Positions 1-64,000 of a stretch of 64,000 nt of DNA are shown piece after piece. The DNA comes from Spirochaetales bacterium (GTDB lineage: Bacteria > Spirochaetota > Spirochaetia > Sphaerochaetales > Sphaerochaetaceae): assembly GCA_018433865.1 (NCBI GenBank), contig JAHDQJ010000010.1, positions 1 to 64,000 of the forward strand, given 5' to 3'. Below the pieces are notes generated by a model, which made no database searches, had not been told where the DNA came from, and saw only the letters and a list, made by a program, of their open reading frames with translations. The translations under genes and the position numbers were made by a program. The first letter of the stretch is position 1; each line of letters starts with the position of its first letter.

Positions 1-170
1 AACACTAAAGATGGGAACCGGCCCCTCGTCTTGTTCTTCCTGCGGCACTATAGCACATTGAGGTACTCGGTAAACCCTGTTCTATACCCCAGTGACAAAG
101 TCCCTTTCATTACCTCAGGACTTTATCACTTCCCAATGAGGCAGATTGTTTGATTGATAAAACATTTTGC

Positions 171-199
171 TTTACCGCAGGATGAAGTTTGGGTACACT
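171..199 (+). promoter_or_regulatory. Candidate sigma-70 promoter of the aldolase-like gene
   Basis: TTTACC at 171-176 and TACACT at 194-199 are separated by 17 bp. The predicted transcription start is near 206, giving a leader of about 45 nt. The same TACACT -10 hexamer recurs at three other promoters in this window. Confidence 0.45.
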
Positions 200-220
200 A
201 GGTCTACTCTTTGCCGGGGT

Positions 221-238
221 GTGCCCAGTTGAGGGCAC
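221..238 (+). promoter_or_regulatory. Leader hairpin just upstream of the ribosome binding site
   Basis: GTGCCC (221-226) pairs perfectly with GGGCAC (233-238) around a six-base loop and ends two bases before the AAGGAAG-type ribosome binding site at 240-246. It has no T-run, so it is not an intrinsic terminator. A role in mRNA stability or translation is only a guess. Confidence 0.3.
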
Positions 239-250
239 GAAGGAAGTGTG

Positions 251-886
251 ATGGTGGATGCGATAACCAGACAGTTGGCGCAGATCAGATTCATACCGAT
301 GATCAAGAGCGTCGGGGTTGACCAGGCCGATTCACTGGGCTCAGCATTGTTGTCCGGGGGATTGCCCGCGGCGAACATCAGCCAGCAGACGGATGACGGA
401 CTGGAGCTGTTGCGTTTGATTGCTTCCCGTTTTCCCTCGATCATCGCGGGTGGGGGGAATGTCCAGACGGTCGGGGAGGCCCGCAACGCGATCGAAGCGG
501 GTGCCCGTTTCATTTTCTCTCCCCTGTTCGACCCTGAGATGATCATGTACTGCCAAGGACTCGGAGTACCGATCTACCCGGTGACCAAGGATGGCGTGCT
601 CGCGGTCGAACAGAGCTTGAAGGTCCTCGGGTTCTACCCGGTCGAGCGGTTGGGTGGCCTTCCGGTCATCGACCACCTTGCCGACCGATTCGGATTGCGA
701 TTCATCGTCGCGGGAGGCATCACCGAGCAGTCGGCGATGGGATACCTCGAAAACAAGCACATCGTCGCGGTCACGGGAAGCTGGATGATCGATCCGATGC
801 ATGTCGCTTCGGATCAGTGGTCACTCGTGGTCAAGAGCTTGCGAACATGTGCCGCGTTGGGGACCACGGCGACGATCCGCAGATGA
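251..886 (+). CDS. KDPG/KHG aldolase (Eda)-like protein lacking the catalytic residues
   Basis: This 211-residue protein aligns along its whole length with 2-keto-3-deoxy-6-phosphogluconate aldolase (Eda, class I TIM barrel). The ATG at 251 follows AGGA at 241-244. Compared with E. coli Eda from memory, the Schiff-base lysine (K133, in KFFPAE) is glycine here (residue 127, in GFYPVE). The general base E45 is Asn42, R49 is Gln46, T73 is Asn70 and T161 is Ala154. The phosphate-site GGI and GSW motifs remain. Aldolase chemistry by the known mechanism is therefore unlikely. It may be a pseudoenzyme, a binding protein or a changed enzyme. The neighbouring macrodomain gene converges on it, and no sugar-acid genes are beside it, though the left flank is cut off. 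Confidence 0.8.
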   Translation: MVDAITRQLAQIRFIPMIKSVGVDQADSLGSALLSGGLPAANISQQTDDGLELLRLIASRFPSIIAGGGNVQTVGEARNAIEAGARFIFSPLFDPEMIMYCQGLGVPIYPVTKDGVLAVEQSLKVLGFYPVERLGGLPVIDHLADRFGLRFIVAGGITEQSAMGYLENKHIVAVTGSWMIDPMHVASDQWSLVVKSLRTCAALGTTATIRR

Positions 887-893
887 CGATATC

Positions 894-1421
894 TCACCGC
901 TTGTTCGAAAGCACGCTCTCATACATCTCGAATGTCCTTCTGTCGAAGCACACGAATGACACGGAAGCGATTGTTTCCGGTCCGTACGATCGCAGGCATG
1001 CGTCTACCGTGGAAACGGCTAGCATCGCCGCCTCAGCCGCAGGATATCCGTAGGCACCTGTGCTGATGGCGGGGAACGCGATGGTGCGGTCTCCGAGTGC
1101 GACAGCCGTTTCGAGACACCGTCGGTAGCAGGAAGCCAGCTTCCGCGCTTCTCCTTGGCCTCCTCCGTGCCAGATCGGCCCTACGGTATGGATGATGTGG
1201 CGGGCATCCAAGCGATAGGCCTTGGTGGCCTTCGCCTCTCCTGTATCGCAACCCCCAAGGGTCATGCACTCCGCCAAGAGTTCTCTCCCCGCTGCCCGAT
1301 GGATCGCGCCATCCACTCCCGATCCGCCGAGGAGCGTGCCGTTCGCGGCATTCACGATCGCATCGACCGTACAGTGGGTGATATCTCCTTCGATTGCCCG
1401 CATTCTCTTGTCCACGGCCAT
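894..1421 (-). CDS. Macrodomain protein, O-acetyl-ADP-ribose deacetylase type (YmdB-like)
   Basis: This 175-residue single macrodomain probably hydrolyses O-acetyl-ADP-ribose or removes ADP-ribose from acidic residues in the cytoplasm. Visible motifs are GDITH, VDAIVNAAN, the glycine-rich LLGGSGVDGAIH loop, CDTGEAK, HTVGPIWHGG and the second binding loop STGAYGYP. These match YmdB/MacroD-type enzymes. I chose the ATG at 1421 because AGGAGGG precedes it by seven bases; the frame stays open further upstream without a site. A TATACT -10 lies at 1446-1441 on this strand, back to back with the sugar-operon promoter. No NAD-linked partner gene is adjacent. Confidence 0.9.
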   Translation of the reverse strand: MAVDKRMRAIEGDITHCTVDAIVNAANGTLLGGSGVDGAIHRAAGRELLAECMTLGGCDTGEAKATKAYRLDARHIIHTVGPIWHGGGQGEARKLASCYRRCLETAVALGDRTIAFPAISTGAYGYPAAEAAMLAVSTVDACLRSYGPETIASVSFVCFDRRTFEMYESVLSNKR

Positions 1422-1465
1422 CGCATCCCTCCTGATACGGAGTATATCACAGGGAAAAATAATCA

Positions 1466-1494
1466 TTGACAGTGTGATGTTGCTGTGTGACAAT
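1466..1494 (+). promoter_or_regulatory. Promoter of the alpha-glucoside operon
   Basis: A perfect -35 TTGACA (1466-1471) is followed after 17 bp by GACAAT (1489-1494). The predicted start, near 1501, falls inside the LacI-type operator, so repression by blocking RNA polymerase is the natural reading. Confidence 0.7.
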
Positions 1495-1498
1495 AAGT

Positions 1499-1514
1499 GT
1501 GGAAACGCTTCCAC
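1499..1514 (+). promoter_or_regulatory. LacI/GalR-family operator
   Basis: GTGGAAAC at 1499-1506 and GCTTCCAC at 1507-1514 form a 16-bp palindrome with one mismatch and the central CG typical of LacI-family operators. It starts five bases after the -10 hexamer and covers the predicted transcription start. The LacI-type gene at 9369-10334, which converges on the end of this operon, is the obvious candidate repressor. That link is inferred. Confidence 0.75.
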
Positions 1515-1633
1515 GACTATGGTGCAGCGTATGGTTCCTACCCACGAGATGATCGGAAAGCGGCTTTGCCTTGCGTGAAACACGCATCGGACAATCATAT
1601 CGCCCGGAACAACCGGGCATGAAGGAGAGGAGT

Positions 1634-2908
1634 ATGAGAAAACTGATTCTTGTAGCGCTGATCATCCTGCTGATACTGCCTGCGGCGTTCGCGGCGGGAC
1701 AGAAAGGTACGGCAGAAGCGTCGGCGAAGACTGTCACTGTCTTCGGGGCGTTCGTCGATGAAGAGGCACGCAGGTTCGAAGAAGCCATCAAGCCGTTCGA
1801 GGAAAGAACCGGCATTGATGTCATCTACGAGGGATCGAAGGATTTTGAAACTTTGATCAGTGTCCGTGTCGAGGGGGGCAATCCTCCCGATATCGCGGGA
1901 CTTCCCCAACCCGGCTTGATGGTCAACTTCGCATCCCAGGGGAAGTTGGTACCGATGTGGTCTTCGCTGATCGCGACGATCGACAAGAATTATGCTCCGG
2001 TCTGGAAGAGCCTCGGTTCCTACGACGGAACACCCTATGGTGTGTTCCACCGGGTGAATGCGAAGAGTTTCGTCTGGTATCCGAAGAAGGCGTGGGCGAC
2101 AGCGGGGTATCAGGTACCCACGACGTGGAATGAGTTGACGGCACTGATGGACAAGATGGTGGCGAACGGCCACACTCCTTGGGCTGTGGGGATCGAATCG
2201 GGCGGAGCGACCGGGTGGGTCGGCACCGACTGGATCGAGGATATCATGCTCAGGACCGCCGGACCCGATGTCTATGACAAGTGGGTCTCCAATGAGATTC
2301 CGTTCAATGCTCCCGAAGTCAAGCAGGCCTTCGATGTGCTCGGCAAGATCTGGTTGAATCCGAAGTATGTGTACGGTGGCACCAATACGATCCTGACCAC
2401 CAGCTTCGGTGATGCACAGCGGCCGATGTTCGACAACCCGCCGAAGGCGTGGATGCACCGGCAGGGCAACTTCATCACCGGTTTCTTCCCCGAGAACATC
2501 CAGGCGAACCTGACCGACGAGGTGGGTGTGTTCCCGCTTCCTGCGATCAATGATGAGTTCGGAATCCCGGTGCTCGGCGGAGGCGACCAATTCGTAGTCT
2601 TCAACGACCGCCCGGAAGTGAGGCAGTTCATGGAATTCCTCGCGACCTGGGAATCGGGAGAGTCGTGGGCGAAAGCCGGCGGAGCGCTCTTCCCCTACCT
2701 GAACCAAGACCTTGATGCTTATCCGAATGAGATCGAACGATCTCTCGCGGAGGCGCTCGTGAATGCCAAGGTCTTCCGCTTCGACGCTTCCGACCTGATG
2801 CCTGCCCAAGTCGGTGCAGGATCTTTCTGGACCGGAATCGTCGACTGGGTGACGGGCAAGCCGTTGGATACGATGCTCAACGAAGTGCAGCGTTCCTGGC
2901 CCAAGTAA
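1634..2908 (+). CDS. Extracellular sugar-binding protein of an ABC transporter (SBP family 1)
   Basis: A 424-residue exported protein of the MalE/SBP_bac_1 type that should capture an oligosaccharide outside the inner membrane. It has a basic N-terminus, a long hydrophobic segment and an LPAAFAAGQK cleavage region resembling other spirochaete binding proteins. The ATG at 1634 follows GAAGGAGAGG at 1621-1630; an ATG at 1619 is possible but lies before that site. It is the first gene of an operon with two permeases, a GH65-phosphoglucomutase fusion and a GH4 enzyme, so an alpha-linked glucoside is the likely ligand. The exact sugar cannot be read from sequence. Confidence 0.88.
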   Translation: MRKLILVALIILLILPAAFAAGQKGTAEASAKTVTVFGAFVDEEARRFEEAIKPFEERTGIDVIYEGSKDFETLISVRVEGGNPPDIAGLPQPGLMVNFASQGKLVPMWSSLIATIDKNYAPVWKSLGSYDGTPYGVFHRVNAKSFVWYPKKAWATAGYQVPTTWNELTALMDKMVANGHTPWAVGIESGGATGWVGTDWIEDIMLRTAGPDVYDKWVSNEIPFNAPEVKQAFDVLGKIWLNPKYVYGGTNTILTTSFGDAQRPMFDNPPKAWMHRQGNFITGFFPENIQANLTDEVGVFPLPAINDEFGIPVLGGGDQFVVFNDRPEVRQFMEFLATWESGESWAKAGGALFPYLNQDLDAYPNEIERSLAEALVNAKVFRFDASDLMPAQVGAGSFWTGIVDWVTGKPLDTMLNEVQRSWPK

Positions 2909-2989
2909 CCGCAGATTGCATGCACCGGCATTCCCGGAAGGGAATCGCCGGTGCTGTCTTTTCGTATCACAGGCAATTCGGAGGTGACC

Positions 2990-4096
2990 ATGATGGAACG
3001 GAGGATCGAGGGGAAGAACCTGGGCGCACAGGCCTTGGTGGCGATCGGCAGGGTAGCGGTATCGCTGTTCGTTCCGATCGTAGCGTTCGTGATCCTGTGG
3101 GCCGGGTTCGTCTTCCTCAGGGACAGCAATGCAAGCCAGGGGATCATCGCCTTGGTTGCGATCATCTGGGGTGTCGGTGGTGTCGCCATGCTCTTCTGGG
3201 TTGCCGATTGGGTGGTCAACCGATTGCCCGTGATGGCAGCCAAGAAGCTGCAACCGTTCGTATTCGTCGGTCCTGCGCTGGTGATCCTTGCGTGGTATCT
3301 GTTCCTGCCCACCATGCGGTCGCTCTACCTGAGTTTCTTCGACGCACAATCGAAGACATTCGTGGGACTTGCAAACTATGTGTTCGCGTTCACCGACTCC
3401 AAGATGCTTGAATCGTTCGTGAACAACCTGTTGTGGATCATCCTCGGTACCGGCGGAGCCGTAGGATTCGGCCTGGTCATCGCCTTGCTTGCCGACCGCT
3501 CCCGGTTCGAGAAGGTCTTCAAGAGTCTCATTTTCATGCCGATGGCCATCTCGTTCGTCGGAGCCGGGGTCATCTGGCGGTTCGTCTATGCGTACAAGCC
3601 GGCAGGTGAGGACCAGATCGGATTGCTCAACGCATTGGTGAGCCTGTTCGGCAAGGATCCGCAAGCGTGGTTCACGCTCCGTCCGTGGAACAATATATTC
3701 CTCATCGTGATCCTCATCTGGTTGCAGACCGGCTATGCGATGGTCATCATCTCGGCAGCGCTCAAGGGTGTTCCCGATTCGATCATCGAAGCGGGAAGGA
3801 TCGATGGGGCGGGGGAGATGCGGATCATCCGTTCGATCATCGTCCCCTATATCTTCTCCACCTTGGTGACCGTATCGACGACGATCATCATCATCAGCCT
3901 GAAGATCTTCGATATCGTATTCACCATGACCAACGGCAACTACGGGACGGAGGTGATCGCAAGCATGCAATACAAGCAGATGTTCCGATTCTACCACTAT
4001 GGGCGCGGCTCTGCGATCGCCATCGTGTTGGTGATCGCCGTCATTCCGGTGATGTGGTACAACCTGCGGCAGTTCGGCAAGCGGGAGGGATTCTGA
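2990..4096 (+). CDS. Sugar ABC transporter permease, MalF type
   Basis: A 368-residue inner-membrane permease with several hydrophobic segments and the cytoplasmic EAA loop near its C-terminus (EAGRIDGAGEMRIIRSI), which contacts the ATPase. The N-terminal part has two extra membrane segments before the conserved core, as in MalF proteins. The ATG at 2990 follows GGAGGTG. It pairs with the MalG-type permease that starts one base after its stop region. No ATPase gene is present in the operon, so a shared MsmK/UgpC-type ATPase encoded elsewhere is probably used. Confidence 0.9.
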   Translation: MMERRIEGKNLGAQALVAIGRVAVSLFVPIVAFVILWAGFVFLRDSNASQGIIALVAIIWGVGGVAMLFWVADWVVNRLPVMAAKKLQPFVFVGPALVILAWYLFLPTMRSLYLSFFDAQSKTFVGLANYVFAFTDSKMLESFVNNLLWIILGTGGAVGFGLVIALLADRSRFEKVFKSLIFMPMAISFVGAGVIWRFVYAYKPAGEDQIGLLNALVSLFGKDPQAWFTLRPWNNIFLIVILIWLQTGYAMVIISAALKGVPDSIIEAGRIDGAGEMRIIRSIIVPYIFSTLVTVSTTIIIISLKIFDIVFTMTNGNYGTEVIASMQYKQMFRFYHYGRGSAIAIVLVIAVIPVMWYNLRQFGKREGF

Positions 4097-4097
4097 T

Positions 4098-5003
4098 ATG
4101 GCACGGGCGAACGTGAAAAAGAGCAACTGGACCATCATCGTCAACCTGGTACTCTTGGTGCTGGTCATCATCTGGAGCATTCCCATCCTCGGGTTGTTCA
4201 TCTCATCGGTGCGGCCTCAGGACAATGTGCTGACTACCGGTTGGTGGACCGTCTTCGGCGAGCACGGGGAGCTCACGTTCGACAACTACCGGCAAGTCCT
4301 GGGGGGAAGGGGGTACACATTTGTCGATTCAGCAGGAAACACGGTGCGTGCGAGCGGGGACAACCTCTCGCAAGCCTTCCTCAACAGTTTCACCGTCACC
4401 ATTCCCTCGGTGATCATCCCGATCCTCATTGCCTCCGCGGCGGCGTTCGCATTCGCCTGGATGATCTTCCCCGGCCGCAAGTTCTTCTTCACGACGGTCG
4501 TGGCGCTACTGGTCGTGCCCCTGCAGATCGCCTTGATTCCGATCCTCCGCGATTACCAAGGATTGGGGTTGACCGGTTCCTACCTGGGCATCTGGCTCGC
4601 ACACACGGGATTCGGTCTTCCGCTTGGCATCTATCTTCTCTACAATTACATCTCGACGATCCCACGCGACGTCTTCGAGTCGGCGTTCCTCGATGGTGCC
4701 CGGCCGATGATCGTATTCTCCCGTCTGGTGTTGCCGCTCTCCGTTCCCGCGATCGCCTCCCTTGCGATCTTCCAATTCCTGTGGGTCTGGAACGACCTGC
4801 TGGTCGCCCTGGTCTTCCTCGGCGGGACCGCCGACGTCGCGGTACTCACCCAGCGACTGGCGACCATGGTCGGCTCGAGGGGACAGGATTGGCATCTGCT
4901 CACCGCCGGAGCCTTCGTCGCGATGGTGGTTCCGCTTGCCGTGTTCTTCGGACTGCAGCGCTATTTCGTCGAAGGTCTCATGGCAGGATCGGTGAAGGGG
5001 TAG
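4098..5003 (+). CDS. Sugar ABC transporter permease, MalG type
   Basis: A 301-residue inner-membrane permease, partner of the MalF-type protein just upstream. It begins with a cytoplasmic stretch and a first membrane segment, carries an EAA-type loop (FESAFLDGARPMIVFSRLV), and ends with the YFVEGLMAGSVKG tail typical of MalG-family permeases. A larger loop after the first membrane segment (about residues 35-95) faces outside in this family. The four- to five-base gaps on both sides indicate one transcript with the binding protein and the phosphorylase fusion. Confidence 0.9.
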   Translation: MARANVKKSNWTIIVNLVLLVLVIIWSIPILGLFISSVRPQDNVLTTGWWTVFGEHGELTFDNYRQVLGGRGYTFVDSAGNTVRASGDNLSQAFLNSFTVTIPSVIIPILIASAAAFAFAWMIFPGRKFFFTTVVALLVVPLQIALIPILRDYQGLGLTGSYLGIWLAHTGFGLPLGIYLLYNYISTIPRDVFESAFLDGARPMIVFSRLVLPLSVPAIASLAIFQFLWVWNDLLVALVFLGGTADVAVLTQRLATMVGSRGQDWHLLTAGAFVAMVVPLAVFFGLQRYFVEGLMAGSVKG

Positions 5004-5006
5004 GTC

Positions 5007-7946
5007 ATGACATACGATTCCTGGTCGCTCACGGAAGAGCGGTTCGAGGAGGAATTCCTCGCCCGCTCGGAGAGCCTGTTCTCCATCGGCAACGGGTATC
5101 TCGGATTCCGGGGCTTTTTCTGTGAACGGGAGCCTGCCCATCACCCCGGTGTGTTCATCAACGGATTCTATGAGATATCACCGATCCATTACGGTGAGGA
5201 TGCCTATGGCTTCGCACGATTCAACCAGACGATGGTGGATCTTCCCGATTGCCGCTATCTCACCGTGACGGTCGACGGACAACGGTTCGACATGAAGTCT
5301 GTCCAAGTCGACGAGTATCGCAAGAAACTCGATTTCCATACGGGGATGCTCAGTCGTACCGTACGGTGGACCACCACGGAGGGCAAGAAGGTCGTCACCA
5401 CCTGGGAGACGATCATCTCCATGGAACATAAGCATGTCGGTGCGGTGCGCCTGCAGGTATCATGTGCATCGGATGCACGCATCAGCGTATCCTCATCGAT
5501 CGCAATGCCTGCGAGCAGGGCGGTGGCAGCTCTCGATCCGCGTGTGGGGACAATGCTGAACCGACCGAGCCTGACCTCTCTCGGATATCGGCTGTTGCAC
5601 GATGATGACAAGCATCCGATCGGGTTCGAGGGGGCATTCAAGACAGTGGAAAGCGCGCTTCACCTGACTTGCGGTGCGTTGCATGAGTGTACGCTATCTG
5701 CCTCCGTTGAGACAAGGACGGAGGAGGATGGACCACCCTCGCTCGTGTTCATGCATGAGGGCCGTTCGTTGGAGCTCTGCAAGCACTTCTACTACCTCAG
5801 TGCAGGGAGACCCGGCGAATCATTCCCGCTCGAGACGATACGAAAGGGGAAGTTCGGTCGGGCATGTACCCGATGGCATGATCTGGTCGCCTCGCAGCGC
5901 AACCATTATATCCAATTCTGGGAGCACGCTCTCGTCACGGTCGAGGGAGATGAGAAGATCGAACAAGCGCTCCGGTTCAATCTCTTGCAACTGCACCAAT
6001 CGACGGGAACCGACGGGATGTCGAGCCTTGCTGCGAAGGGATTGACCGGTTCCGGGTATGAGGGACATTATTTTTGGGACACGGAGATCTACGGCATGCC
6101 GTTCTTCAACCACACGGACAGCAAGACTGCACGCGCGTTGATCTCATACCGCATTTCGTTGCTCGACCATGGACGCGCACGGGCGAGGGATCTGGCACAG
6201 CGGGGAGCACTCTATCCCTGGAGAACGATCAACGGTTGGGAGGCCTCCGCCTATTTTCCAGCGGGAACGGCGCAGTACCACATCAACGCCGATATCGCCT
6301 ACAGCATCTTCCAATACCTTGCAATCACCGACGACCTCAGCATCCTGACCGAAGGGGGGGCGGAACTGCTCTTCGAGACGGCGCGGCTGTGGTATGATCT
6401 CGGGTATTTCAATCCCGAGAAGAAAGGCCTATTCTGCATCAACGAAGTCACCGGTCCCGATGAGTACTCTGCGTTGGTCGACAACAACGCCTATACCAAC
6501 TTGATGGCCCGTTACCACCTCGGGCACGTCTGTTCGCTTGCCCGGCGCATGCGCCGGGACATGCCCGACGAATGGAACAGGATCACGAAGGTCCTGAACC
6601 TTCAGGAGGAGGAGCTCGAGCAGTTCGCGCAGGCAGCGAACATGATGTACATTCCGTTCGATGCACAGCGGGGGATCACGTTGCAGGACGACTCTTTCAT
6701 CCATCGCGAGAAGTGGGATGCCGCGAAACGGGGGCCGATCAAGCATCCGATGTTGCTGCATTACCACCCGCTGGTGATCTATCGCCACCAGCTGCTCAAG
6801 CAAGCCGATACGGTCCTCGCGATGTTCCTGTTGCATGATGCCTTCCCTTGGTACCTGCGCAAGCGGAACTTCGATTTCTACGAACCGCTGACCACCGGAG
6901 ACAGTTCCCTCTCCGCGTGCATCCAAGGGATCATGGCGTTCGATTGCGGGTATGTCAGTCTCGGCGATGCCTACAGCAGGCAGACGGCACTGATGGATAT
7001 CGATGATTTGCATCATAATACGAAGGACGGCTTGCATACCGCAGCGATGGCCGGCTCCTGGATGGCCTTGGTCTACGGGATGGCGGGGTACCGCATGGTG
7101 GACGGCGTGCCTGCATTCCGTCCCCAACTGCCCGGCTCGTACCGCAGTGTCTCCTTCAGCCTGAGCTTCCCATCCTCCCTGTTGCACATCACGATCGATC
7201 GGCAACGGACTGTGTATCAGGTGAAAGGCACCCCCCGTACGATCCGTCACCGCTCCGAGACGGTCGTGGTGGGCTCGGAGGCGATTTCTCGTCCGACCCG
7301 TGCAACCTGCAAGGCAGTGATCTTCGATCTCGATGGTGTGGTCACCTCGACCGACGAGTACCACTATCGTGCGTGGAAGCGCCTTGCCGATGCACACGGG
7401 TGGGCCTTCGACCAGGAGGTGAACCGACGGTTGCGCGGGATCAGCCGCATGCAATCGCTCCAGGTGATCCTTGATCACAATGGCGTGACACTCCCTACGT
7501 CGGAGATGGATACGCTGTGTGAGCTGAAGAACCGCTGGTACCGTGCCTCGCTCGCTTCGCTGACACCACAGGACATCCTTGACGGGATCGTACCGTTGTT
7601 GGACGAATTGCGCAGACGGGGCATCGCCACCGCCATCGCCTCCGCGAGCCGGAACGCTCCCTATATCTTGGGACGACTGGGTCTCGAAAAGACCTTCGAT
7701 GCCGTCGTCCCTGCACATGAGGTGGTGCGCGGCAAACCCGATCCGGAGATCTTCGCCAGGGCTGCCGACCTGCTCGGCCTCTACCCGGAGGAGTGCACCG
7801 GCATCGAGGATGCACAAGCGGGAGTGGATGCGCTCAGGGAGGCTATGATGCGGACCGTCGGAGTGGGTCCTGCGGTCAATGCCGCCGATTGTGATGCCCA
7901 CGTGGATTCGACCGGTCAACTTGCGATCGATCTTCTGCTCTTCTGA
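5007..7946 (+). CDS. Fusion of GH65 disaccharide phosphorylase and beta-phosphoglucomutase
   Basis: A 979-residue two-enzyme protein. Residues 1 to about 745 form a glycoside hydrolase family 65 phosphorylase, with the general acid Glu486 in the GPDEY motif. GH65 enzymes split alpha-glucosyl disaccharides with phosphate into glucose and beta-glucose 1-phosphate. Residues about 768-979 form a HAD-superfamily beta-phosphoglucomutase with the DxD nucleophile pair Asp774/Asp776 in FDLDGVV, the expected next step to glucose 6-phosphate. The two genes are usually separate, so the fusion may channel the phosphosugar. Substrate choice (maltose, kojibiose, trehalose, nigerose) cannot be assigned. It lies between the permease and GH4 genes of the operon. 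Confidence 0.92.
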   Translation: MTYDSWSLTEERFEEEFLARSESLFSIGNGYLGFRGFFCEREPAHHPGVFINGFYEISPIHYGEDAYGFARFNQTMVDLPDCRYLTVTVDGQRFDMKSVQVDEYRKKLDFHTGMLSRTVRWTTTEGKKVVTTWETIISMEHKHVGAVRLQVSCASDARISVSSSIAMPASRAVAALDPRVGTMLNRPSLTSLGYRLLHDDDKHPIGFEGAFKTVESALHLTCGALHECTLSASVETRTEEDGPPSLVFMHEGRSLELCKHFYYLSAGRPGESFPLETIRKGKFGRACTRWHDLVASQRNHYIQFWEHALVTVEGDEKIEQALRFNLLQLHQSTGTDGMSSLAAKGLTGSGYEGHYFWDTEIYGMPFFNHTDSKTARALISYRISLLDHGRARARDLAQRGALYPWRTINGWEASAYFPAGTAQYHINADIAYSIFQYLAITDDLSILTEGGAELLFETARLWYDLGYFNPEKKGLFCINEVTGPDEYSALVDNNAYTNLMARYHLGHVCSLARRMRRDMPDEWNRITKVLNLQEEELEQFAQAANMMYIPFDAQRGITLQDDSFIHREKWDAAKRGPIKHPMLLHYHPLVIYRHQLLKQADTVLAMFLLHDAFPWYLRKRNFDFYEPLTTGDSSLSACIQGIMAFDCGYVSLGDAYSRQTALMDIDDLHHNTKDGLHTAAMAGSWMALVYGMAGYRMVDGVPAFRPQLPGSYRSVSFSLSFPSSLLHITIDRQRTVYQVKGTPRTIRHRSETVVVGSEAISRPTRATCKAVIFDLDGVVTSTDEYHYRAWKRLADAHGWAFDQEVNRRLRGISRMQSLQVILDHNGVTLPTSEMDTLCELKNRWYRASLASLTPQDILDGIVPLLDELRRRGIATAIASASRNAPYILGRLGLEKTFDAVVPAHEVVRGKPDPEIFARAADLLGLYPEECTGIEDAQAGVDALREAMMRTVGVGPAVNAADCDAHVDSTGQLAIDLLLF

Positions 7947-8002
7947 TTGCCCTCGATGCCAACTCCGTGTAAGCTCGATACCATATGAAGGGAGGATGCC
8001 GC

Positions 8003-9364
8003 ATGAAGCTTGTATTGATCGGAGCCGGTAGCGCGCAGTTCGGTCTGGGCACCTTGGGAGATCTGTTCCAGAGCATGCCGATGCATGGGTCGGAAATCAT
8101 GCTTGTCGATATCAACCGCGAGGCATTGGATGACGTGCAGCAGAAGGGAAGGGCGTTCCTCGAGGAACACCGGTTGCCCTTCACCCTCGGTGCGACCACC
8201 GATCGGCGAGAAGCCTTGTCGGGTGCGGACGTGGTGGTGATCTCGATAGAGGTCGGCAACCGGTTCAGGCTTTGGGACGAGGATTGGACGATCCCGCAGC
8301 AGTATGGGTTCTCCCAGGTCTACGGAGAGAACGGTGGTCCCGGGGGTGTCTTCCACGCACTGCGTATCACTCCGGTGATCGTCTCCATTTGTGATGATGT
8401 GAGCGAGCTGTGCCCCGATGCGTGGGTCTTCAATTATTCGAACCCGATGAGCGCGATCACGACGACGGTATTGCGCAAGTATCCGTCATTGAAGTTCGTC
8501 GGGCTCTGCCATGAGGTGCTCTCCTTGGAGCGGTATCTTCCGGAAATGCTGGGCACTCCGTTCGGGAACCTTTCCCTGCGCTCGGCAGGACTCAATCATT
8601 TCAGCGTATTGGTAGAGGCTTCCTACCGTGATACCAAGGCGGATGCCTATCCCGACATCCTCGCTAAGGCTCCCGCATTCTTCGAGAAGGAGATCGGCTA
8701 CTCCGATATCCTCTCCTACGTGATGAGGACGGGACAGGCCCCGAGGACCGAGGGGGACTCGCAACGGGTCGTGCTCGATGTGGGCCGCTCGGCGAAGAGT
8801 TGGTCCGACCGTACGCTTTTCCGGACGATACTCGAAGAGTACCGATTGCTTCCCATAACCGTGGACAGTCACCTCGGCGAGTATATCCAATGGGCACACG
8901 ATGTGGCCGACCACAAGGGAATCAAGGATTTCTATACCCTCTACCAACTGCAACTCTCCCATGTGAAACCTCGGATCGAGCTGAGACGTGAAGAACGGTT
9001 GGTGCTGATCCTTGAGGGCATCCTCGCGGATAGTGCGTATGAGGAGCCTGCGGTGAATGTGATGAACAACGGGCTGATCCCCTCATTGCCCGATTCGATC
9101 GCAGTCGAGGTGCCGGCGAAGGTAAGGCGTTCGGGTTTGGAACCGATCGCCTTTCCCTCGTATCCGAAGGGCTTTGCCGCACTGTTGCGCAACTATTGCG
9201 GCGTCTACGATCTGCTTGCGGAGGCGGTGCTCACCAAGAAGCGGGAGTATGTGATCCAAGCACTGCTAGCCAATCCTGTGGTGGACCGGCATCGTCCGTT
9301 GCACGAGATGGTCGATCTGATGATCGAGCGGCAACGCCCCTACCTGGATTACCTGCGCGATTGA
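8003..9364 (+). CDS. NAD-dependent GH4 glycosidase (alpha-glucosidase/alpha-galactosidase type)
   Basis: A 453-residue family 4 glycosidase that would hydrolyse sugars by an NAD- and metal-dependent redox mechanism in the cytoplasm. The N-terminus has the dinucleotide-binding GAGSAQFG loop. NYSNPMSAIT, Cys169 in GLCHE and His199 in GLNHF are the family's metal and substrate sites. GGGAGG upstream supports the ATG at 8003 over one at 7985. It ends the sugar operon. GH4 includes alpha- and beta-glucosidases, galactosidases and 6-phospho forms. With an ABC rather than a PTS uptake system, an unphosphorylated alpha-glycoside is the better guess. Confidence 0.88.
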   Translation: MKLVLIGAGSAQFGLGTLGDLFQSMPMHGSEIMLVDINREALDDVQQKGRAFLEEHRLPFTLGATTDRREALSGADVVVISIEVGNRFRLWDEDWTIPQQYGFSQVYGENGGPGGVFHALRITPVIVSICDDVSELCPDAWVFNYSNPMSAITTTVLRKYPSLKFVGLCHEVLSLERYLPEMLGTPFGNLSLRSAGLNHFSVLVEASYRDTKADAYPDILAKAPAFFEKEIGYSDILSYVMRTGQAPRTEGDSQRVVLDVGRSAKSWSDRTLFRTILEEYRLLPITVDSHLGEYIQWAHDVADHKGIKDFYTLYQLQLSHVKPRIELRREERLVLILEGILADSAYEEPAVNVMNNGLIPSLPDSIAVEVPAKVRRSGLEPIAFPSYPKGFAALLRNYCGVYDLLAEAVLTKKREYVIQALLANPVVDRHRPLHEMVDLMIERQRPYLDYLRD

Positions 9365-9368
9365 TCGT

Positions 9369-10334
9369 TCAGCTGTCGTAGTCGATGAGCGTCGGAGTGA
9401 TCTCCAGACGCAGCGGCTCCGGTTCCCGTTCCCCTTGCATGATCCTGACGATCTGCACGGCAGCTTGGGTACCGATCCGTACCGGATCCTGGCTGACCGT
9501 GGAGAGTGCGGCAAAGCGCGTGGTCCTCACTCCATCGAACCCGATGATCCGTATCTTCGCCCCCGATTCCCGGATCGCGCGTACGGCTCCGAGCGCGATG
9601 TCGTCACAGTAGCAGAAGATGCCGTCGTACCGTCCGTCCTCGATGATCAGGCGGGCAGCCTCGTAGCCCGATTCCTCCGATAGCCCTGCGTGGAACGTCG
9701 CACAGTCGGTGTACCCGTGCAGCGCGAGTTCCTGGGAGAATCCTTGGTAGCGTTCCTCGTTCGATTGTGCGGGGGGTTCCACCGCTATGTAGCAGGGGTT
9801 GGTCACACCCTTTTCGAGCAGATAGCGTGCGGCAAGCCGGCCTCCGTGGATATTGTCGGTATGGATGCAATGTTCGTGCTCGCGAGGGTAGTCGATGTAG
9901 AGGTAGCGGACATTCCTCCGCTTGAGCATGTCCCGTTCGATATCATCCAGTTGGAAGGCGAATATGAGGAGTGCGGAAAGTTGGGCGTCAAGTATCCTGC
10001 GGATCACCTTGGGATTGTGCTTTTCGTAGTTGAAGATCACCAAGTCTATGCCCAATCCGCGGAACTTGCGATAGATCGCCTCGAAGATCTCGAAAAAATA
10101 GTGGTTCCCGATATCCGGCAGGAGCAATCCCACCGTGCTCTCGACCACATCGTTCCTGGCGAGCTTGCTCGCAGCGGCACTCGGTTGGTATTGCCTTGCC
10201 TTCACGACATCCAGGACCCGCTTGCGGGTCTCCTCCGCGACATGGGTACTGTTGTTCAATACCCGTGAGACGGTTCCGAGGCCTACTCCGGCCTCCCTCG
10301 CGATGTCCTCTATGGTGACCTTTCCCTTGCCCAT
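9369..10334 (-). CDS. LacI-family transcriptional regulator
   Basis: A 321-residue repressor with an N-terminal helix-turn-helix and hinge (TIEDIAREAGVGLGTVSRVL, then the YQPSAAASKLAR region) followed by a periplasmic-binding-like effector domain. It converges on the sugar operon with four bases between stop codons and most likely controls it through the operator at 1499-1514, with a sugar or phosphosugar as inducer. The start codon has no Shine-Dalgarno sequence. A TTGACT-17-TACAGT promoter ends exactly six bases before the ATG, so the mRNA is probably leaderless. Confidence 0.93.
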   Translation of the reverse strand: MGKGKVTIEDIAREAGVGLGTVSRVLNNSTHVAEETRKRVLDVVKARQYQPSAAASKLARNDVVESTVGLLLPDIGNHYFFEIFEAIYRKFRGLGIDLVIFNYEKHNPKVIRRILDAQLSALLIFAFQLDDIERDMLKRRNVRYLYIDYPREHEHCIHTDNIHGGRLAARYLLEKGVTNPCYIAVEPPAQSNEERYQGFSQELALHGYTDCATFHAGLSEESGYEAARLIIEDGRYDGIFCYCDDIALGAVRAIRESGAKIRIIGFDGVRTTRFAALSTVSQDPVRIGTQAAVQIVRIMQGEREPEPLRLEITPTLIDYDS

Positions 10335-10340
10335 GAAAAA

Positions 10341-10369
10341 ACTGTAGTGGTTTTTCCCCCCTCAGTCAA
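10341..10369 (-). promoter_or_regulatory. Promoter placing the lacI-type mRNA start at its ATG
   Basis: On the minus strand, TTGACT (10369-10364) and TACAGT (10346-10341) are 17 bp apart. Only TTTTTC separates the -10 from the ATG at 10334, so transcription should begin at or next to the start codon. It overlaps the last codons of the DUF3343 gene. Confidence 0.65.
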
Positions 10370-10625
10370 CGTGTGCGTTGCAGATGTACAGCCGCCCCTC
10401 TTTGAGTGTCGCGTGCGTGATCCCGTATCGGCTCGTACCGAGGGCATCGATGGCCTCCTGCCTGTCGGAGGCACTGAGCGAGAGGGCTATGCCGCAATCG
10501 GCGGTGATCTCTGTCGGGGTGGGAATCACCTGATACGCGACGGAAGCACTGTCGAGGTGCCGCTGGCAGGCGATCGCATTGTGCGTCGATCCGAAGCTGA
10601 GAATGATCCGTTGCAGCGTACTCAC
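10362..10625 (-). CDS. DUF3343 small protein (putative Se/S carrier-like)
   Basis: An 87-residue cytoplasmic protein of the DUF3343 family, small proteins often found beside YedF and proposed to handle selenium or sulfur. The ADCGIALSLS segment carries the family's conserved cysteine-glycine. Its start overlaps the last codon of the YedF gene by four bases (10622-10625), a translational-coupling arrangement. It is the last gene of the PHP-yedF-DUF3343 operon. The biochemical role is unknown, and the selenium link is inferred from YedF and from the selD/yqeC operon 14 kb away. Confidence 0.75.
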   Translation of the reverse strand: MSTLQRIILSFGSTHNAIACQRHLDSASVAYQVIPTPTEITADCGIALSLSASDRQEAIDALGTSRYGITHATLKEGRLYICNAHVD

Positions 10626-11221
10626 AGAGCGATCACCCGCGGGGAATTCACAAGTCTGTTGGTGATCTCATACATGTTCGCCACCGTACCAACTTGCAGC
10701 TTGTCCAACAGGCCATGGTAGTCGAGGCAGGTGCCACAGACCAGGATCTCGACTCCCCGTTGCTCGAGTGCCTTGAGGTTCTGTACGCATTGCGCATCCA
10801 CTGTAGCCAGCAACGCACCATTGTTCATGCAGACGATCGTCGAAGGCAATTCGTCTGTCTGACCGACCGTATAGAGGAACATCCTCATCAGGTTGCGTCC
10901 CAATTCCTGCGATCCCGAACCCATCGTATCCTTGCCAAGGAAAAGGATGTAGTCGCTCCCTGCGTGCCCAGGAGAGGGCTCGGCATCAGCTTCTGGGGAA
11001 TGTTCGTCGGTTGGGCACCTGAAGGTGACAGGGAAGGGGGTGCTGCCGGTGTCGATATCCACGGTGTATCCCTGGCTGTGCGCAAGTTTTTTCAGGTTCT
11101 CCACCGCCGCCTGGTTATCGACCAAGACCGTGAACAGCCGCTCGTTGGCGTCGATCGCCTTCTTGGCGAGCATGAAAGGGATCGGGCAGGCTTTTCCCGT
11201 TGCATCTATCGTGTTCGGCAT
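10622..11221 (-). CDS. yedF: Selenium metabolism protein YedF (TusA-like plus DsrE-like domains)
   Basis: A 199-residue protein. The N-terminal TusA/SirA-like domain carries the CPIP sulfur-carrier motif (ATGKACPIPFMLAKKAI, about residues 5-20). The C-terminal DsrE/DsrF-like domain carries CGTCLDYHGL near residue 165. This pairing defines the YedF family, which co-occurs with the selenium-use trait; the precise reaction is unknown. AGGAGG at 11233-11228 sets the start at 11221. The PHP gene ends 18 bases upstream and the DUF3343 gene overlaps downstream, so all three share a transcript. selD at 27.8 kb supports selenium use in this organism. Confidence 0.88.
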   Translation of the reverse strand: MPNTIDATGKACPIPFMLAKKAIDANERLFTVLVDNQAAVENLKKLAHSQGYTVDIDTGSTPFPVTFRCPTDEHSPEADAEPSPGHAGSDYILFLGKDTMGSGSQELGRNLMRMFLYTVGQTDELPSTIVCMNNGALLATVDAQCVQNLKALEQRGVEILVCGTCLDYHGLLDKLQVGTVANMYEITNRLVNSPRVIAL

Positions 11222-11239
11222 CTTCGACCTCCTGTGCAT

Positions 11240-12151
11240 TCAGACGATCGGAACGGATTGCCACATCCCGTGCTGCAATACGTCCAGGGTCCGGTGACCC
11301 GCCTGGACCAGCTGGTCATCGGCTTGGGAGAAATAGAAATCGAGGTGCGCACTCTGGTGTGCATCGGAAGAAAGGGTCAGCGGTATGCCCAGAAGTGCAC
11401 ATTCCTCGATCATCTCGAACGATGGATAGACTTCATCGGTGGCTCCCCTGGCCATGCCGCCGGTATTCACCTCGATGCGCACCTTGTGCTTCCGGGCGGT
11501 CTTGAGGAGATGGGATGCGAGTTTCCTGTACCAAGGCTCTTTCGGATCGAAGAACCTGTTTCCCTTGTTACGCTTCTTCATGAGATCGCAGTGACCCAAC
11601 AAGTCGAAACGGTACTGTGCGATCATCCGTTCCTGGATTTCGAAATAATAGCCGACGAACCGTTGGATGTCCCCCTGGAAATTATCCTCCAGCAGCAGCT
11701 CATATTCCTCGATCGGACCATCCACGGCAAGATATCGGTCGCTCTTGGCGTGCCGCATCATGTGAACCGACCCGATGGTGTAGTCCACCTGGTCACGATA
11801 TTCGTACCCCACCATCTCCCTGGTGTCCTCAAGATAGTCGAGCTCGAGTCCCGCGTAGATTTCGATGCGGTCCTTGTACAGCGAGCGCAATCGTGCGATC
11901 TCCTCGAGATATCCGGGGAAATCCTCGGTGCGCATGTGCCAACCGTCCTGCAACTTGCCAGGAGTGTGACAGCTGAAACCCAAGGCCGAAAATCCCTTGG
12001 AGAGTGCGCTGAGCACGTACTCTTCCATGACTCCGGTTCCATCGTCGAGATTGCAGTGGGTATGAAAATTGCTGAGACCTTTCGTCCGTTCCATATAGGT
12101 GGAATATAGACCAAAGTGCAGCGATCGGAAAGTCCGCTCCGCGCTGTTCAT
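11240..12151 (-). CDS. PHP-domain phosphoesterase, histidinol-phosphatase (HisJ/HisK)-like
   Basis: A 303-residue metal-dependent hydrolase of the PHP family. The first metal motif is NFHTHCNL near residue 27, followed by FSCHTPG, GLELDY, LGHCDL and the C-terminal SSDAH motif, in HisJ/HisK-type order. Family members remove phosphate from histidinol phosphate, but no other his genes are present, and here it heads an operon with yedF and DUF3343, so the substrate is open. AGGAGG eight bases before the ATG at 12151 decides the start. A later in-frame ATG at 12094 has no ribosome binding site. Confidence 0.8.
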   Translation of the reverse strand: MNSAERTFRSLHFGLYSTYMERTKGLSNFHTHCNLDDGTGVMEEYVLSALSKGFSALGFSCHTPGKLQDGWHMRTEDFPGYLEEIARLRSLYKDRIEIYAGLELDYLEDTREMVGYEYRDQVDYTIGSVHMMRHAKSDRYLAVDGPIEEYELLLEDNFQGDIQRFVGYYFEIQERMIAQYRFDLLGHCDLMKKRNKGNRFFDPKEPWYRKLASHLLKTARKHKVRIEVNTGGMARGATDEVYPSFEMIEECALLGIPLTLSSDAHQSAHLDFYFSQADDQLVQAGHRTLDVLQHGMWQSVPIV

Positions 12152-12265
12152 ATGCTTTTCCTCCTGTTCGGGGCTTCTCTTGTGTGGTCCGGCGTGTCGT
12201 GATACCATGATTTCCGTACGACAGGACAGCACACGGACACCAGCATGTGATGGGGGGAGGATACG

Positions 12266-13435
12266 ATGATCGAAGGAAGCAAGATGACAAAGGCAACCGA
12301 CCGTTTGCACTATGGCATGATCGGAGGAGGACCGGGAGCCTTCATCGGGGATGTCCATAGGACGGCAATCCGCATCGATGACAAGGCAACGCTCGTCAGC
12401 GGCGTGTTTTCACGTGATCAGAAAGTGAGCGTTTCGTTCGGTACATCGCTCGGCATCGAAAAGGATCGTCTGTATGGATCGTTCGAAGAGATGGCACAGC
12501 GTGAATCGGAGCGCCCCGACGGGATCGACTTTGTCGTGATCGTCACTCCGAACGCCTCGCACCATGCAGCGGCAAAGGTCTTTCTCAGCCATGGCATCCA
12601 TGTGGTGTGCGACAAGCCGCTGACACTCGAGTATCATGAAGCGAAGGAACTGGCCGAGCTCACCGAGCGCAAGAGGTTGCTCTTCGGTGTCACCTACACC
12701 TATACCGGGTACCCCGCGGTGAAGCAGATCGCACACCTGATCGCGTCAGGCGAGATCGGGCATATCCGCTTCATCAATGCCGAATATGCGCAGGAATGGC
12801 TTGCCACCCGCAGCGAGAAGGAGAACCGGCAAGCTTCATGGCGTACCGATCCTGCGTTCAGCGGGAAGTCGAACTGTGTCGGTGACATCGGATCGCATGT
12901 GGAGAACATGGTGGCGACCATGACCGGTTTGCGCATCTCGAGCCTCAGTGCCCGCCTGGACAAGTTCGTAGAAGGGCGGCAACTCGACGACAACGCCTCG
13001 ATCATGGTCGAATATGAGGGGGGAGCGAAGGGGCTCTATTGGACGAGCCAGGTCGCGATCGGATATGACAACGGACTGCGGGTGAGGATCTTCGGTTCGA
13101 AGGGGACGATCGAGTGGTTCCAGGAGCGTCCCGATCACTTCACCGTGATGAAGCTTGGCGAGCCTGCACGTACGTGGTCCCGTGGGAGGGATGCCTTCTC
13201 AGATGAGGCCCAACGGTTCAGCAGGCTTCCATCGGGACACCCCGAGGGAGTGTTCGAGGCCTTCGCGAACATCTACCGCTCCTACATCGAGACGTTGCTT
13301 GCACTGCGATCAGGAAAGAAGGTCGATATGGGGAAACTCGGGTTCCCGACCGTGCAAGAGGGTGCCGAGGGGGTACGTTTCATCAACGCATGCGTGGAGA
13401 GTTCGGAAAATTCAGGTGCGTGGGTAAGCCTCTGA
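12266..13435 (+). CDS. Gfo/Idh/MocA-family NAD(P)-dependent oxidoreductase
   Basis: A 389-residue oxidoreductase with an N-terminal Rossmann fold (MIGGGPGAFIG, about residues 18-28), the family's lysine loop as CDKPLTLEYHEA, and a C-terminal substrate domain with GDIGSH. Members oxidise or reduce sugars, inositols or related polyols. The ATG at 12266 follows GGGGAGGA; an in-frame ATG at 12284 is possible. It is divergent from the PHP operon and has no sugar genes next to it, so the substrate cannot be assigned. The sugar operon 3 kb upstream is a possible but unproven functional link. Confidence 0.88.
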   Translation: MIEGSKMTKATDRLHYGMIGGGPGAFIGDVHRTAIRIDDKATLVSGVFSRDQKVSVSFGTSLGIEKDRLYGSFEEMAQRESERPDGIDFVVIVTPNASHHAAAKVFLSHGIHVVCDKPLTLEYHEAKELAELTERKRLLFGVTYTYTGYPAVKQIAHLIASGEIGHIRFINAEYAQEWLATRSEKENRQASWRTDPAFSGKSNCVGDIGSHVENMVATMTGLRISSLSARLDKFVEGRQLDDNASIMVEYEGGAKGLYWTSQVAIGYDNGLRVRIFGSKGTIEWFQERPDHFTVMKLGEPARTWSRGRDAFSDEAQRFSRLPSGHPEGVFEAFANIYRSYIETLLALRSGKKVDMGKLGFPTVQEGAEGVRFINACVESSENSGAWVSL

Positions 13436-13499
13436 GGAGCTAGGGTCGAGTCTGTACTTGTGCCGGCCGGTGGGGTATACTGATCCTGAGGAGTCGGAT

Positions 13500-14399
13500 A
13501 TGGAAAGTGCAGGCTCACCTGCCGTGCGCAAGGCATGGTATGCGGGGACTTGGTACGCCGCCGAACCTGACAATCTTCGTGCGACGATAACGGAGGCGAT
13601 TGAACAGGCCCGTCAACAGGCGTTGGAGAGGGACCGGGAAGGCCCGGTCAGGGTCGCGGTGTTGCCGCACGCCGGCCTGACCTACAGTGCGCGCGGCATA
13701 GCCCATCTGTTGCGGCTGGCAACCCGACCGATCCGTCGGGTCCTGATACTCTCCCCATCACACAACAGCATCGTTCCCGACGACACCCTCTCGTTCGGAT
13801 TGTTTTCCGGTTACGACACACCGCTTGGCCGATTGGAGGCCTTTCGTACCGGTCTCGAGAGATCGGGACCCGATGCGACGATTCCGATCCAGCGGGAACA
13901 TGCGGTGGAGATGGTCTTGCCATTCCTCGCCTACCAGCAGGAGTTGCAAGGACAGTCCATTGCAGTGGCAATGGCACTCATCTCACACGTCACCGAACCT
14001 TCCCGCGCCCAGGCTCTTGCACGGGAGATTGCCGATGCGCTCGGGTTCGGACAAGACGGGGGGACTCTCCTGATCGCTTCCAGCGATTTTTCACACTATG
14101 GGCAGCGGTTCGGATACGCGCCGTTCGGTACGCATGTCGATCCCCGGGTGGCAGCGCGGGTGCGCGAGGCCGACCTGGAAATCGCACGGCACATGGCCGC
14201 AGGAGAATTGGGGCCGCTGTTCCTCTCCCAGCGTGTGCACCGATGCACGATATGCGGGATAGCGGGAGCTGCGATAGCCAGTGCTTTGGCCCGTCAGTTT
14301 TCCTTGACCGGATGGATAGCGGATTACTACAACTCAATGGATGTGCTCGGTTCGCATGCACATGATTTCGTCGCCTACGGGACGGTGCTCTGGAGGTAA
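13500..14399 (+). CDS. amrB: AmmeMemoRadiSam system protein B (MEMO1 family)
   Basis: A 299-residue MEMO1-family protein related to extradiol dioxygenases. It shows RKAWYAGTWY near the N-terminus, the histidine motif PHAGLTYS, and SSDFSHYG, where family metal ligands lie. It is the first gene of a complete AmmeMemoRadiSam set (B, A, radical SAM enzyme) packed end to end to 15994. The molecular role of this system is not settled. GAGGAG six bases before the ATG at 13500 fixes the start, and a TATACT -10 lies at 13476-13481. Confidence 0.92.
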   Translation: MESAGSPAVRKAWYAGTWYAAEPDNLRATITEAIEQARQQALERDREGPVRVAVLPHAGLTYSARGIAHLLRLATRPIRRVLILSPSHNSIVPDDTLSFGLFSGYDTPLGRLEAFRTGLERSGPDATIPIQREHAVEMVLPFLAYQQELQGQSIAVAMALISHVTEPSRAQALAREIADALGFGQDGGTLLIASSDFSHYGQRFGYAPFGTHVDPRVAARVREADLEIARHMAAGELGPLFLSQRVHRCTICGIAGAAIASALARQFSLTGWIADYYNSMDVLGSHAHDFVAYGTVLWR

Positions 14400-14401
14400 G
14401 G

Positions 14402-14974
14402 ATGGAAACTCGTCACAAAAGGTTGCTCCTGGCCATCGCACGGGAGTCGATCATGGAATCCTTGACCGGCAGGTATCCGAAGACCTTGGCCGAGGTGGAG
14501 TCGCAGGATCCTGTCGAGCTTGCGGGAGAAGAGGGGGCGTTCGTGACCCTCAAGCGGCGCAAGGTACCAAACGGAGCCCCCGGTTCCCTTCGCGGGTGCA
14601 TCGGCAACATCCAGGGGAAGAAGCCGCTGTACCGCTTGGTCCACCGTCTCGCGAAGGAGAGCGCATTCTCCGATCCCCGGTTCCCGAAGGTCACGCTGGG
14701 AGAGTTGCAAGGTCTGAAGATTGAGATTTCGGTGCTTACTGTTCCCCGCTTGGTCGAGGGACCGCACATGATCGTGGTCGGTCGCGACGGAGTCCTGCTG
14801 ACCTGTGGGTGGCACCGATCGGTATTTTTGCCGCAGGTTGCCACGGAACAGGGTTGGGACCGCGAGACCATGCTCAATCACCTCGCGATGAAGGCGGGTC
14901 TCGATCCCGATGCATGGAGGGGCAGCGATTGCCGCTTCGAGGTCTTCCAAGCAGAAATTTTCGAGGAGGAGTAG
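14402..14974 (+). CDS. amrA: AmmeMemoRadiSam system protein A (AMMECR1 domain)
   Basis: A 190-residue AMMECR1-domain protein, with the conserved segment LRGCIGNIQGKKPLYRLV (about residues 61-78) and the DPRFPKVTLGEL element. It starts two bases after the memo gene stop (GGAGGTAAGG precedes the ATG), and its TAG directly abuts the GTG of the radical SAM gene. AMMECR1 proteins are conserved from bacteria to humans, but their biochemical role remains uncertain. Confidence 0.92.
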   Translation: METRHKRLLLAIARESIMESLTGRYPKTLAEVESQDPVELAGEEGAFVTLKRRKVPNGAPGSLRGCIGNIQGKKPLYRLVHRLAKESAFSDPRFPKVTLGELQGLKIEISVLTVPRLVEGPHMIVVGRDGVLLTCGWHRSVFLPQVATEQGWDRETMLNHLAMKAGLDPDAWRGSDCRFEVFQAEIFEEE

Positions 14975-15994
14975 GTGCAAGATACGCTGCGTTGCGATTT
15001 CTGTTTCCACAGGTGCCTTTTGCATGAACAAGAGAGCGGTCCGTGCGGCGTTCGGAAAAACATCGGGGGGAAGATAAGTACCCTGGGCTACGGACAGATC
15101 GTCGCCTCCGGTGTCGATCCGATTGAGAAAAAGCCGATGTATCACTTCTTCCCGGGTTCCAGGACCTTCTCGTTCGCGCTTTTCGGGTGCAACTACACCT
15201 GCGGATTCTGCCAGAACAACCGCATCAGCCAGACAGACAGCCCCTATTGGCCAGCCTCACCCGGGTATCGGACATTGCCGGTCGCCACGCCTCAGCAGAT
15301 GTTCGCGATGATGGAACACTCGGGAACCTCGATCATGAGCTACACCTACAGCGAGCCGATCGTCTGGCAGGACTACATGTTCGAGACCGCACAGCTGGTC
15401 CATGAGGCGGGGAAGTTCAACTGCATGGTGACCAACGGAAGCTTCTCACCCGTTTCGCTCGAGCGGGCACTCAACCATATCGATGCGTTCAATATCGATG
15501 TGAAGGGGGATGACCAGTTCTATCGGCATCACTGCGCAGGAGCGCTCGGACCGGTGCTCGATGCCGTCGAGGCGATCGCATCCGAGCAAGCCAAGGTCCT
15601 TGAGGTCACCACGCTGCTCATCGAAGGCATACACACACGGCATCAGGTAGAGGAACTTGCAGCGCAACTGCACCGCAGGGGCGTCCAGGTCTGGCACCTC
15701 AGCCGCTTCTTTCCCCAATACCACATGGCCGACCGTCCGGCAACCTCGGAACGATTCCTCGCCGAGATGTTGCAAGCAGCCCAGGACTCGGGCATCCCCC
15801 ATGTGTACAGCGGAAACAGCGGCTTGCTCTCCTACTCCCAGACGACGTGCCCCTCGTGCCACCGCATCCTGATCAAGGCGCACTCCTACGCGGGAGAGGC
15901 TCGTGAAGACGTTCGAAAGCTCATCAAGGATGGGCATTGTTCCTACTGCGGCACGACCGTTTATGGGCGGTTCGATCAGCGTCCTACTGGATGA
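14975..15994 (+). CDS. amrS: AmmeMemoRadiSam system radical SAM enzyme
   Basis: A 339-residue radical SAM enzyme. Cys72, Cys76 and Cys79 form the CxxxCxxC motif (CNYTCGFC) that binds the SAM-cleaving [4Fe-4S] cluster. An N-terminal CDFCFHRC...C segment and a C-terminal CPSCH...CSYCG segment may hold further metal sites, as is typical of the PflA-like AmrS family. The start is GTG, immediately after the TAG of the AMMECR1 gene and preceded by GAGGAGGAG. It presumably modifies a substrate presented by its two partners; the substrate is unknown. Its last 11 bases overlap the convergent secreted-protein gene. Confidence 0.93.
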   Translation: MQDTLRCDFCFHRCLLHEQESGPCGVRKNIGGKISTLGYGQIVASGVDPIEKKPMYHFFPGSRTFSFALFGCNYTCGFCQNNRISQTDSPYWPASPGYRTLPVATPQQMFAMMEHSGTSIMSYTYSEPIVWQDYMFETAQLVHEAGKFNCMVTNGSFSPVSLERALNHIDAFNIDVKGDDQFYRHHCAGALGPVLDAVEAIASEQAKVLEVTTLLIEGIHTRHQVEELAAQLHRRGVQVWHLSRFFPQYHMADRPATSERFLAEMLQAAQDSGIPHVYSGNSGLLSYSQTTCPSCHRILIKAHSYAGEAREDVRKLIKDGHCSYCGTTVYGRFDQRPTG

Positions 15995-17021
15995 TCAGTT
16001 CAATCTTGATCCCGCTCTGGTAGTCTCCCGAATAGTAGAGGGTGTTCGTGTAGTTCATGTTCGAGATGGCAATCTCCAAGAAGTCCTGCCAATAGTCGGC
16101 AGGACCCTTGGCCGGTGCGGGGACGGTGAATGCTCCGGTCGCAGGGAGTGTCCTTGCAGGGATGTGCACCTTGTAGGGGATCGGATTTCCCGTGCCGCCG
16201 ACACGATGGAACGCGAAGGCGCCGGTGACGGGGTTTTCCGCGGGGCTGAAGCGGATCGCATAACTCATGCTGTTGCGGCTGTCGTTGGAGCTGAATGTCA
16301 CGGCACCGACGGTGAGGGAACTCTGGGTCTGTTGCATCGTCGCGACATCGATACCGTCGGCTGCCGCGTATCGTTGCAGCAGCACATTGGTGAATACCGT
16401 CTGACCGGGTGGAGGGCTCGTTGGGGAGATGAAGTAGACCAGGATGTTCATCAGATCCTCGTCGAGCAGCACCTGGTCGGCAGTCCCATAGTCGGCATAG
16501 ACACGGAACCGGAAGAAGGTGGTGTAGGTCCCCTCATACCCCGCAGGGTCCCCGCTCATCGGTGGCACGCTGAGGGTGAAGTTTCCCCCACCATACCAAA
16601 CGAAGGGAACGGGGATGTTCATCGGTGAGGTGTCGATGGTGAAGGTTTGTGTTGCTCCGGGCACGACCGAGCTGTAGGGGAATGTGATGTAGCAGGGGAA
16701 ATACTTGGTAGGATCGTTGACATTGACCAGCCTGACTTGCTCGTGGGATGAGGTGACGACCATCGTCAGGTTCTGGTTCCACGTCCCTCCCGCGTTCGTC
16801 CAAGCCTTCCACGTCAGGGTCTTGTCGTAATTCTTGGCCCGTTCCATGTCAAGACGCCCGACATACATGTCGCTTCCGCCCCAGGTGAGGTTGTGGGTGT
16901 TGCTTGCCAGCCACTCTTCCTGTGAGAAGTCTATGGCATACCACGCAGGATCGACCATCGCCGCACCGAGGGCTGAGAGAGTGACAAGGAGCATGACACA
17001 AACGAAGGAATGCCTCATCAT
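15984..17021 (-). CDS. Secreted beta-rich protein of unknown function
   Basis: A 345-residue protein I do not recognise. The first 20 residues form a signal peptide (hydrophobic CVMLLVTLSALGAAM). The rest is rich in Thr, Ser, Tyr, Gly and Asn with alternating hydrophobic residues, suggesting a beta-sandwich exported protein or outer-membrane/surface component. No lipobox cysteine or membrane helix follows. It begins ATGATG without a Shine-Dalgarno site, and a TATACT -10 ends six bases before the first ATG, so the mRNA is probably leaderless. It stands alone, convergent with amrS and divergent from the MFS gene. Confidence 0.75.
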   Translation of the reverse strand: MMRHSFVCVMLLVTLSALGAAMVDPAWYAIDFSQEEWLASNTHNLTWGGSDMYVGRLDMERAKNYDKTLTWKAWTNAGGTWNQNLTMVVTSSHEQVRLVNVNDPTKYFPCYITFPYSSVVPGATQTFTIDTSPMNIPVPFVWYGGGNFTLSVPPMSGDPAGYEGTYTTFFRFRVYADYGTADQVLLDEDLMNILVYFISPTSPPPGQTVFTNVLLQRYAAADGIDVATMQQTQSSLTVGAVTFSSNDSRNSMSYAIRFSPAENPVTGAFAFHRVGGTGNPIPYKVHIPARTLPATGAFTVPAPAKGPADYWQDFLEIAISNMNYTNTLYYSGDYQSGIKIELIIQ

Positions 17022-17027
17022 GACAAG

Positions 17028-17033
17028 AGTATA
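17028..17033 (-). promoter_or_regulatory. -10 element six bases before the secreted-protein ATG
   Basis: TATACT on the minus strand (17033-17028) is followed by CTTGTC and then the ATG at 17021. The matching -35 at 17 bp (TTCCCC) is poor, so confidence rests on the strong -10, the absent Shine-Dalgarno site and the recurring six-base spacing. Confidence 0.5.
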
Positions 17034-17243
17034 CTATGACATAAGTGGATGGGGAAGAGCGTTTTTATCATTCCCTGGAAAAGTATCGTTTCAGGTTGTC
17101 TATTCGGGGCAAGATGAGTCATGAGGCAATCCGATATGCAATAAGACCCGATGCAGAGGAATACGGGGAAAATCGGCACAGGGATCCGCAGGCTCTCCAT
17201 CTTGTGACATATCTTCTGCAGCCTCGGACCATGGCCGCGATAC

Positions 17244-17272
17244 TTGTTTTTTCTTGTGCCGAATCATACACT
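17244..17272 (+). promoter_or_regulatory. Promoter placing the MFS mRNA start at its ATG
   Basis: TTGTTT (17244-17249), 17 bp, TACACT (17267-17272), then CAGCTC and ATG at 17279. The 205 bases between 17034 and this promoter read as AT-richer non-coding sequence, although one frame happens to be open. Confidence 0.55.
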
Positions 17273-17278
17273 CAGCTC

Positions 17279-18460
17279 ATGTCCCAGCTCTACCTCCCCG
17301 CGTTCTTCGTGCACACCCTCTCGGCGATCCTCCTTCCGTATCTGCAGATCATATTGCGCAACCACGGATTCTCCCATGGGAGCACCGGCATGTTGCTGGG
17401 ACTGTTCGAGGCAGTGGGCATCATCAGTCCCTTCGTCATTGCCCAAGCTGCAGACCGCACGGGCAAATATCGTCGCGTGCTGATCCTTGTCACGCTCGGT
17501 ACCCTGGCCGCTGCGGTTCCCTTCAGCCTCATCGGACAGATTGCGGCGGTGACGATCTCCATATCGGCACTCGCATGGTTTTTCCGGCCGCTGTGGCCGA
17601 TCCAGGATGCGATGCTCATGCACCGTGTCGGCAATGATTTGTGGAAGTACACGAAGCTTCGGTCGTTCGGGACACTCGGATTCATCAGTTTCAGCCTTTT
17701 TTTCCAATTCAGCGGAACGTTGGATGTACAGGACAACCGATCCTTCCTCCTCTGGATTGCCATCTCCTGCCTCCTCTATATCGGTTCCGTGGCAATCCTG
17801 AAACCCGATGTTCCCCTCTCAGCCGAAGAGAAACTGGCGGGAACGCGACGGTTCTGGCGTCACAAGGGTGAGCCGCCATTATTCGGCAAGAAGTTGCTCT
17901 TGGGCATATCGGTGATCGCGATGAACCGTCTTTCCATGGCATCCATCACCAACTTCTTCAGCCTCTATGTCACCGAAGACTTGGGAAGGGGAGACTTGGT
18001 GAGCGTACTCATGGCGATCTCGGCTACGAGCGAGATCCTGTTCATGCTGCTCGCGGGAAGGATGCTCCGCGCGGGTGTCCGTCCCATCCTCCTCATCGGA
18101 GCTTCCAGCTTCGGTCTCTGTCTGCGTTTGATGACCTATGTGCTGGTGCCGACGCTCGGCGGTGCGGTGGTGGGGCAGCTGTTCCACTCCTTGGTCTACG
18201 GACTGTTCCACCCGGCGGCAATCATGTTCGTGAACAACAATGTCGAGGTGCGTCATCGCTCCATGGGAATGGCTCTTTATACCTCGATCGGCATCGGTCT
18301 TCCCACGGTAGTGGGCGCTGCGATCGGCGGTTATGTGATCGAAGGGTATGGCTACGGAGGATTGTTCGCCTCCTACACACTGTTCGCGATCACCTCACTT
18401 GGGATGATCGTCCTCTTCAGGAGGACCCTCATGAAGCGTGCGCTCGCCCAAGGATCATGA
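17279..18460 (+). CDS. Major facilitator superfamily transporter
   Basis: A 393-residue, roughly 12-helix inner-membrane carrier of the MFS_1-like/PPP-type group. The first helix follows at once (LPAFFVHTLSAILLPYLQII), and the loop AQAADRTGKYRR between helices 2 and 3 matches the MFS signature region. The frame is open back to 17045, but that stretch has no ribosome binding site and looks non-coding. I chose the ATG at 17279 because the first membrane helix begins there and a promoter sits six bases before it. The substrate is unknown. It overlaps the convergent glycosyltransferase by six bases. Confidence 0.85.
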   Translation: MSQLYLPAFFVHTLSAILLPYLQIILRNHGFSHGSTGMLLGLFEAVGIISPFVIAQAADRTGKYRRVLILVTLGTLAAAVPFSLIGQIAAVTISISALAWFFRPLWPIQDAMLMHRVGNDLWKYTKLRSFGTLGFISFSLFFQFSGTLDVQDNRSFLLWIAISCLLYIGSVAILKPDVPLSAEEKLAGTRRFWRHKGEPPLFGKKLLLGISVIAMNRLSMASITNFFSLYVTEDLGRGDLVSVLMAISATSEILFMLLAGRMLRAGVRPILLIGASSFGLCLRLMTYVLVPTLGGAVVGQLFHSLVYGLFHPAAIMFVNNNVEVRHRSMGMALYTSIGIGLPTVVGAAIGGYVIEGYGYGGLFASYTLFAITSLGMIVLFRRTLMKRALAQGS

Positions 18461-19645
18461 GCGTCCGGCATGCATGGCATGCAACTCAAGATAGCGGGAC
18501 TCCACTTCGTCCACCACGGTGGACCAATGCCGGTAGATGGTCTTCCTCGCCCTGTCTCCTGCATCCTTTACCAGAGCCATGTCGCCAAGCAGCTGCATGA
18601 GCCGATCGGCATAGGATAGCGGGTCATTCTTCGTGATGAATCCGTTCACATCGCGATCTGTCACGGCAGCGGTACCCGATCCTTCGGTATTGAGCAGAGG
18701 AACGCCGAATGCGGCAGCCTCCTGCATGACAAGCGAGGAGGTATCGTACTGTGAGGGGAACAGGAAGAGGTCGCTTGCAGCAAGCATCGTCTTGAGCCTC
18801 TCCCGGTCCATGATCTTGCCGGTGAAGGTGACCATGTCCTGCAATTTCCGTTCTTCGACCAGGTTCTCCAAGAGCGTCCGATCGGGACCGGTGCCCACGA
18901 AGACCATGTGGAAATCGGCGTTCCTGGCGTGTGCGATCCCGAGGGCTTCCACGGTAAGTTTCAGGTTCTTCTCGACCTTCAGCTGGCCTACATAGATCAG
19001 AAGCGGTCGCTGGCCGGAAAGGCCCAGCGAGGCTCTTCCCGCTGCCCTGTAGGCAGCATAGGCTTCTGCGGAAGGAACCAGCATGTCACACCCGTTGCGC
19101 ATGACCGTCACTTCGCCGTCGAACCCGTACTCATGCAGTTTCTTCTTGCTCCACTCGGTGGTGGTCCACACCGCATCGGCGGCACGGTAGTGACGCAAGA
19201 TCATGCGAGTAAGATGTTCGGTGATATGTTTGGAGTGGGTGAACCCCATGAAATCATCCTTGTACAGGGTATGGAAGGTGGTCACGAGGGGGATATGACG
19301 GACTTTCGCCAGCTTTTCCGCATAGCGGGCGAGGAAGAACGGGGCATGGGTATGGATGATATCGAAGGGGATCTCGTCCACCAGGGTACGGAATTTCCTC
19401 CCCTGCATCACCACTCCATAGGGGTTGATGCCAGGCACAGGAACCATCGAAGCGCGGATCGTATAATCGATGCCGTGCTGCCGATCATAGGCATATCCTT
19501 CGTCCGCATACGCACCGGAGACGACCGCATGGACTTCATGCCCTCTGTCTTTCAGCAGTTCGGTGTAGTTCTTCACCACGAACCCGACTCCATCCATCAG
19601 CGGAGGAAACGATTCGCTGAACTGACCTATGGTCAACCGTCCCAT
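18455..19645 (-). CDS. Glycosyltransferase family 4 (diglucosyl-diacylglycerol synthase-like)
   Basis: A 396-residue GT-B glycosyltransferase. The N-terminal acceptor half has TIGQFSESFPPLMDGVGFVV. The C-terminal donor half has LLIYVGQLKVEKNL and the EX7E-type region SLVMQEAAAFGVPLL. This pattern is close to GT4 enzymes that transfer glucose or mannose to diacylglycerol or polyprenyl acceptors at the membrane, so a glycolipid role is likely but not proven. The ATG at 19645 follows AAGGGGTG. An upstream promoter (TTGGAA-17-TATCAT) lies at 19720-19692, too far for a leaderless message. Confidence 0.87.
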   Translation of the reverse strand: MGRLTIGQFSESFPPLMDGVGFVVKNYTELLKDRGHEVHAVVSGAYADEGYAYDRQHGIDYTIRASMVPVPGINPYGVVMQGRKFRTLVDEIPFDIIHTHAPFFLARYAEKLAKVRHIPLVTTFHTLYKDDFMGFTHSKHITEHLTRMILRHYRAADAVWTTTEWSKKKLHEYGFDGEVTVMRNGCDMLVPSAEAYAAYRAAGRASLGLSGQRPLLIYVGQLKVEKNLKLTVEALGIAHARNADFHMVFVGTGPDRTLLENLVEERKLQDMVTFTGKIMDRERLKTMLAASDLFLFPSQYDTSSLVMQEAAAFGVPLLNTEGSGTAAVTDRDVNGFITKNDPLSYADRLMQLLGDMALVKDAGDRARKTIYRHWSTVVDEVESRYLELHAMHAGRS

Positions 19646-19691
19646 GGCACACCCCTTGCAGAAGCGCCTTCTTCCTGACGCTTCCACCCCT

Positions 19692-19720
19692 ATGATACCC
19701 AAGAATCTCTGATTTTCCAA
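19692..19720 (-). promoter_or_regulatory. Promoter of the glycosyltransferase gene
   Basis: Minus-strand TTGGAA (19720-19715) and TATCAT (19697-19692) are separated by 17 bp. Transcription would start near 19685, leaving a leader of about 40 nt with a normal ribosome binding site. It falls in the gap after the helicase stop. Confidence 0.55.
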
Positions 19721-19743
19721 GGGTGGATACGTCGGAAGCTGGT

Positions 19744-21690
19744 TCAGCGACCCTTGCGGCCCGGCTTCTTGTAGGGAGAGCTTTTGAAACGGTTCTTCGA
19801 ACCCTTCTTCGCGTAGGAGGGCACCGGCCTGTCGTTCGGGAAGCTGTAGCGGTCCCTCCGCTCGAACTGGGCCGGCCGTTCGGAACGGTCCTGCCGCTCA
19901 TATCGGTCCTGCCGGCGATCATCTTCCTCGTACCGTCGCGGCCGCTCCTCTCGGTAGCTGTCCCGTTGACGCTCGTAGGAACGTTCGCGGTACCTGCCGG
20001 CAAGATGCTTCCCATTGGGATTGTCGGGCCGAGCCTTCGTGACGATCGGTTTCCCATCGTTCTCCATGAACGAGAATGATTGGAGGATCAACTCCGCGGC
20101 GGCGGCGGGTGCGGTCACGAAGGAGAAATCCTCCATCACCTGCACGTCGTCGATCTCACGGTCGGTGACCTGTGCGTGTTCCTTGATATAATCGACCAAC
20201 ATGCGCTTGGTCATACCCGAGGAGCGTCCTTTCGCGATGAACAGTCGTACATCCTGGTACTCGTCGCGCCTGCGGTCCCAGTCGTCCCGCCTCGCATAAC
20301 GATCATCCCTTTCAGAACGCTCTGCATACGGGGCGCTCTCGCGTCTGGGACGGATGCGTTCCTCCGCTTGGACGATCGGCTTGTAAGCCTTCCTGTTGAG
20401 CTGGCTGCCATAGTGACGTTCAAGGAGCGCCGCAACCACCGACGTAGCATCATGGACCGCAGTGAGGTCCTGGGCCATCGTCATGTATGAGTCATGATGT
20501 TCGGCGTTGATGCTCTCGGCGATGTGGCTGATGATCCGTTCCCGCTTGATCGCCACGACCGTCTCGACATCGGGAATCCGCTCCTTGACGACATCGCTCT
20601 TCACCATCCGCCGGATATAGGTGAAACGGCGCGACTCGCTCGGTGTCACGAAAGTGATCGCGCTTCCGACCTTTCCTGCCCGGCCGGTCCGCCCGACCCG
20701 GTGGATATAGGTATCCGGGTTCTGCGGGATCGTATAGTTCACCACATGGGTGAGATCCTGCACGTCGATTCCGCGGGCAGCCACATCGGTGGCCACCAGG
20801 ATGCTGATGCGTTTCTCCCGCAGCTTGTGGAGGATCAGCTCGCGCTGCTTCTGCGCCAGGTCCCCGTGGATCACCTCGGCATTGTATCCCCGGTCGATCA
20901 GCATGCGGCCGACCTCATCGCTTTGCATCTTCGTGCGGCAGAACACCAGACCGTAGAAATCGGCGGCGATGTCGATCAAGCGGCACAGCAGCTCGATCTT
21001 GTCACTCTCGCGCACCTCATAGTAATGCTGGTCGGTCAGGGTGGGGGTTCCACCCTCCTGGTGTACCTCGACCAGACGGTAATCGTGCATGAACCGTTCG
21101 GCGAGGGTGAGGATCGGCTTGGGCATCGTCGCACTGAACAGCAACATGCGCTTCTGTTCGGGGGTCTGCTCCAAGATCGCCTCGACATCCTCGATGAACC
21201 CCATGTTGAGGATCTCATCCGCCTCGTCGAGGACTACGAACTTGAGGGCACTGAGATCGAGCGTGCCGCGCCGGATGTGGTCGAGTACCCGACCGGGCGT
21301 TCCCGCGACGACCTGGACACCCTTCCTGAGTCTCCTGATCTGCAGGTCCATCGACGATCCGCCGTAGACGGGAAGGATCTCCAGGCGGCGATTGCCCTTG
21401 AGCGATTCGATCTCCGCACCTACCTGGACTGCAAGCTCGCGCGTGGGGGAGAGGATCAGTGCCTGGACTGCCGGGCTGTCAGGTTCGACGATCTCAAGGA
21501 TCGGCAGACCGAACGCCGCGGTCTTCCCGGTTCCTGTCTGGGCTCTTCCCACGACGTCCACCTGTTCTTTCAGAAGCAAGGGAATGCAAGCTGCCTGGAT
21601 GGCTGTGGGCTCCTCAAAGCCTTTGGCAATGAGGGCGTCAATAGTACGGTCGGAAAGACCGAGGGCCGAAAATTTCTCTAATTGTTGCAT
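19744..21690 (-). CDS. DEAD-box RNA helicase with DbpA-type RNA-binding domain (DeaD/CsdA-like)
   Basis: A 648-residue ATP-dependent RNA helicase. Motif I is AQTGTGKT (residues 50-57), PTRELA is motif Ia, DEAD is at 154-157, SAT is motif III and HRVGRTGR is motif VI. A DbpA-like RRM near residues 465-545 (VRLFIAKGRSSGM) binds structured RNA, and the last 100 residues are an Arg/Asp/Tyr-rich basic tail. This matches CsdA/DeaD proteins that remodel rRNA or cold-stabilised mRNA. GGAGA sets the ATG at 21690. A leader of up to 100 nt with a hairpin lies upstream, which would allow post-transcriptional control. Confidence 0.93.
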   Translation of the reverse strand: MQQLEKFSALGLSDRTIDALIAKGFEEPTAIQAACIPLLLKEQVDVVGRAQTGTGKTAAFGLPILEIVEPDSPAVQALILSPTRELAVQVGAEIESLKGNRRLEILPVYGGSSMDLQIRRLRKGVQVVAGTPGRVLDHIRRGTLDLSALKFVVLDEADEILNMGFIEDVEAILEQTPEQKRMLLFSATMPKPILTLAERFMHDYRLVEVHQEGGTPTLTDQHYYEVRESDKIELLCRLIDIAADFYGLVFCRTKMQSDEVGRMLIDRGYNAEVIHGDLAQKQRELILHKLREKRISILVATDVAARGIDVQDLTHVVNYTIPQNPDTYIHRVGRTGRAGKVGSAITFVTPSESRRFTYIRRMVKSDVVKERIPDVETVVAIKRERIISHIAESINAEHHDSYMTMAQDLTAVHDATSVVAALLERHYGSQLNRKAYKPIVQAEERIRPRRESAPYAERSERDDRYARRDDWDRRRDEYQDVRLFIAKGRSSGMTKRMLVDYIKEHAQVTDREIDDVQVMEDFSFVTAPAAAAELILQSFSFMENDGKPIVTKARPDNPNGKHLAGRYRERSYERQRDSYREERPRRYEEDDRRQDRYERQDRSERPAQFERRDRYSFPNDRPVPSYAKKGSKNRFKSSPYKKPGRKGR

Positions 21691-21762
21691 GGGTCTCCTA
21701 TCTATGGATGCATCACAGGCGATCTGGTCGTGCTGGATACGCGCCTAACTCTATACGATACT

Positions 21763-21781
21763 AAGCCTTTGTGCAAGGCTT
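21763..21781. promoter_or_regulatory. Perfect 7-bp hairpin between divergent genes
   Basis: AAGCCTT (21763-21769), a five-base loop, then AAGGCTT (21775-21781). No T-run follows on either strand. It sits where the helicase promoter would be (minus-strand TTGCAC-17-TAGAGT), so it may act as an operator-like inverted repeat rather than a terminator. Confidence 0.3.
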
Positions 21782-21857
21782 GCGGCAGCGGGTGAGCTCA
21801 AGGAAAGAAGCAACCGCAATCTCTTGTGGGTAATGAAGGAACAGGAGGGTGTACACC

Positions 21858-22268
21858 ATGTCGAACACCATGACGAAAGTCTGTCCGAACCCCGATTGTC
21901 TGTATCATGATCCCGAGAAGGCAGCGAAGAAGCGCTGGTACCGACCTCATGGTCACTATCGTTGCCCGAACGATCCGGAGCGCCAGATCCGGCGGTATCG
22001 CTGCTCCACGTGCGGAAGGACCTTCAGTGAAACCTACTTCACCAGGAACTGGCACTTGCAACGCCACGACATCGACGAGGTCGATCTGCTGTTCGAGTGG
22101 TGCAAGGGTACCAGCGTCCGTGAACTTGCACTGCGGTACAATTGTTCATCGAAGGCGATCGAGAACCGGATCGAGAGGATGCGGTTCCTCGCGCAGAGCA
22201 AGGATGTGGTGATCGAGGTGGAACGACGTGTCGGAAGCGAAGCCGCCGAGATTCAGTACCGGTTGTAG
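21858..22268 (+). CDS. Small zinc-ribbon plus helix-turn-helix DNA-binding protein
   Basis: A 136-residue protein. Its N-terminal half has CPNPDC, a third cysteine in HYRCP and the CSTC pair, a zinc-ribbon arrangement with an insert of about 35 residues. The C-terminal half has a likely helix-turn-helix (CKGTSVRELALRYNCSSKAI) and a short helix. This resembles the DNA-recognition part of IS1/IS1595-type transposases without a catalytic domain. It could be a regulator or a domesticated transposase fragment. AGGAGGG eight bases before 21858 sets the start. It overlaps the convergent DUF2804 gene by 16 bases. Confidence 0.7.
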   Translation: MSNTMTKVCPNPDCLYHDPEKAAKKRWYRPHGHYRCPNDPERQIRRYRCSTCGRTFSETYFTRNWHLQRHDIDEVDLLFEWCKGTSVRELALRYNCSSKAIENRIERMRFLAQSKDVVIEVERRVGSEAAEIQYRL

Positions 22269-23287
22269 ACCTCCTCCGCGAAGCCGGGAAAGTCGGTGAG
22301 CGTGAGTTTCGTGCCGTCATCCAGTACCACAGTTCCGCTGAAATGTCCGAAGAGCTGGTGCTGGTCCGATTTCACCAGCAGGAAGTTCATGTAGGAAGAG
22401 CGGTCTGCCACCGGCCGGAAGTCCAGTTCCACACGTCCATCTTCGCTGGAGATCTTCCATGCATCGGTTCGCTGTTCGGGAATGGTGAACGCAACCTCCC
22501 CGAGCTTATGGATCTTCCGGTCATGGATGATCGCATTCTCGCTTGCCGGAGTACGATCGCTGAATCCGTACCCGAGGTTGAGTCCGAAACTCACGCCATC
22601 GAGCATTCCCGATGCGGATGCCCAGTACCAGCGGTTGCGCCAGGTCCACCGCCCCCGCCCCCAGTCAAGCACTCCGAAACTCTCATCCGGTTCCAGTCTG
22701 ATCGTTGTGGTTCCCATCGTGACGGTTCCGCTGGTTGCCAGGCAGTTCACTTTCTCATTGAGATAGAATGCACTGCGCTTCTCTTTCCAGCTGGTGGCGA
22801 TGTTCAGGCTCTCCAGGTCAGGCGGTTGGACAAGCGTTAGGTCCGCATCGAATCCCACGCTTCCGTCAGGAAGTCTCAAATCGGGAGCGCCGATGAGCAT
22901 GCGTCTTCGTTCCTCCTTCCTGCTGAATGCGATGCGAAGGTCCTTGTTGGCCCATGCGATCGCATGATCGCCCGAATCGGCAGGAAGTCCCGTCTTGTGC
23001 ATGCTGAGTGGTTTGATCGCATCCACCTGTGCGACTTTGCCGCGCTTCATGTCGATGAATGCGATGGCGAACAGGGCAGCGAACCCCAAGTCACTGAACG
23101 TGGCGCAGATGGCACACTGGTGTGCGTGCGACATCACCGCATAATAGTCCCATTCCTTGATTCGGATCGCACCGGAGTGTATCGCGTCCCGTTTGTAGCG
23201 CCAGATCGGACGGCGAGCCCATCCCTCCTCGATGATATGTCCTTTCACATCCAACAGGTCCTGTCGTTGTGTCACTTCATGTTGCAC
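22253..23287 (-). CDS. DUF2804 domain-containing protein
   Basis: A 344-residue protein spanning the DUF2804 family, with family features near residues 205-225 (DWGRGRWTWRNRWYWASASG) and a beta-rich remainder. The fold is probably lipocalin/hydroxyneurosporene-synthase-like; the function is unknown. No signal peptide is visible. The start at 23287 overlaps the end of the aldo/keto reductase by 11 bases, so it is translated from the same mRNA. Confidence 0.8.
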   Translation of the reverse strand: MQHEVTQRQDLLDVKGHIIEEGWARRPIWRYKRDAIHSGAIRIKEWDYYAVMSHAHQCAICATFSDLGFAALFAIAFIDMKRGKVAQVDAIKPLSMHKTGLPADSGDHAIAWANKDLRIAFSRKEERRRMLIGAPDLRLPDGSVGFDADLTLVQPPDLESLNIATSWKEKRSAFYLNEKVNCLATSGTVTMGTTTIRLEPDESFGVLDWGRGRWTWRNRWYWASASGMLDGVSFGLNLGYGFSDRTPASENAIIHDRKIHKLGEVAFTIPEQRTDAWKISSEDGRVELDFRPVADRSSYMNFLLVKSDQHQLFGHFSGTVVLDDGTKLTLTDFPGFAEEVYNRY

Positions 23288-24233
23288 CGTACACCCCCGT
23301 CTCCAGATACGTCACCTGCTCAGCGGTGAGCAACACGTCGGCACCTGTGAGGCTCTCTTGCAGCTGTGCTACGGTCGATCCGGTCACGATCGCGACTGCA
23401 GGCGGTTGTGCGCTGGTGACGAAGGCGATGGTGATGGCCGCGACAGAGAGCTTGAGCTCATCAGATAGCCGTCTGACCCGCTCGATTTTCATGGCGTTCT
23501 CGGGAGTGTGGAAGCGGGTCCTGCATTTCTGGGGCAGTGCATCGATGCCGTGTGCGATCGCCTTGCTGAAGTAGCCTTTCGATTGGGCACTGTAGGCGAA
23601 CACCGGCATGCGGGTCTTCCGGTACCACATGAGGGACGCATCATCCATGCTCACCAGGCCATGGTCATCCCACGTGTCGCAATCGGTCCGTGCGAGGCTC
23701 CACTGGATCTCGCTCGCCACGATGGGTGGCAGGTGTCGGCTGTGGGCATAGCGGTTTGCCGCCTCGATGCGACCGGGTGTCCAGTTCGAGGCTCCGAGCA
23801 ACCTGATCGTACCCGATTGCACATAGGGGGCCACCATGTCGATGATCTCCTCGACCGGGATGCGCACGTCATCGCGGTGCAGGAACCAGATGTCGAAGGC
23901 ATCGCTCTGCAACGCCTCCTGGCTCTGCGCGATATCGTTGGCAAGGTTGTGCGCTGAGTACCGGCTCTTCCCATCGCTCATGTTGTGCAGCCCTTTGGTC
24001 ACCAGGACTATCTTGTCCCGCATTCCGCGCTCGGCGAGCCACGAGCCGATCACCCGCTCGCTCGCTCCTTCTCCGTAGACCCGCGCGGTGTCGATCACCG
24101 TCCCCCCTGCTGCGGCGAAGGTATCGAGGAACTCATACGTCAGACTCTTGTCGTAGGCACTTCCGAGGTAGGTGCTGCCCAACGCAATCTTGGAAACCGG
24201 GACGGCGAGGCCGTCAAGGTGCATGTATCGCAT
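23277..24233 (-). CDS. Aldo/keto reductase
   Basis: A 318-residue NADPH-dependent oxidoreductase with a TIM-barrel fold. The catalytic Asp/Tyr region is VIDTARVYGEGASE near residue 46, the lysine lies in VLVTKG near residue 77 and the histidine in FDIWFLHRDD. The nucleotide region near the C-terminus is IVTGSTVAQLQES. The real start is the ATG at 24233, preceded by GGGAGGG. The frame continues far upstream, but that part is antisense to yqeC. It leads an operon with the DUF2804 gene. The substrate cannot be inferred. Confidence 0.9.
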   Translation of the reverse strand: MRYMHLDGLAVPVSKIALGSTYLGSAYDKSLTYEFLDTFAAAGGTVIDTARVYGEGASERVIGSWLAERGMRDKIVLVTKGLHNMSDGKSRYSAHNLANDIAQSQEALQSDAFDIWFLHRDDVRIPVEEIIDMVAPYVQSGTIRLLGASNWTPGRIEAANRYAHSRHLPPIVASEIQWSLARTDCDTWDDHGLVSMDDASLMWYRKTRMPVFAYSAQSKGYFSKAIAHGIDALPQKCRTRFHTPENAMKIERVRRLSDELKLSVAAITIAFVTSAQPPAVAIVTGSTVAQLQESLTGADVLLTAEQVTYLETGVYGAT

Positions 24234-24300
24234 AGACCCTCCCTTTTCTCCAAGTATAGCGCATAATCGCCCTGCGACAAGCAGGAATCCCGTTATATGA

Positions 24301-24329
24301 TTGACTGCATAATGGCGTGGTGGTAGACT
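24301..24329 (+). promoter_or_regulatory. Promoter placing the yqeC mRNA start at its ATG
   Basis: TTGACT (24301-24306), 17 bp, TAGACT (24324-24329), then CCCTCC and the ATG at 24336. There is no Shine-Dalgarno sequence. This is the cleanest plus-strand case of the leaderless arrangement. Confidence 0.7.
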
Positions 24330-24335
24330 CCCTCC

Positions 24336-25127
24336 ATGGCCTCGTACCGAAGTTACCCACAATCTTCCTTGCTCGGAACTCTCGATTCCCTCCTGGTGTG
24401 TCATGCGAAGCGAGAGCACCTGTGCGTCTGTGTGACCGGCAGCGGTGGAAAGACCACATTGATCGGTCGTCTTGCCCGTCACTGGGCCAAGGAAGGTCAT
24501 CGCGTCCTGGTCACGACGACCACCCGGATGGCACACCCGGCGAATCATCCCTATGATGCCGAGAGGGTGTGGATCGAGGGCAAAGACGATGGTCGACCCG
24601 TCGACACGGCCGAAGGTTCCGTGCTGCTTGCCGGCACAGAAGCGGAGGGGAAGCTTGGTCCCCTGTCCGATCCGGTGTTCCGGGACCTCAGCGGACGGTC
24701 CGACCGCATCCTCATCGAAGCGGACGGGGCGAGGGGGCTTCCCCTGAAAATCCACTCTGATCGTGATCCCGTGATCGCCCCAGGGACGGATGTCGTCATC
24801 TCGCTCATGGGGCTCTCGGCATTCGGGAAGCCGTTGGATGAGCGGAGCATGTACCTCTTCCCCCGGTTCGTCGAATTGACCGGCACACACCCGAAGGCGG
24901 TGGACGAACAGGTGTACCGGATCCTCCTCGATCATCCGGAGGGCGTGTTCAAACGTTGCGGAATCCTGCCCGTCATTGTATGGTGCAACCAAAGCGATGC
25001 GGTTGATACCCCCCACATGAGTGCAGTCGCCGATCTTCTGGCCAAAGGCGGCCATTGCCGTCCGTTCACCCTAGTGATGGCCTCGTTGCACGCCGACCGC
25101 CTTGATATCGTAAGGAGCTTGCCGTGA
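24336..25127 (+). CDS. yqeC: Selenium cofactor biosynthesis protein YqeC
   Basis: A 263-residue P-loop protein (TGSGGKTTLIGRLA near residue 35) of the YqeC family, tied to maturation of selenium-dependent molybdenum hydroxylases. VTTTTRMAHP and the IEADGARGLPLKI region are family hallmarks. It is the first gene of an operon with an xdhC-yqeB fusion, a cysteine desulfurase-like gene and selD. The start lacks a Shine-Dalgarno site and follows a promoter by six bases. Its TGA overlaps the next gene's GTG in a GTGA overlap. Confidence 0.9.
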   Translation: MASYRSYPQSSLLGTLDSLLVCHAKREHLCVCVTGSGGKTTLIGRLARHWAKEGHRVLVTTTTRMAHPANHPYDAERVWIEGKDDGRPVDTAEGSVLLAGTEAEGKLGPLSDPVFRDLSGRSDRILIEADGARGLPLKIHSDRDPVIAPGTDVVISLMGLSAFGKPLDERSMYLFPRFVELTGTHPKAVDEQVYRILLDHPEGVFKRCGILPVIVWCNQSDAVDTPHMSAVADLLAKGGHCRPFTLVMASLHADRLDIVRSLP

Positions 25128-26698
25128 ATCTGTTTGAGAAAGCTGCCCGATTGGAAAAGCAGAACATCGCATTCGCGATCGTCACCATTACCAAGAGCGT
25201 CGGTTCCACACCACGCAGCCAAGCGAAGATGATCGTGCTTGCCGATGGGACGACCTACGGAACCGTCGGCGGGGGAGTGGTGGAATTCGAGGCGATCGCC
25301 CGTTCACGGGTGTGCATCACAGAGAAGAGGAACGAGACGATGGACTTGTCCCTCACCATCACGGAAGGGCACAACTGCGGTGGTACCGTCGAGTTGTTCA
25401 TCGAGGTAATTCCCCCTGCCTTCCGTCTCATCCTCATCGGCGGGGGACATGTGAACCTTGAGATCGCGAGGCTTGCACATCAGTGCTCGTTCTACCTTGA
25501 GCTCGTGGAGACCAGAAGTGAGTTCGCGACTCAGGAGCGCTTCCCATGGGTGAGCACATTCCACGTCGGTCCATCGGTCGAGGAGGCCCTTGCGAGCGTG
25601 ACGATTGATGACGAGTGCGCGTTGGTCATCGCGACCCATGATCTGGACAGACAGGTGCTGGAGCGGGTCATCCTCTCTCCCGCCCGGTACATCGGCATGC
25701 TCGGGAGCAGGACCAAGGTCAACACTTTCAAACGATACCTCGTCGACCGGAAAGGAATCGGTTTGCAGGATATGGAACGGTTCTTCAGTCCGATCGGACT
25801 CGACATCGGTTCGGAAACCCCCGAGCAGATAGCCGTCGCCGTGGTCGCTGAGTTGATGATGGTGCTTAACAAGAAAGACGGGAAACCGCTGAGCAGGAAA
25901 GCACAGAACCTGGTGATCGTCCGTGGTGCAGGGGATTTGGCGAGCGGCGTCATCTGCCGCTTGCACCGGGCAGGATATCGGGTCCTTGCGCTTGAGACGG
26001 AGAAGCCGACGACCATCCGGAGGACTGTCGCCTTCAGCGAGGCGATGTACGACGGCACGGCTGTCGTGGAGCGGGTGATCTGCAGGCGGGCCGATTCCGA
26101 GTTGCACGCCAAGTCGATCATGGACGCGGGAGAGGTAGCCCTGCTGTGTGATCCCGAGGGCCATTCCATCCGCTCGATGAACGCGTCAGTCGTGGTCGAT
26201 GCGATCATCGCGAAGCGGAACATCGGGACCCATCGGTCGATGGCTCCCCTGGTGATTGCTCTCGGTCCAGGATTCAGCGCACCCGAGGATTGCCACGTCG
26301 TGGTGGAAACCCAACGCGGACACGATCTCGGACGACTGATCCGGCAAGGGAGCGCCAGTGCGGATACCGGTGTCCCCGGTCTCATCTCCGGATACGGGAT
26401 TGAACGGGTGGTCCGCTCCCCGGGTGCGGGGATATTCGTCGCGCACAGTGCCATCGGGCATCAGGTCAGCCGTGGCGAGGTGATCGCCACCGTCGGGACC
26501 GAACAGGTGAAGGCGACGATCGACGGAGTCCTGCGGGGCTTGCTTCACGACGGGCTGACCGTCACCGAGGGATTCAAGGTAGCGGATATCGACCCGCGAG
26601 CTGACCAGCGGTACTGCCACACCATCAGCGAAAAAGCCAGGGCCATCGGTGGGGCGGTGCTCGAGGCGGTGGATGCATTCCACGCCAACAGACTGTGA
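25124..26698 (+). CDS. Fusion of XdhC-type Mo-cofactor chaperone and YqeB (EF2563 family)
   Basis: A 524-residue protein. Residues 1 to about 262 are XdhC-like: an N-terminal XdhC/CoxI domain (SVGSTPRSQAKM), then a Rossmann C-domain with LIGGGHVNLEIARLA and YIGMLGSRTK. XdhC proteins sulfurate molybdenum cofactor and insert it into xanthine dehydrogenase-type enzymes. Residues about 264-524 are YqeB/EF2563-like (VIVRGAGDLASGVICRLH, GPGFSAPEDCHVVVETQRG), the selenium-dependent hydroxylase accessory. The two are usually separate neighbouring genes. It starts with GTG overlapping the yqeC stop. Together these features indicate insertion of a selenium-containing Mo cofactor. Confidence 0.88.
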   Translation: MNLFEKAARLEKQNIAFAIVTITKSVGSTPRSQAKMIVLADGTTYGTVGGGVVEFEAIARSRVCITEKRNETMDLSLTITEGHNCGGTVELFIEVIPPAFRLILIGGGHVNLEIARLAHQCSFYLELVETRSEFATQERFPWVSTFHVGPSVEEALASVTIDDECALVIATHDLDRQVLERVILSPARYIGMLGSRTKVNTFKRYLVDRKGIGLQDMERFFSPIGLDIGSETPEQIAVAVVAELMMVLNKKDGKPLSRKAQNLVIVRGAGDLASGVICRLHRAGYRVLALETEKPTTIRRTVAFSEAMYDGTAVVERVICRRADSELHAKSIMDAGEVALLCDPEGHSIRSMNASVVVDAIIAKRNIGTHRSMAPLVIALGPGFSAPEDCHVVVETQRGHDLGRLIRQGSASADTGVPGLISGYGIERVVRSPGAGIFVAHSAIGHQVSRGEVIATVGTEQVKATIDGVLRGLLHDGLTVTEGFKVADIDPRADQRYCHTISEKARAIGGAVLEAVDAFHANRL

Positions 26699-26708
26699 GG
26701 GGCTACCG

Positions 26709-27848
26709 ATGATCTATCTTGACCATGCTGCCACCAGTTGGCCGAAAGCCCCCGGTGTCGCGGAGGCTGTCGCCCAGGCTCTCATCTCTCCGGTAGGAAA
26801 TGTCGGCCGTTCCGCACACCCGATGGCGCTCGCTGCTGCCCGGATACTCTACGACTGTCGTCTCGCGCTGCAGGAAATCGTACACACGAGTGCACCGGAG
26901 AAGACGGTCTTCACCCGCAATGCCACCGAAGCCCTGAATATCGCGATTTTGGGTTCGCTTGCTCCGGAAGGGAGGGTACTCACCACCGCGGTCGAACACA
27001 ATGCAGTGGCAAGGCCCTTGCACCACCTGATGTCGAATGGCGTGCATGTCGATACCTGTGCGTGTGATGTGTATGGAATCGCCGATGCCGCCGATTTCGA
27101 CAGGAGGCTCGGCACGGGGTCCTATGACTTGGTGGTATTCACCGCGGCTAACAATCTTACCGGAGCAGTCAACCCCATACGTTCCCTTGTGGAATCTTGC
27201 ATCCGCCACCACGTTCCGTTTGTCATCGACGCGGCGCAAGCGATGGGGGAGATGGATATCCCGCGATTCGGCGAAGGTGCCCAGGGAGCCCTCTGCTTTT
27301 CGCTGCACAAGGGACTGCTCGGCCCCAGCGGAGTCGGGGTCATGGGACTGTACGGCGATTTCTCCCCGCGTCCGCTCATCTATGGAGGCACGGGAAGCCG
27401 TTCCGATTCTGTCGAGCAACCCGATTTCCTTCCCGATCGCTATGAGAGCGGTACGAGTGCGATCGCAGTGATCGCAGGAGCGAAGGCCGCGCTCGACCAT
27501 ATGGCCATCCATGGACAGGCGATCAATCATGAACGGAAGCGATTGGCAGACATCTTGTGGGATGATCTGTCGCGAATCGGGCAGTTGCGGATGCTCGGCC
27601 CGAGAGAGGGACGGAGTCCGATCGTCTCGGTCACCGTACGCGAGGGTTCGATCGACAGGCTCGCGCAAGCATTGTTCGCCAAGCAGGTCGCGGTACGCTC
27701 GGGCTTCCACTGTGCTCCGCTTGCCCACCGCCACCTCGGAACCGAAGTGCACGGGGGTGCCATCCGCTTCTCCGTGGGACATACGAACACGGAAGCGGAG
27801 TTGCAGATGGTTTCGGATACCATCCGGGAGGTATGTGATGGGCGATGA
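26709..27848 (+). CDS. Cysteine desulfurase-like class V aminotransferase of the selenium cluster
   Basis: A 379-residue PLP enzyme. It opens with IYLDHAATSWPK, has the PLP lysine in SLHKGLLGP, and ends with RSGFHCAPLAH, where the cysteine is the persulfide/selenide-forming residue of SufS-like enzymes. It resembles the cysteine desulfurase group found beside yqeB/yqeC, probably freeing sulfur or selenium from cysteine or selenocysteine for the cofactor. The ATG at 26709 follows GAGGGG. Its last 11 bases overlap the selD start. Confidence 0.88.
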   Translation: MIYLDHAATSWPKAPGVAEAVAQALISPVGNVGRSAHPMALAAARILYDCRLALQEIVHTSAPEKTVFTRNATEALNIAILGSLAPEGRVLTTAVEHNAVARPLHHLMSNGVHVDTCACDVYGIADAADFDRRLGTGSYDLVVFTAANNLTGAVNPIRSLVESCIRHHVPFVIDAAQAMGEMDIPRFGEGAQGALCFSLHKGLLGPSGVGVMGLYGDFSPRPLIYGGTGSRSDSVEQPDFLPDRYESGTSAIAVIAGAKAALDHMAIHGQAINHERKRLADILWDDLSRIGQLRMLGPREGRSPIVSVTVREGSIDRLAQALFAKQVAVRSGFHCAPLAHRHLGTEVHGGAIRFSVGHTNTEAELQMVSDTIREVCDGR

Positions 27849-28878
27849 CATGGTCAAGCTGACCCAATTCTCACAGTTCGCCGGATGCGGCGCGAAGCTC
27901 GGTCCCGAATTGCTGGACAGGGCCCTCTGCGGTTTGCAGCAAGCGCACGATCCCAACCTGATCAGCGATTTCTCGCATGCCGAGGATTGCGGGGTCTACC
28001 GTGTGCGCGATGACCTTGCGATCGTACAGACGGTGGATTTCTTCCCACCGGTGTGCGATGACCCTTGGACTTTCGGTCGGATTGCCGCCGCGAACGCACT
28101 CAGCGATGTCTATGCGATGGGAGCGGATCCGATCACCGCGGTGAGTGTGGTCTGCTTCCCCGAGACTGTCTTGGATATCAGCTATCTGCGCAAGATCATG
28201 GAGGGTGCGCTCGATGCACTGCAGGAGGCACACGCCGTCTTGGTCGGCGGCCATACCGTTCGGGACCGTGAGGTGAAGTTCGGCCTGTGCGTGAATGGCA
28301 CGGTCCATCCCGATCGGATCTGGAGCAACAACACCTACAGGAGCGGCGAAGCGTTGATCCTTACCAAGCCGATCGGTGTCGGGCTGGTCAACACGGCAGC
28401 CCGTGCGAACATGGCCTCAGCGGAGGAGGAGGCACAGGCTCTCGCGTCGATGATGCGCCTCAACAAGGATGCCGCCGAGGTACTGCGGCATTTTTCCGTT
28501 TCCGCGTGTACCGACGTGACGGGATTCGGATTGCTCGGCCACGCGTGCGAGATGGCTGCGGACAATCCTGTGGGAGCAGTCATAGACTCTTCGCTCGTTC
28601 CGATCATCGGCAACGCCTTGGAGCATGCAAGGATGGGACTCATCCCCGCGGGAGCCTACACCAACGTGTCGTACCGCCGCCGGTTCGTCTCAGGTGAGGA
28701 ACTGCTGGACGAGGACCTGCGGTTCGTCCTCTTCGATCCGCAAACCTCGGGAGGATTGTTGGCTTGCGTGCCACAACAGGAAGCGGATGCGGCAATCGGA
28801 GCCTTGCGGGAGCAGGGCATCGATGCCCACATGATCGGTCGTACCGATGCCTCCCTGCAAGGGCTGCATGTACGCTAG
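27838..28878 (+). CDS. selD: Selenide, water dikinase SelD (cysteine form)
   Basis: A 346-residue enzyme that makes selenophosphate from selenide and ATP. Cys17 and Lys20 (AGCGAKLGP) coincide with the catalytic Cys17 and Lys20 of the E. coli enzyme; the nearby Cys19 of E. coli is alanine here. The active-site residue is cysteine rather than selenocysteine. VQTVDFFPP, ANALSDVYAMGA, GGHTV and TDVTGFGLLGH are family motifs. GGGAGGT precedes the ATG at 27838, inside the end of the upstream gene. It closes the yqeC operon. No selA or selB is in this window. Confidence 0.95.
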   Translation: MGDDMVKLTQFSQFAGCGAKLGPELLDRALCGLQQAHDPNLISDFSHAEDCGVYRVRDDLAIVQTVDFFPPVCDDPWTFGRIAAANALSDVYAMGADPITAVSVVCFPETVLDISYLRKIMEGALDALQEAHAVLVGGHTVRDREVKFGLCVNGTVHPDRIWSNNTYRSGEALILTKPIGVGLVNTAARANMASAEEEAQALASMMRLNKDAAEVLRHFSVSACTDVTGFGLLGHACEMAADNPVGAVIDSSLVPIIGNALEHARMGLIPAGAYTNVSYRRRFVSGEELLDEDLRFVLFDPQTSGGLLACVPQQEADAAIGALREQGIDAHMIGRTDASLQGLHVR

Positions 28879-29762
28879 ATATCGATGCCAAGGGTATGTT
28901 TCACGATGATGCCGATGACGAACGATATCGCCGCGACTCCGAGGCTGATCGATGCCATCTCTGTGAAACGCTTGAAAAACGGCACATCCTTCGCGACCGA
29001 GATATAGTAGGTGAAGCCGAGGATGATGAGCACCACCGTACCGAGCATGATCGCCAAGGCCCACATGAAGTGGGTATTCGGCAAGAGAAGGTACGGGAGG
29101 ACAAGGAAGGCTACGGTTGCCAGGTAGACCACACCGGTGTAGAGTCCCGATTTCATGGCATTGCTGTTCCCCTCTGATCGTGAGGAAAGGTACTCGCTGC
29201 TCGCCATCGACAGCGTCGCCGATATCCCGGTGATCAAACCCGAGAGGGCGATCAGCCGAGTGTTCTGCATCGCGAAGGTGAGCCCTGCGAGTGTTCCCGA
29301 GAGTTCCACCAAGGCATCGCTGAGTCCGAGGACCATCGAACCGACATACTGCAACCGTTCTTCATCGAGCATTGCAAGCAGTTCCTGCTCGTGGCGGTCC
29401 TCGTCCTGTGCGATCTTCTGGGCCTCCGGGATTTCCTTTGCGAAGCCCTTGTAGATCTCACTGGCGTTTCCCTCTCCCCTCTCCATCAGCTTCAGGGCGA
29501 ACGTGAAGCCGAACACGCGGGCGAGGAGGGTGAAGAAGAAGATCCGAAGCCGCTTCGGTTTCAGTGCGACTTTCGTGTAGCTTTGCCAGATCTCCCCATG
29601 CCGCTTCTCCTCCGCGGCTATCCTCAGCAGGACCTCGCGGTTGTGCTCGTCCTTCACGAAACGGGCTACCCGTGCATACACGATGCTCTCGGTGATCTCT
29701 CCCAATTGCATCTTGAGTACGATCCTGCGCACGTCGTTGCTGAGATTCTTCTGCTGTCCCAT
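28875..29762 (-). CDS. Ferritin-like domain fused to a VIT1/CCC1-type metal transporter
   Basis: A 295-residue inner-membrane protein. Residues 1 to about 140 form a rubrerythrin/ferritin-like four-helix domain with Glu and His positions of a di-iron site (GEITESIVYARV, AAEEKRHGEIW, DEDRHEQELL). Residues about 145-295 form five hydrophobic segments of the VIT1/CCC1 family. This matches MbfA-type proteins that sense or oxidise Fe(II) and export iron, or manganese, from the cytoplasm. GGAGG sets the ATG at 29762. It converges on selD with a four-base overlap. Confidence 0.9.
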   Translation of the reverse strand: MGQQKNLSNDVRRIVLKMQLGEITESIVYARVARFVKDEHNREVLLRIAAEEKRHGEIWQSYTKVALKPKRLRIFFFTLLARVFGFTFALKLMERGEGNASEIYKGFAKEIPEAQKIAQDEDRHEQELLAMLDEERLQYVGSMVLGLSDALVELSGTLAGLTFAMQNTRLIALSGLITGISATLSMASSEYLSSRSEGNSNAMKSGLYTGVVYLATVAFLVLPYLLLPNTHFMWALAIMLGTVVLIILGFTYYISVAKDVPFFKRFTEMASISLGVAAISFVIGIIVKHTLGIDI

Positions 29763-29786
29763 GGTGATCCTCCGTTGGATGCATAC

Positions 29787-29815
29787 AGTATGCCCGTTGC
29801 CGATGTTTTTGAAAA
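29787..29815 (-). promoter_or_regulatory. Candidate promoter of the ferritin-VIT gene
   Basis: Minus-strand TTTTCA (29815-29810) and CATACT (29792-29787) are 17 bp apart. The predicted start is about 18 nt before the ATG, leaving room for the GGAGG site. Confidence 0.4.
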
Positions 29816-29830
29816 GGGTGGGGAATGTGG

Positions 29831-29854
29831 TTGACAAGTGTTTCTATTTATAGT
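29831..29854 (+). promoter_or_regulatory. trpR-trpB control region: -35 and AT-rich palindrome
   Basis: A perfect TTGACA lies at 29831-29836. The near-palindrome CTATTTATAG lies at 29844-29853, in the spacer where a TrpR-type repressor could compete with RNA polymerase. The -10 at 17 bp (TAACGT) is weak. It does not match the enterobacterial trp operator closely, so autoregulation here is a hypothesis. Confidence 0.35.
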
Positions 29855-29885
29855 AACGTCTCGTCAACACCCGTCGGAGGAACAC

Positions 29886-30170
29886 ATGGACGACTTGCAT
29901 GAACTGATCGATGTATTCACCAGGACGAACAACTATGAGCAGATGCAGAAGCTGTTCGAGGAGCTGTTCACCCAACGGGAGAAGTATGATTTCGCACTCC
30001 GGTGGCGACTGATGAAGGACTTGCACCAAGGGAAGACCCAACGGGAGATTGCCAACGAACTAGGCATCTCGCTTTGCAAGATCACGAGGGGATCGAAGAT
30101 CCTCAAGGATCCCGAATCACAGATGAACACGATATTGAAGGAGTACGAACATGGCAAAGAACAAGACTGA
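29886..30170 (+). CDS. trpR: TrpR-family (TrpR/YerC/YecD) transcriptional repressor
   Basis: A 94-residue all-helical DNA-binding protein with the TrpR core [20 protein letters not shown] followed by the recognition helix region [16 protein letters not shown]. Tryptophan is the expected co-repressor. GGAGG sets the ATG at 29886, which excludes an upstream in-frame start. It overlaps trpB by 20 bases, so repressor and biosynthetic gene share one mRNA, as in the trpRBA arrangement of Chlamydiae. Assignment to TrpR rather than the Gram-positive YerC branch rests on this context. Confidence 0.88.
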
Positions 30171-31404
30171 GCAACAATCGCTCAATACGATGCAACCCGA
30201 CAAGAACGGATATTTCGGCAATTACGGTGGTGCGTATCTGCCTCCGTCGCTCGAAGGAGTGATGAAGGAGATCGCCGACTCCTACCAAAGCATCAAGGAG
30301 GATCCTGCATTCATCGAGGAACTGACGTTCCTCCAGCAGACCTACACAGGCCGTCCTTCGCCGATCTACTTCGCGAAACGCCTCTCCGATGCGGTCGGCG
30401 GAGCGAAGATCTATCTGAAGCGCGAGGACCTGAACCACACCGGATCGCATAAGATCAACCACTGTCTCGGCGAAGCGCTGCTCGCCAAGAGAATGGGGAA
30501 GAAGAAGGTGATCGCGGAGACCGGTGCAGGCCAGCATGGCGTGGCTCTTGCAACCGCTGCGGCATTGCTCGGACTGGAGTGCGATATCTACATGGGGGAT
30601 ATCGACATTGAAAAACAGGCTCCGAACGTCCGGCGGATGCAGGTCCTCGGAGCGAAGGTCGTTCCCGTGAGCAGGGGGACCAAGACCCTCAAGGATGCGG
30701 TGGATGCCGCGTTCGAAGCTTACATGGAAGATCCGGTCACCACGATGTATGCCATCGGTTCGGTCGTCGGTCCCCACCCGTTCCCGATGATGGTCCGTGA
30801 TTTCCAGAGCGTCGTCGGACGGGAGGCTCGCGAGCAGTTCCTTGCCATGACCGGGCATCTGCCCCACCATGTGATGGCATGTGTCGGCGGAGGTTCCAAT
30901 GCGATGGGCATCTTCAGCGGATTCCTCGATGATACCGAGGTGAATATCTACGGCGTGGAACCGGGCGGTCGCGGACCCGCGAAGGGTGACAATGCAGCCA
31001 CCATGGCGTACGGGAAACCCGGTGTGATCCACGGTTTTTCCTGCTACCTGCTGCAAGACGCCGAGGGACAGCCGCTTCCCGTCTATTCGATAGCCAGTGG
31101 GTTGGATTACCCCGGAGTCGGTCCGCAACATTGCCATCTGAAGGATATCGAGCGGGTCCGCTATGTCGTGGCGACCGACAGGGACGCATTGGTCGCGTTC
31201 TACGACCTGAGTCGCCTTGAGGGGATCATCCCTGCGCTCGAAAGTTCCCATGCGCTCGGTTACGCGATCAAGGCTGCCGCGAAGATGAAAAGTGAGGAAA
31301 CCATCCTTGTGAACCTTTCCGGAAGGGGAGACAAGGACATGGACTATGTGATGGATCACTATCCGTTGGAGGCATATGAGGAACAGAAGCTTCTGGTGAA
31401 GTGA
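30151..31404 (+). CDS. trpB: Tryptophan synthase beta chain, encoded without trpA
   Basis: A 417-residue PLP enzyme joining indole and serine to make tryptophan. Lys101 in HTGSHKINH is the PLP lysine and Glu123 in AETGAGQHG the catalytic acid, both offset by 14 from E. coli TrpB Lys87 and Glu109. The GGGSNAMG phosphate loop is present. It is the TrpB1 type by length and motifs. GAAGGAG precedes the ATG. No trpA or other trp gene follows: the next gene is an arginase-family member on its own. Indole salvage is the likely role, unless the rest lies elsewhere in the genome. Confidence 0.95.
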
Positions 31405-31426
31405 GCATGACGCGAAGCATGTCCGG

Positions 31427-31450
31427 GGGGGATGGGAACGACCATCCCCC
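31427..31450. terminator. GC-rich hairpin after trpB, possible terminator
   Basis: GGGGGATGG (31427-31435) pairs perfectly with CCATCCCCC (31442-31450) around six bases. Only two T residues follow, so it is a poor intrinsic terminator. It could still mark the 3' end of the trpR-trpB mRNA. Confidence 0.45.
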
Positions 31451-31523
31451 TTGACATTCCCTGCGGTTTCCATGATGGCGAAAAGAGGGTAGACTTGACT
31501 GGTAGCCACATGGAGGTGTTGTG

Positions 31524-32369
31524 ATGACGAAGTTGTTCACCCTGGTCGTCCCCCAATGGCAGGGGGCAGCGGCGGGAACAGGCCCGTTGCACGGAGCCCG
31601 TTCCATGGTACGGATCCTGGGCGCCGATCATATCGATGCGACTGTCACGGTCAACGAGCAATCGGTTCCGAAGAGACGGGAGGGAGTCTGGTATGCCCAG
31701 GAGATCGGCCGCCACATCAGGCGTTCGCTCGATGCACTCGAATGTGCACAAGCCAAGCAGGTCCTGACCATCGGCGGCGATTGTGCGAGCGATGTCGCGT
31801 CGATCAGTTACCTGAACAAGCTGTATGATGGGAACCTCACGGTGTTGTGGCTTGACGCCCATGCCGACCTCAATACACCGCAGAGCTCTCCGAGCGGAAA
31901 GTTCCACGGCATGCCCCTGAGACTCCTCCTCGGTGAGGGAGCTCCGTCGCTCTTGAGACTTCTCCCCTCTGTCCTGAAAAGTGAACAGGTCATCTATACC
32001 GGGCTCAGGGAGCTTGACCACGCGGAACGACTGTATATCGTGGAACACAGCATCCCGAACGTTCCGATGTGCCACGAATGCGTCGATATGCTGAACACCG
32101 TGGTCAAGTTGACACGAAGGAGCAACGTCTACCTGCATCTTGATCTCGATGTGATCGATCCCGCCGATTTCGATGCGGTCTCGTGCCCCTCTCCGAACGG
32201 ATTCAGGTTCGAGGATTTGCTCAGTTCCGTTGCGGAACTGGGAAATGCTTTTCCGATCGTCGGATGCGCCGTCACCGAATATCAAGTGAAGGGAGAAGCG
32301 CATGAGCACAAGCTCGCGCGCCTGCTCAAGACGATCCGGACCGCTATGACTGCTCGGGAACGAGTGTAA
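31524..32369 (+). CDS. Arginase/agmatinase-family hydrolase with a substituted metal ligand
   Basis: A 281-residue ureohydrolase-family protein that would hydrolyse arginine, agmatine or formiminoglutamate using two Mn ions. DAHAD (Asp111, His113, Asp115) and LDLDVIDP (Asp207, Asp209) are intact, as is the substrate-loop histidine in GKFHGMP. The usual GGDHS histidine ligand is Cys87 (GGDCAS). Some bacterial relatives carry cysteine here, so activity is not ruled out, but metal affinity should differ. GGAGGTG sets the ATG at 31524. The C-terminus overlaps the convergent asparaginase gene by 26 bases. The true substrate is unknown. Confidence 0.85.
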   Translation: MTKLFTLVVPQWQGAAAGTGPLHGARSMVRILGADHIDATVTVNEQSVPKRREGVWYAQEIGRHIRRSLDALECAQAKQVLTIGGDCASDVASISYLNKLYDGNLTVLWLDAHADLNTPQSSPSGKFHGMPLRLLLGEGAPSLLRLLPSVLKSEQVIYTGLRELDHAERLYIVEHSIPNVPMCHECVDMLNTVVKLTRRSNVYLHLDLDVIDPADFDAVSCPSPNGFRFEDLLSSVAELGNAFPIVGCAVTEYQVKGEAHEHKLARLLKTIRTAMTARERV

Positions 32370-32883
32370 GCTCGCTCTGGATCGAAAAGCCTTCGAACAC
32401 TCCGAGCGAGCGGTTCTTCCTGACCTGGTCGTGGGAAAATATCTTCCCGTTCATGCAGATGTAGACTCCCGGTTCCAACAGTTGCACCGCCGTGATCGCA
32501 CATCCGAGGTTGAAGACCGCATCGGAGTTCTCCAGTGCGAAGGGGACCATCGCACCCGTGAATACGATTACCTTGGGCAAGCTCCTCCGGGCGATCACCT
32601 GTGCGGTTTCGACCATCGTATCGGTACCGTGGGTGACAATGATCCGCATCTCATCCCGTCGAGCGCATGCGTCGGCGATCTTTTTCCGATGCGAGTCATC
32701 CATGAAGAGGCTGTCGATCGCGAGCAGACGCTGTACCGAGATGGGAATCGCACAGCGTGTAGACTTGAGTATCTTGGGGAGGTGCGAGCGGCGGAAGGTC
32801 AGCTCACCGCGAATCTCATCATAGATCTTGTCGAACGTACCTCCGGTAGTGATGATGCACAATCCGTTTTTGATGGTGTCCAT
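32344..32883 (-). CDS. Single-domain asparaginase-like protein
   Basis: A 179-residue protein matching only the N-terminal domain of L-asparaginase. ITTGGTFDK carries the nucleophile threonine, VTHGTDTMVETA the second Thr-Asp pair, and MNGKIF the downstream lysine region. Full asparaginases have about 330 residues; stand-alone versions of this length are known as a separate family, so it is probably intact rather than truncated. Activity on asparagine or another amide is unproven. Promoter elements on this strand are weak. It is divergent from ridA. Confidence 0.85.
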   Translation of the reverse strand: MDTIKNGLCIITTGGTFDKIYDEIRGELTFRRSHLPKILKSTRCAIPISVQRLLAIDSLFMDDSHRKKIADACARRDEMRIIVTHGTDTMVETAQVIARRSLPKVIVFTGAMVPFALENSDAVFNLGCAITAVQLLEPGVYICMNGKIFSHDQVRKNRSLGVFEGFSIQSELTLVPEQS

Positions 32884-32912
32884 GATGGAACCATCCTATC
32901 ATGCTTTCGTGT

Positions 32913-32941
32913 TTGCAAACACTGCGAAATGACCCTATAAT
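32913..32941 (+). promoter_or_regulatory. Promoter of the ridA-gcvT operon
   Basis: TTGCAA (32913-32918), 17 bp and a perfect TATAAT (32936-32941). The -35 lies within the palindrome GTTTGCAAAC (32911-32920). The predicted start near 32948 leaves about 20 nt before the ATG, with a GGGGAG ribosome binding site. Confidence 0.7.
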
Positions 32942-32967
32942 CGAATGAGACCGAAAGGGGAGACAGC

Positions 32968-33354
32968 ATGGAGAAGCAACAGGTTTCGACGAGTGCGGCA
33001 CCAGGGGCGATCGGCCCCTACTCACAGGCGGTGAAGGTAGGGGAATTCGTCTATACCTCGGCTCAGATTCCGACCTTGCCCGGTTCGGGCTTGGTAGCTT
33101 CAGGGGGGATCGAAGGCCAGACCCACCAGGTGTTCAAGAACCTCTCGGCGGTACTCGAGGCGGCGGGTTCGTCGCTCGAAAAGATCGTGAAGGCCACGGT
33201 CTTCCTCAAGAACATGGATGATTTCGCGGTGGTGAACGCCATCTATGTCTCGTACTTTCGGGCAGGGACTGTCTTGCCGGCTCGTAGTGCTGTCCAGGTG
33301 GTACGGTTGCCGAAGGATGTCTTGGTTGGCATAGAGGTCATCGCACTCGCATAG
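32968..33354 (+). CDS. ridA: RidA/YjgF-family imine deaminase
   Basis: A 128-residue protein that hydrolyses reactive enamines/imines made by PLP enzymes such as threonine dehydratase. [15 protein letters not shown] and the C-terminal [20 protein letters not shown] are the family signature, with the substrate arginine and catalytic glutamate in place. Length is normal. It is followed by gcvT after 23 bases, so both probably share the promoter at 32913-32941. Confidence 0.95.
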
Positions 33355-33377
33355 AGGTGCAAAAGGAGGAGTCGATC

Positions 33378-34502
33378 ATGCGCAGGACGGCATTGTACGA
33401 TACCCATGTGGCATCGGCGGGAGTGAAGATGGTGGATTTCGGTGGGTGGGAACTCCCGCTGCATTATGCGGGGGGCATCATCGCCGAACACCACGCGGTA
33501 CGCCAGAGAGCCGGGCTCTTCGATATCTCGCACATGGGCGAGTGCATGGTCAGCGGCCCCGGAGCCTGTGCCTATCTCGATTACCTGGTGACCAATTCGG
33601 TCTCCTCGATGGAGGACGGCCAGCTCATCTATACCCTGATGTGCTACCCGAACGGAACGGTCGTCGACGACCTGATCATCTATCGCATCGATGCCGAGCA
33701 GTATTGGGTCGTCATGAACGCCGCGAATACTGAGAAGGATCTCAAGTGGATGACCGAGGAGAATCCCAAGGCCCATGCCGACCATCCACCTTTCGAGATC
33801 GTCGATTTTTCCGACCATATCTCCCAGTTGGCCTTGCAAGGTCCCTCCGCGGCGGCCATCATTGCCAGGCTCGCCCCCGAAGCGGCAAGTCTTGGGTTTT
33901 TCCGCTTCCTCAAGGACCTGACCGTCGGTTCCGTACGATGCATGGTCAGCCGCAACGGGTATACCGGAGAGGATGGGTTCGAACTCTACTGCGACAACGA
34001 ACACGCCAAGATCTTGTGGGATGCGCTGCTGGAGGCGGGCAAGGGGGAGGGCTTGGTTCCCTGCGGACTCGGTTCCCGAGACAGCCTGCGCCTCGAGGCG
34101 AAGCTTCCCCTCTACGGTCATGAGATCTCAGACTCGATCACGCCGCTCGAGGCGAATCTCGGGGTCTTCGTGAAGCTGGATAAGGAGGATTTCTGCGGGA
34201 AGGAGGCTCTCCATGCACAACACCTCGCAGGAATCCCCCGCTCGCTGCGCGGATTCGAGATGATCGACAGCGCAGTCCCGCGAAACGGTTACCGGGTGTT
34301 CCTGGATGGCAGGGATATCGGGTTCGTCACCAGTGGTACGAAGAGTCCTACCTTGGGCATTTTCTGTGGGTATGCCCTGATCGAGCGCGACAGCGGACTT
34401 TCGTTCGGAGACACGATATCGATCGAGATCCACGGGAAGCTGAAGGAGGCCCGCCTGGTGAAGACACCGTTCTACAAGCGGACCCCATCGTCAAAGGTCT
34501 AG
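33378..34502 (+). CDS. gcvT: Aminomethyltransferase (glycine cleavage system T protein)
   Basis: A 374-residue tetrahydrofolate-dependent enzyme that takes the aminomethyl group from H-protein lipoate, giving methylene-THF and ammonia. MVDFGGWELPLHY near the N-terminus, HMGECMVSGP, RNGYTGEDGFELY and the C-terminal GFVTSGTKSPTLG region are GcvT motifs. AAAGGAGGA seven bases before 33378 sets the start. gcvH and gcvP do not follow, so the other subunits must lie elsewhere, or this is a GcvT-like folate enzyme with another role. It is co-transcribed with ridA. Confidence 0.92.
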   Translation: MRRTALYDTHVASAGVKMVDFGGWELPLHYAGGIIAEHHAVRQRAGLFDISHMGECMVSGPGACAYLDYLVTNSVSSMEDGQLIYTLMCYPNGTVVDDLIIYRIDAEQYWVVMNAANTEKDLKWMTEENPKAHADHPPFEIVDFSDHISQLALQGPSAAAIIARLAPEAASLGFFRFLKDLTVGSVRCMVSRNGYTGEDGFELYCDNEHAKILWDALLEAGKGEGLVPCGLGSRDSLRLEAKLPLYGHEISDSITPLEANLGVFVKLDKEDFCGKEALHAQHLAGIPRSLRGFEMIDSAVPRNGYRVFLDGRDIGFVTSGTKSPTLGIFCGYALIERDSGLSFGDTISIEIHGKLKEARLVKTPFYKRTPSSKV

Positions 34503-34533
34503 TACGATTGGTGACGATTCTCGGTGCAAGACA

Positions 34534-34562
34534 TTGCCGAGGGATAGCGATTCCACTAGTAT
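34534..34562 (+). promoter_or_regulatory. Promoter placing the acyltransferase mRNA start at its ATG
   Basis: TTGCCG (34534-34539), 17 bp, TAGTAT (34557-34562), then TGACTC and the ATG at 34569. There is no Shine-Dalgarno sequence between. Confidence 0.6.
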
Positions 34563-34568
34563 TGACTC

Positions 34569-35873
34569 ATGAGGAATTATCAACACGGCAGTGAACTTCT
34601 GCCGCTGGACAATTCGGCCATCATCTACCCGCCGACCGTAGCCCGGTTCAACACGCATGTGTTCAGGCTTTCGATGGACCTGCGGATTCCCGTGATTCCG
34701 GAAAGACTGCTCACCGCGCTGGAGCATGTATTGGAGCGGTTTCCCTACTTCGCCGTCTCGTTGCGCCAAGGTTTCTATTGGTACTACCTGATGCCGAACC
34801 ACGCGCCGTTGGCAGTCTATGAGGACAACAGTTCGCCTTGTACCTATATCCATCCGAAGCGGGGAGCGAACGGGTATCTCTTCAAGGTCCGCTACACCTC
34901 CCGGCGCATCGCGGTGGAATACTTCCACGCCCTTACCGACGGGACCGGAGGATTGGTATTCCTCAAGAGTCTGGTAGCCGAGTATCTCAAGCTCTCGGGA
35001 GTCCAGGCGGGGGATGACCCACAGGTGCTCATTCCCGGATCCATGATGGATCCGCAGGAGAGCGAGGATTCGTTCGAACGCTGTTACACCCCGCTGAAAT
35101 CGGTCTTCGGGTTCGAGTCGAAAGCCTTCCACATGGGTGCCGACGATACGCTTACCGATTCGGTGCAGGTGATCAGTGCACGGATCAAGATTGAGGACCT
35201 CAAGCGCATCAGCACCTCCTACAAGGCGACGATCACCGAATATCTCGTGGCGGAACTGATCGATGCGATGCAGCGGATCCAGGAACAGACGGTGCGCAAC
35301 CCGAAACGGTACCGCCCCGTGCGAGTCTCTGTCCCGGTGAACATCCGCAAGGTCTTCGGATCGAAATCGCTGAGGAACTTCACCCTCTTCATCGTGATCG
35401 GCATCGATGTGAGACTCGGTCACTATGCATTCGAGGAGATCATCGACCAAGTCATCCACCAAGTGCGCGGAGGAGTGAACGCCAAGTCGCTCAGCAAGCA
35501 GGTATCGCGCAATGTCGCGGGACGCCGTAATCCGTTGATCCGCTACGCACCGAACATCTTCAAGCGTCCCTTGATGAAATTGCTCAGCGACTCCTATGGG
35601 GATTCGGTCTACAGCACGACGATCAGCAATATCGGGAACGTCGAACTGCCGAAAGGAATGGCCGATGTGGTCGACCGCCTCGACTTCTTCCTCTCACCGA
35701 GCAAGCCGAACAAGGTCTCGTGCGGGGCAATCGGGGCGAACGGATACCTTTTGATGAATTTCACCAGCATCTATGAGACGAAGACCGCCTATGAGCGTGA
35801 GGTGTTGACTGCACTGGTCGCGAAAGGGATACCGGTCGAGGTCGCAACCAACCGGAAAAACGGAAAGGATTGA
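34569..35873 (+). CDS. Condensation-domain/alcohol acetyltransferase-like protein
   Basis: A 434-residue protein with the HxxxDG acyltransferase motif as HALTDGTGG near residue 120 and the layout of WES/alcohol acetyltransferase and condensation-domain proteins (two CoA-acyltransferase-like lobes). It may transfer an acyl group to a lipid or alcohol; the substrate is unknown. No signal peptide is seen. The downstream DUF6320 membrane gene begins eight bases after its stop, and this pair occurs together in anaerobes, suggesting a membrane-linked acylation unit. Confidence 0.75.
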   Translation: MRNYQHGSELLPLDNSAIIYPPTVARFNTHVFRLSMDLRIPVIPERLLTALEHVLERFPYFAVSLRQGFYWYYLMPNHAPLAVYEDNSSPCTYIHPKRGANGYLFKVRYTSRRIAVEYFHALTDGTGGLVFLKSLVAEYLKLSGVQAGDDPQVLIPGSMMDPQESEDSFERCYTPLKSVFGFESKAFHMGADDTLTDSVQVISARIKIEDLKRISTSYKATITEYLVAELIDAMQRIQEQTVRNPKRYRPVRVSVPVNIRKVFGSKSLRNFTLFIVIGIDVRLGHYAFEEIIDQVIHQVRGGVNAKSLSKQVSRNVAGRRNPLIRYAPNIFKRPLMKLLSDSYGDSVYSTTISNIGNVELPKGMADVVDRLDFFLSPSKPNKVSCGAIGANGYLLMNFTSIYETKTAYEREVLTALVAKGIPVEVATNRKNGKD

Positions 35874-35881
35874 GGTATACC

Positions 35882-36754
35882 ATGGCATATTGCGTGAATT
35901 GCGGAGTCAAGCTGGAATCGGGCACCACCGCCTGTCCACTGTGCAAGACGATCGTGCAAGCTCCTCCCGAGGTGATCGGACAACCGTCCGAACCGCTGTT
36001 TCCCCTCATCAATGAGCACATCCACATCGATCATCCGATGCTCACCAAGAATCGCAAGGGGGTCATCGAGTTGGTGATCGCATTCATGGCGATCGCAGTG
36101 ATCACGCTGTTCGTCACTGCCTTCGCGATCGCCCACTTCTCTCCCTGGATACCGATGGCGTTGGTGCTGTTGGGCGGATCCTATCTCTTGGTAGTGCTTT
36201 TCGTGCGTCCTTCCTACGTGAAGATCGCATCGTGGTTCTCCGTGATCACCATCGCGCTGCTCGCAATCATCGATCTCTACGACATGCGTTTCTCCTGGTC
36301 CCTCTACGCAAACCTCTCCATCGCACTTTCATGGACTCTCTGCGTATCTCCTCTGCTTTTCAAGCCTGAAGACCGATGGGGAGCGATCGTGCTTGGGGCT
36401 GCTGCAGTAGCGACCTATCTTCCGCTGATCGATCTGGTGGAGGGCGGTGGACTCGGATGGTCCCTCTCCATCGCGCTGCCGACGTATGCGGTGGTGTTGC
36501 TGGCTGTCGCCACATTGCTCGTTCGGATGAAATTCGGAAAGCCGACGATCACGGACAAGGTTCTCTCGCTCATCGCGATCAGCAGCTGGGGCGTGGTCGC
36601 GGGAGATTTCTTCCACCTCCGGTCCATCTCGAGCCCATTGTTGCTCTCCTGGTCATCGAGCGTCGCGATCGTGGCACTGTGCATCGTCATCTTCCTCGTC
36701 CTGAACATGACGCTGCGGCGGGTACGCAACTACTTCAACAATCGGGTGGTCTGA
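35882..36754 (+). CDS. DUF6320-type zinc-ribbon membrane protein
   Basis: A 290-residue protein with an N-terminal zinc ribbon (CVNCG...CPLCK, within residues 4-25), a linker, and about eight hydrophobic segments from residue 60 to the basic C-terminal tail TLRRVRNYF. It resembles the DUF6320 family; function unknown. GAGGT before the ATG at 35882 favours this start over an in-frame ATG at 35870 inside the upstream gene. It probably works with the acyltransferase upstream. It converges on trkH with two bases between them. Confidence 0.72.
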   Translation: MAYCVNCGVKLESGTTACPLCKTIVQAPPEVIGQPSEPLFPLINEHIHIDHPMLTKNRKGVIELVIAFMAIAVITLFVTAFAIAHFSPWIPMALVLLGGSYLLVVLFVRPSYVKIASWFSVITIALLAIIDLYDMRFSWSLYANLSIALSWTLCVSPLLFKPEDRWGAIVLGAAAVATYLPLIDLVEGGGLGWSLSIALPTYAVVLLAVATLLVRMKFGKPTITDKVLSLIAISSWGVVAGDFFHLRSISSPLLLSWSSSVAIVALCIVIFLVLNMTLRRVRNYFNNRVV

Positions 36755-36756
36755 CC

Positions 36757-38214
36757 TCAGCGGCGCCAGAACGTACGGGTGAATATGGCGAATACCGTGT
36801 AGATTTCCAGGCGTCCTGCGAGCATCATCAGCGAAAGGAACCACTTCACGTAGGAGGGCATCGGTCCGAAGCCGATGCCTACGGGCCCTACGGCCTCCAT
36901 GCCGAGACCGATGTTCCCTACGGAGATCAGCCCCGAGACGAATGAGCTGAGCAGGTCGTACCCCGCAGATGCCACGACCAACGTGGATGCGAGTACGAGT
37001 GCCAGATAGATGGCAACGAAGCCTGCGATCGCATTCACCGTCTTCCAGGGAATACGCTCATGTTCGCTTTGGATGGTGAAGAAGCCTTTCGGGTGCAGAA
37101 GCGAGCGGATGTTCTGGCGACCGAGCTTGAACATCGTGACCAGGCGGGTGACTTTCATTCCTCCTCCGGTGGAGCCCGCGCATCCTCCGATGAACATCAA
37201 CAACAGGAGGATTGCCTGCGGCAATACAGGCCACGTGCCGTAATCGGCGGTGGCGAAACCCGTGGTGGTCATGATCGACGCGGTGTGGAATGCGCCGTAG
37301 CGAAGCGACTGGCCGACCGACCGATAGGTCCCGCTAGTCACAAGGCTGATCGTAGTGACCGCTGTGGCGATGAAATAGATCGCCAGGTAGACACGCAGCT
37401 CGGTATCGCGCCATACCATCGTCAGTTTCTTCCGGATGATCGCGAAATAGAGGGAAAAGTTCACTCCTGCCATGACCATGAAGATCGTGACGATGGCATC
37501 GACATATGCACTGGCATAGTGCCCTACCGAGGCATTTTTCGTGACGAAGCCTCCGGTTGCGACCGATCCGAAAGTCACTGTCAGCGCATCATAGAGACTC
37601 AGTCCTCCAAAGAGCAGCAAAATCGTCTCCATGAGAGTGATTCCTACATAGATCAGCCAGAGGATCAGCGCAGTGTTCTTGATTTTCGGCGTGAGCTTGC
37701 TCTTCGTCGGTCCGACCGCCTCAGCTCCGAACAGTTGGAACCCTTCGACTCCCACAAGCGGCAAGAGGGCAACGAACAGCACGACGATTCCCATACCTCC
37801 GATCCAGTGGGTCAAGGAGCGCCAGAAGAGGATCGATCGCGGTGCTGCCTCGATATTCCGCAACGTGGTCAATCCCGTCGTGGTGAAACCGCTCATCACC
37901 TCCATGTACGCGCTGGTGTAATCGGTCGTCGTACCGCTCAGGTGAAGGGGAATCGCACCCAGTGCGCTCGCCACGACCCAGGTCAAGGTGACGAACAGAT
38001 AGACATCCCGTACGTTCAGGGTCCTTGATCGCCAGGACCTGCCGATGGTGAGGATCACCGCGACATAGACGATGATAATCGCCAACGAGACGATGAATGC
38101 CCTGAAGGCGACCCATTCGCCGTAGGCGGCGGCCATCACCGTAGGGATGAGCATGAACAAGCCGGTGATGCTCTGCATGGTACCCGAAAGGCGCAGGATT
38201 TGTTTCCAGTTCAT
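36757..38214 (-). CDS. trkH: TrkH-family potassium uptake protein
   Basis: A 485-residue inner-membrane K+ channel-like subunit with four repeated M1-P-M2 units. Selectivity-filter glycines are visible in MSGFTTTGLTT, FGSVATGGFVT, TTTGFATADYG and SVGNIGLGMEAVG, one per repeat. It forms the translocation path controlled by TrkA. trkA ends nine bases upstream, giving a trkA-trkH operon. AGGGGATG precedes the ATG at 38214. Confidence 0.95.
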   Translation of the reverse strand: MNWKQILRLSGTMQSITGLFMLIPTVMAAAYGEWVAFRAFIVSLAIIIVYVAVILTIGRSWRSRTLNVRDVYLFVTLTWVVASALGAIPLHLSGTTTDYTSAYMEVMSGFTTTGLTTLRNIEAAPRSILFWRSLTHWIGGMGIVVLFVALLPLVGVEGFQLFGAEAVGPTKSKLTPKIKNTALILWLIYVGITLMETILLLFGGLSLYDALTVTFGSVATGGFVTKNASVGHYASAYVDAIVTIFMVMAGVNFSLYFAIIRKKLTMVWRDTELRVYLAIYFIATAVTTISLVTSGTYRSVGQSLRYGAFHTASIMTTTGFATADYGTWPVLPQAILLLLMFIGGCAGSTGGGMKVTRLVTMFKLGRQNIRSLLHPKGFFTIQSEHERIPWKTVNAIAGFVAIYLALVLASTLVVASAGYDLLSSFVSGLISVGNIGLGMEAVGPVGIGFGPMPSYVKWFLSLMMLAGRLEIYTVFAIFTRTFWRR

Positions 38215-38223
38215 TCACATCCC

Positions 38224-39573
38224 CTAGGAGAAAATCTTCTGTACGAAATCGAGTTCCTCTCGTCCCGCGCATACCAGCATCGTGTCCCCCTCTTCGATCA
38301 ATGTCGCACCGGTGGGGATGAGGTTCTTTCCGTCGCTCTTGGTGATGCCTGCGATGATTCCCTTGTTCCGCATGTTGATCTCCTTGAGCTTCTTGCCCAC
38401 CACCGCCATGCCGGGCGTGATGCTGAATTCGAAGATCTCGAACCTGCCGTTGAAGAGGGAGTGGACACTTTCCACGTGGGCTCCGCGCATGTACTTGAGC
38501 AGGGAGTCGACGGTCGCCTCGCTCACGCTGATGACCGAGTCGATGTCCAGGTGTCGGGCAAGCCGGATATAATTGTTGTTGTTTTTGATCAGGGCGATCG
38601 CCGATTTCACGCCGACCCGCTTTGCATAGCTGGCAGTGATGATGTTCAGCTCATCATTGTCGGTAAGGCTGATCAGCAGGTCATAGGTGTCGAGCCGCTC
38701 ATCCTCGAAGATGCTCTCATCGGTGATGTCGCTGCGGACCACCAACAGGTTGGGAAAGATCGAGGCGAAATGTTCACAGACCGTCGGATCCTGTTCGACC
38801 AGTACGATGGAACGATGTTGCGAGACATCGAATGCACGGAGCAAGAACCGGGCGATCTTGCTTCCTCCCACGATGACGATCTTCTTCGGCTTCACGCGAT
38901 GCTGGCCGATCAGCTTGAAGAGCGCGGGCCGATCCGTATCGGAAGCGACGATCGACAGGGTATCCCCGGGGAATACGATCGTGTTTCCGGAGGGGACGAT
39001 TCCCTCGTCCTCGCGGTTGATCGCGGCGATGACGAACTCGGTACCGATCGAGGCCCTGCAGTTCATGATGCTCTGGTTGGCAAACCGCGATTTCTCGGTG
39101 ACGTAGATGTTATAGAGCACGAGGTTGGAACGCTCGAAGGTGATGACATCGCTGAAAATTCCCCGTTCGATGATCGCGTGGATGCTCCTGGCTGCCTCTG
39201 CCTCGGGGTTCACGATGTAGTTGATCCCGAGGATCGTCGCGGGCAGACCGTCCTTTCCTGTGTAGGTGAGGTTCCGGATTGCCGCTACGGTCGTCACCTC
39301 GGCTCGGATATTCTCCACGATACCGCAGGCGACGAGGTTGATCTCATCACTGTCGGTGACGGCGACGAATATGTCGGCCTTGCCGACCTCCGCCTCGCGA
39401 AGTTTCGCGGGATCGGTTCCCGAACCCACTACGACCATGCAATCGAGTCTCCCCTGGACTTCGGCAGCCCGCTTGGGATCATTATCGATGATGGTGACAT
39501 CACGTCTTTCCTGGATCAGGTGACGGGCCAACAGTGTACCGCGTTTGCCGGCTCCGAGTATGACAACTTTCAT
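38224..39573 (-). CDS. trkA: Trk potassium system regulatory protein TrkA
   Basis: A 449-residue cytoplasmic ring protein with two RCK units: NAD-binding Rossmann folds at about 1-125 (VVILGAGKRGTLLARHL) and 230-350 (KIVIVGGSKIARFLLRAF), each followed by a TrkA-C domain. It gates TrkH in response to nucleotides. I chose the ATG at 39573 because the Rossmann fold starts there. The region before it has no ribosome binding site, but a TTGCCA-17-TATGAT promoter ends seven bases upstream, consistent with a leaderless mRNA. Confidence 0.95.
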   Translation of the reverse strand: MKVVILGAGKRGTLLARHLIQERRDVTIIDNDPKRAAEVQGRLDCMVVVGSGTDPAKLREAEVGKADIFVAVTDSDEINLVACGIVENIRAEVTTVAAIRNLTYTGKDGLPATILGINYIVNPEAEAARSIHAIIERGIFSDVITFERSNLVLYNIYVTEKSRFANQSIMNCRASIGTEFVIAAINREDEGIVPSGNTIVFPGDTLSIVASDTDRPALFKLIGQHRVKPKKIVIVGGSKIARFLLRAFDVSQHRSIVLVEQDPTVCEHFASIFPNLLVVRSDITDESIFEDERLDTYDLLISLTDNDELNIITASYAKRVGVKSAIALIKNNNNYIRLARHLDIDSVISVSEATVDSLLKYMRGAHVESVHSLFNGRFEIFEFSITPGMAVVGKKLKEINMRNKGIIAGITKSDGKNLIPTGATLIEEGDTMLVCAGREELDFVQKIFS

Positions 39574-39580
39574 GGTAGCA

Positions 39581-39609
39581 ATCATAGCCTTGTGCCTCGG
39601 TTCTGGCAA
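39581..39609 (-). promoter_or_regulatory. Promoter placing the trkA mRNA start at or next to its ATG
   Basis: Minus-strand TTGCCA (39609-39604) and TATGAT (39586-39581), each five of six to consensus, are 17 bp apart. Seven bases separate the -10 from the ATG at 39573. Confidence 0.68.
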
Positions 39610-39621
39610 GCGTTTCCCGTT

Positions 39622-40086
39622 TTACGCGAAATCGGCCCAGTTCCCTCCGGTCACCCGCTGAAGATCGGTCGGACAGAGGAACAATTGCACCCCTCGTTGT
39701 CCCGCGCTGATGGCAACCTGATCGTACAGTTGCATCGTCTCCTCCAGATACAGCGGATAGGGACGTATCATGCCCAGCGGCGATACTCCCCCCCTGATGT
39801 ACCCGCTGAGCTTGCGCAAGTCACGCTGGTCCACCAACTCCAACGATGAGACCTGCAAGCAGGCGCGAGCCTTCTTCATGCTGATCTCCAAAGGACCGGG
39901 CAGGCAAAAGACACGGATGAGATCGTCCGATCCTCGGGTCACGATCGTCTTGCATACCTGCATGGGATCGAGACCGAGCTTCGCAGCAACACTCGCCGCG
40001 TCGATATGGTCCTCATCCCACGCATAGGAGAGCACCTCGTAGGAAATGTCCGATGCATCGAGGATGCGCATCGCGTTCGTCTTCAT
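39622..40086 (-). CDS. ybaK: YbaK/EbsC-family aminoacyl-tRNA deacylase
   Basis: A 154-residue trans-editing protein expected to remove mischarged cysteine from tRNA-Pro. The lysine in VCKTIVTRG and the GGVSPLG loop are the conserved YbaK active-site elements; length is normal. The start at 40086 has no Shine-Dalgarno site and lies six bases after CATACT, so its mRNA is probably leaderless. It ends 13 bases before the trkA promoter and is probably a separate transcript. Confidence 0.92.
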   Translation of the reverse strand: MKTNAMRILDASDISYEVLSYAWDEDHIDAASVAAKLGLDPMQVCKTIVTRGSDDLIRVFCLPGPLEISMKKARACLQVSSLELVDQRDLRKLSGYIRGGVSPLGMIRPYPLYLEETMQLYDQVAISAGQRGVQLFLCPTDLQRVTGGNWADFA

Positions 40087-40092
40087 GACACG

Positions 40093-40121
40093 AGTATGCC
40101 CGTGCGTACGGTTTTGGGCAA
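40093..40121 (-). promoter_or_regulatory. Promoter placing the ybaK mRNA start at its ATG
   Basis: Minus-strand TTGCCC (40121-40116) and CATACT (40098-40093) are 17 bp apart, and CGTGTC separates the -10 from the ATG at 40086. Confidence 0.58.
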
Positions 40122-40217
40122 CCCGGCATGGCTTTCACCCGCTGTATATCTTACGGTGGAAATCGAGGGAAAAATCGCGTACCATGGAGAGGATTTCCTA
40201 TCGGGAGGACAAGGCCT

Positions 40218-40781
40218 ATGAAGACGATACGGATGGTGATGCTGGCGACGATGCTGCTCATGCTCGTCATCTCCTGCACCACATGGCGTGAGGGCAAGGA
40301 ACCGCCGGTCATCGGAGCGGAGGGAGTGGCACGACCCGAGTGGGTACTTTCCGTGCCGAAGTCCCCCCAGATACTCTATGAGACCGGCTATGCGAAACTC
40401 TCGACCAAGACGACCAGCTCCAAGCGGGCGGTAGCCGAGGCGAAGGAGAAGATGGCACAGTGGGTCGATACCAAGGTCGAGTCGGTGGTGACCAACTATA
40501 CCAGCGATTCGGGTGATGCGACGCAGAGGCAGGCGCTCGAAGCCTTCGAGTCGATCTCCCGCCAGGTTTCCCAGGTCTCACTCAGCCAAGTGACCCAAGA
40601 GGGAATGTGGGTCGATGTCGAAGGAGGCGTCTGGGTCTTGCTTTCGATGCCGAAGGAGCAGGCGGTGCAGGCCTTCGCCTCTGCCCAGGATGCGTTCATC
40701 CCATCCGATGCCGCCGCATTCGCCCAATACAAGAAGGACGAGGCGCTTGCGATGCTCTCCGAAATCCTGAAGGAGTTGTGA
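40218..40781 (+). CDS. LPP20-family lipoprotein (first copy)
   Basis: A 187-residue lipoprotein with signal peptide and lipobox LVISC (Cys at about residue 17). The mature part has the LPP20-type alpha/beta domain: PEWVLSVP, TGYAKLS, then EAFESISRQVSQVS and GGVWVLLSMP. LPP20 proteins include Helicobacter LPP20 and Vibrio FlgP. GGGAGGAC precedes the ATG at 40218. It starts a five-gene run of lipoproteins whose next member is a paralogue (shared ESISRQV and GGVWVL). It probably sits at the inner or outer membrane facing the periplasm; function unknown. Confidence 0.82.
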   Translation: MKTIRMVMLATMLLMLVISCTTWREGKEPPVIGAEGVARPEWVLSVPKSPQILYETGYAKLSTKTTSSKRAVAEAKEKMAQWVDTKVESVVTNYTSDSGDATQRQALEAFESISRQVSQVSLSQVTQEGMWVDVEGGVWVLLSMPKEQAVQAFASAQDAFIPSDAAAFAQYKKDEALAMLSEILKEL

Positions 40782-40784
40782 TCG

Positions 40785-41315
40785 ATGAACACAAGATCGT
40801 ATGTATCGATAGGTGCGATGGTGCTTGTGGCACTCGTGCTCTTGGCCGGATGTGCCACTACCAACGCTGACGGATCGCCGAAGTGGACCACGGATGTTCC
40901 TTCCCACTGGCGGACCTACCATGCGGTGGGCTATGGGAAGCTGTCGAACGTGCAGAACTCACGGATGCGAGCGGAGGCCATGGCAACCGATGCGGTGGCC
41001 CGTTGGGCGAGCGTCACGGTGCAAGGGGCATTGACGAACTACTTCCAAGACTCGGGAAGCAGCGGAAACCAGAACCTTGAGATGCTGGAGAGCATCAGCC
41101 GCCAGGTGGTGGACATATCACTCAGGGGTATCCAGGTCGAAGAGCAGTACACCGATGCAGACGGCGGTGTGTGGGTCCTTGTCTCCTTCCCGGTGAAGAA
41201 TCTCAAGGACGCCTACAAGGCACAGAGTCTCAAGCTTGAGCGCGAAGCACAGATCGGGAAAGCCGACCTGTTGATCGAGTATCTGGAGCGAGAACTGGCA
41301 AAGGAAGGGAAGTGA
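40785..41315 (+). CDS. LPP20-family lipoprotein (second copy)
   Basis: A 176-residue lipoprotein with lipobox LAGC (Cys near residue 23). It repeats the architecture of the upstream gene: VGYGKLS, EMLESISRQVVDIS and DGGVWVLVSFP appear in the same order, so the two arose by duplication. The ATG follows the previous stop by three bases. Tandem LPP20 paralogues often form mixed ring complexes, but here this is speculation. Confidence 0.82.
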   Translation: MNTRSYVSIGAMVLVALVLLAGCATTNADGSPKWTTDVPSHWRTYHAVGYGKLSNVQNSRMRAEAMATDAVARWASVTVQGALTNYFQDSGSSGNQNLEMLESISRQVVDISLRGIQVEEQYTDADGGVWVLVSFPVKNLKDAYKAQSLKLEREAQIGKADLLIEYLERELAKEGK

Positions 41316-41319
41316 GCCT

Positions 41320-41934
41320 ATGAAGCATCGTGTGCAAACCCTGATGATGTCGCTGATGATCGCCCTGGTGTTGCTGGCCCTCGGATGCACCTCCGCGGTG
41401 CAGGTGACGCGGCTCTCGGAAACCGATGAGCTCGATCTCAGCGGAAACTGGAACGACACGGATATCCGGATCGTGACCGAAGCGCTGGTGGATTCAAGCT
41501 TGAAATCGAACTGGATCAACCAGTTCCGCGTGCGCAACGGCCGCAACCCTGTGGTGATCGTCGGTACGATCCTAAACCGCAGCAGCGAACATCTCGATAC
41601 CTCCATCATCGCCAAGCGTTTCGAGATGGCGTTGGTCAACACGGGAAAGGTTGACATGGTCGCCGATCTCGGCATGCGCGAGGAACTTCGCGATGAGCGT
41701 GAGGAACAACAGTACCACGCCAGCGAAGAGACGGCTGCTGCCCTCGGCCGTGAGGTCGGGGCCGACTTCCTGCTCCAGGGAGCGGTGCGTACCGTCGTGG
41801 ACCAAGTCTCTGGGAAAGCCGTGCGGACCTATTATGTCAGTGCAGAGCTGATCGATATCGAGACCAGCAGGAAAGTGTGGGTCGGCGAAGAGACGGTCAG
41901 GAAACTGATCCGGCAACCGAAGTACACCTGGTGA
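41320..41934 (+). CDS. LpoB/FlgO-like lipoprotein
   Basis: A 204-residue lipoprotein with lipobox LALGC. The body matches the PBP-activator LpoB fold: LSGNWNDTDIRIVTEALVDS, PVVIVGTILNRSSEHLDT and ADFLLQGAVRTVVDQ. In enterobacteria LpoB activates the peptidoglycan synthase PBP1B; the related FlgO acts in the Vibrio outer-membrane flagellar ring with the LPP20-like FlgP. Which role applies here is unknown. It lies in one operon with two LPP20 genes and a COG3014 gene, four bases after the former. Confidence 0.85.
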   Translation: MKHRVQTLMMSLMIALVLLALGCTSAVQVTRLSETDELDLSGNWNDTDIRIVTEALVDSSLKSNWINQFRVRNGRNPVVIVGTILNRSSEHLDTSIIAKRFEMALVNTGKVDMVADLGMREELRDEREEQQYHASEETAAALGREVGADFLLQGAVRTVVDQVSGKAVRTYYVSAELIDIETSRKVWVGEETVRKLIRQPKYTW

Positions 41935-41947
41935 TGGAATTTCCGGC

Positions 41948-43300
41948 ATGAGAAAAGGCGTGGGGAACCTGCTTGTCCTATGCGGTGCGGCCGTCTTGGT
42001 TGTCACCGCCGTCTCATGTTCTTCGGTGCTCGCACTCGATCCGGTGGTCACAAGCTATCGGAACGCCGACTTTGACAAGGCCTATGAGCGGCTCGCCTTG
42101 ATGGAGGATGAGTACCTTGCCAAGCAAGGTCCTCTGCTCTATGCATTGGATGCGGGGATGCTCTCCCACTACAGTGGCAAGTGGGACGACTCGAACCGTC
42201 ACCTCGATCTCGCCGAGCGTCTCATCCGGGAGCACTACACCGAGAGCCTCAGTGCCAATGTGTCGAGTTATCTGATCAATGATCTTGAGCGTCCCTATCA
42301 GGGGGAAGACTACGAGGATATCTATGCGAACCTCTTCAAGTCGCTCAACTATGTGCACCAGGGGGAACCCGAGTCCGCATTGGTGGAAGTGCGCCGGTTT
42401 GCGGAGAAGCAGCAGCTTCTGCAGGACTCGTATGACAGGCTGTTCGCCTCCGTCGAGGCGGCCGGAAGGAATTCCGCTCACATTCCCCTCGACGCCCGCA
42501 TCTCGATCCGCTTCTCTTCGAGTGCATTGGGGAATTGGCTGGGGATGGTCGTCTCCCGAGACATCGGGGAGAAAGAACAGGCCCGATTCTTTGGCGAGCA
42601 AGTCCGTATGGCATTCGAGAAGCAGCGGTCGCTTTATCCGTTCGGGTTACCCAGGACGGTAGATCGTGATGAGGCCCGCTTGGGTGATGGTACCTGTCGG
42701 GTCAACGTGATCGCATTCACCGGGTTGGCTCCGGTCAAGGAAGAGGTGGTCGATCGGTTCTGGATCGCCGACAACACCTATGTGAAGATCGCACTCCCGC
42801 GGATGGTCGCGAGGCCGACGCGTGTCGCTTCCGCCGAGGTCCTGCTCGGAAACGGCCGTTCGTTCCTTCTCGAACCGATCGAGGATATCGGTGCGATCGC
42901 GATGGAGGCGTTCCGGCTGCGACGCTCCTACATAGAGTCGAAGACGGTGATCCGCTCGGTGCTGAAGACGACCGGGACGATGTTCATCGACGCCGCCACA
43001 GGTTCGATGGCAGCCAATGCGAACAGCAGGGAGGAGGCGAACAGGATCGAGTTCTACGGTGCCTTGTTCTCATTCGCCTCCCGCATCTTCAGTGAAGCGA
43101 GTGAACAGGCTGATGTACGGATCAGCCACTTCTATCCCGACAGGGCGTGGGTCGGTGGAATCGACCTGATGCCGGGTGTCTATGAGGCGCGGGTGATCTA
43201 CCGGGATCGCAGCGGTTCGGTCATCGGAGAAAAGCGGCTTGGGGATGTGGTCGTCTCGCCGCGTCGTGTCAATCTGTGGGAGAGCGTATGGCCATGGTGA
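41948..43300 (+). CDS. COG3014-family lipoprotein with TPR-like N-terminus
   Basis: A 450-residue lipoprotein with lipobox VTAVSC (Cys near residue 24). The N-terminal half (about 35-190) looks like helical TPR-type repeats (FDKAYERLALMEDEYL, LKSLNYVHQGEPESALVEVRR). The C-terminal half is beta-rich and ends PRRVNLWESVWPW. This is the COG3014 family, known mainly from clusters with LpoB-like genes. It may scaffold the LPP20/LpoB proteins. Its last bases precede the fifth lipoprotein by 20. Confidence 0.8.
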   Translation: MRKGVGNLLVLCGAAVLVVTAVSCSSVLALDPVVTSYRNADFDKAYERLALMEDEYLAKQGPLLYALDAGMLSHYSGKWDDSNRHLDLAERLIREHYTESLSANVSSYLINDLERPYQGEDYEDIYANLFKSLNYVHQGEPESALVEVRRFAEKQQLLQDSYDRLFASVEAAGRNSAHIPLDARISIRFSSSALGNWLGMVVSRDIGEKEQARFFGEQVRMAFEKQRSLYPFGLPRTVDRDEARLGDGTCRVNVIAFTGLAPVKEEVVDRFWIADNTYVKIALPRMVARPTRVASAEVLLGNGRSFLLEPIEDIGAIAMEAFRLRRSYIESKTVIRSVLKTTGTMFIDAATGSMAANANSREEANRIEFYGALFSFASRIFSEASEQADVRISHFYPDRAWVGGIDLMPGVYEARVIYRDRSGSVIGEKRLGDVVVSPRRVNLWESVWPW

Positions 43301-43320
43301 TGAGAAAGGGGGAGAGCCCT

Positions 43321-44343
43321 ATGGGAAACAAGATGGTGTTGATAAGCGTGGTTGCGGTGTTGCTGTTGTCGGGGTGTGCCACCTGGCGCCAGCAGGAATC
43401 TCCAGGATCCTGGATGGAGACACTCTACGATCGGGAGTACCCGGAGGAAACCTATCTCTGTGCAGTCGGCGCAGGTTCCACCCGTGAGAATGCCGTCAAC
43501 GCGGCGTTCTCCAGCCTCTCCCAGGTGTTCCATGCACAAGTGGATTCGACCATCAGCACGTATGTGAGCAGTACTGCGACGCATGAAGGTTCCGAAGTCG
43601 TTTTCTACGATACCGAGGCGATGATCGACCAAGGGAGCGTGAGCACAAAGACCGACTTGATCATCGGAGCGCAGGTGGTGAACACCTACCGTGCTCCCGA
43701 CGGCATGGTATGGGTCCGTGTCGCAGTCCATCGCAAGAACACTGCACAGCTGTATGAGAAGGAGATGGAACAGCTTGAACAGGATGTTGCCCAGCTGAGG
43801 ATGCGCTCGATGCAGGAAACGAGTGTGCTCGCCCGCTACTTCCGGTTGCAAGGTGCCTTGCCGAAGGCCTTGGCCCACCAGCAGCTTGCCGAACAGGTCC
43901 GCATGCTCACCGGAAAGGACCGTCCGAGTCTCCTCAAGACCATCGAGCGGGAGCTTGATGGCATCGCCTCGACCGTGACACTCTCGCTTGAGGTCCTGGT
44001 GTCCGTGCCTGAGCAGGGAGAGCAGATGCAGAGGCAGATCGAAAGTGCATTCGCCAGCCTTTTCCATGATTACGGGTTTACGGTGGTCAACGACACGTCC
44101 CGATCCGGAGCCAAGGCGGTCATCGGCTACTTCGCCGCCCCGGCACCTGCCAGCGGAAGTCCCTATGCGCATGTCCGCTACCAACTGTCGGTACAGGTCA
44201 TCGAGGGGACGCAGACGGTCGCCTCCTATCGTCTTGAGAAGCGGGAAACTGCATTGAATGATCAGGATGCGATGCAAAGAGCCTTGCGCTCCGCATTGCA
44301 CGACGCAGTGGGAGCGTTGGGTTCACAGCTGGAGGGGCGCTGA
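43321..44343 (+). CDS. LPP20-like lipoprotein with long C-terminal extension
   Basis: A 340-residue lipoprotein with lipobox LLLSGC (Cys near residue 19). The first 150 residues resemble LPP20 (CAVGAGSTRENAVNAAFSSL, GMVWVRVAVHR). A coiled-coil-prone stretch follows (YEKEMEQLEQDVAQLRMRSM), then a C-terminal alpha/beta domain of about 130 residues with no family I recognise. GGGGGAG precedes the ATG at 43321; in-frame upstream ATGs overlap the previous gene. It ends the lipoprotein operon at a strong hairpin. Confidence 0.75.
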   Translation: MGNKMVLISVVAVLLLSGCATWRQQESPGSWMETLYDREYPEETYLCAVGAGSTRENAVNAAFSSLSQVFHAQVDSTISTYVSSTATHEGSEVVFYDTEAMIDQGSVSTKTDLIIGAQVVNTYRAPDGMVWVRVAVHRKNTAQLYEKEMEQLEQDVAQLRMRSMQETSVLARYFRLQGALPKALAHQQLAEQVRMLTGKDRPSLLKTIERELDGIASTVTLSLEVLVSVPEQGEQMQRQIESAFASLFHDYGFTVVNDTSRSGAKAVIGYFAAPAPASGSPYAHVRYQLSVQVIEGTQTVASYRLEKRETALNDQDAMQRALRSALHDAVGALGSQLEGR

Positions 44344-44354
44344 GCGTCCCCTCC
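44331..44354. terminator. Hairpin at the end of the lipoprotein operon
   Basis: GGAGGGGCGC (44331-44340) pairs with GCGTCCCCTCC (44344-44354) with one bulged T; the loop is the TGA stop codon itself. No clear T-run follows on either strand, so it may act with Rho or as a 3' stabiliser between the convergent operons. Confidence 0.5.
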
Positions 44355-44364
44355 GTATACTGTA

Positions 44365-45330
44365 CTATTTGTCGTCTATCGCGAAGGATGATCCGAGAGC
44401 CGAGGGGGAGGCGAACGCTCCCTTGCGGTTCTGGTTGAGGATCGTCATCACCGAAAGGGTGAAGAAGGTGATGAGGTAGGGAGCGAAGGCAAGGAACTGC
44501 GTCGGGATGACCATCTTGATTCCCGCGGCTTGCAAGCTGAATTGCAGGCTTGTGATTCCGCCGAAGACAAGGGTTCCGATGACCGCCTTCCCGGGATTCC
44601 AGGTGGCGAATATCACGAGCGCGATGACGATCCATCCCTTCCCACCGGTCATCCCGTCATTCCAGCTCGGGGTGAACGAGAGCGAGAGGCATGCGCCGCC
44701 GAGTCCCGCGAACATGCCGCCGATGATCGTGTAGAGGTAACGCAGCCGGGAAACCGAAAGTCCCATCGCCGCGGCGGTCTTCGGGGATTCCCCGACAGCC
44801 CTGATCGCCAGTCCGTGCTTCGTCTTGTACATGAAGAACCACGCGAACGGGATGATCAGGTACAGCAGGTAGGTGAGGATGCTCACGTCGAAGAATGCAC
44901 CGAGCACCGGGATATCCTTCAGCAGGGGAATGGCGATGTTGTCGAACTTCTTCGGGAGATTCATGCCGACCAGGTTGTAGTTGTTCGAGACGGGACCGAG
45001 CCGCTGACCGAGGAAGTTTGCCAATCCGGTTCCGAACATCGTGATGGCCAGTCCGCTGACCACCTGGTTTGCCCGCATGGTGACGCACAAAAATGCGTGG
45101 ATCAGCGAGAGCATTCCCCCGGTGAGCATCGCGACCACGAGACCGACATAGAGGCTTCCCGATGCGAGTGTGCTTGCGAACGCGGTGAGCGCACCCATGA
45201 GCATCGTCCCCTCCATTCCAAGGTTCAGCACACCGGTCTTCTCCGTGTAGATCTCACCGATGGTGGCGAAGGTAAGCGATGTTCCCATCGCGATGGTCGC
45301 TGCAAGCAACTTGGTGATGAAATCCATCAT
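44365..45330 (-). CDS. BMP-type ABC transporter permease 2 (nucleoside family)
   Basis: A 321-residue inner-membrane permease of the branched-chain/ribose/nucleoside superfamily, with eight to ten hydrophobic segments. Conserved features are TEKTGVLNLGMEGTMLMGAL near the start, MRANQVVSGLAITMFGTGL, and AVGESPKTAAAMGLSVSRLR, the cytoplasmic loop contacting the ATPase. It pairs with the upstream permease, overlapping it by four bases. Likely cargo is purine or pyrimidine nucleosides, by analogy with PnrABCD and YufNOPQ systems. Confidence 0.9.
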   Translation of the reverse strand: MMDFITKLLAATIAMGTSLTFATIGEIYTEKTGVLNLGMEGTMLMGALTAFASTLASGSLYVGLVVAMLTGGMLSLIHAFLCVTMRANQVVSGLAITMFGTGLANFLGQRLGPVSNNYNLVGMNLPKKFDNIAIPLLKDIPVLGAFFDVSILTYLLYLIIPFAWFFMYKTKHGLAIRAVGESPKTAAAMGLSVSRLRYLYTIIGGMFAGLGGACLSLSFTPSWNDGMTGGKGWIVIALVIFATWNPGKAVIGTLVFGGITSLQFSLQAAGIKMVIPTQFLAFAPYLITFFTLSVMTILNQNRKGAFASPSALGSSFAIDDK

Positions 45331-46385
45331 GCGGCCTCCTTCTTGATGAACTTGAGCTTGTGTTCGACGAAGATGCTTCCGGCAAGCAACGGGATGAGCA
45401 CCAGCCCTTGCAGGACCTCACCCATCGATTCGGGCAGCTTCATCGCGATCTGCAGCGCGTCGGCCCCTGTGGTGAGGGCTGCCATCACGACTGCCACGAG
45501 TATCGAGGCAAAGGGATTCAGGCCGCTCATCCACGCGATGATGATACCGGTGAACCCATATCCCGCGTTGACACCCTTGGTCAGCCTGTGTGCGATCGCG
45601 GCGGTGTTCACCGATCCGGAGAGTCCGCAGATGGCTCCGGAGAGGATCATGGCAAGGACGATGTTGCGCTTGATCGATACCCCTTGGTACCGTGCGGCCT
45701 TGGGATTCTTTCCGATCATGTTCAGCTCGAATCCCCATCTGGTCTTGTAGAGGAGGAACCAAAGCAGGACCACCAGCGCAAGCGCGATGAAAATTCCTGC
45801 ATGAACCTTCCCCCATATCTGGGGCAGCCACGCCTCACGCGGGAATTCCGGGGTTCCCATGTTCCCCAGCGGAGCCTTCCATTTGTTGATGTAGAGGTAC
45901 TCGGCCAATCCGATGGCAACATAATTGAGCATCAGCGTGGTCAGCGTCTCGTCGACCGACCATTGTGCCTTCAAGAATCCGGGAACGCCGGCCCAAAGGG
46001 CTCCGAGCGTCATGCCGACCGCCAATCCGACAGGCAGCAGCATCGGTACCGGAAGGAATCGCCAGAACTGCATGACCCAGGTGATGCCGATCGCTCCCCA
46101 GACATACTGGCCCTCCGCACCGATATTCCAGAACTTCAGGCGGAACGCGATGCCAACCCCGAGGCCGCACATGAGCAGGGGCAAGGACTCTACGATCGTG
46201 TATTGGAACCGTCGGGCATTGCCGAACGCACCGTTGAGCATCGCACCATATGCTTGCAGGGGATTTGACTTGGAGGCGATCAGGACGATCGCTCCGAGCA
46301 TGAGGGAAACGATGAATGATACCAATGGGATGAGGATTGCCATGCGCTTCGATCTTGTGTCACGTTTCTCGACTACCACCCTCAT
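45327..46385 (-). CDS. BMP-type ABC transporter permease 1 (nucleoside family)
   Basis: A 352-residue inner-membrane permease of the same superfamily. It begins with a basic cytoplasmic end and a first helix, then MLNGAFGNARRFQYTIVES and WNIGAEGQYVWGAIG, and has the ATPase-contact loop MIGKNPKAARYQGVSIKRN. It overlaps the ATPase gene by four bases upstream and the second permease by four downstream, so the three are translationally coupled. Confidence 0.9.
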   Translation of the reverse strand: MRVVVEKRDTRSKRMAILIPLVSFIVSLMLGAIVLIASKSNPLQAYGAMLNGAFGNARRFQYTIVESLPLLMCGLGVGIAFRLKFWNIGAEGQYVWGAIGITWVMQFWRFLPVPMLLPVGLAVGMTLGALWAGVPGFLKAQWSVDETLTTLMLNYVAIGLAEYLYINKWKAPLGNMGTPEFPREAWLPQIWGKVHAGIFIALALVVLLWFLLYKTRWGFELNMIGKNPKAARYQGVSIKRNIVLAMILSGAICGLSGSVNTAAIAHRLTKGVNAGYGFTGIIIAWMSGLNPFASILVAVVMAALTTGADALQIAMKLPESMGEVLQGLVLIPLLAGSIFVEHKLKFIKKEAA

Positions 46386-47923
46386 GCTTCCCTCCTGACG
46401 GAGCCGGCTCCCGCCATCATCATCCCGAGCTCCTCGGTGTTGGTTTCCTTCACGTTCCTGAGGCCCATGATCTTTCCTTCGAACATCACGGCGATCTTGT
46501 CCGCGACCATCTGCAGTTCCTCGAGCTCCTCGGAGACGAGCAGGACCGCGTTGCCCTTGTCCCGTTGGCTGATCAGGTTCTGCCGGACCGCCTCGGTCGC
46601 ACCGACATCAAGTCCGCGGGAGGGGTAGACAGCGATGAGCACGCCACCGCAGGAGTCGATCTCCCTGGCAAGGATCGTCTTCTGGATATTCCCTCCCGAG
46701 AGGAACTTCACGCAGGTATCCTGGTCGGGTGTCTTGATCGTGAAGGCCTTGATCAGCTTGTCGGCGAACGCACGCATGAAGGTCTTTTTGATCACCGCGC
46801 CCCTGGAGATCTCCTCGGTACGGTACTTCTTCATCGCGAGGTTCTCCCCGACGCTCATGTCACCTACCACACCCATCGCTCCACGATCGGCGGGTATGTG
46901 GCTTACTCCTGCCTTGATCACCTGAAGCGGCGTCGCGTTGGTCATGTCCCGTCCGTCGATCGCTATCGTTCCCTTGTTGCACCGGAGCAATCCGGTGATC
47001 GCTTCTGTAAGTTGGGTCTGGCCGTTTCCTGCCACTCCTGCGATGCCGACGATCTCTCCCCGGTGGATCTCCAGCGAGACATCATCCAGAAGCGGTCGTG
47101 ATCCGAGCGGATTGTCGACAGTCACATGGTCGACCTTCAGCTTGATGCCACCGGGATTGAAGGGGCAGCGGTCGAGTGAGAAGAGCACGTCCCTGCCGAC
47201 CATCATGTTGGCGAGGTCGCGGGGTGTCACGTCCTTGGTATCGCAGGTGTTCACCGTCTTGCCCCGACGGAGGACCTGCACCTTGTGGCTGAACTCGATC
47301 ACTTCATCCATCTTGTGGGTGATGAAGATGGCCGACTTGCCTTCGCTGAGCATCTTCTTCAGGATATTGTTCAGGTCGCGCGACTCACCGGGAGTGAGCA
47401 CCGCGGTCGGTTCGTCGAGGATCAGGATGTCGGCACCGCGGTACACGAGCTTGAGGATCTCGACCCGTTGCTGTTCGCCGACGCTCAGGTCGTGGATGAT
47501 CGCGTCGGGGTCGACCTGCAGCCCATACCGCTTGGAGAGCTCGGTGATCCGCGCCTTGATCTCATCCAATTTCGGTACGAGCGGGAGGTCGCGCAATCCG
47601 AGCACGATATTCTCGGCCACGCTCATGTTCCCCACCAGCATGAACTCTTGGTGGATCATGTCGATCCCGAGAGCCATGGAGTCCTGCGGACTGTGGATCT
47701 CGGCCAATTCTCCACGGATGTGGATGGTTCCGCTATCGGGTCGGTAGAGTCCCACCAACATGTTCATCAACGTGCTCTTGCCGGCTCCGTTCTCACCGAG
47801 TAGCGCGAGCACCTGTCCGGGGTAGAGCTCCAGAGAGACATCGTCGTTCGCCAGCACACCGGGGAAATGCTTGGTGATGTGTTCCATGCGAACGATCGGG
47901 ATCTGAGGTGTCTGTCGGTTCAT
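46382..47923 (-). CDS. Double-domain ATP-binding protein of the nucleoside ABC transporter
   Basis: A 513-residue ATPase with two ABC domains. The first has Walker A GENGAGKST, signature LSVGEQQRVEILKL and Walker B LILDEPTAVL. The second has a degenerate Walker A (GVAGNGQTQL) and signature LSGGNIQK, as usual for this family. It powers the two permeases that follow. The start at 47923 lies just after a hairpin and a strong terminator that separate it from the binding-protein gene. Confidence 0.92.
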   Translation of the reverse strand: MNRQTPQIPIVRMEHITKHFPGVLANDDVSLELYPGQVLALLGENGAGKSTLMNMLVGLYRPDSGTIHIRGELAEIHSPQDSMALGIDMIHQEFMLVGNMSVAENIVLGLRDLPLVPKLDEIKARITELSKRYGLQVDPDAIIHDLSVGEQQRVEILKLVYRGADILILDEPTAVLTPGESRDLNNILKKMLSEGKSAIFITHKMDEVIEFSHKVQVLRRGKTVNTCDTKDVTPRDLANMMVGRDVLFSLDRCPFNPGGIKLKVDHVTVDNPLGSRPLLDDVSLEIHRGEIVGIAGVAGNGQTQLTEAITGLLRCNKGTIAIDGRDMTNATPLQVIKAGVSHIPADRGAMGVVGDMSVGENLAMKKYRTEEISRGAVIKKTFMRAFADKLIKAFTIKTPDQDTCVKFLSGGNIQKTILAREIDSCGGVLIAVYPSRGLDVGATEAVRQNLISQRDKGNAVLLVSEELEELQMVADKIAVMFEGKIMGLRNVKETNTEELGMMMAGAGSVRREA

Positions 47924-47941
47924 TGTTTGCCCATCCAGGTC

Positions 47942-47959
47942 GGGTTTCCCAGGAAACCC
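47942..47959. promoter_or_regulatory. Second intercistronic hairpin before the ATPase gene
   Basis: GGGTTTC (47942-47948) pairs with GAAACCC (47953-47959) around CCAG. It has no T-run and lies 18 bases upstream of the ATPase start, between that gene and the terminator. It may protect the processed downstream mRNA or tune its translation. Confidence 0.4.
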
Positions 47960-47978
47960 TCATGTCGAAACGAATCTC

Positions 47979-48004
47979 AAAAAAGGGCAGACCGGAGTCT
48001 GCCC
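47979..48004 (-). terminator. Intrinsic terminator between the binding-protein and ATPase genes
   Basis: On the minus strand GGGCAGAC, a four-base loop and GTCTGCCC (48004-47985) are followed by six T residues (47984-47979). It is a textbook Rho-independent terminator 22 bases after the binding-protein stop. Partial read-through would give more binding protein than membrane components, a common ABC operon design. Confidence 0.88.
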
Positions 48005-48026
48005 TCTCTGAGCGGTATGCACACGC

Positions 48027-49121
48027 TTACTTGACCGAACCGATGACGCCTTCGACGAACCAATCCATCGTCAGCATCTTGTCGTCAGCCATCTTCTCTC
48101 CGGCCTTCTGCCGTACGGCACCGGTGTTGTCCTTCAGCTCGCCCCAGAATACGTCCCAGCTTCCCTTGGCGATCTCATCCTGCTTGGCCATGACCTGCGC
48201 TTGGAAGTCCTTGGGTACCAGCGGGCTGATCGGAGAAAGCTTGACCATGTCGTCCTCGAGGCCGCCCCAGTAGGACTGCTGCTTCCAGGTACCGTTGATC
48301 GCGCTCTCGATGGCGGGGATCATATAGTTGCCCCAGTTCCACATCGGGGAGACCAGTACGCTGTCGCTTCCGACGATGGAACGGAAATCGGCATTGTAAC
48401 CGACGGCAAGCTTGCCGCGTTCGATCGCTGCCTTCGCGGGCTCGGTGGTATCCTGGTGCTGTGCGATGACATCGGCTCCCTGGTCGAGCAGGGCGATCGC
48501 TCCCTGGCGCTCAAGGGAAGGATCGTACCAGGTGTTGGTCCAGACGACGGTGACGGTTGCCTTCGGGTTGATTGCGCGGGCACCGAGTGCGAACGCGTTG
48601 ATGCCGCGGACGACTTCAGGGGTGTTGAACGCGCCGACATAGCCGAGTTTCCCGGAGGTGCTCATCTTCGCAGCGATCATGCCGCTGAGATACCGCATCT
48701 GGTACATCCTGCCGAAGTAGTTCGACATGTTCGGGTTCGAAAGGTATCCGGAGCAGTGCTCGAAGTAGACATCGGGATTCTCTTTCGCAACCTGGAGCAT
48801 GTAGTCCTGATAGTTGTAGGAGTTCGCGAAGACGATCTTGCATCCGGCGTCGACGAGCTGTTCCATGGCACGGGCTGCACCGTCGTTCTCAGGAACGTTT
48901 TCCATGCGGATCACTTCGATCTTGTCGCCGAAGTAGGCTTCGGCAGCCTTGGTTCCCTGGTCGTGCATGTAGGAATACCCCATGTCTCCGGGTGAACTGA
49001 TGTAGATGACACCGACCTTGAACGGCTCATCGGCTTTCGGTGCGGCTTCCTTGCCGCCCTGGGCGAAGATGAGTGTCGTGGACAAGAGCAAAAGTACCAG
49101 CAACACTGACAGTTTCTTCAT
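48027..49121 (-). CDS. BMP-family nucleoside-binding protein
   Basis: A 364-residue exported binding protein of the basic membrane protein (BMP/PnrA/Med) family. The signal region is MKKLSVLLVLLLLSTTLIFA, followed by AQGGKE. Typical BMP segments are VGVIYISSPGDMGYSYMHDQ, GYVGAFNTPEVVRGINAFAL and the tryptophan-rich WTNTWYDPSLERQGA region. Treponema PnrA binds purine nucleosides, so a similar ligand is likely. The ATG at 49121 follows GAAGGAG. A strong promoter and a Crp-like palindrome lie upstream; a terminator lies directly downstream. Confidence 0.92.
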   Translation of the reverse strand: MKKLSVLLVLLLLSTTLIFAQGGKEAAPKADEPFKVGVIYISSPGDMGYSYMHDQGTKAAEAYFGDKIEVIRMENVPENDGAARAMEQLVDAGCKIVFANSYNYQDYMLQVAKENPDVYFEHCSGYLSNPNMSNYFGRMYQMRYLSGMIAAKMSTSGKLGYVGAFNTPEVVRGINAFALGARAINPKATVTVVWTNTWYDPSLERQGAIALLDQGADVIAQHQDTTEPAKAAIERGKLAVGYNADFRSIVGSDSVLVSPMWNWGNYMIPAIESAINGTWKQQSYWGGLEDDMVKLSPISPLVPKDFQAQVMAKQDEIAKGSWDVFWGELKDNTGAVRQKAGEKMADDKMLTMDWFVEGVIGSVK

Positions 49122-49170
49122 AGAAATCTCCTTCGTGTGATATGGATGGAGCCTACCGCTCCACAACCGA

Positions 49171-49199
49171 AGTGTATGCCAGCCCTCTGGTGATGTCAA
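49171..49199 (-). promoter_or_regulatory. Promoter of the nucleoside transporter operon
   Basis: Minus-strand TTGACA (49199-49194) and TACACT (49176-49171) are 17 bp apart. The predicted start near 49164 gives a leader of about 43 nt containing a small hairpin and the GAAGGAG site. Confidence 0.75.
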
Positions 49200-49229
49200 A
49201 TAAAAATCGCAACATATTGCAACTTGTTA

Positions 49230-49245
49230 TGTGAAAGTTGTCACA
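49230..49245. promoter_or_regulatory. Crp/Fnr-type palindrome upstream of the transporter promoter
   Basis: TGTGA (49230-49234), six bases, TCACA (49241-49245). The flanking A and T extend the palindrome to six bases per arm. Its centre lies about 73 bp upstream of the predicted binding-protein transcription start, close to the -71.5 position of class I activator sites. Which regulator binds is unknown; none is encoded nearby. Confidence 0.5.
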
Positions 49246-49437
49246 TTAATGGACCGATATCTGAGGGGGATTCCCCTTGGCAAATCGTGCGTGAACGGTC
49301 CCCTTACCCTCTGTGCATTACACGAATGCGGGGATGTCAGCAACTACCGCAAGGTCTCGTGGGATGAGAAAATGGGCAATCGGATGTGTATTCATTGTGA
49401 CTTTTCGTATGCGAGGGGGTTTTTGTTGTGTCATATA
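49246..49437. other. Non-coding stretch between divergent operons
   Basis: This part of the 430-base gap holds no convincing gene. A short AGGGG/CCCCT hairpin lies near 49264-49277. A plus-strand frame open across it has no family resemblance or ribosome binding site. It is probably leader or spacer between the two divergent promoters. Confidence 0.4.
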
Positions 49438-49466
49438 TTGCAAAGCTGGCGTATCATGGGTACACT
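49438..49466 (+). promoter_or_regulatory. Promoter of the polysaccharide export operon
   Basis: TTGCAA (49438-49443), 17 bp, TACACT (49461-49466). The predicted start near 49473 leaves about 79 nt before the ATG at 49552. Confidence 0.6.
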
Positions 49467-49551
49467 TGATCAGGTCATCGTCGGTGTACAACCGCAATGG
49501 AATCGCGTGCATGATCGCCCCGGTTCAATACTTGTCTGAGAGGGAGAGGAT

Positions 49552-51135
49552 ATGGCAGGACGTTCCGTTCGTTGGATTATCATCGCGCTGTGGTGCGTGT
49601 GCATCTTGCCTCTGTCGGGAGCCGACCAGTCGGTGATCGTCCGTTCTCCATACTATGGGGAACCCGGGACGACGGTAGCCGCGGAATCCCTTGAGCGATC
49701 GTTCGCAGCCCAGCTCGGCCTCGAGTTGATCACGGATGAGGCGCGGATGGCCGACCAGCAAGGCCGGGTGCTCAGCGCGATCTCCAATACCCTGTATCCG
49801 GTGACACCGGGAGACATGCTCTCATTGGTCTATACCGAAGGCAAGAATACCGTCACGTTGCAACTGCAGGTAGACGGGTCCTACCGTGTCGTGATCCCTG
49901 CGTTCGGAACCGTGGACGGGCGGGGGAAGACTCTCGTGGCGTTTGCCCGTGAGATAGAGCAGTTGGTTGTGAACTACATGCCATTCTCATTGCCTCGGGT
50001 GAACCTCATCGGAACCGGATCCTTCACGGTGACCCTTCGCGGCGAGGTCCGTTCCACACGGGATGTGCCGGCATGGGGCCTTACGAGACTCTCTTCGGTG
50101 GTCTCGGGTGCGACCGACCGTGCCTCGACGAGGCAGGTGCGTGTGGTGAGCGCCGATGGCAGTGCCGTCACCTATGATCTGTTCACCGCGTTGCGCGAGG
50201 GAGACTTGGCACAGAATCCTTTCGTCCGTGCCGGGGATGTCGTGACGATCCTCCCTGCGACGAAGATCGTGACGCTGGCTGGTGAGATCGGGCGTCCCGG
50301 GGTGTATCAGCCGCTCACGGGAGAACGGTTGTCCACGATTGTCGAGCGGTATGGGAACGGCATACTTCCGAGCGGCGATGCTGCGGCCGTACTCGTGCGT
50401 CGCTACGGAAGCAGCGCCTCACAAGCGATCGACGTGATCCGCATCTCCTCCGATGAGCTTGCCTCGTTCGAGATCCGCGACATGGATACCATCTACGTCA
50501 GTCCCTTGGTTCCCCTCTCGCGAGCCGTCACGGTCGAAGGTGCGGTCCACATGGGACAGGATGTTCCCGCCGCGAGCTCGCTCAGTTCCTCAGGGAGATT
50601 GTATTATCAGTTCTTTCCCGGCGAGACGGTCCTGCAGATGATGCAGGCCATTGCCCATCGATTCTGGTCGGTAAGCGACCTTGCATCCGCATACCTGCTG
50701 CGCAGCGGCACCTTGGTGCCGGTCGACATACAGTCGATCCTCCTCGGAAAGGATTCGGAGGTTGCGAGCCTCAAGTTGCAGGAGGGTGATCGGTTCGTCA
50801 TTCCGTTCAACCAACTGTTCGTCAACGTGACCGGAGGGGTGCTCCGTCCCGGAACCTTCCCCTATATCCCCGACAAGGGTGCTTCCTATTATATCAATCT
50901 TGCCGGAGGATTCGACCCTGCGAAGAACCGCAACGGTGCCTATGCGATCGTGGACAAATCGGGAAACAAGCTTGATGAAGAGGCGCCGGTTCCTCCCGAG
51001 GCGGTAGTCACCGCGAAGCTGAATACGTTCCAAGCTGTCAACGGCTTGAATCTTGCCACCACCGTCACGATCGTAGGGCTGGTCTCCACGATCCTCGGCA
51101 TCGTGCTGACGGCGGCACAAATCTCTCGGCTCTAG
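49552..51135 (+). CDS. Polysaccharide export protein with SLBB domains (Wza-like)
   Basis: A 527-residue exported protein. After a signal peptide (WIIIALWCVCILPLSGA) comes a Poly_export domain at about residues 75-150 (VTPGDMLSLVYTEGKNTVTL), then several SLBB-type beta-grasp domains (VTLAGEIGRPGVYQPLTGE, VTVEGAVHMGQDVP, VNVTGGVLRPGTFPYIP). A C-terminal membrane segment (TIVGLVSTILGIVLTAA) is present. It should form the outer conduit for capsule or exopolysaccharide together with the BY-kinase encoded next. GAGAGGGAGAGG precedes the ATG. Confidence 0.9.
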   Translation: MAGRSVRWIIIALWCVCILPLSGADQSVIVRSPYYGEPGTTVAAESLERSFAAQLGLELITDEARMADQQGRVLSAISNTLYPVTPGDMLSLVYTEGKNTVTLQLQVDGSYRVVIPAFGTVDGRGKTLVAFAREIEQLVVNYMPFSLPRVNLIGTGSFTVTLRGEVRSTRDVPAWGLTRLSSVVSGATDRASTRQVRVVSADGSAVTYDLFTALREGDLAQNPFVRAGDVVTILPATKIVTLAGEIGRPGVYQPLTGERLSTIVERYGNGILPSGDAAAVLVRRYGSSASQAIDVIRISSDELASFEIRDMDTIYVSPLVPLSRAVTVEGAVHMGQDVPAASSLSSSGRLYYQFFPGETVLQMMQAIAHRFWSVSDLASAYLLRSGTLVPVDIQSILLGKDSEVASLKLQEGDRFVIPFNQLFVNVTGGVLRPGTFPYIPDKGASYYINLAGGFDPAKNRNGAYAIVDKSGNKLDEEAPVPPEAVVTAKLNTFQAVNGLNLATTVTIVGLVSTILGIVLTAAQISRL

Positions 51136-51161
51136 CATATCATGAAGAAGGAGTGCTCCAG

Positions 51162-53663
51162 TTGGACAGCATGAACTTGACCCAACAGATTCACGACGAG
51201 GATTCCCAGGAGGGCATGAGCATCAAGGAGCTGCTGCACATCCTGAAAGTCCGCATGTTGTGGATCATCATCGTTTTCATCCTGGTCGTCGCAGCGGCGA
51301 TCGGCTATCTCCAGTACGTCACGCCCATGTATGAATCGCAGGTGACCATCCTCGTCGAATCCTTGCAGAAAGGGACTGACTTCGAGAGCATGTTGCTCGG
51401 CCAGGGAACCACGAAGATTTCCACCGAGGTTGAGCTGACGCTCAGCCGATCCAACATACAAAGTGCGTTGGACAAGCTCGATCTATCCCGCTATGTGACC
51501 GAGAACGGCATCTCCTACGCTACCGAAGGTGCGGTGGGGAACGTGAAGGCACGCACCAGTGTCACGACGGTGAAGGATACCAACATCGTCCGCATCACGG
51601 TGACCGACCAGATCCCCCAATTCGCCCGTGATTTCGCCAACGCGCTTGCCGAAAGCTACAACGAGCTGCTCGGCAGCATCGCACGCAACAACAAGACCAT
51701 CCAGAAGGAATTCATACAATCCCAGATTCCGATCAACAATGCGCAACTGCAGTCCGCTGCCGATGCGCTCGGACGATTCAGGGAGGAAAGCAACTACATC
51801 CAGCTCTCTGACAAGAGCAAGCTCCTTTCGGAGAAGATCGCCTATTTCCAACTCCGGCGTGAACCGCTCGGCCTGCAACTGAGAGAAGCGGAGATGACCA
51901 TCGCCCTTCACCAAGAGTCGCTGGCGGCAAGCGGGATTCCCTCTTCCTCCTATGCCGAAATCGCCGAAGACATCGATGTCCGTTCCTCCCTCGAATCGTT
52001 CAAGGAGCGCAGTCGCGAGCTGATCCTGTATGAAGCGATCCAGGAGGGCATCCCTGAGGGGACCGAGAGACTCTTCACGCTCCAAAGCTCCTTGAACCAG
52101 ATGCACAAGGCCCTGTTGGACCGGATCACGCTCCTTGTCGCCCCTCGTGGCTTGAGCACGGATCCCCTGATGGTCTTCACCGCACAGGAACTGGCGAAGG
52201 CGATGCACCAGAAGGCAATCACCGCGGCACACATCGAGGTCCTCGAATCGATCGAGATGACCTACACGGATGAGCTGGGGCAGTTGCCGGTGCTTGAACG
52301 CCAATTGCTCGACCTGCAGCGTGATGTCCAAGTCTATGAGGCGCTCAGGATGCGGCTGATGGAACTGCTGGAGGAGGTGAAGATCGCTGAGGCCGCGGTT
52401 GCCGGGAGTGTCACCGTCGTCGATCCGGCGATCATCTCGATGAGTCGGTCGGGAACGCCGATCCCCGTCAGCCCGAACAAGATGCTGATCCTCGCGATCG
52501 CCGTACTGCTTGGTGCAGCCCTCGGTGTGTTGCTCGCGCTTCTGGTCGAGATGCTCGACGTCTCGATCAAGGATGAGGGAGTCTTGCGCAAGCTCTCCGG
52601 TCCGAATCGTCCGCTGCTCGGTTGGATTCCCCTGATGACATTCGGCAAGGACCTCGATATCCCTACCTTGGTAGTCTACAACGATCCGCTCTCATTCGAA
52701 TCGGAACGGTACAAGTTGATTGCGAACAATATCTCCTTCGGTACGATGCGGAGCAATGAACGGATCTTCAGCATCACCAGTCCCGGCATGGGAGAGGGAA
52801 AGACCATCGTCTGCGCGAACATCGCCACCAGCATGGCGATGAACGGCCTGAAAGTGCTGCTCATCGACGGAGACCTCCGTCTGCCTCAGATGGAGACCTT
52901 CTTCAACCTGAAGAAAGGAGCCAGGGGACTCGTCGATGTCGTCGGCAACAATGTCCCGGTCGAGGAAGTCATCGTGCAACCGCTCTCCGACATTCCTTCC
53001 TTGCACCTGTTGGGTCCCGGCATGTTGCCGCCGTTGCCCTCCGCGATCTTCAACTCGGTCGGTTATGTAGAGATGCTTGAACACCTGTTGAGCCTCTATG
53101 ACTATGTCCTGATCGATACCCCGCCGCTGGTATTCGCCAGCGAACTGATGGCCATCGCGAAGCATATCGACGGAATCGCCATCAACGTGCGTGCCGGAAT
53201 CTCCACGAAGGGAGGCCTGCGCGAGTTGCTGGACAACCTCACGTTGGCGGGAGTGAATATCCTCGGTGTCATCTTCAACGGCGTGATCGAATCGAAGATG
53301 GGCGGCCATTACTCTGCGGGCCGCTACTACACCTACCAAGGTTCGGGCTACGCGAAGCGCTATTACAGCGAGCGCTATAACACTGCCAAGGGCAAATCGA
53401 AGAAGGCTACCCAGAGCACGAAGGTCCGCAACAGCTACCAGAAGAACTTCCTGCGAGACCTCAAGCGACGTGAGAAGGAGAGGAACCTCGGTACGTTGAC
53501 TCCGATCAGGCCGTTCATCGACAAGCGCAACCCGTTCACCCTCGATGAGAACCAGGCGATGCCACGCAAGACGTTGGTCCCGATGCCGATCGAAGAAGAC
53601 GGGTCCGATCCGTTGCGGGCGATCGAGACCGATCCCCGTGCAAGGGGACGCGAAGGAGAGTAG
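51162..53663 (+). CDS. Wzc-like polysaccharide co-polymerase and tyrosine autokinase (BY-kinase)
   Basis: An 833-residue inner-membrane protein. Two membrane segments (about 32-52 and 445-465) bracket a Wzz-type periplasmic coiled-coil region. The cytoplasmic kinase has Walker A GMGEGKT near residue 545, Walker A' LLIDGDLRLP and Walker B YVLIDTPPL. Eight tyrosines cluster at about residues 708-740, the expected autophosphorylation site. Unusually, about 90 further residues follow, Lys/Arg-rich then acidic. I chose the TTG at 51162, eight bases after AAGGAG; the ATG at 51171 is the alternative. No glycosyltransferase or polymerase genes follow, so the sugar pathway is elsewhere. Confidence 0.9.
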   Translation: MDSMNLTQQIHDEDSQEGMSIKELLHILKVRMLWIIIVFILVVAAAIGYLQYVTPMYESQVTILVESLQKGTDFESMLLGQGTTKISTEVELTLSRSNIQSALDKLDLSRYVTENGISYATEGAVGNVKARTSVTTVKDTNIVRITVTDQIPQFARDFANALAESYNELLGSIARNNKTIQKEFIQSQIPINNAQLQSAADALGRFREESNYIQLSDKSKLLSEKIAYFQLRREPLGLQLREAEMTIALHQESLAASGIPSSSYAEIAEDIDVRSSLESFKERSRELILYEAIQEGIPEGTERLFTLQSSLNQMHKALLDRITLLVAPRGLSTDPLMVFTAQELAKAMHQKAITAAHIEVLESIEMTYTDELGQLPVLERQLLDLQRDVQVYEALRMRLMELLEEVKIAEAAVAGSVTVVDPAIISMSRSGTPIPVSPNKMLILAIAVLLGAALGVLLALLVEMLDVSIKDEGVLRKLSGPNRPLLGWIPLMTFGKDLDIPTLVVYNDPLSFESERYKLIANNISFGTMRSNERIFSITSPGMGEGKTIVCANIATSMAMNGLKVLLIDGDLRLPQMETFFNLKKGARGLVDVVGNNVPVEEVIVQPLSDIPSLHLLGPGMLPPLPSAIFNSVGYVEMLEHLLSLYDYVLIDTPPLVFASELMAIAKHIDGIAINVRAGISTKGGLRELLDNLTLAGVNILGVIFNGVIESKMGGHYSAGRYYTYQGSGYAKRYYSERYNTAKGKSKKATQSTKVRNSYQKNFLRDLKRREKERNLGTLTPIRPFIDKRNPFTLDENQAMPRKTLVPMPIEEDGSDPLRAIETDPRARGREGE

Positions 53664-53689
53664 ACAGGCGCTTGTGTATCTGGTATGCT
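53661..53689 (+). promoter_or_regulatory. Promoter of the pyr operon
   Basis: TAGACA (53661-53666), 17 bp, TATGCT (53684-53689). The -35 begins on the stop codon of the BY-kinase gene. Transcription would start near 53696, about 20 nt before the leader-peptide ATG. Confidence 0.65.
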
Positions 53690-53716
53690 CAATCAGATTC
53701 GGATGAGGGGGGACGC

Positions 53717-53800
53717 ATGAGGCACAATAGGTTCGGGCGATGTACAGCTGACCTTGGGCCTCGTGTTTTCCCCGATCATTCTTTCGACCAAAACCGGTGA
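53717..53800 (+). CDS. pyrL: Putative pyr leader peptide
   Basis: A 27-codon reading frame begins with ATG at 53717, behind GAGGGGGG (53704-53711), and ends with TGA at 53798-53800. The stop lies inside the 5' arm of the downstream terminator hairpin. A ribosome close behind RNA polymerase would cover the arm and prevent termination; a lagging one would let the hairpin form. The last third of the frame is pyrimidine-rich (GTTTTCCCC, CATTCTTTC), where low UTP would slow polymerase. The layout mirrors enterobacterial pyrBI leader control; the peptide itself need not have a function. Confidence 0.7.
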   Translation: MRHNRFGRCTADLGPRVFPDHSFDQNR

Positions 53801-53821
53801 TGTTTCACCGGTATTTTTTTT
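53793..53821 (+). terminator. Attenuator terminator in the pyrBI leader
   Basis: ACCGGTGA (53793-53800), loop TGTT, TCACCGGT (53805-53812), then A and eight T residues (53814-53821). It is a perfect intrinsic terminator placed before, not after, the structural genes, 34 bases upstream of the pyrBI start. No PyrR-type anti-terminator is obvious, and translation of the leader peptide is the likely switch. Confidence 0.85.
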
Positions 53822-53855
53822 GGGTTTTCGGCAAGACACAAGGGAGATAACAAGC

Positions 53856-55448
53856 ATGGACAACATCTTCACGGGAAGATCGCTGGCGGTAATCGATGAT
53901 CTGACGATCGCCGAGCGCCGGTATCTGTTCGCACAGACGAGAGTACTCAAGGAAGCCATCATCGCCAATGACAAGGAGACGATGGACCGCTTCAGGATCG
54001 ACGATCCCGATTTCGGCCTCTACGAAGTGTTCCTGGAGGACAGTACCAGGACGCGCGAATCCTTCAGGAACGCCGCGAAGTTCCACCGGTCCAAGGTGAG
54101 CGACCTCGCTGCCGATTCCTCCTCCTTCAACAAAGGAGAGAGTTATGCCGACACGTTCAATACCCTTGCCGGCTACCACAACAGCGTCTTCATCATCCGT
54201 AGCAAGCTCGAGGGAGTCTGTCGCTGGCTTGAGGAGGAATCCTCGCTCTATGCACAGCGTAACGGCATCGTACGCAAGCCGGCCTTCATCAACGCAGGAG
54301 ATGGCAAGCACGAACATCCCACGCAAGAGCTGCTCGATGAGTTCACCTTCCTCGAAGACAACGGGTGGGAGGACGGATCGCTCCACCTCGCGTTGGTCGG
54401 AGATCTTTACCACGGCCGGACCGTCCACTCGAAGACCGACGGCCTGAGGATATTCGATTCGGTGAAGATCGACCTCATCGCCCCTGTCGAGCTTGCGATG
54501 CCCGAATCGTATCGCAACCGGATGATCGAAAACGGCTTCACCGTCCGCACGTTCGATTCGATAGACGAGTATCTCGCCCAGGATGACATCGCCTCGAAAT
54601 GGTACTTCACCAGGCCGCAGCTTGAGCGGATGGGCGAACAGATCCTGAAACGACAGGATGAACTGCGTGCGAAAGTCACCTTCCGCAAGGAGTTCATCGA
54701 ACGATTGCCCGCGCACACCAAGTTTTATCACCCGCTCCCGCGGCACCGGATCCACCCGACCATCCCCACCTTCCTCGACGATACCCCGTTGAACGGATGG
54801 GAACGCCAATCGATCAACGGGATGTACGTACGCATCGTCCTCCTCTCGCTGATCGCAGGGAAGATCGGCAACGACTTCGCAGGAGACGAAAAGCGCACGA
54901 GCCGCAATGACGAAGAGTACATCATCGCTGCAGAACCCTCCAGCCATACCGCAGCGACCAAGGAGGAGTCGGTCTCCGAGGGCGTGCGTCCCATCAGGGA
55001 CGGATTGGTGATCGATCACATCTGCCGCGGCGACCGACCAGCCGACATCCGCAGGCACATGGCCATGATCATCCGCGTCATGGGCTTGGATGATGGGAAG
55101 GGCGGGGAGTGGATCTCCACGAGCAAGAAGGATGAGGGGGTCTTCAAGGGCATCATCTTCCGCCCGGGAGCGAGGACGCTCACGAGGAAGGATCTCAAGC
55201 GCCTTGCCGCGGTCGCCGCGGGGTGTACCTTGAACCTCATCGAAGGCGGTCGGGTAGTCCAGAAGTACCGGACCCATCTTCCGCCCCGCATCTATAACTT
55301 TGACGACCTCTCGTGCAATAATGAGGCATGCATCTCCCATCCCTCGCACGGGGAGGGTGTGCCGGCCAGGTTCGAGAGGACTGCCGACAACCGGTATGCG
55401 TGTGCCTATTGCGGTACCGTCCATACCTTCAAGGAAATTTGGAAGTGA
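53856..55448 (+). CDS. pyrBI: Aspartate carbamoyltransferase, fused catalytic and regulatory chains
   Basis: A 530-residue fusion catalysing carbamoyl phosphate plus aspartate to carbamoyl aspartate. The catalytic PyrB part (residues 1 to about 360) has DSTRTRES for carbamoyl phosphate and KHEHPTQ. The regulatory PyrI part (about 370-530) has GLVIDHICRG and a four-cysteine zinc site (CNNEAC then CAYC). Such fusions occur in Thermotoga and some spirochaetes; allosteric nucleotide control is expected. GGGAGAT sets the ATG at 53856, downstream of the attenuator. pyrE follows after eight bases. Confidence 0.95.
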   Translation: MDNIFTGRSLAVIDDLTIAERRYLFAQTRVLKEAIIANDKETMDRFRIDDPDFGLYEVFLEDSTRTRESFRNAAKFHRSKVSDLAADSSSFNKGESYADTFNTLAGYHNSVFIIRSKLEGVCRWLEEESSLYAQRNGIVRKPAFINAGDGKHEHPTQELLDEFTFLEDNGWEDGSLHLALVGDLYHGRTVHSKTDGLRIFDSVKIDLIAPVELAMPESYRNRMIENGFTVRTFDSIDEYLAQDDIASKWYFTRPQLERMGEQILKRQDELRAKVTFRKEFIERLPAHTKFYHPLPRHRIHPTIPTFLDDTPLNGWERQSINGMYVRIVLLSLIAGKIGNDFAGDEKRTSRNDEEYIIAAEPSSHTAATKEESVSEGVRPIRDGLVIDHICRGDRPADIRRHMAMIIRVMGLDDGKGGEWISTSKKDEGVFKGIIFRPGARTLTRKDLKRLAAVAAGCTLNLIEGGRVVQKYRTHLPPRIYNFDDLSCNNEACISHPSHGEGVPARFERTADNRYACAYCGTVHTFKEIWK

Positions 55449-55456
55449 GGAGCAGG

Positions 55457-56167
55457 ATGAACAGGAACACGGAAGATGTACGGAAGGAATACGGGCAGAG
55501 GATCGCGAAGACGGCATTGCGCATGCACGCCATCAAGCTCGCTCCTCATGAACCGTTCACCTGGGCGAGCGGCTACCGGATGCCGATCTATAACGACAAC
55601 CGGCGGTTGTTGGCCGATGCGGAAGCCCGGGCCTTGGTTGCCGAGGGATTCGAGGCGATGCTCGAGGCCCTCGCAATCCCGTTCGACTCCATAGCGGGAA
55701 CCGCAACTGCCGGGATTCCCCATGCGACCACCCTGGCCGACCGGCTTGGCAAGCCGCTGACCTATGTCCGCTCGGCGGGAAAGGACCACGGACTGAAGAA
55801 CCTGATCGAGGGGCTTGGTTCGGACCTCTCCTACCACGGCGAGCGGGTCGTCCTGATCGAGGATCTCATCTCCACGGGGGGCAGCTCGGTCAAGGCCGTG
55901 CAGGCGATCCGCAGTGCAGAAGGCAATGTCGGTCATTGCCTGGCAATCTTCACCTACGGATTGCAAGCCTCGTTCGATGCGTTCGCCGCACTCGATCCGG
56001 TGTGTACACCCCTCTCTCTGCTCGATTATGATATGATGGTGGCTACCGCGCTTGAGGCGGGCTACGTGGATGCGGCGGGAGCGGCCCTGCTTGCCCGCTG
56101 GAGAACCGACCCCTTCGGATGGGGGAGTGCGAACGGCTTCCCGCCGGTCGCCAAGGAGGAAGCATGA
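55457..56167 (+). CDS. pyrE: Orotate phosphoribosyltransferase
   Basis: A 236-residue enzyme joining orotate to PRPP. The PRPP loop is VVLIEDLISTGGSS near residue 140, with FTWASGYRMPIYNDNR near the N-terminus and YVRSAGKDHG for the flexible catalytic loop. GAGGAGCAGG precedes the ATG at 55457; in-frame upstream codons overlap pyrBI. Its stop overlaps pyrF as ATGA. Confidence 0.95.
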   Translation: MNRNTEDVRKEYGQRIAKTALRMHAIKLAPHEPFTWASGYRMPIYNDNRRLLADAEARALVAEGFEAMLEALAIPFDSIAGTATAGIPHATTLADRLGKPLTYVRSAGKDHGLKNLIEGLGSDLSYHGERVVLIEDLISTGGSSVKAVQAIRSAEGNVGHCLAIFTYGLQASFDAFAALDPVCTPLSLLDYDMMVATALEAGYVDAAGAALLARWRTDPFGWGSANGFPPVAKEEA

Positions 56168-57045
56168 CCTACAAGGAGTTGTTGGCCTCGAGTGCCGTGA
56201 AGGTGCATAACTGCGCGTGCATGGGACTGGATCCGCAGTGGGACGTCCTTCCCTACCGCAGCGGGCATATTGCGGATGATCTGCAACGATTCTTCCAGCA
56301 ACTGTTCGAGACGATGGTCAAGTACAACCTCTCTCCCGCGGCGTTCAAGCCGAACATCGGCTATTATGCTGCGCTGGACGATCCGAGAAAGGGTTCCTTC
56401 GAAGGTTCCCTCGCCCTGGCGAGCATCCTCAGCATGCTCGAGTCGCTCTTCCCCGGCATCCCCGTCATCCTCGATTCCAAACGTGGCGACATCGCGCGTT
56501 CCAGCGCAAACTACGCCCAGGAAGCTTTCGAGGTGTGGAGATGTGATGCCGTCACCGTCTCCCCCTACATGGGAACCGATTCGATCACCCCGTTCGATGA
56601 GGACGCTTCAGGCAAGAAAGGCATCTACGTGCTCAACCGGACCAGCAATCCCGGAGCGAAAGACCTGCAGGCCCTGCAAGTCGGCAACGGGGATATGCGA
56701 GAACCGCTGTTCATGGCGGTTGCCCGGCAGATCGATCGTTGGTCCGAAAGGATGGGAGGGATCGGTGCGGTGGTCGGGGCCACGAACCTCGAGGAACTGT
56801 CACTGGTGGCCACCTTGCATGCCCGTCACGAAGTACCGCTTCTCATCCCCGGGGTAGGCAGCCAGGGAGCAAGCGCGAAGATGACCATGCACAGCTTGCG
56901 AGATGCCGGGTATCCGGTCTCCTATGCCCGGATAAACAGCTCGAGCGCGCTGACACACCCATGGAAGATGGCTCCGGCTCCGAGCGGCTGGCTCGACCGT
57001 TGCATCGCGAATATCGACAAGCTGCTCGAGGAGACTGCCCTGTGA
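56164..57045 (+). CDS. pyrF: Orotidine 5'-phosphate decarboxylase, type 2
   Basis: A 293-residue TIM-barrel decarboxylase making UMP. The active-site lysine/aspartate motif is ILDSKRGDIARSSANYA near residue 95, followed by TVSPYMGTDSITPF. Length and motifs fit the longer type 2 group rather than E. coli PyrF. It overlaps pyrE by four bases and the pyrDK fusion by four, so the operon is translationally coupled through this point. Confidence 0.95.
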   Translation: MTYKELLASSAVKVHNCACMGLDPQWDVLPYRSGHIADDLQRFFQQLFETMVKYNLSPAAFKPNIGYYAALDDPRKGSFEGSLALASILSMLESLFPGIPVILDSKRGDIARSSANYAQEAFEVWRCDAVTVSPYMGTDSITPFDEDASGKKGIYVLNRTSNPGAKDLQALQVGNGDMREPLFMAVARQIDRWSERMGGIGAVVGATNLEELSLVATLHARHEVPLLIPGVGSQGASAKMTMHSLRDAGYPVSYARINSSSALTHPWKMAPAPSGWLDRCIANIDKLLEETAL

Positions 57046-58790
57046 CACCGACACGCGACCCCATCGACACCTACGCCCGTCTCAGCGGACTGCACCGACG
57101 CATCCTCGCGAAGGCCGAGCCGATACAATTGGCTACGGTCAGCGGGGTGGCCACCACGAAGACTCCGCTGATCAGGTATGTGGACGAGCGTCTCAAGCCG
57201 ATCAGCCTCATCACCACCAAGAGCTTCCAGGTCACCGCGAATCCGGGAAACCGGGAGCCGATCATCTGTGAGATGCACAGCGGTTCCTTTGGCAATTCGG
57301 TCGGGTTGCGCAACCCGGGGATGGATGTTGCCCTGGCAGAACTGCGGCGGCTGCGTGCCGAATACCCGATGCGTTCGTTATTGAACGTCTCCGTATCCGC
57401 GTCGACAGTGGAAGACTTCATCACGCTCGTCGGTGCGTTCGAAGAGGTGGCCGACATCATCGAACTGAATTTCAGCTGCCCTCACGCATCACCCGGCTAC
57501 GGTGCTTCGATCGGTTGCTCAGCCGAGCTCTCTTCGCTCTACATCCGGGAGATCCGGAATGCCCATCCGAAGTGCGAGGCGCTGATCTTCGCGAAACTGA
57601 CTCCGAATGTCGAGGATATCGGAGCGATAGCCCGTCAGGTCATGGCCGCAGGTGCCGACGGAATAGTCGCCATCAATACGGTAGGACCTGAGATCCATGT
57701 CGAACCGCTCAGCGGGAAGCCGATCCTCAGGAACAAGCTGGGAGGGAAAGGTGGCAAGAGCGGCAAGTGGATCTTCGGCGAGGCGATCCGTTGTGTCGCT
57801 GCGATCAGGAGCGCGATAGGTCCCTCGGTTCCCCTCATCGGCATGGGCGGAGTCTGCACAGGAAGCGATGTCGCCGCGATGATCTCTGCGGGAGCTGATG
57901 TCGTGGGAATCGGATCTGCATTCGGCAAGGTCTCCCAGGAGTCTTGGGCGGACTATGCCGAAGCACTCCATACGGATGCAAGCGCGGTCCTCGGCGGATC
58001 GGAGGATCCCAAACAGGCGGCAACCTGGTATCACGATGAAATTTCCATGGCGTATCAGAAAAGAAGGATCATCGACAGGAGGGAACACGGGTCCGATACC
58101 GTCGTGCTGACGTTGGAAGGTTCCTGGGAGTATGAGGCGGGACAGTTCGTCTTCCTCTGGATACCCGATGCGGGAGAAAAACCGTTCTCCATCGCCCACC
58201 ATGACCCGTTGACCTTCGTCATCAAGCGCAGGGGAGAATTCACCAAGGCCTTGTATGACCTGCGTGCCGGCGATGATCTCTATCTTCGCGGTCTCTACGG
58301 AAAACCCGTCTCCGGTGATACCACCTCGCGGGCGCTGTTGCTCGCGGGCGGGACCGGTGTTGCCGTCCTCCCCGCCCTCGCAAGGCGATTGCATGGGAAA
58401 GGAACCGGGATCGTCACCCTTGTCGGAACCACCGAGACGGGCGGAGGATTGTTGGAGGAACACCTGCGTCCCTATGGAACGATCCGTACCATCGTCGATG
58501 ATGGCGTGCCTGCACGGGTCCTTTCGCATATCGACGAAGCGATCGGTCATGACTACGGCGATCTTGCCTGTTATATCGTGGGGCCGAGCGCGTTCATGCG
58601 CATCGCCGCATCCAAACTGCTCGATCGCGGGATTTCTCCCGATCGCATCCACCTCTCGCTCGAACTGAATACCCTCTGCGGAGTCGGCATGTGCGGAGAA
58701 TGCCTCTGCGGCGATCGTCTCACCTGTTCGTGGGGAACCTTCATGGACTATCGATACCTCAGTGAGCACGCACCGGAGTTGTTATGCTAG
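57042..58790 (+). CDS. pyrDK: Fusion of dihydroorotate dehydrogenase catalytic (PyrD) and electron-transfer (PyrK) subunits
   Basis: A 582-residue fusion. Residues 1 to about 340 are class 1 dihydroorotate dehydrogenase, with the catalytic cysteine in LNFSCPH, FMN-site segments and GMGGVCTGSDVAAMI. Residues about 345-582 are PyrK: a ferredoxin-reductase-like FAD/NAD region (LLAGGTGVAVLPALARRL) and a C-terminal [2Fe-2S] cysteine cluster (CGVGMCGECLCG plus a later Cys). Normally these are separate subunits of an NAD-linked heterotetramer. The SCPH variant resembles the dihydropyrimidine dehydrogenase loop, but the operon argues for dihydroorotate. The GTG start overlaps the pyrF stop. Confidence 0.92.
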   Translation: MTPTRDPIDTYARLSGLHRRILAKAEPIQLATVSGVATTKTPLIRYVDERLKPISLITTKSFQVTANPGNREPIICEMHSGSFGNSVGLRNPGMDVALAELRRLRAEYPMRSLLNVSVSASTVEDFITLVGAFEEVADIIELNFSCPHASPGYGASIGCSAELSSLYIREIRNAHPKCEALIFAKLTPNVEDIGAIARQVMAAGADGIVAINTVGPEIHVEPLSGKPILRNKLGGKGGKSGKWIFGEAIRCVAAIRSAIGPSVPLIGMGGVCTGSDVAAMISAGADVVGIGSAFGKVSQESWADYAEALHTDASAVLGGSEDPKQAATWYHDEISMAYQKRRIIDRREHGSDTVVLTLEGSWEYEAGQFVFLWIPDAGEKPFSIAHHDPLTFVIKRRGEFTKALYDLRAGDDLYLRGLYGKPVSGDTTSRALLLAGGTGVAVLPALARRLHGKGTGIVTLVGTTETGGGLLEEHLRPYGTIRTIVDDGVPARVLSHIDEAIGHDYGDLACYIVGPSAFMRIAASKLLDRGISPDRIHLSLELNTLCGVGMCGECLCGDRLTCSWGTFMDYRYLSEHAPELLC

Positions 58791-59842
58791 ATGTACACGT
58801 ACATTTGCGGGACGGATCCCAATCTGCGAAGGAGACCATCCTCCATGGTATCCGAAGCGGTTCGGCCGCCATGATCACCAGCTTCTTCGACATGCCCAAC
58901 ACCGCCGTGCCACTCACCAGCGCTGCTGCGATCACCGAGAGGTTGGCGCATGGCAACCGGGTAGCCAGCGAGGTGAGCCGGCAGGTCGGGAAGGACATAT
59001 TTTACGGCGTGTATGGCGGCGTGAGTGCAGACCCCCGGCAGTTGGCCGAGATGGTCGACCTGTATCGCCGGGAGCAGCATTTGGTCGCCCTGAAGATGTT
59101 CGCCGGTCACTCGACGGGGAACATGGGACTCACCGGACAGGATATGCAGCAACGCGTCTACGACGCGCTGGCCGAACATGGGTATGATGGGGTGCTTGCG
59201 GTACACTGTGAGAAGGAATCGTTGCTGCATCCTGAACTGTACAGCCGTGCCGATCCCGCCTCCCACGGGAGAGCGCGACCTGCGGAAGCTGAGATCGCCT
59301 CCGTCGCCGACCAGATCGCGTTCGTACGCCAAAGCGGCTTTCGCGGAACTTTGCATATCTGCCACATCTCCACCGCCAAGGCGATAGCGTTGGTCCGTGA
59401 AGCGCGAAAGGATGGCATGCGTGTCACCTGCGGTGCGACTGCCCATCATGCGCTCCTCAGCGAATCGGTTGCAGGCCGGCCGGGAAACTTGCTGAAGATG
59501 AATCCCCCGCTCCGGGGGGAATCGGATCGGCTGGCGGTCTTTGCAGGCCTCTGTGACGGATCGGTCGATTGGATCGAGAGCGACCACGCACCCCATACGC
59601 TGCAGGACAAGGAAGAGGGTGCCTCGGGTATCCCGGGGTTCGCGGGAACGCTCCTGCTGATACGCACGCTCAGGGCTGCGGGAGTATCGGAGGAACAGCT
59701 TCGAAGGCTCTGCGGAGAGCGTGCCTGCGCCATCTATGGTCTCGACTTGCCCGTGACCGTCCCCTCCGAGAGCCAGATCGAAGAGGCGTTGCCCACGTTG
59801 CGCGCAGCGTATCCGTGGGATCCGTTCGACTCGATCGCTTGA
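58784..59842 (+). CDS. pyrC: Dihydroorotase
   Basis: A 352-residue amidohydrolase that cyclises carbamoyl aspartate to dihydroorotate. HVHLRDG at residues 5-11 provides the first metal histidines, Lys104 in LKMFAGHSTG is the likely carboxylated bridging lysine, HICHIST supplies histidines and SDHAPHT the catalytic aspartate. The compact length and LRDG form resemble E. coli-type PyrC. Its ATG lies seven bases inside the pyrDK end. With it, the operon holds all de novo UMP steps except carbamoyl phosphate synthesis (carAB not here). Confidence 0.92.
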   Translation: MLDVHVHLRDGSQSAKETILHGIRSGSAAMITSFFDMPNTAVPLTSAAAITERLAHGNRVASEVSRQVGKDIFYGVYGGVSADPRQLAEMVDLYRREQHLVALKMFAGHSTGNMGLTGQDMQQRVYDALAEHGYDGVLAVHCEKESLLHPELYSRADPASHGRARPAEAEIASVADQIAFVRQSGFRGTLHICHISTAKAIALVREARKDGMRVTCGATAHHALLSESVAGRPGNLLKMNPPLRGESDRLAVFAGLCDGSVDWIESDHAPHTLQDKEEGASGIPGFAGTLLLIRTLRAAGVSEEQLRRLCGERACAIYGLDLPVTVPSESQIEEALPTLRAAYPWDPFDSIA

Positions 59843-59881
59843 ACACTGCAGCACTCCCTCGTACAGGGGAAGTGGTGTACG

Positions 59882-61369
59882 CTAGGACATTTCCGTCGTA
59901 GCATCTTCCTCAGTAACCGAATTCTGCACGACGCTCCTCTTCTTGTAGATCAAGCCGAGCACCTGGATCGTGATCAGGGGAGTCATCGCGATCAGCGCCA
60001 CGATGCCGAATGCGTCGGCGAAAGGATCTCCTCCCGCGGCTTTCGATGCCCCGAGTGTGAAAGCCAGCAAGAATGAGCTGGACATCGGTCCCGAGGCGAC
60101 GCCTCCGGAGTCGAATGCGATCGAGGTGAACAAGGGCGGACAGACGAACGTCATCGCCAAGGCGATCACGTATCCCGGAAGCAAAAAGTATGCGAGCGGC
60201 AGACGGAAGACCACCCGTACCATTGCCAAGGCCACGGCGATGGAGACGCCGATGGAGAAGAACAGCAGCACCATCGATTTCCTGATCGATCCTCCCGAGA
60301 CATCACGCACTTGATCGGTAAGTACCCAGACCGCCGGTTCGGCAAGGACGACCACCGCACCGAGGAACAGCCCGATGGGTATCAGAATCCAACGGCTTTC
60401 GTTCGCTCCTATCAGGTTCCCGATCAACGTGCCTACCGGCATGAATGCACCGTTGACACCCGCAAGGAAGAGGATCAGTCCTACGGTGGCATAGAGCAAT
60501 CCCTGTACCATCCGGATGAGATGGAATCTCGGCAGGTGCAGCAGCGTGATCTGATACACGACGAACAGGATCGCCAACGGTCCGAGTGCTTGCAATACCT
60601 CCAGCGACGTATCTGACAGCAACTGTCCCAAAGTCGGCACCAACGCTTGAACGCTCTGGCCGTTTGTGGCGCCGGAGGCGGGATTTCCCTTGAGCAGGCC
60701 CATGAGAAGGACTGCTGAGATCGGACCGATCGAGGCGATTCCCACAAGGCCGAAGCTGTCTTCCTCGCTGGTGGCGCTCTTGCGGACTCCCGCGACTCCG
60801 ACACCGAGAGCGAGGATGAAGGGAACAGTCATCGGTCCTGTCGTAGCTCCCCCCGCATCGAACGCGATGCCGAGAAAAAACCGGTCGCTGAGGAGGGCGA
60901 GCATAGCAACCACGGCGTAGAATCCCAGGAGTATCCATCGGTAGGAGATTGCAAGCACGATACGTGCGAATGCGATCGCGACGAACAAGCCTACGCCGAT
61001 CGAGATGGCGATGACCAGCTGCGTCTTGTCGATCGCCGGTGAGAGGTTGTGGACCTGCTGTGCAAGGACTTGGACCTGCGGTTCCGCGATCGTGATGATC
61101 AGGCCGATGATCAAGCCGTTGACGATCATCAGCTTGAGGTTCCGCTTCTGCATCAGTACCGAGCCGATGCGTGCACCGTTCGGATAAATACCGATGTCAT
61201 TACCGAGGAGAAAGAGACCCAGCCCCACGATGATGGCTACCGACCCGAGCGCGAAGGAACCTACCGCCGCCCATCCTACCGGTGCAATGGTGAGATTGAG
61301 CAGTATGACGATCAGGACGATCGGCAGGACAGAGAACGCCGTCTCCCTGATTTTCTTCAGCAGGTTCAT
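59882..61369 (-). CDS. DUF1538 membrane protein (second copy), putative cation antiporter subunit
   Basis: A 495-residue polytopic membrane protein with an internal tandem repeat. GIAFDAGGATTGPM in the first half and SIAFDSGGVASGPM in the second occupy equivalent places, each preceded by a matching AEPxVxVLxxQV helix start and SIGV segment. From memory, a DUF1538 pair (UmpAB) of Halomonas acts as a two-component Na+(Li+,K+)/H+ antiporter, so this may be one half of such a carrier. It is last in an operon after the double PII-like gene (33-base gap) and is paralogous to the first gene of that operon. The ATG at 61369 matches the paralogue's start. Confidence 0.85.
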   Translation of the reverse strand: MNLLKKIRETAFSVLPIVLIVILLNLTIAPVGWAAVGSFALGSVAIIVGLGLFLLGNDIGIYPNGARIGSVLMQKRNLKLMIVNGLIIGLIITIAEPQVQVLAQQVHNLSPAIDKTQLVIAISIGVGLFVAIAFARIVLAISYRWILLGFYAVVAMLALLSDRFFLGIAFDAGGATTGPMTVPFILALGVGVAGVRKSATSEEDSFGLVGIASIGPISAVLLMGLLKGNPASGATNGQSVQALVPTLGQLLSDTSLEVLQALGPLAILFVVYQITLLHLPRFHLIRMVQGLLYATVGLILFLAGVNGAFMPVGTLIGNLIGANESRWILIPIGLFLGAVVVLAEPAVWVLTDQVRDVSGGSIRKSMVLLFFSIGVSIAVALAMVRVVFRLPLAYFLLPGYVIALAMTFVCPPLFTSIAFDSGGVASGPMSSSFLLAFTLGASKAAGGDPFADAFGIVALIAMTPLITIQVLGLIYKKRSVVQNSVTEEDATTEMS

Positions 61370-61402
61370 CGGTCAGCTCCTTGGCAACGAAAGGCTGTTC
61401 GA

Positions 61403-61726
61403 TCAGGTCTTGACAGTCCCGCCGAGGGTCATGAACCGTTCGACATCGACACAGAATGCGATTCCCGATCCCGGTTGTGCGAGGTAGGGCACCTTGCGGA
61501 TCGCATCGAGCACAGCTCCGGTCTGTCCCGAACCGACGAGGATGAGCAGCATCTCCTTTTCCGGTACCAGTTGGACACCGAAGAACTTCACATCCTCCTC
61601 CTTGCCGGTTCCCCGTGCATTGAGGATCGTGCCTCCGGTCGCTCCGGCCTTGCGGGCAGCGTCCATGACTTCATCGGCGGCGCCCCTGTTGACGATGCAG
61701 GTGATGAGGGTGTGTGGGCTATCCAT
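61403..61726 (-). CDS. Possible internal product: second PII-like domain alone
   Basis: Within the same frame, AAAGGAG (61740-61734) sits seven bases before an ATG at 61726, exactly at the junction between linker and second PII domain. This is a stronger ribosome binding site than that of the full gene. A 107-residue single-domain PII-like protein would result, of normal PII length. Whether it is made, or the site is a relic of two genes fused by loss of a stop codon, cannot be told from sequence. Confidence 0.5.
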   Translation of the reverse strand: MDSPHTLITCIVNRGAADEVMDAARKAGATGGTILNARGTGKEEDVKFFGVQLVPEKEMLLILVGSGQTGAVLDAIRKVPYLAQPGSGIAFCVDVERFMTLGGTVKT

Positions 61727-62104
61727 GGTCTTGCTCCTTTTTTCGTGTGCTTGTGTAGTGTCTTGCGACAAGGGTGAGAGGGTATGCCGCAGGATTTGCG
61801 GAATGTCGATCAGCATGCCCGCACCGCATGCAAGCCGCTTGTTCCGCCTGAAGTTTCCCAGCTCGGCCAATACCGGCTCGACTTCCCGCTCATCGAGGAT
61901 GATGAGTACGATTTCCTTCTCCGTGTCCCCGATCCCCAACAAGCGGAGGATCGAATTGTCTGCGGTTCCCCTGCCGAGCAGGATGGTCCCCCCGCGGGCT
62001 CCGGCTTTCTTGGCCGTGGAGACCAGTTCCTCGCCGAGCCCTTCCTGGACGATGCTCAGCAACAATTTCCCATGCAAGTAGACAGTGCTCAATGGCTCAT
62101 TCAT
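61403..62104 (-). CDS. Tandem PII-like regulatory protein
   Basis: A 233-residue cytoplasmic protein with two PII/GlnB-like ferredoxin-fold domains. Domain 1 (about 8-105) and domain 2 (about 130-225) share the order of KKAGARGGTILLGRGT / RKAGATGGTILNARGT, a KEIVLIIL / KEMLLILV strand, and a closing FRRNKRLACGAG / VPYLAQPGSGIAF strand. PII proteins sense nucleotides or small metabolites and gate transporters. The linker (about 106-126) is charged and unstructured. It lies between two DUF1538 genes, overlapping the first by eight bases, so those carriers are its likely targets. AAGGA precedes the ATG at 62104. Confidence 0.85.
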   Translation of the reverse strand: MNEPLSTVYLHGKLLLSIVQEGLGEELVSTAKKAGARGGTILLGRGTADNSILRLLGIGDTEKEIVLIILDEREVEPVLAELGNFRRNKRLACGAGMLIDIPQILRHTLSPLSQDTTQAHEKRSKTMDSPHTLITCIVNRGAADEVMDAARKAGATGGTILNARGTGKEEDVKFFGVQLVPEKEMLLILVGSGQTGAVLDAIRKVPYLAQPGSGIAFCVDVERFMTLGGTVKT

Positions 62105-63578
62105 ACGCGTGTTCCTTCGTCGGTTTCGCAGGATTCTTGGTGTTCCTCCTGCGATAGATAAGGCCGAGTATCTGTATCGTGGTCAAGGGGGTCATCGTGA
62201 TCAGGGCAACGACCCCGAACGCATCGGAGAAGGGATTCCCTCCCGAGGCGGTCGATGCTCCCAAGGTGAATGCGAGGAGGAATGAGTTCGAGATCGGGCC
62301 GGATGCCACCGCTCCTGAGTCGAATGCGATCGACGTGAACAGTGGCGGGCAGAAGAAGGTGAGGACCAGAGCCGTCAGGTACCCGGGGATGAGGATGTAT
62401 ATGAGAGGCAACCCGGTGATGACACGGGTCATGGCCAGTGCCAACGAGATCGATACCCCGATCGAGAAGAAGAGCATGATGACCGATTTCCTGATGGAAC
62501 CACCCGATACTTCCCGCACCTGGTCGGTGAGGACCCAGACCGAAGGTTCGGCAAGTACGACCACCGCTCCCAGCACGAAGCCGATGGGAATCAGGGTCCA
62601 TCGCACAGGAGAGGCTCCGATCATCGAACCGATTTTTGCCCCGACCGGCATGAACGCACCGTTCACCCCGACCAAGAAGAGCATCAGCCCGATCGCCGCA
62701 TAGATGAGGCCTTCGATCATCCTGATGGTCGCACGACGGCCTTGGTGCAGGACCGTGAGCTGGAAGAGGAGGAAGAGCAGGGCGATGGGGGAGAGTGCTT
62801 GCAGGACATCGGTCACCGTCGTTGCCACCAATCGGGCGAAGGAGAGCACTTCGGCGGAGTTTTCCGCTCCCGTCGGACCGAAAGGTCCCGAGGATCGGGA
62901 CAGCAGTCCGAGAAAGAGCACCGCAGCGATCGGACCGGTCGTGGACAGTCCCACCAGGCCGAAGCTGTCCTGCTCGCTCGAGCGGCTGACCCGGACGGTC
63001 GCGACACCGACTCCGAGGGCGAGTATGAAGGGGACGGTAAGGGGTCCGGTTCCGGCACCTCCCGAGTCGAACGCGATGCCGATGAAATGTTCCTCCGAAA
63101 GGTATGCGAGACATCCTATGAGCACGAATATGGCGATGATGAGCCAACGGTAGCTGATCTTGAAGATGATGCGGGCCAAGCCGACGGAGAAGAACAATCC
63201 CATTCCGATGGCAATACCCAAGATCAGGTGACTCTTGTCGATCTGCGGGGCGAGGGAGGTGACCTGTCGTGCCAATACCTGGATCTGCGGCTCGGCGAGG
63301 GTGATGAACAGCCCTGCGACCAGTCCGGTGAGGATCAGCAGGATCGGTTTGCGCTTCTGCATCAGCGCCGAGCCGATCAGGTTTCCCGTGGGGATGATAC
63401 TGATGTCGGTTCCGACGAGGAAGAGGCTGAGTCCTGCGATGATGGCAAGAGAGCCGAGGGCGAACGTGCCGATGGCAGCCCATCCGACAGGTGCGATCGT
63501 GAGGTTCAACAGTACGACAATCAGGACGATCGGTACGACGGACAGGGTTGTTTCCCTGAGTTTTCGCAACAGGTTCAC
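62097..63578 (-). CDS. DUF1538 membrane protein (first copy), putative cation antiporter subunit
   Basis: A 493-residue polytopic membrane protein, clearly paralogous to the DUF1538 protein at 59882-61369. It has the same N-terminus (VNLLRKLRETTLSVVPIVLI), the same two-repeat layout and the motifs GIAFDSGGAGTGPL and SIAFDSGAVASGPI. The GTG at 63578 follows AAGGAG by seven bases; in-frame upstream codons run into the promoter. It heads the DUF1538-PII-DUF1538 operon. Two non-identical copies suggest a heteromeric carrier. The ion specificity is unknown. Confidence 0.85.
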   Translation of the reverse strand: MNLLRKLRETTLSVVPIVLIVVLLNLTIAPVGWAAIGTFALGSLAIIAGLSLFLVGTDISIIPTGNLIGSALMQKRKPILLILTGLVAGLFITLAEPQIQVLARQVTSLAPQIDKSHLILGIAIGMGLFFSVGLARIIFKISYRWLIIAIFVLIGCLAYLSEEHFIGIAFDSGGAGTGPLTVPFILALGVGVATVRVSRSSEQDSFGLVGLSTTGPIAAVLFLGLLSRSSGPFGPTGAENSAEVLSFARLVATTVTDVLQALSPIALLFLLFQLTVLHQGRRATIRMIEGLIYAAIGLMLFLVGVNGAFMPVGAKIGSMIGASPVRWTLIPIGFVLGAVVVLAEPSVWVLTDQVREVSGGSIRKSVIMLFFSIGVSISLALAMTRVITGLPLIYILIPGYLTALVLTFFCPPLFTSIAFDSGAVASGPISNSFLLAFTLGASTASGGNPFSDAFGVVALITMTPLTTIQILGLIYRRRNTKNPAKPTKEHAYE

Positions 63579-63612
63579 ACCACAACTCCTTGCAAGGCAA
63601 TCGGTATGTCTG

Positions 63613-63641
63613 AGCATACAGACAATTCGGCCACTCGGCAA
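63613..63641 (-). promoter_or_regulatory. Promoter of the DUF1538-PII operon
   Basis: Minus-strand TTGCCG (63641-63636) and TATGCT (63618-63613) are 17 bp apart. A short inverted repeat (GTATG, six bases, CATAC at 63604-63619) overlaps the -10 and could be an operator. Confidence 0.55.
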
Positions 63642-63654
63642 GCGCAACTGTCGG

Positions 63655-63684
63655 TAGACATCAGCCAAAACCCCGTGATATATT
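63655..63684 (+). promoter_or_regulatory. Promoter of the PlsC-type gene
   Basis: TAGACA (63655-63660), 18 bp, TATATT (63679-63684), followed by GGGAG at 63693-63697 and the ATG at 63705. It is divergent from the DUF1538 promoter, with 14 bases between the two -35 elements. Confidence 0.55.
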
Positions 63685-63704
63685 CATGACAGTGGGAGCA
63701 GTTG

Positions 63705-64000
63705 ATGTCAAAAACACCGTTCTTCATCAGGGTTGCCCGTCCCACTTACGGGAAATGGTTGTTGCGCCATGATCACGTGGAAACCGCAGGGTATGAGATG
63801 ATTCCCACGGGAGGTCCGTTCCTCCTGCTCGCGAACCATACGCACGTGTTGGATCCCTTCTATATCTCTTCCTCGCTTCCGGTCCATATCCGTTGGGTTG
63901 CGGGAGCCTATCTGTTCAAGAACCAGTTTCTCAAGACGCTGCTCGGATCATGGATCGGCGGGATTGCGAAGCAGCAGGGACGCAGCGACCTGCAGACGAT
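63705..64000 (+). CDS. 1-acyl-glycerol-3-phosphate acyltransferase family protein (PlsC-like), 5' part
   Basis: The first 98 residues of an acyltransferase are present; the gene runs off the right edge. LLANHTHVLDPF contains the NHxxxxD catalytic motif of the PlsC family, which acylates lysophosphatidic acid or related acceptors at the inner membrane. A downstream RWVAGAYLFKNQFLKTLLG segment matches the second family block. GGGAG eight bases before the ATG at 63705 sets the start. The exact acceptor cannot be named from this fragment. Confidence 0.85.
   Translation, partial: MSKTPFFIRVARPTYGKWLLRHDHVETAGYEMIPTGGPFLLLANHTHVLDPFYISSSLPVHIRWVAGAYLFKNQFLKTLLGSWIGGIAKQQGRSDLQT

Follow-up and report, generated by a model that had tools for sequence, protein, structure and literature searches.

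A lysine-less member of the KDPG/KHG aldolase family in Sphaerochaetaceae, probably retained for a role outside Schiff-base chemistry

What is the role of a protein that has the barrel of a KDPG aldolase and no Schiff-base lysine? The question is raised by a reading frame near the left edge of a 64,000-nucleotide stretch of DNA (hereafter the window) from a Spirochaetales bacterium of the family Sphaerochaetaceae (GCA_018433865.1, contig JAHDQJ010000010.1). A preliminary description of the locus, made from the sequence alone, took the product for a retained pseudoenzyme, perhaps one that binds phosphosugars, a reading that the present analysis supports in part. We label this lysine-less protein of the KDPG/KHG aldolase family Eda* and give its residues in Escherichia coli Eda numbering throughout, except where the window protein is named (Table 1). 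The frame, which had been described as intact, runs unbroken from the ATG at 251 to the stop codon at 884–886, with a GTG at 248 or 254 as a possible alternative start.

Table 1 Features of the Eda* locus in the window
Feature	Coordinates	Strand	Remarks
Repeated-element end at contig edge	1–141		Five copies in genome; between Eda* and upstream HAD gene
Promoter-like site TTTACC-17 bp-TACACT	171–199	+	Ahead of Eda*; hexamers and spacing same in G001 and G002
Eda*	251–886	+	211 aa; open frame; PF01081 97 bits; AlphaFold2 pLDDT 96.4
N42 replacing Glu45	374–376	+	Codon AAC; Asn in 28/28 relatives
Q46 replacing Arg49	386–388	+	Codon CAG; Gln in 27/28
N70 replacing Thr73	458–460	+	Codon AAT; Asn in 28/28
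G127 replacing Schiff-base Lys133	629–631	+	Codon GGG; 26 Gly, 1 Ser, 1 Ala of 28, never Lys
A154 replacing Thr161	710–712	+	Codon GCG; Ala in 28/28
Macro-domain gene (O-acetyl-ADP-ribose deacetylase family)	894–1442	-	NF001664 216.6 bits, above cut-off; convergent; same place in G001 and G002
Sugar ABC substrate-binding protein	1634–2908	+	Below-cut-off matches to carbohydrate-binding families
Two sugar ABC permeases	2951–4096, 4098–5003	+	First: below-cut-off GlcT/UgpA; second: by position and translation
GH65-type glycoside phosphorylase fused to beta-phosphoglucomutase	5007–7946	+	PRK13807 428 bits (below cut-off); bPGM 232.9 bits (above)

Profile score and predicted fold place Eda* in the PF01081 KDPG/KHG aldolase family by homology. 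Pfam returns one convincing match, to PF01081 over residues 7–194 (97.2 bits, E = 1.1e-27), and the gathering cut-off of 27.8 bits is exceeded by Eda* and by all the clade members listed, while the eda-type families of NCBIfam match below their cut-offs, TIGR01182 (eda) at 118.9 bits against a required 156. Among solved structures it matches KDPG aldolases best, such as 4e38 (E = 2.8e-30, nearly full length) and E. coli Eda. An AlphaFold2 model built on a 36-row alignment (pTM 0.92) predicts the KDPG-aldolase barrel and superposes in VIA-align on the nearest KDPG aldolases with Z scores of 28–30, and on 4e38, 1fwr and 2c0a with Z scores of 29–30 over 205–206 residues (rmsd 1.7–1.9); the KDPGal aldolase DgoA (2v81, 2v82) has the fold in common at a Z of about 24 and is thus farther from Eda* than Eda is, and other phosphosugar barrels, including 3-hexulose-6-phosphate synthase, follow at about 17–19.

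For the comparison of residues, Eda* was aligned to a reference sequence of E. coli Eda that we take to be correct, with Glu at position 45. The numbering and identities of that reference agree with PMC5334617, according to which Lys133 is catalytic and Glu45, Arg49, Thr73, Pro94 and Phe135 serve substrate recognition. All five substitutions reported earlier (E45 to Asn, R49 to Gln, T73 to Asn, K133 to Gly and T161 to Ala) hold in this alignment; the further statement that every key catalytic residue is replaced went too far, as the window protein keeps P94, E138, G162, G163 and S184 and has Tyr at position 135. Across the clade, E45, R49 and T73 of the substrate-recognition set are replaced, P94 is kept and position 135 is Tyr or Phe. 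Among 28 distinct Eda* sequences, none with K133, N45, S47, N73, Q75 and A161 are invariant and Q49 is found in all but one. Chance is excluded as the source of replacements that are invariant or nearly so in this many distinct relatives, and a frameshift or assembly error was dismissed on finding the same residues in separate assemblies. With K133, E45, R49 and T73 lost and the TIGR01182 cut-off missed, Eda* is most probably not a class I aldolase, in agreement with the preliminary description.

Compared more broadly, canonical Eda from E. coli (2c0a) and Vibrionales (4e38) shares with Eda* the full-length fold, P94, E138, G162, S184 and the GSW motif, at 24–36% identity to the canonical members compared, and differs from it in the Schiff-base lysine, in the residues at 45, 49, 73 and 161, in a three-residue deletion after strand 5 in Eda*, and in G163 and G182, which are altered in most of the clade. 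The phosphate motif had been described as kept. This is true of the window protein, which has G162, G163, G183 and S184, and untrue of the clade, in which G163 has become His in 22 and Ser in 3 of the 28 sequences and G182 has become Thr in 27. Gly stands at 163 in all 46 of the K133-bearing homologues compared, and its alteration in most members argues, as far as residue identities can, against a KDPG-like phosphate pose.

A class I aldolase could in principle survive the loss of K133 if the Schiff-base lysine had moved to another strand, and a changed lysine position has already been studied: PDB 1FWR, among the top structural matches to the Eda* model, is the E. coli Eda double mutant K133Q/T161K, its wild-type lysine site vacated as in Eda* and a lysine placed at 161. 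Unlike 1FWR, all 28 Eda* sequences have Ala at that position. The clade has no invariant lysine; the nearest to one is K22 at the end of strand 1 (K19 in the window protein), which is Lys in 27 of 28 sequences and Arg in G007, and the same position is basic in 31 of the 46 K133-bearing homologues. A displaced lysine, the finding that would have spoken for an active aldolase, is largely ruled out in this way; a moved Schiff base looks unlikely, and with E45, R49 and T73 gone as well we give the idea that Eda* remains a class I aldolase only a very small chance.

Eda* was sought in 61 genomes, and profiles were run against three sets (class, 395 genomes; family, 139; phylum, 393), in which scores fell into two groups, Eda* at 261 bits or more and canonical members at 170 bits or less. 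Eda* occurs, always with an intact frame, in 24 of 139 Sphaerochaetaceae genomes and in 4 of 22 genera (g1, g3, g6 and g21), and the 393 sampled genomes spanning the phylum gave none outside this family. When 84,980 species were scanned by motif, a method that demands exact short matches and could let remote members escape, clade-level matches came up only in records of Sphaerochaeta (among them Sphaerochaeta halotolerans), Sphaerochaetaceae or unclassified spirochaetes. Building a tree of lysine-less Eda homologues had been proposed as a check on the pseudoenzyme reading: with 20 lysine-less rows, 46 others and the seven signature columns left out, the lysine-less rows form one conserved branch with 100/100 support on a stem of 1.32 changes per column. 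Closest to this branch among canonical members is a set of Sphaerochaetaceae Eda that carry a C-terminal extension (93/78, not starred), and the exact sister group is uncertain because the stem is long.

The second proposed check, dN/dS, gave about 0.05–0.2 in related pairs with unsaturated synonymous sites, which indicates purifying selection and a retained gene; the value of 0.31 for one almost identical pair comes from very few substitutions. Conserved positions cluster on the barrel's C-terminal face, taken as strand ends plus three residues; there the Eda* clade has an entropy of 0.34 against 0.72 for the whole protein, much as in canonical Eda (0.36 against 0.91; permutation p about 1e-4 in both). 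The pocket presumably still matters, since a useless one would not be expected to be as conserved as that of true aldolases. The catalytic residues are lost and the gene is conserved under selection across taxa, as the term retained pseudoenzyme implies, and by its residues Eda* appears to be a retained, neofunctionalised, non-Schiff-base paralogue. No literature on lysine-less Eda was found in the open-access papers searched.

Against this stands the idea of a decaying copy heading for loss, for which there are two isolated cases: the genus g21 genome G036 has a relic of Eda*, and G275, a complete genome of genus g3, has no clade-level match. Given frames that stay intact in 24 genomes and four genera, dN/dS well below 1 and identical replacement residues throughout, this explanation keeps only a very low probability. 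For the clade as a whole we reject decay on the dN/dS and the shared conserved residues, although a single strain could still be losing the gene. The G036 relic (L126:6786-7250, minus strand) is broken by several stops, with NISQQS and LYPVVSLGG still readable, and no other PF01081 match above threshold was found in G036; holding only a broken Eda*, this genome can evidently dispense with the function.

KDPG aldolases are trimers, and nearly all genomes of the clade carry a separate PF01081 gene in addition to Eda*; the window's genome has a canonical Eda with E45, R49, T73, K133 and T161. Eda*, itself inactive, might then act on canonical Eda as its partner or regulator, with mixed trimers as one possible form. 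We consider this improbable: the two genes are unlinked in the window's genome (contigs C33 and C47), the Eda* stem is long, many Sphaerochaetaceae genomes have canonical Eda without Eda*, and a pure assembly subunit would have no need of conservation centred on the catalytic face. The canonical gene on C47 (G000:C47:156046; L001:1138-2106, minus strand) lies in the canonical group nearest Eda* and, unlike Eda*, keeps all catalytic residues. It has about 115 extra C-terminal residues, for which there is no Pfam match; a VOC-like identity, guessed by eye, was dropped for want of Pfam support. Long canonical Eda frames of more than 300 residues are common in Sphaerochaetaceae.

Downstream in the window lie genes for a sugar ABC transporter and a GH65-type phosphorylase, the latter in a single reading frame with beta-phosphoglucomutase, followed farther on by a GH4-type enzyme (family match below cut-off) and, by eye, a LacI-type regulator. 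Relatives of the substrate-binding protein adjoin Eda* in G001, G002, G022 and G419. Eda* directly precedes the ABC/GH65 genes in G022 and G419 (g21), with an L-ribulokinase-type gene on its other side, and precedes them across the macro-domain gene in the window's genome (G000), G001 and G002. In g6, Eda* follows a HAD gene without ABC/GH65 genes, and at 16 loci of genus g3 (apparently Sphaerochaeta) it directly follows a MATE transporter, a pairing limited to these loci and set aside. The sugar link is weak because the ABC/GH65 context is not universal, and the gene context, while hinting at sugar metabolism, is too inconsistent to name a pathway.

From the catalytic losses and the selection on the gene, and from the modelled fold, we favour, at a probability of roughly 55%, the reading that Eda* arose long ago as a duplicate of KDPG aldolase, dropped Schiff-base chemistry in Sphaerochaetaceae, kept its pocket and acts as a binding or sensing protein and not as an aldolase. 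The barrel and the mouth of the active site would have been retained for a new ligand, five catalytic or substrate residues being replaced in concert and an amide- and hydroxyl-rich set (N45, S47, Q49, N73 and Q75, with A161) becoming fixed. Those five polar side chains, which by homology line the pocket, could form a neutral site hydrogen-bonding a polyhydroxylated ligand. With the keto-acid residues lost and an alpha-glucoside transporter/GH65 locus adjoining in two genera, that ligand would most likely be a sugar or sugar phosphate that belongs to the alpha-glucoside pathway encoded nearby.

The same conserved face, resembling that of active aldolases, would also suit a genuine enzyme, such as an isomerase, epimerase or lyase, that acts on a sugar phosphate by a new reaction without a Schiff base. 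Position 138 is always acidic (26 Glu, 2 Asp) and position 22 always basic (27 Lys, 1 Arg), so that an acid/base reaction with E/D138 and K/R22 may be envisaged, and the distant structural matches include 3-hexulose-6-phosphate synthase, although a shared barrel shows no function. On the other hand, the basic residue at 22 is not new, being widespread in K133-bearing homologues, and the remaining pocket positions that never vary hold amides, Ser, Gly or Ala, with no obvious metal site or catalytic pair. We regard such an enzyme as possible but rather doubtful.

We tentatively propose, at a little under even odds, that in Sphaerochaetaceae a KDPG-aldolase barrel was turned either to a specific ligand that is new to it or to a new reaction without a Schiff base, its catalytic residues having been replaced in concert and then held fixed. 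In Eda* nature provides a clean example of an aldolase barrel whose mechanism appears to have been given up and whose pocket was kept, and close relatives that bear K133 are available for comparison within the same genomes. Databases that class Eda* as an aldolase are probably mistaken. All members checked score above the Pfam aldolase cut-off, and automatic annotation is therefore likely to assign an activity that is absent. N45, S47, N73, Q75 and A161, with Q49 in all but one sequence, provide a simple signature for finding and re-annotating the protein.

On its upstream side Eda* meets the contig edge. A 29-bp direct repeat at 142–170 recurs at the end of contig C1 (G000:C1:1-166), just after a HAD-IIB gene; the window's genome very probably therefore has the order KamA-like radical-SAM, HAD phosphatase, Eda*, as in G001, G002 and G007. 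A glycerol-1-phosphate-dehydrogenase-like gene is also present at the locus in these three genomes, where it adjoins the KamA-family gene (L034:10169-13617, minus strand; L035:3273-6900; L063:1180-3321, minus strand); in the window's genome this gene does not separate KamA from HAD. The KamA-family proteins there are 713–728 aa long and have a long N-terminal part without a family match. The promoter-like site ahead of Eda* is conserved in g1 and has one change in g6 (TTTACG-17-TACACT in G007), which suggests that Eda* may be transcribed on its own; a generic promoter scan did not report the 171–199 site, and Rfam gave no upstream RNA element within window positions 1–6000. The idea that an operon shared with the HAD and KamA-like genes would explain what Eda* does is weakened by this site in g1 and g6 and by the absence of HAD/KamA beside Eda* in g3 and g21.

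The end of the element, together with the 29-bp repeat on either side of the gap between the HAD gene and Eda* (window 1–170), has the pattern expected of an insertion with a long target duplication; one copy lies on the 3.2-kb contig C3, whose longest open frame, of 253 aa, has no Pfam match. Elsewhere in the window, two small adjacent genes occupy 10362–11239 on the minus strand. The longer has a TusA/SirA-like start (CPIPFMLAKKAI) and by eye resembles the selenium-metabolism protein YedF, and a similar pair is found near Eda* in G007 (L035:14052-14964).
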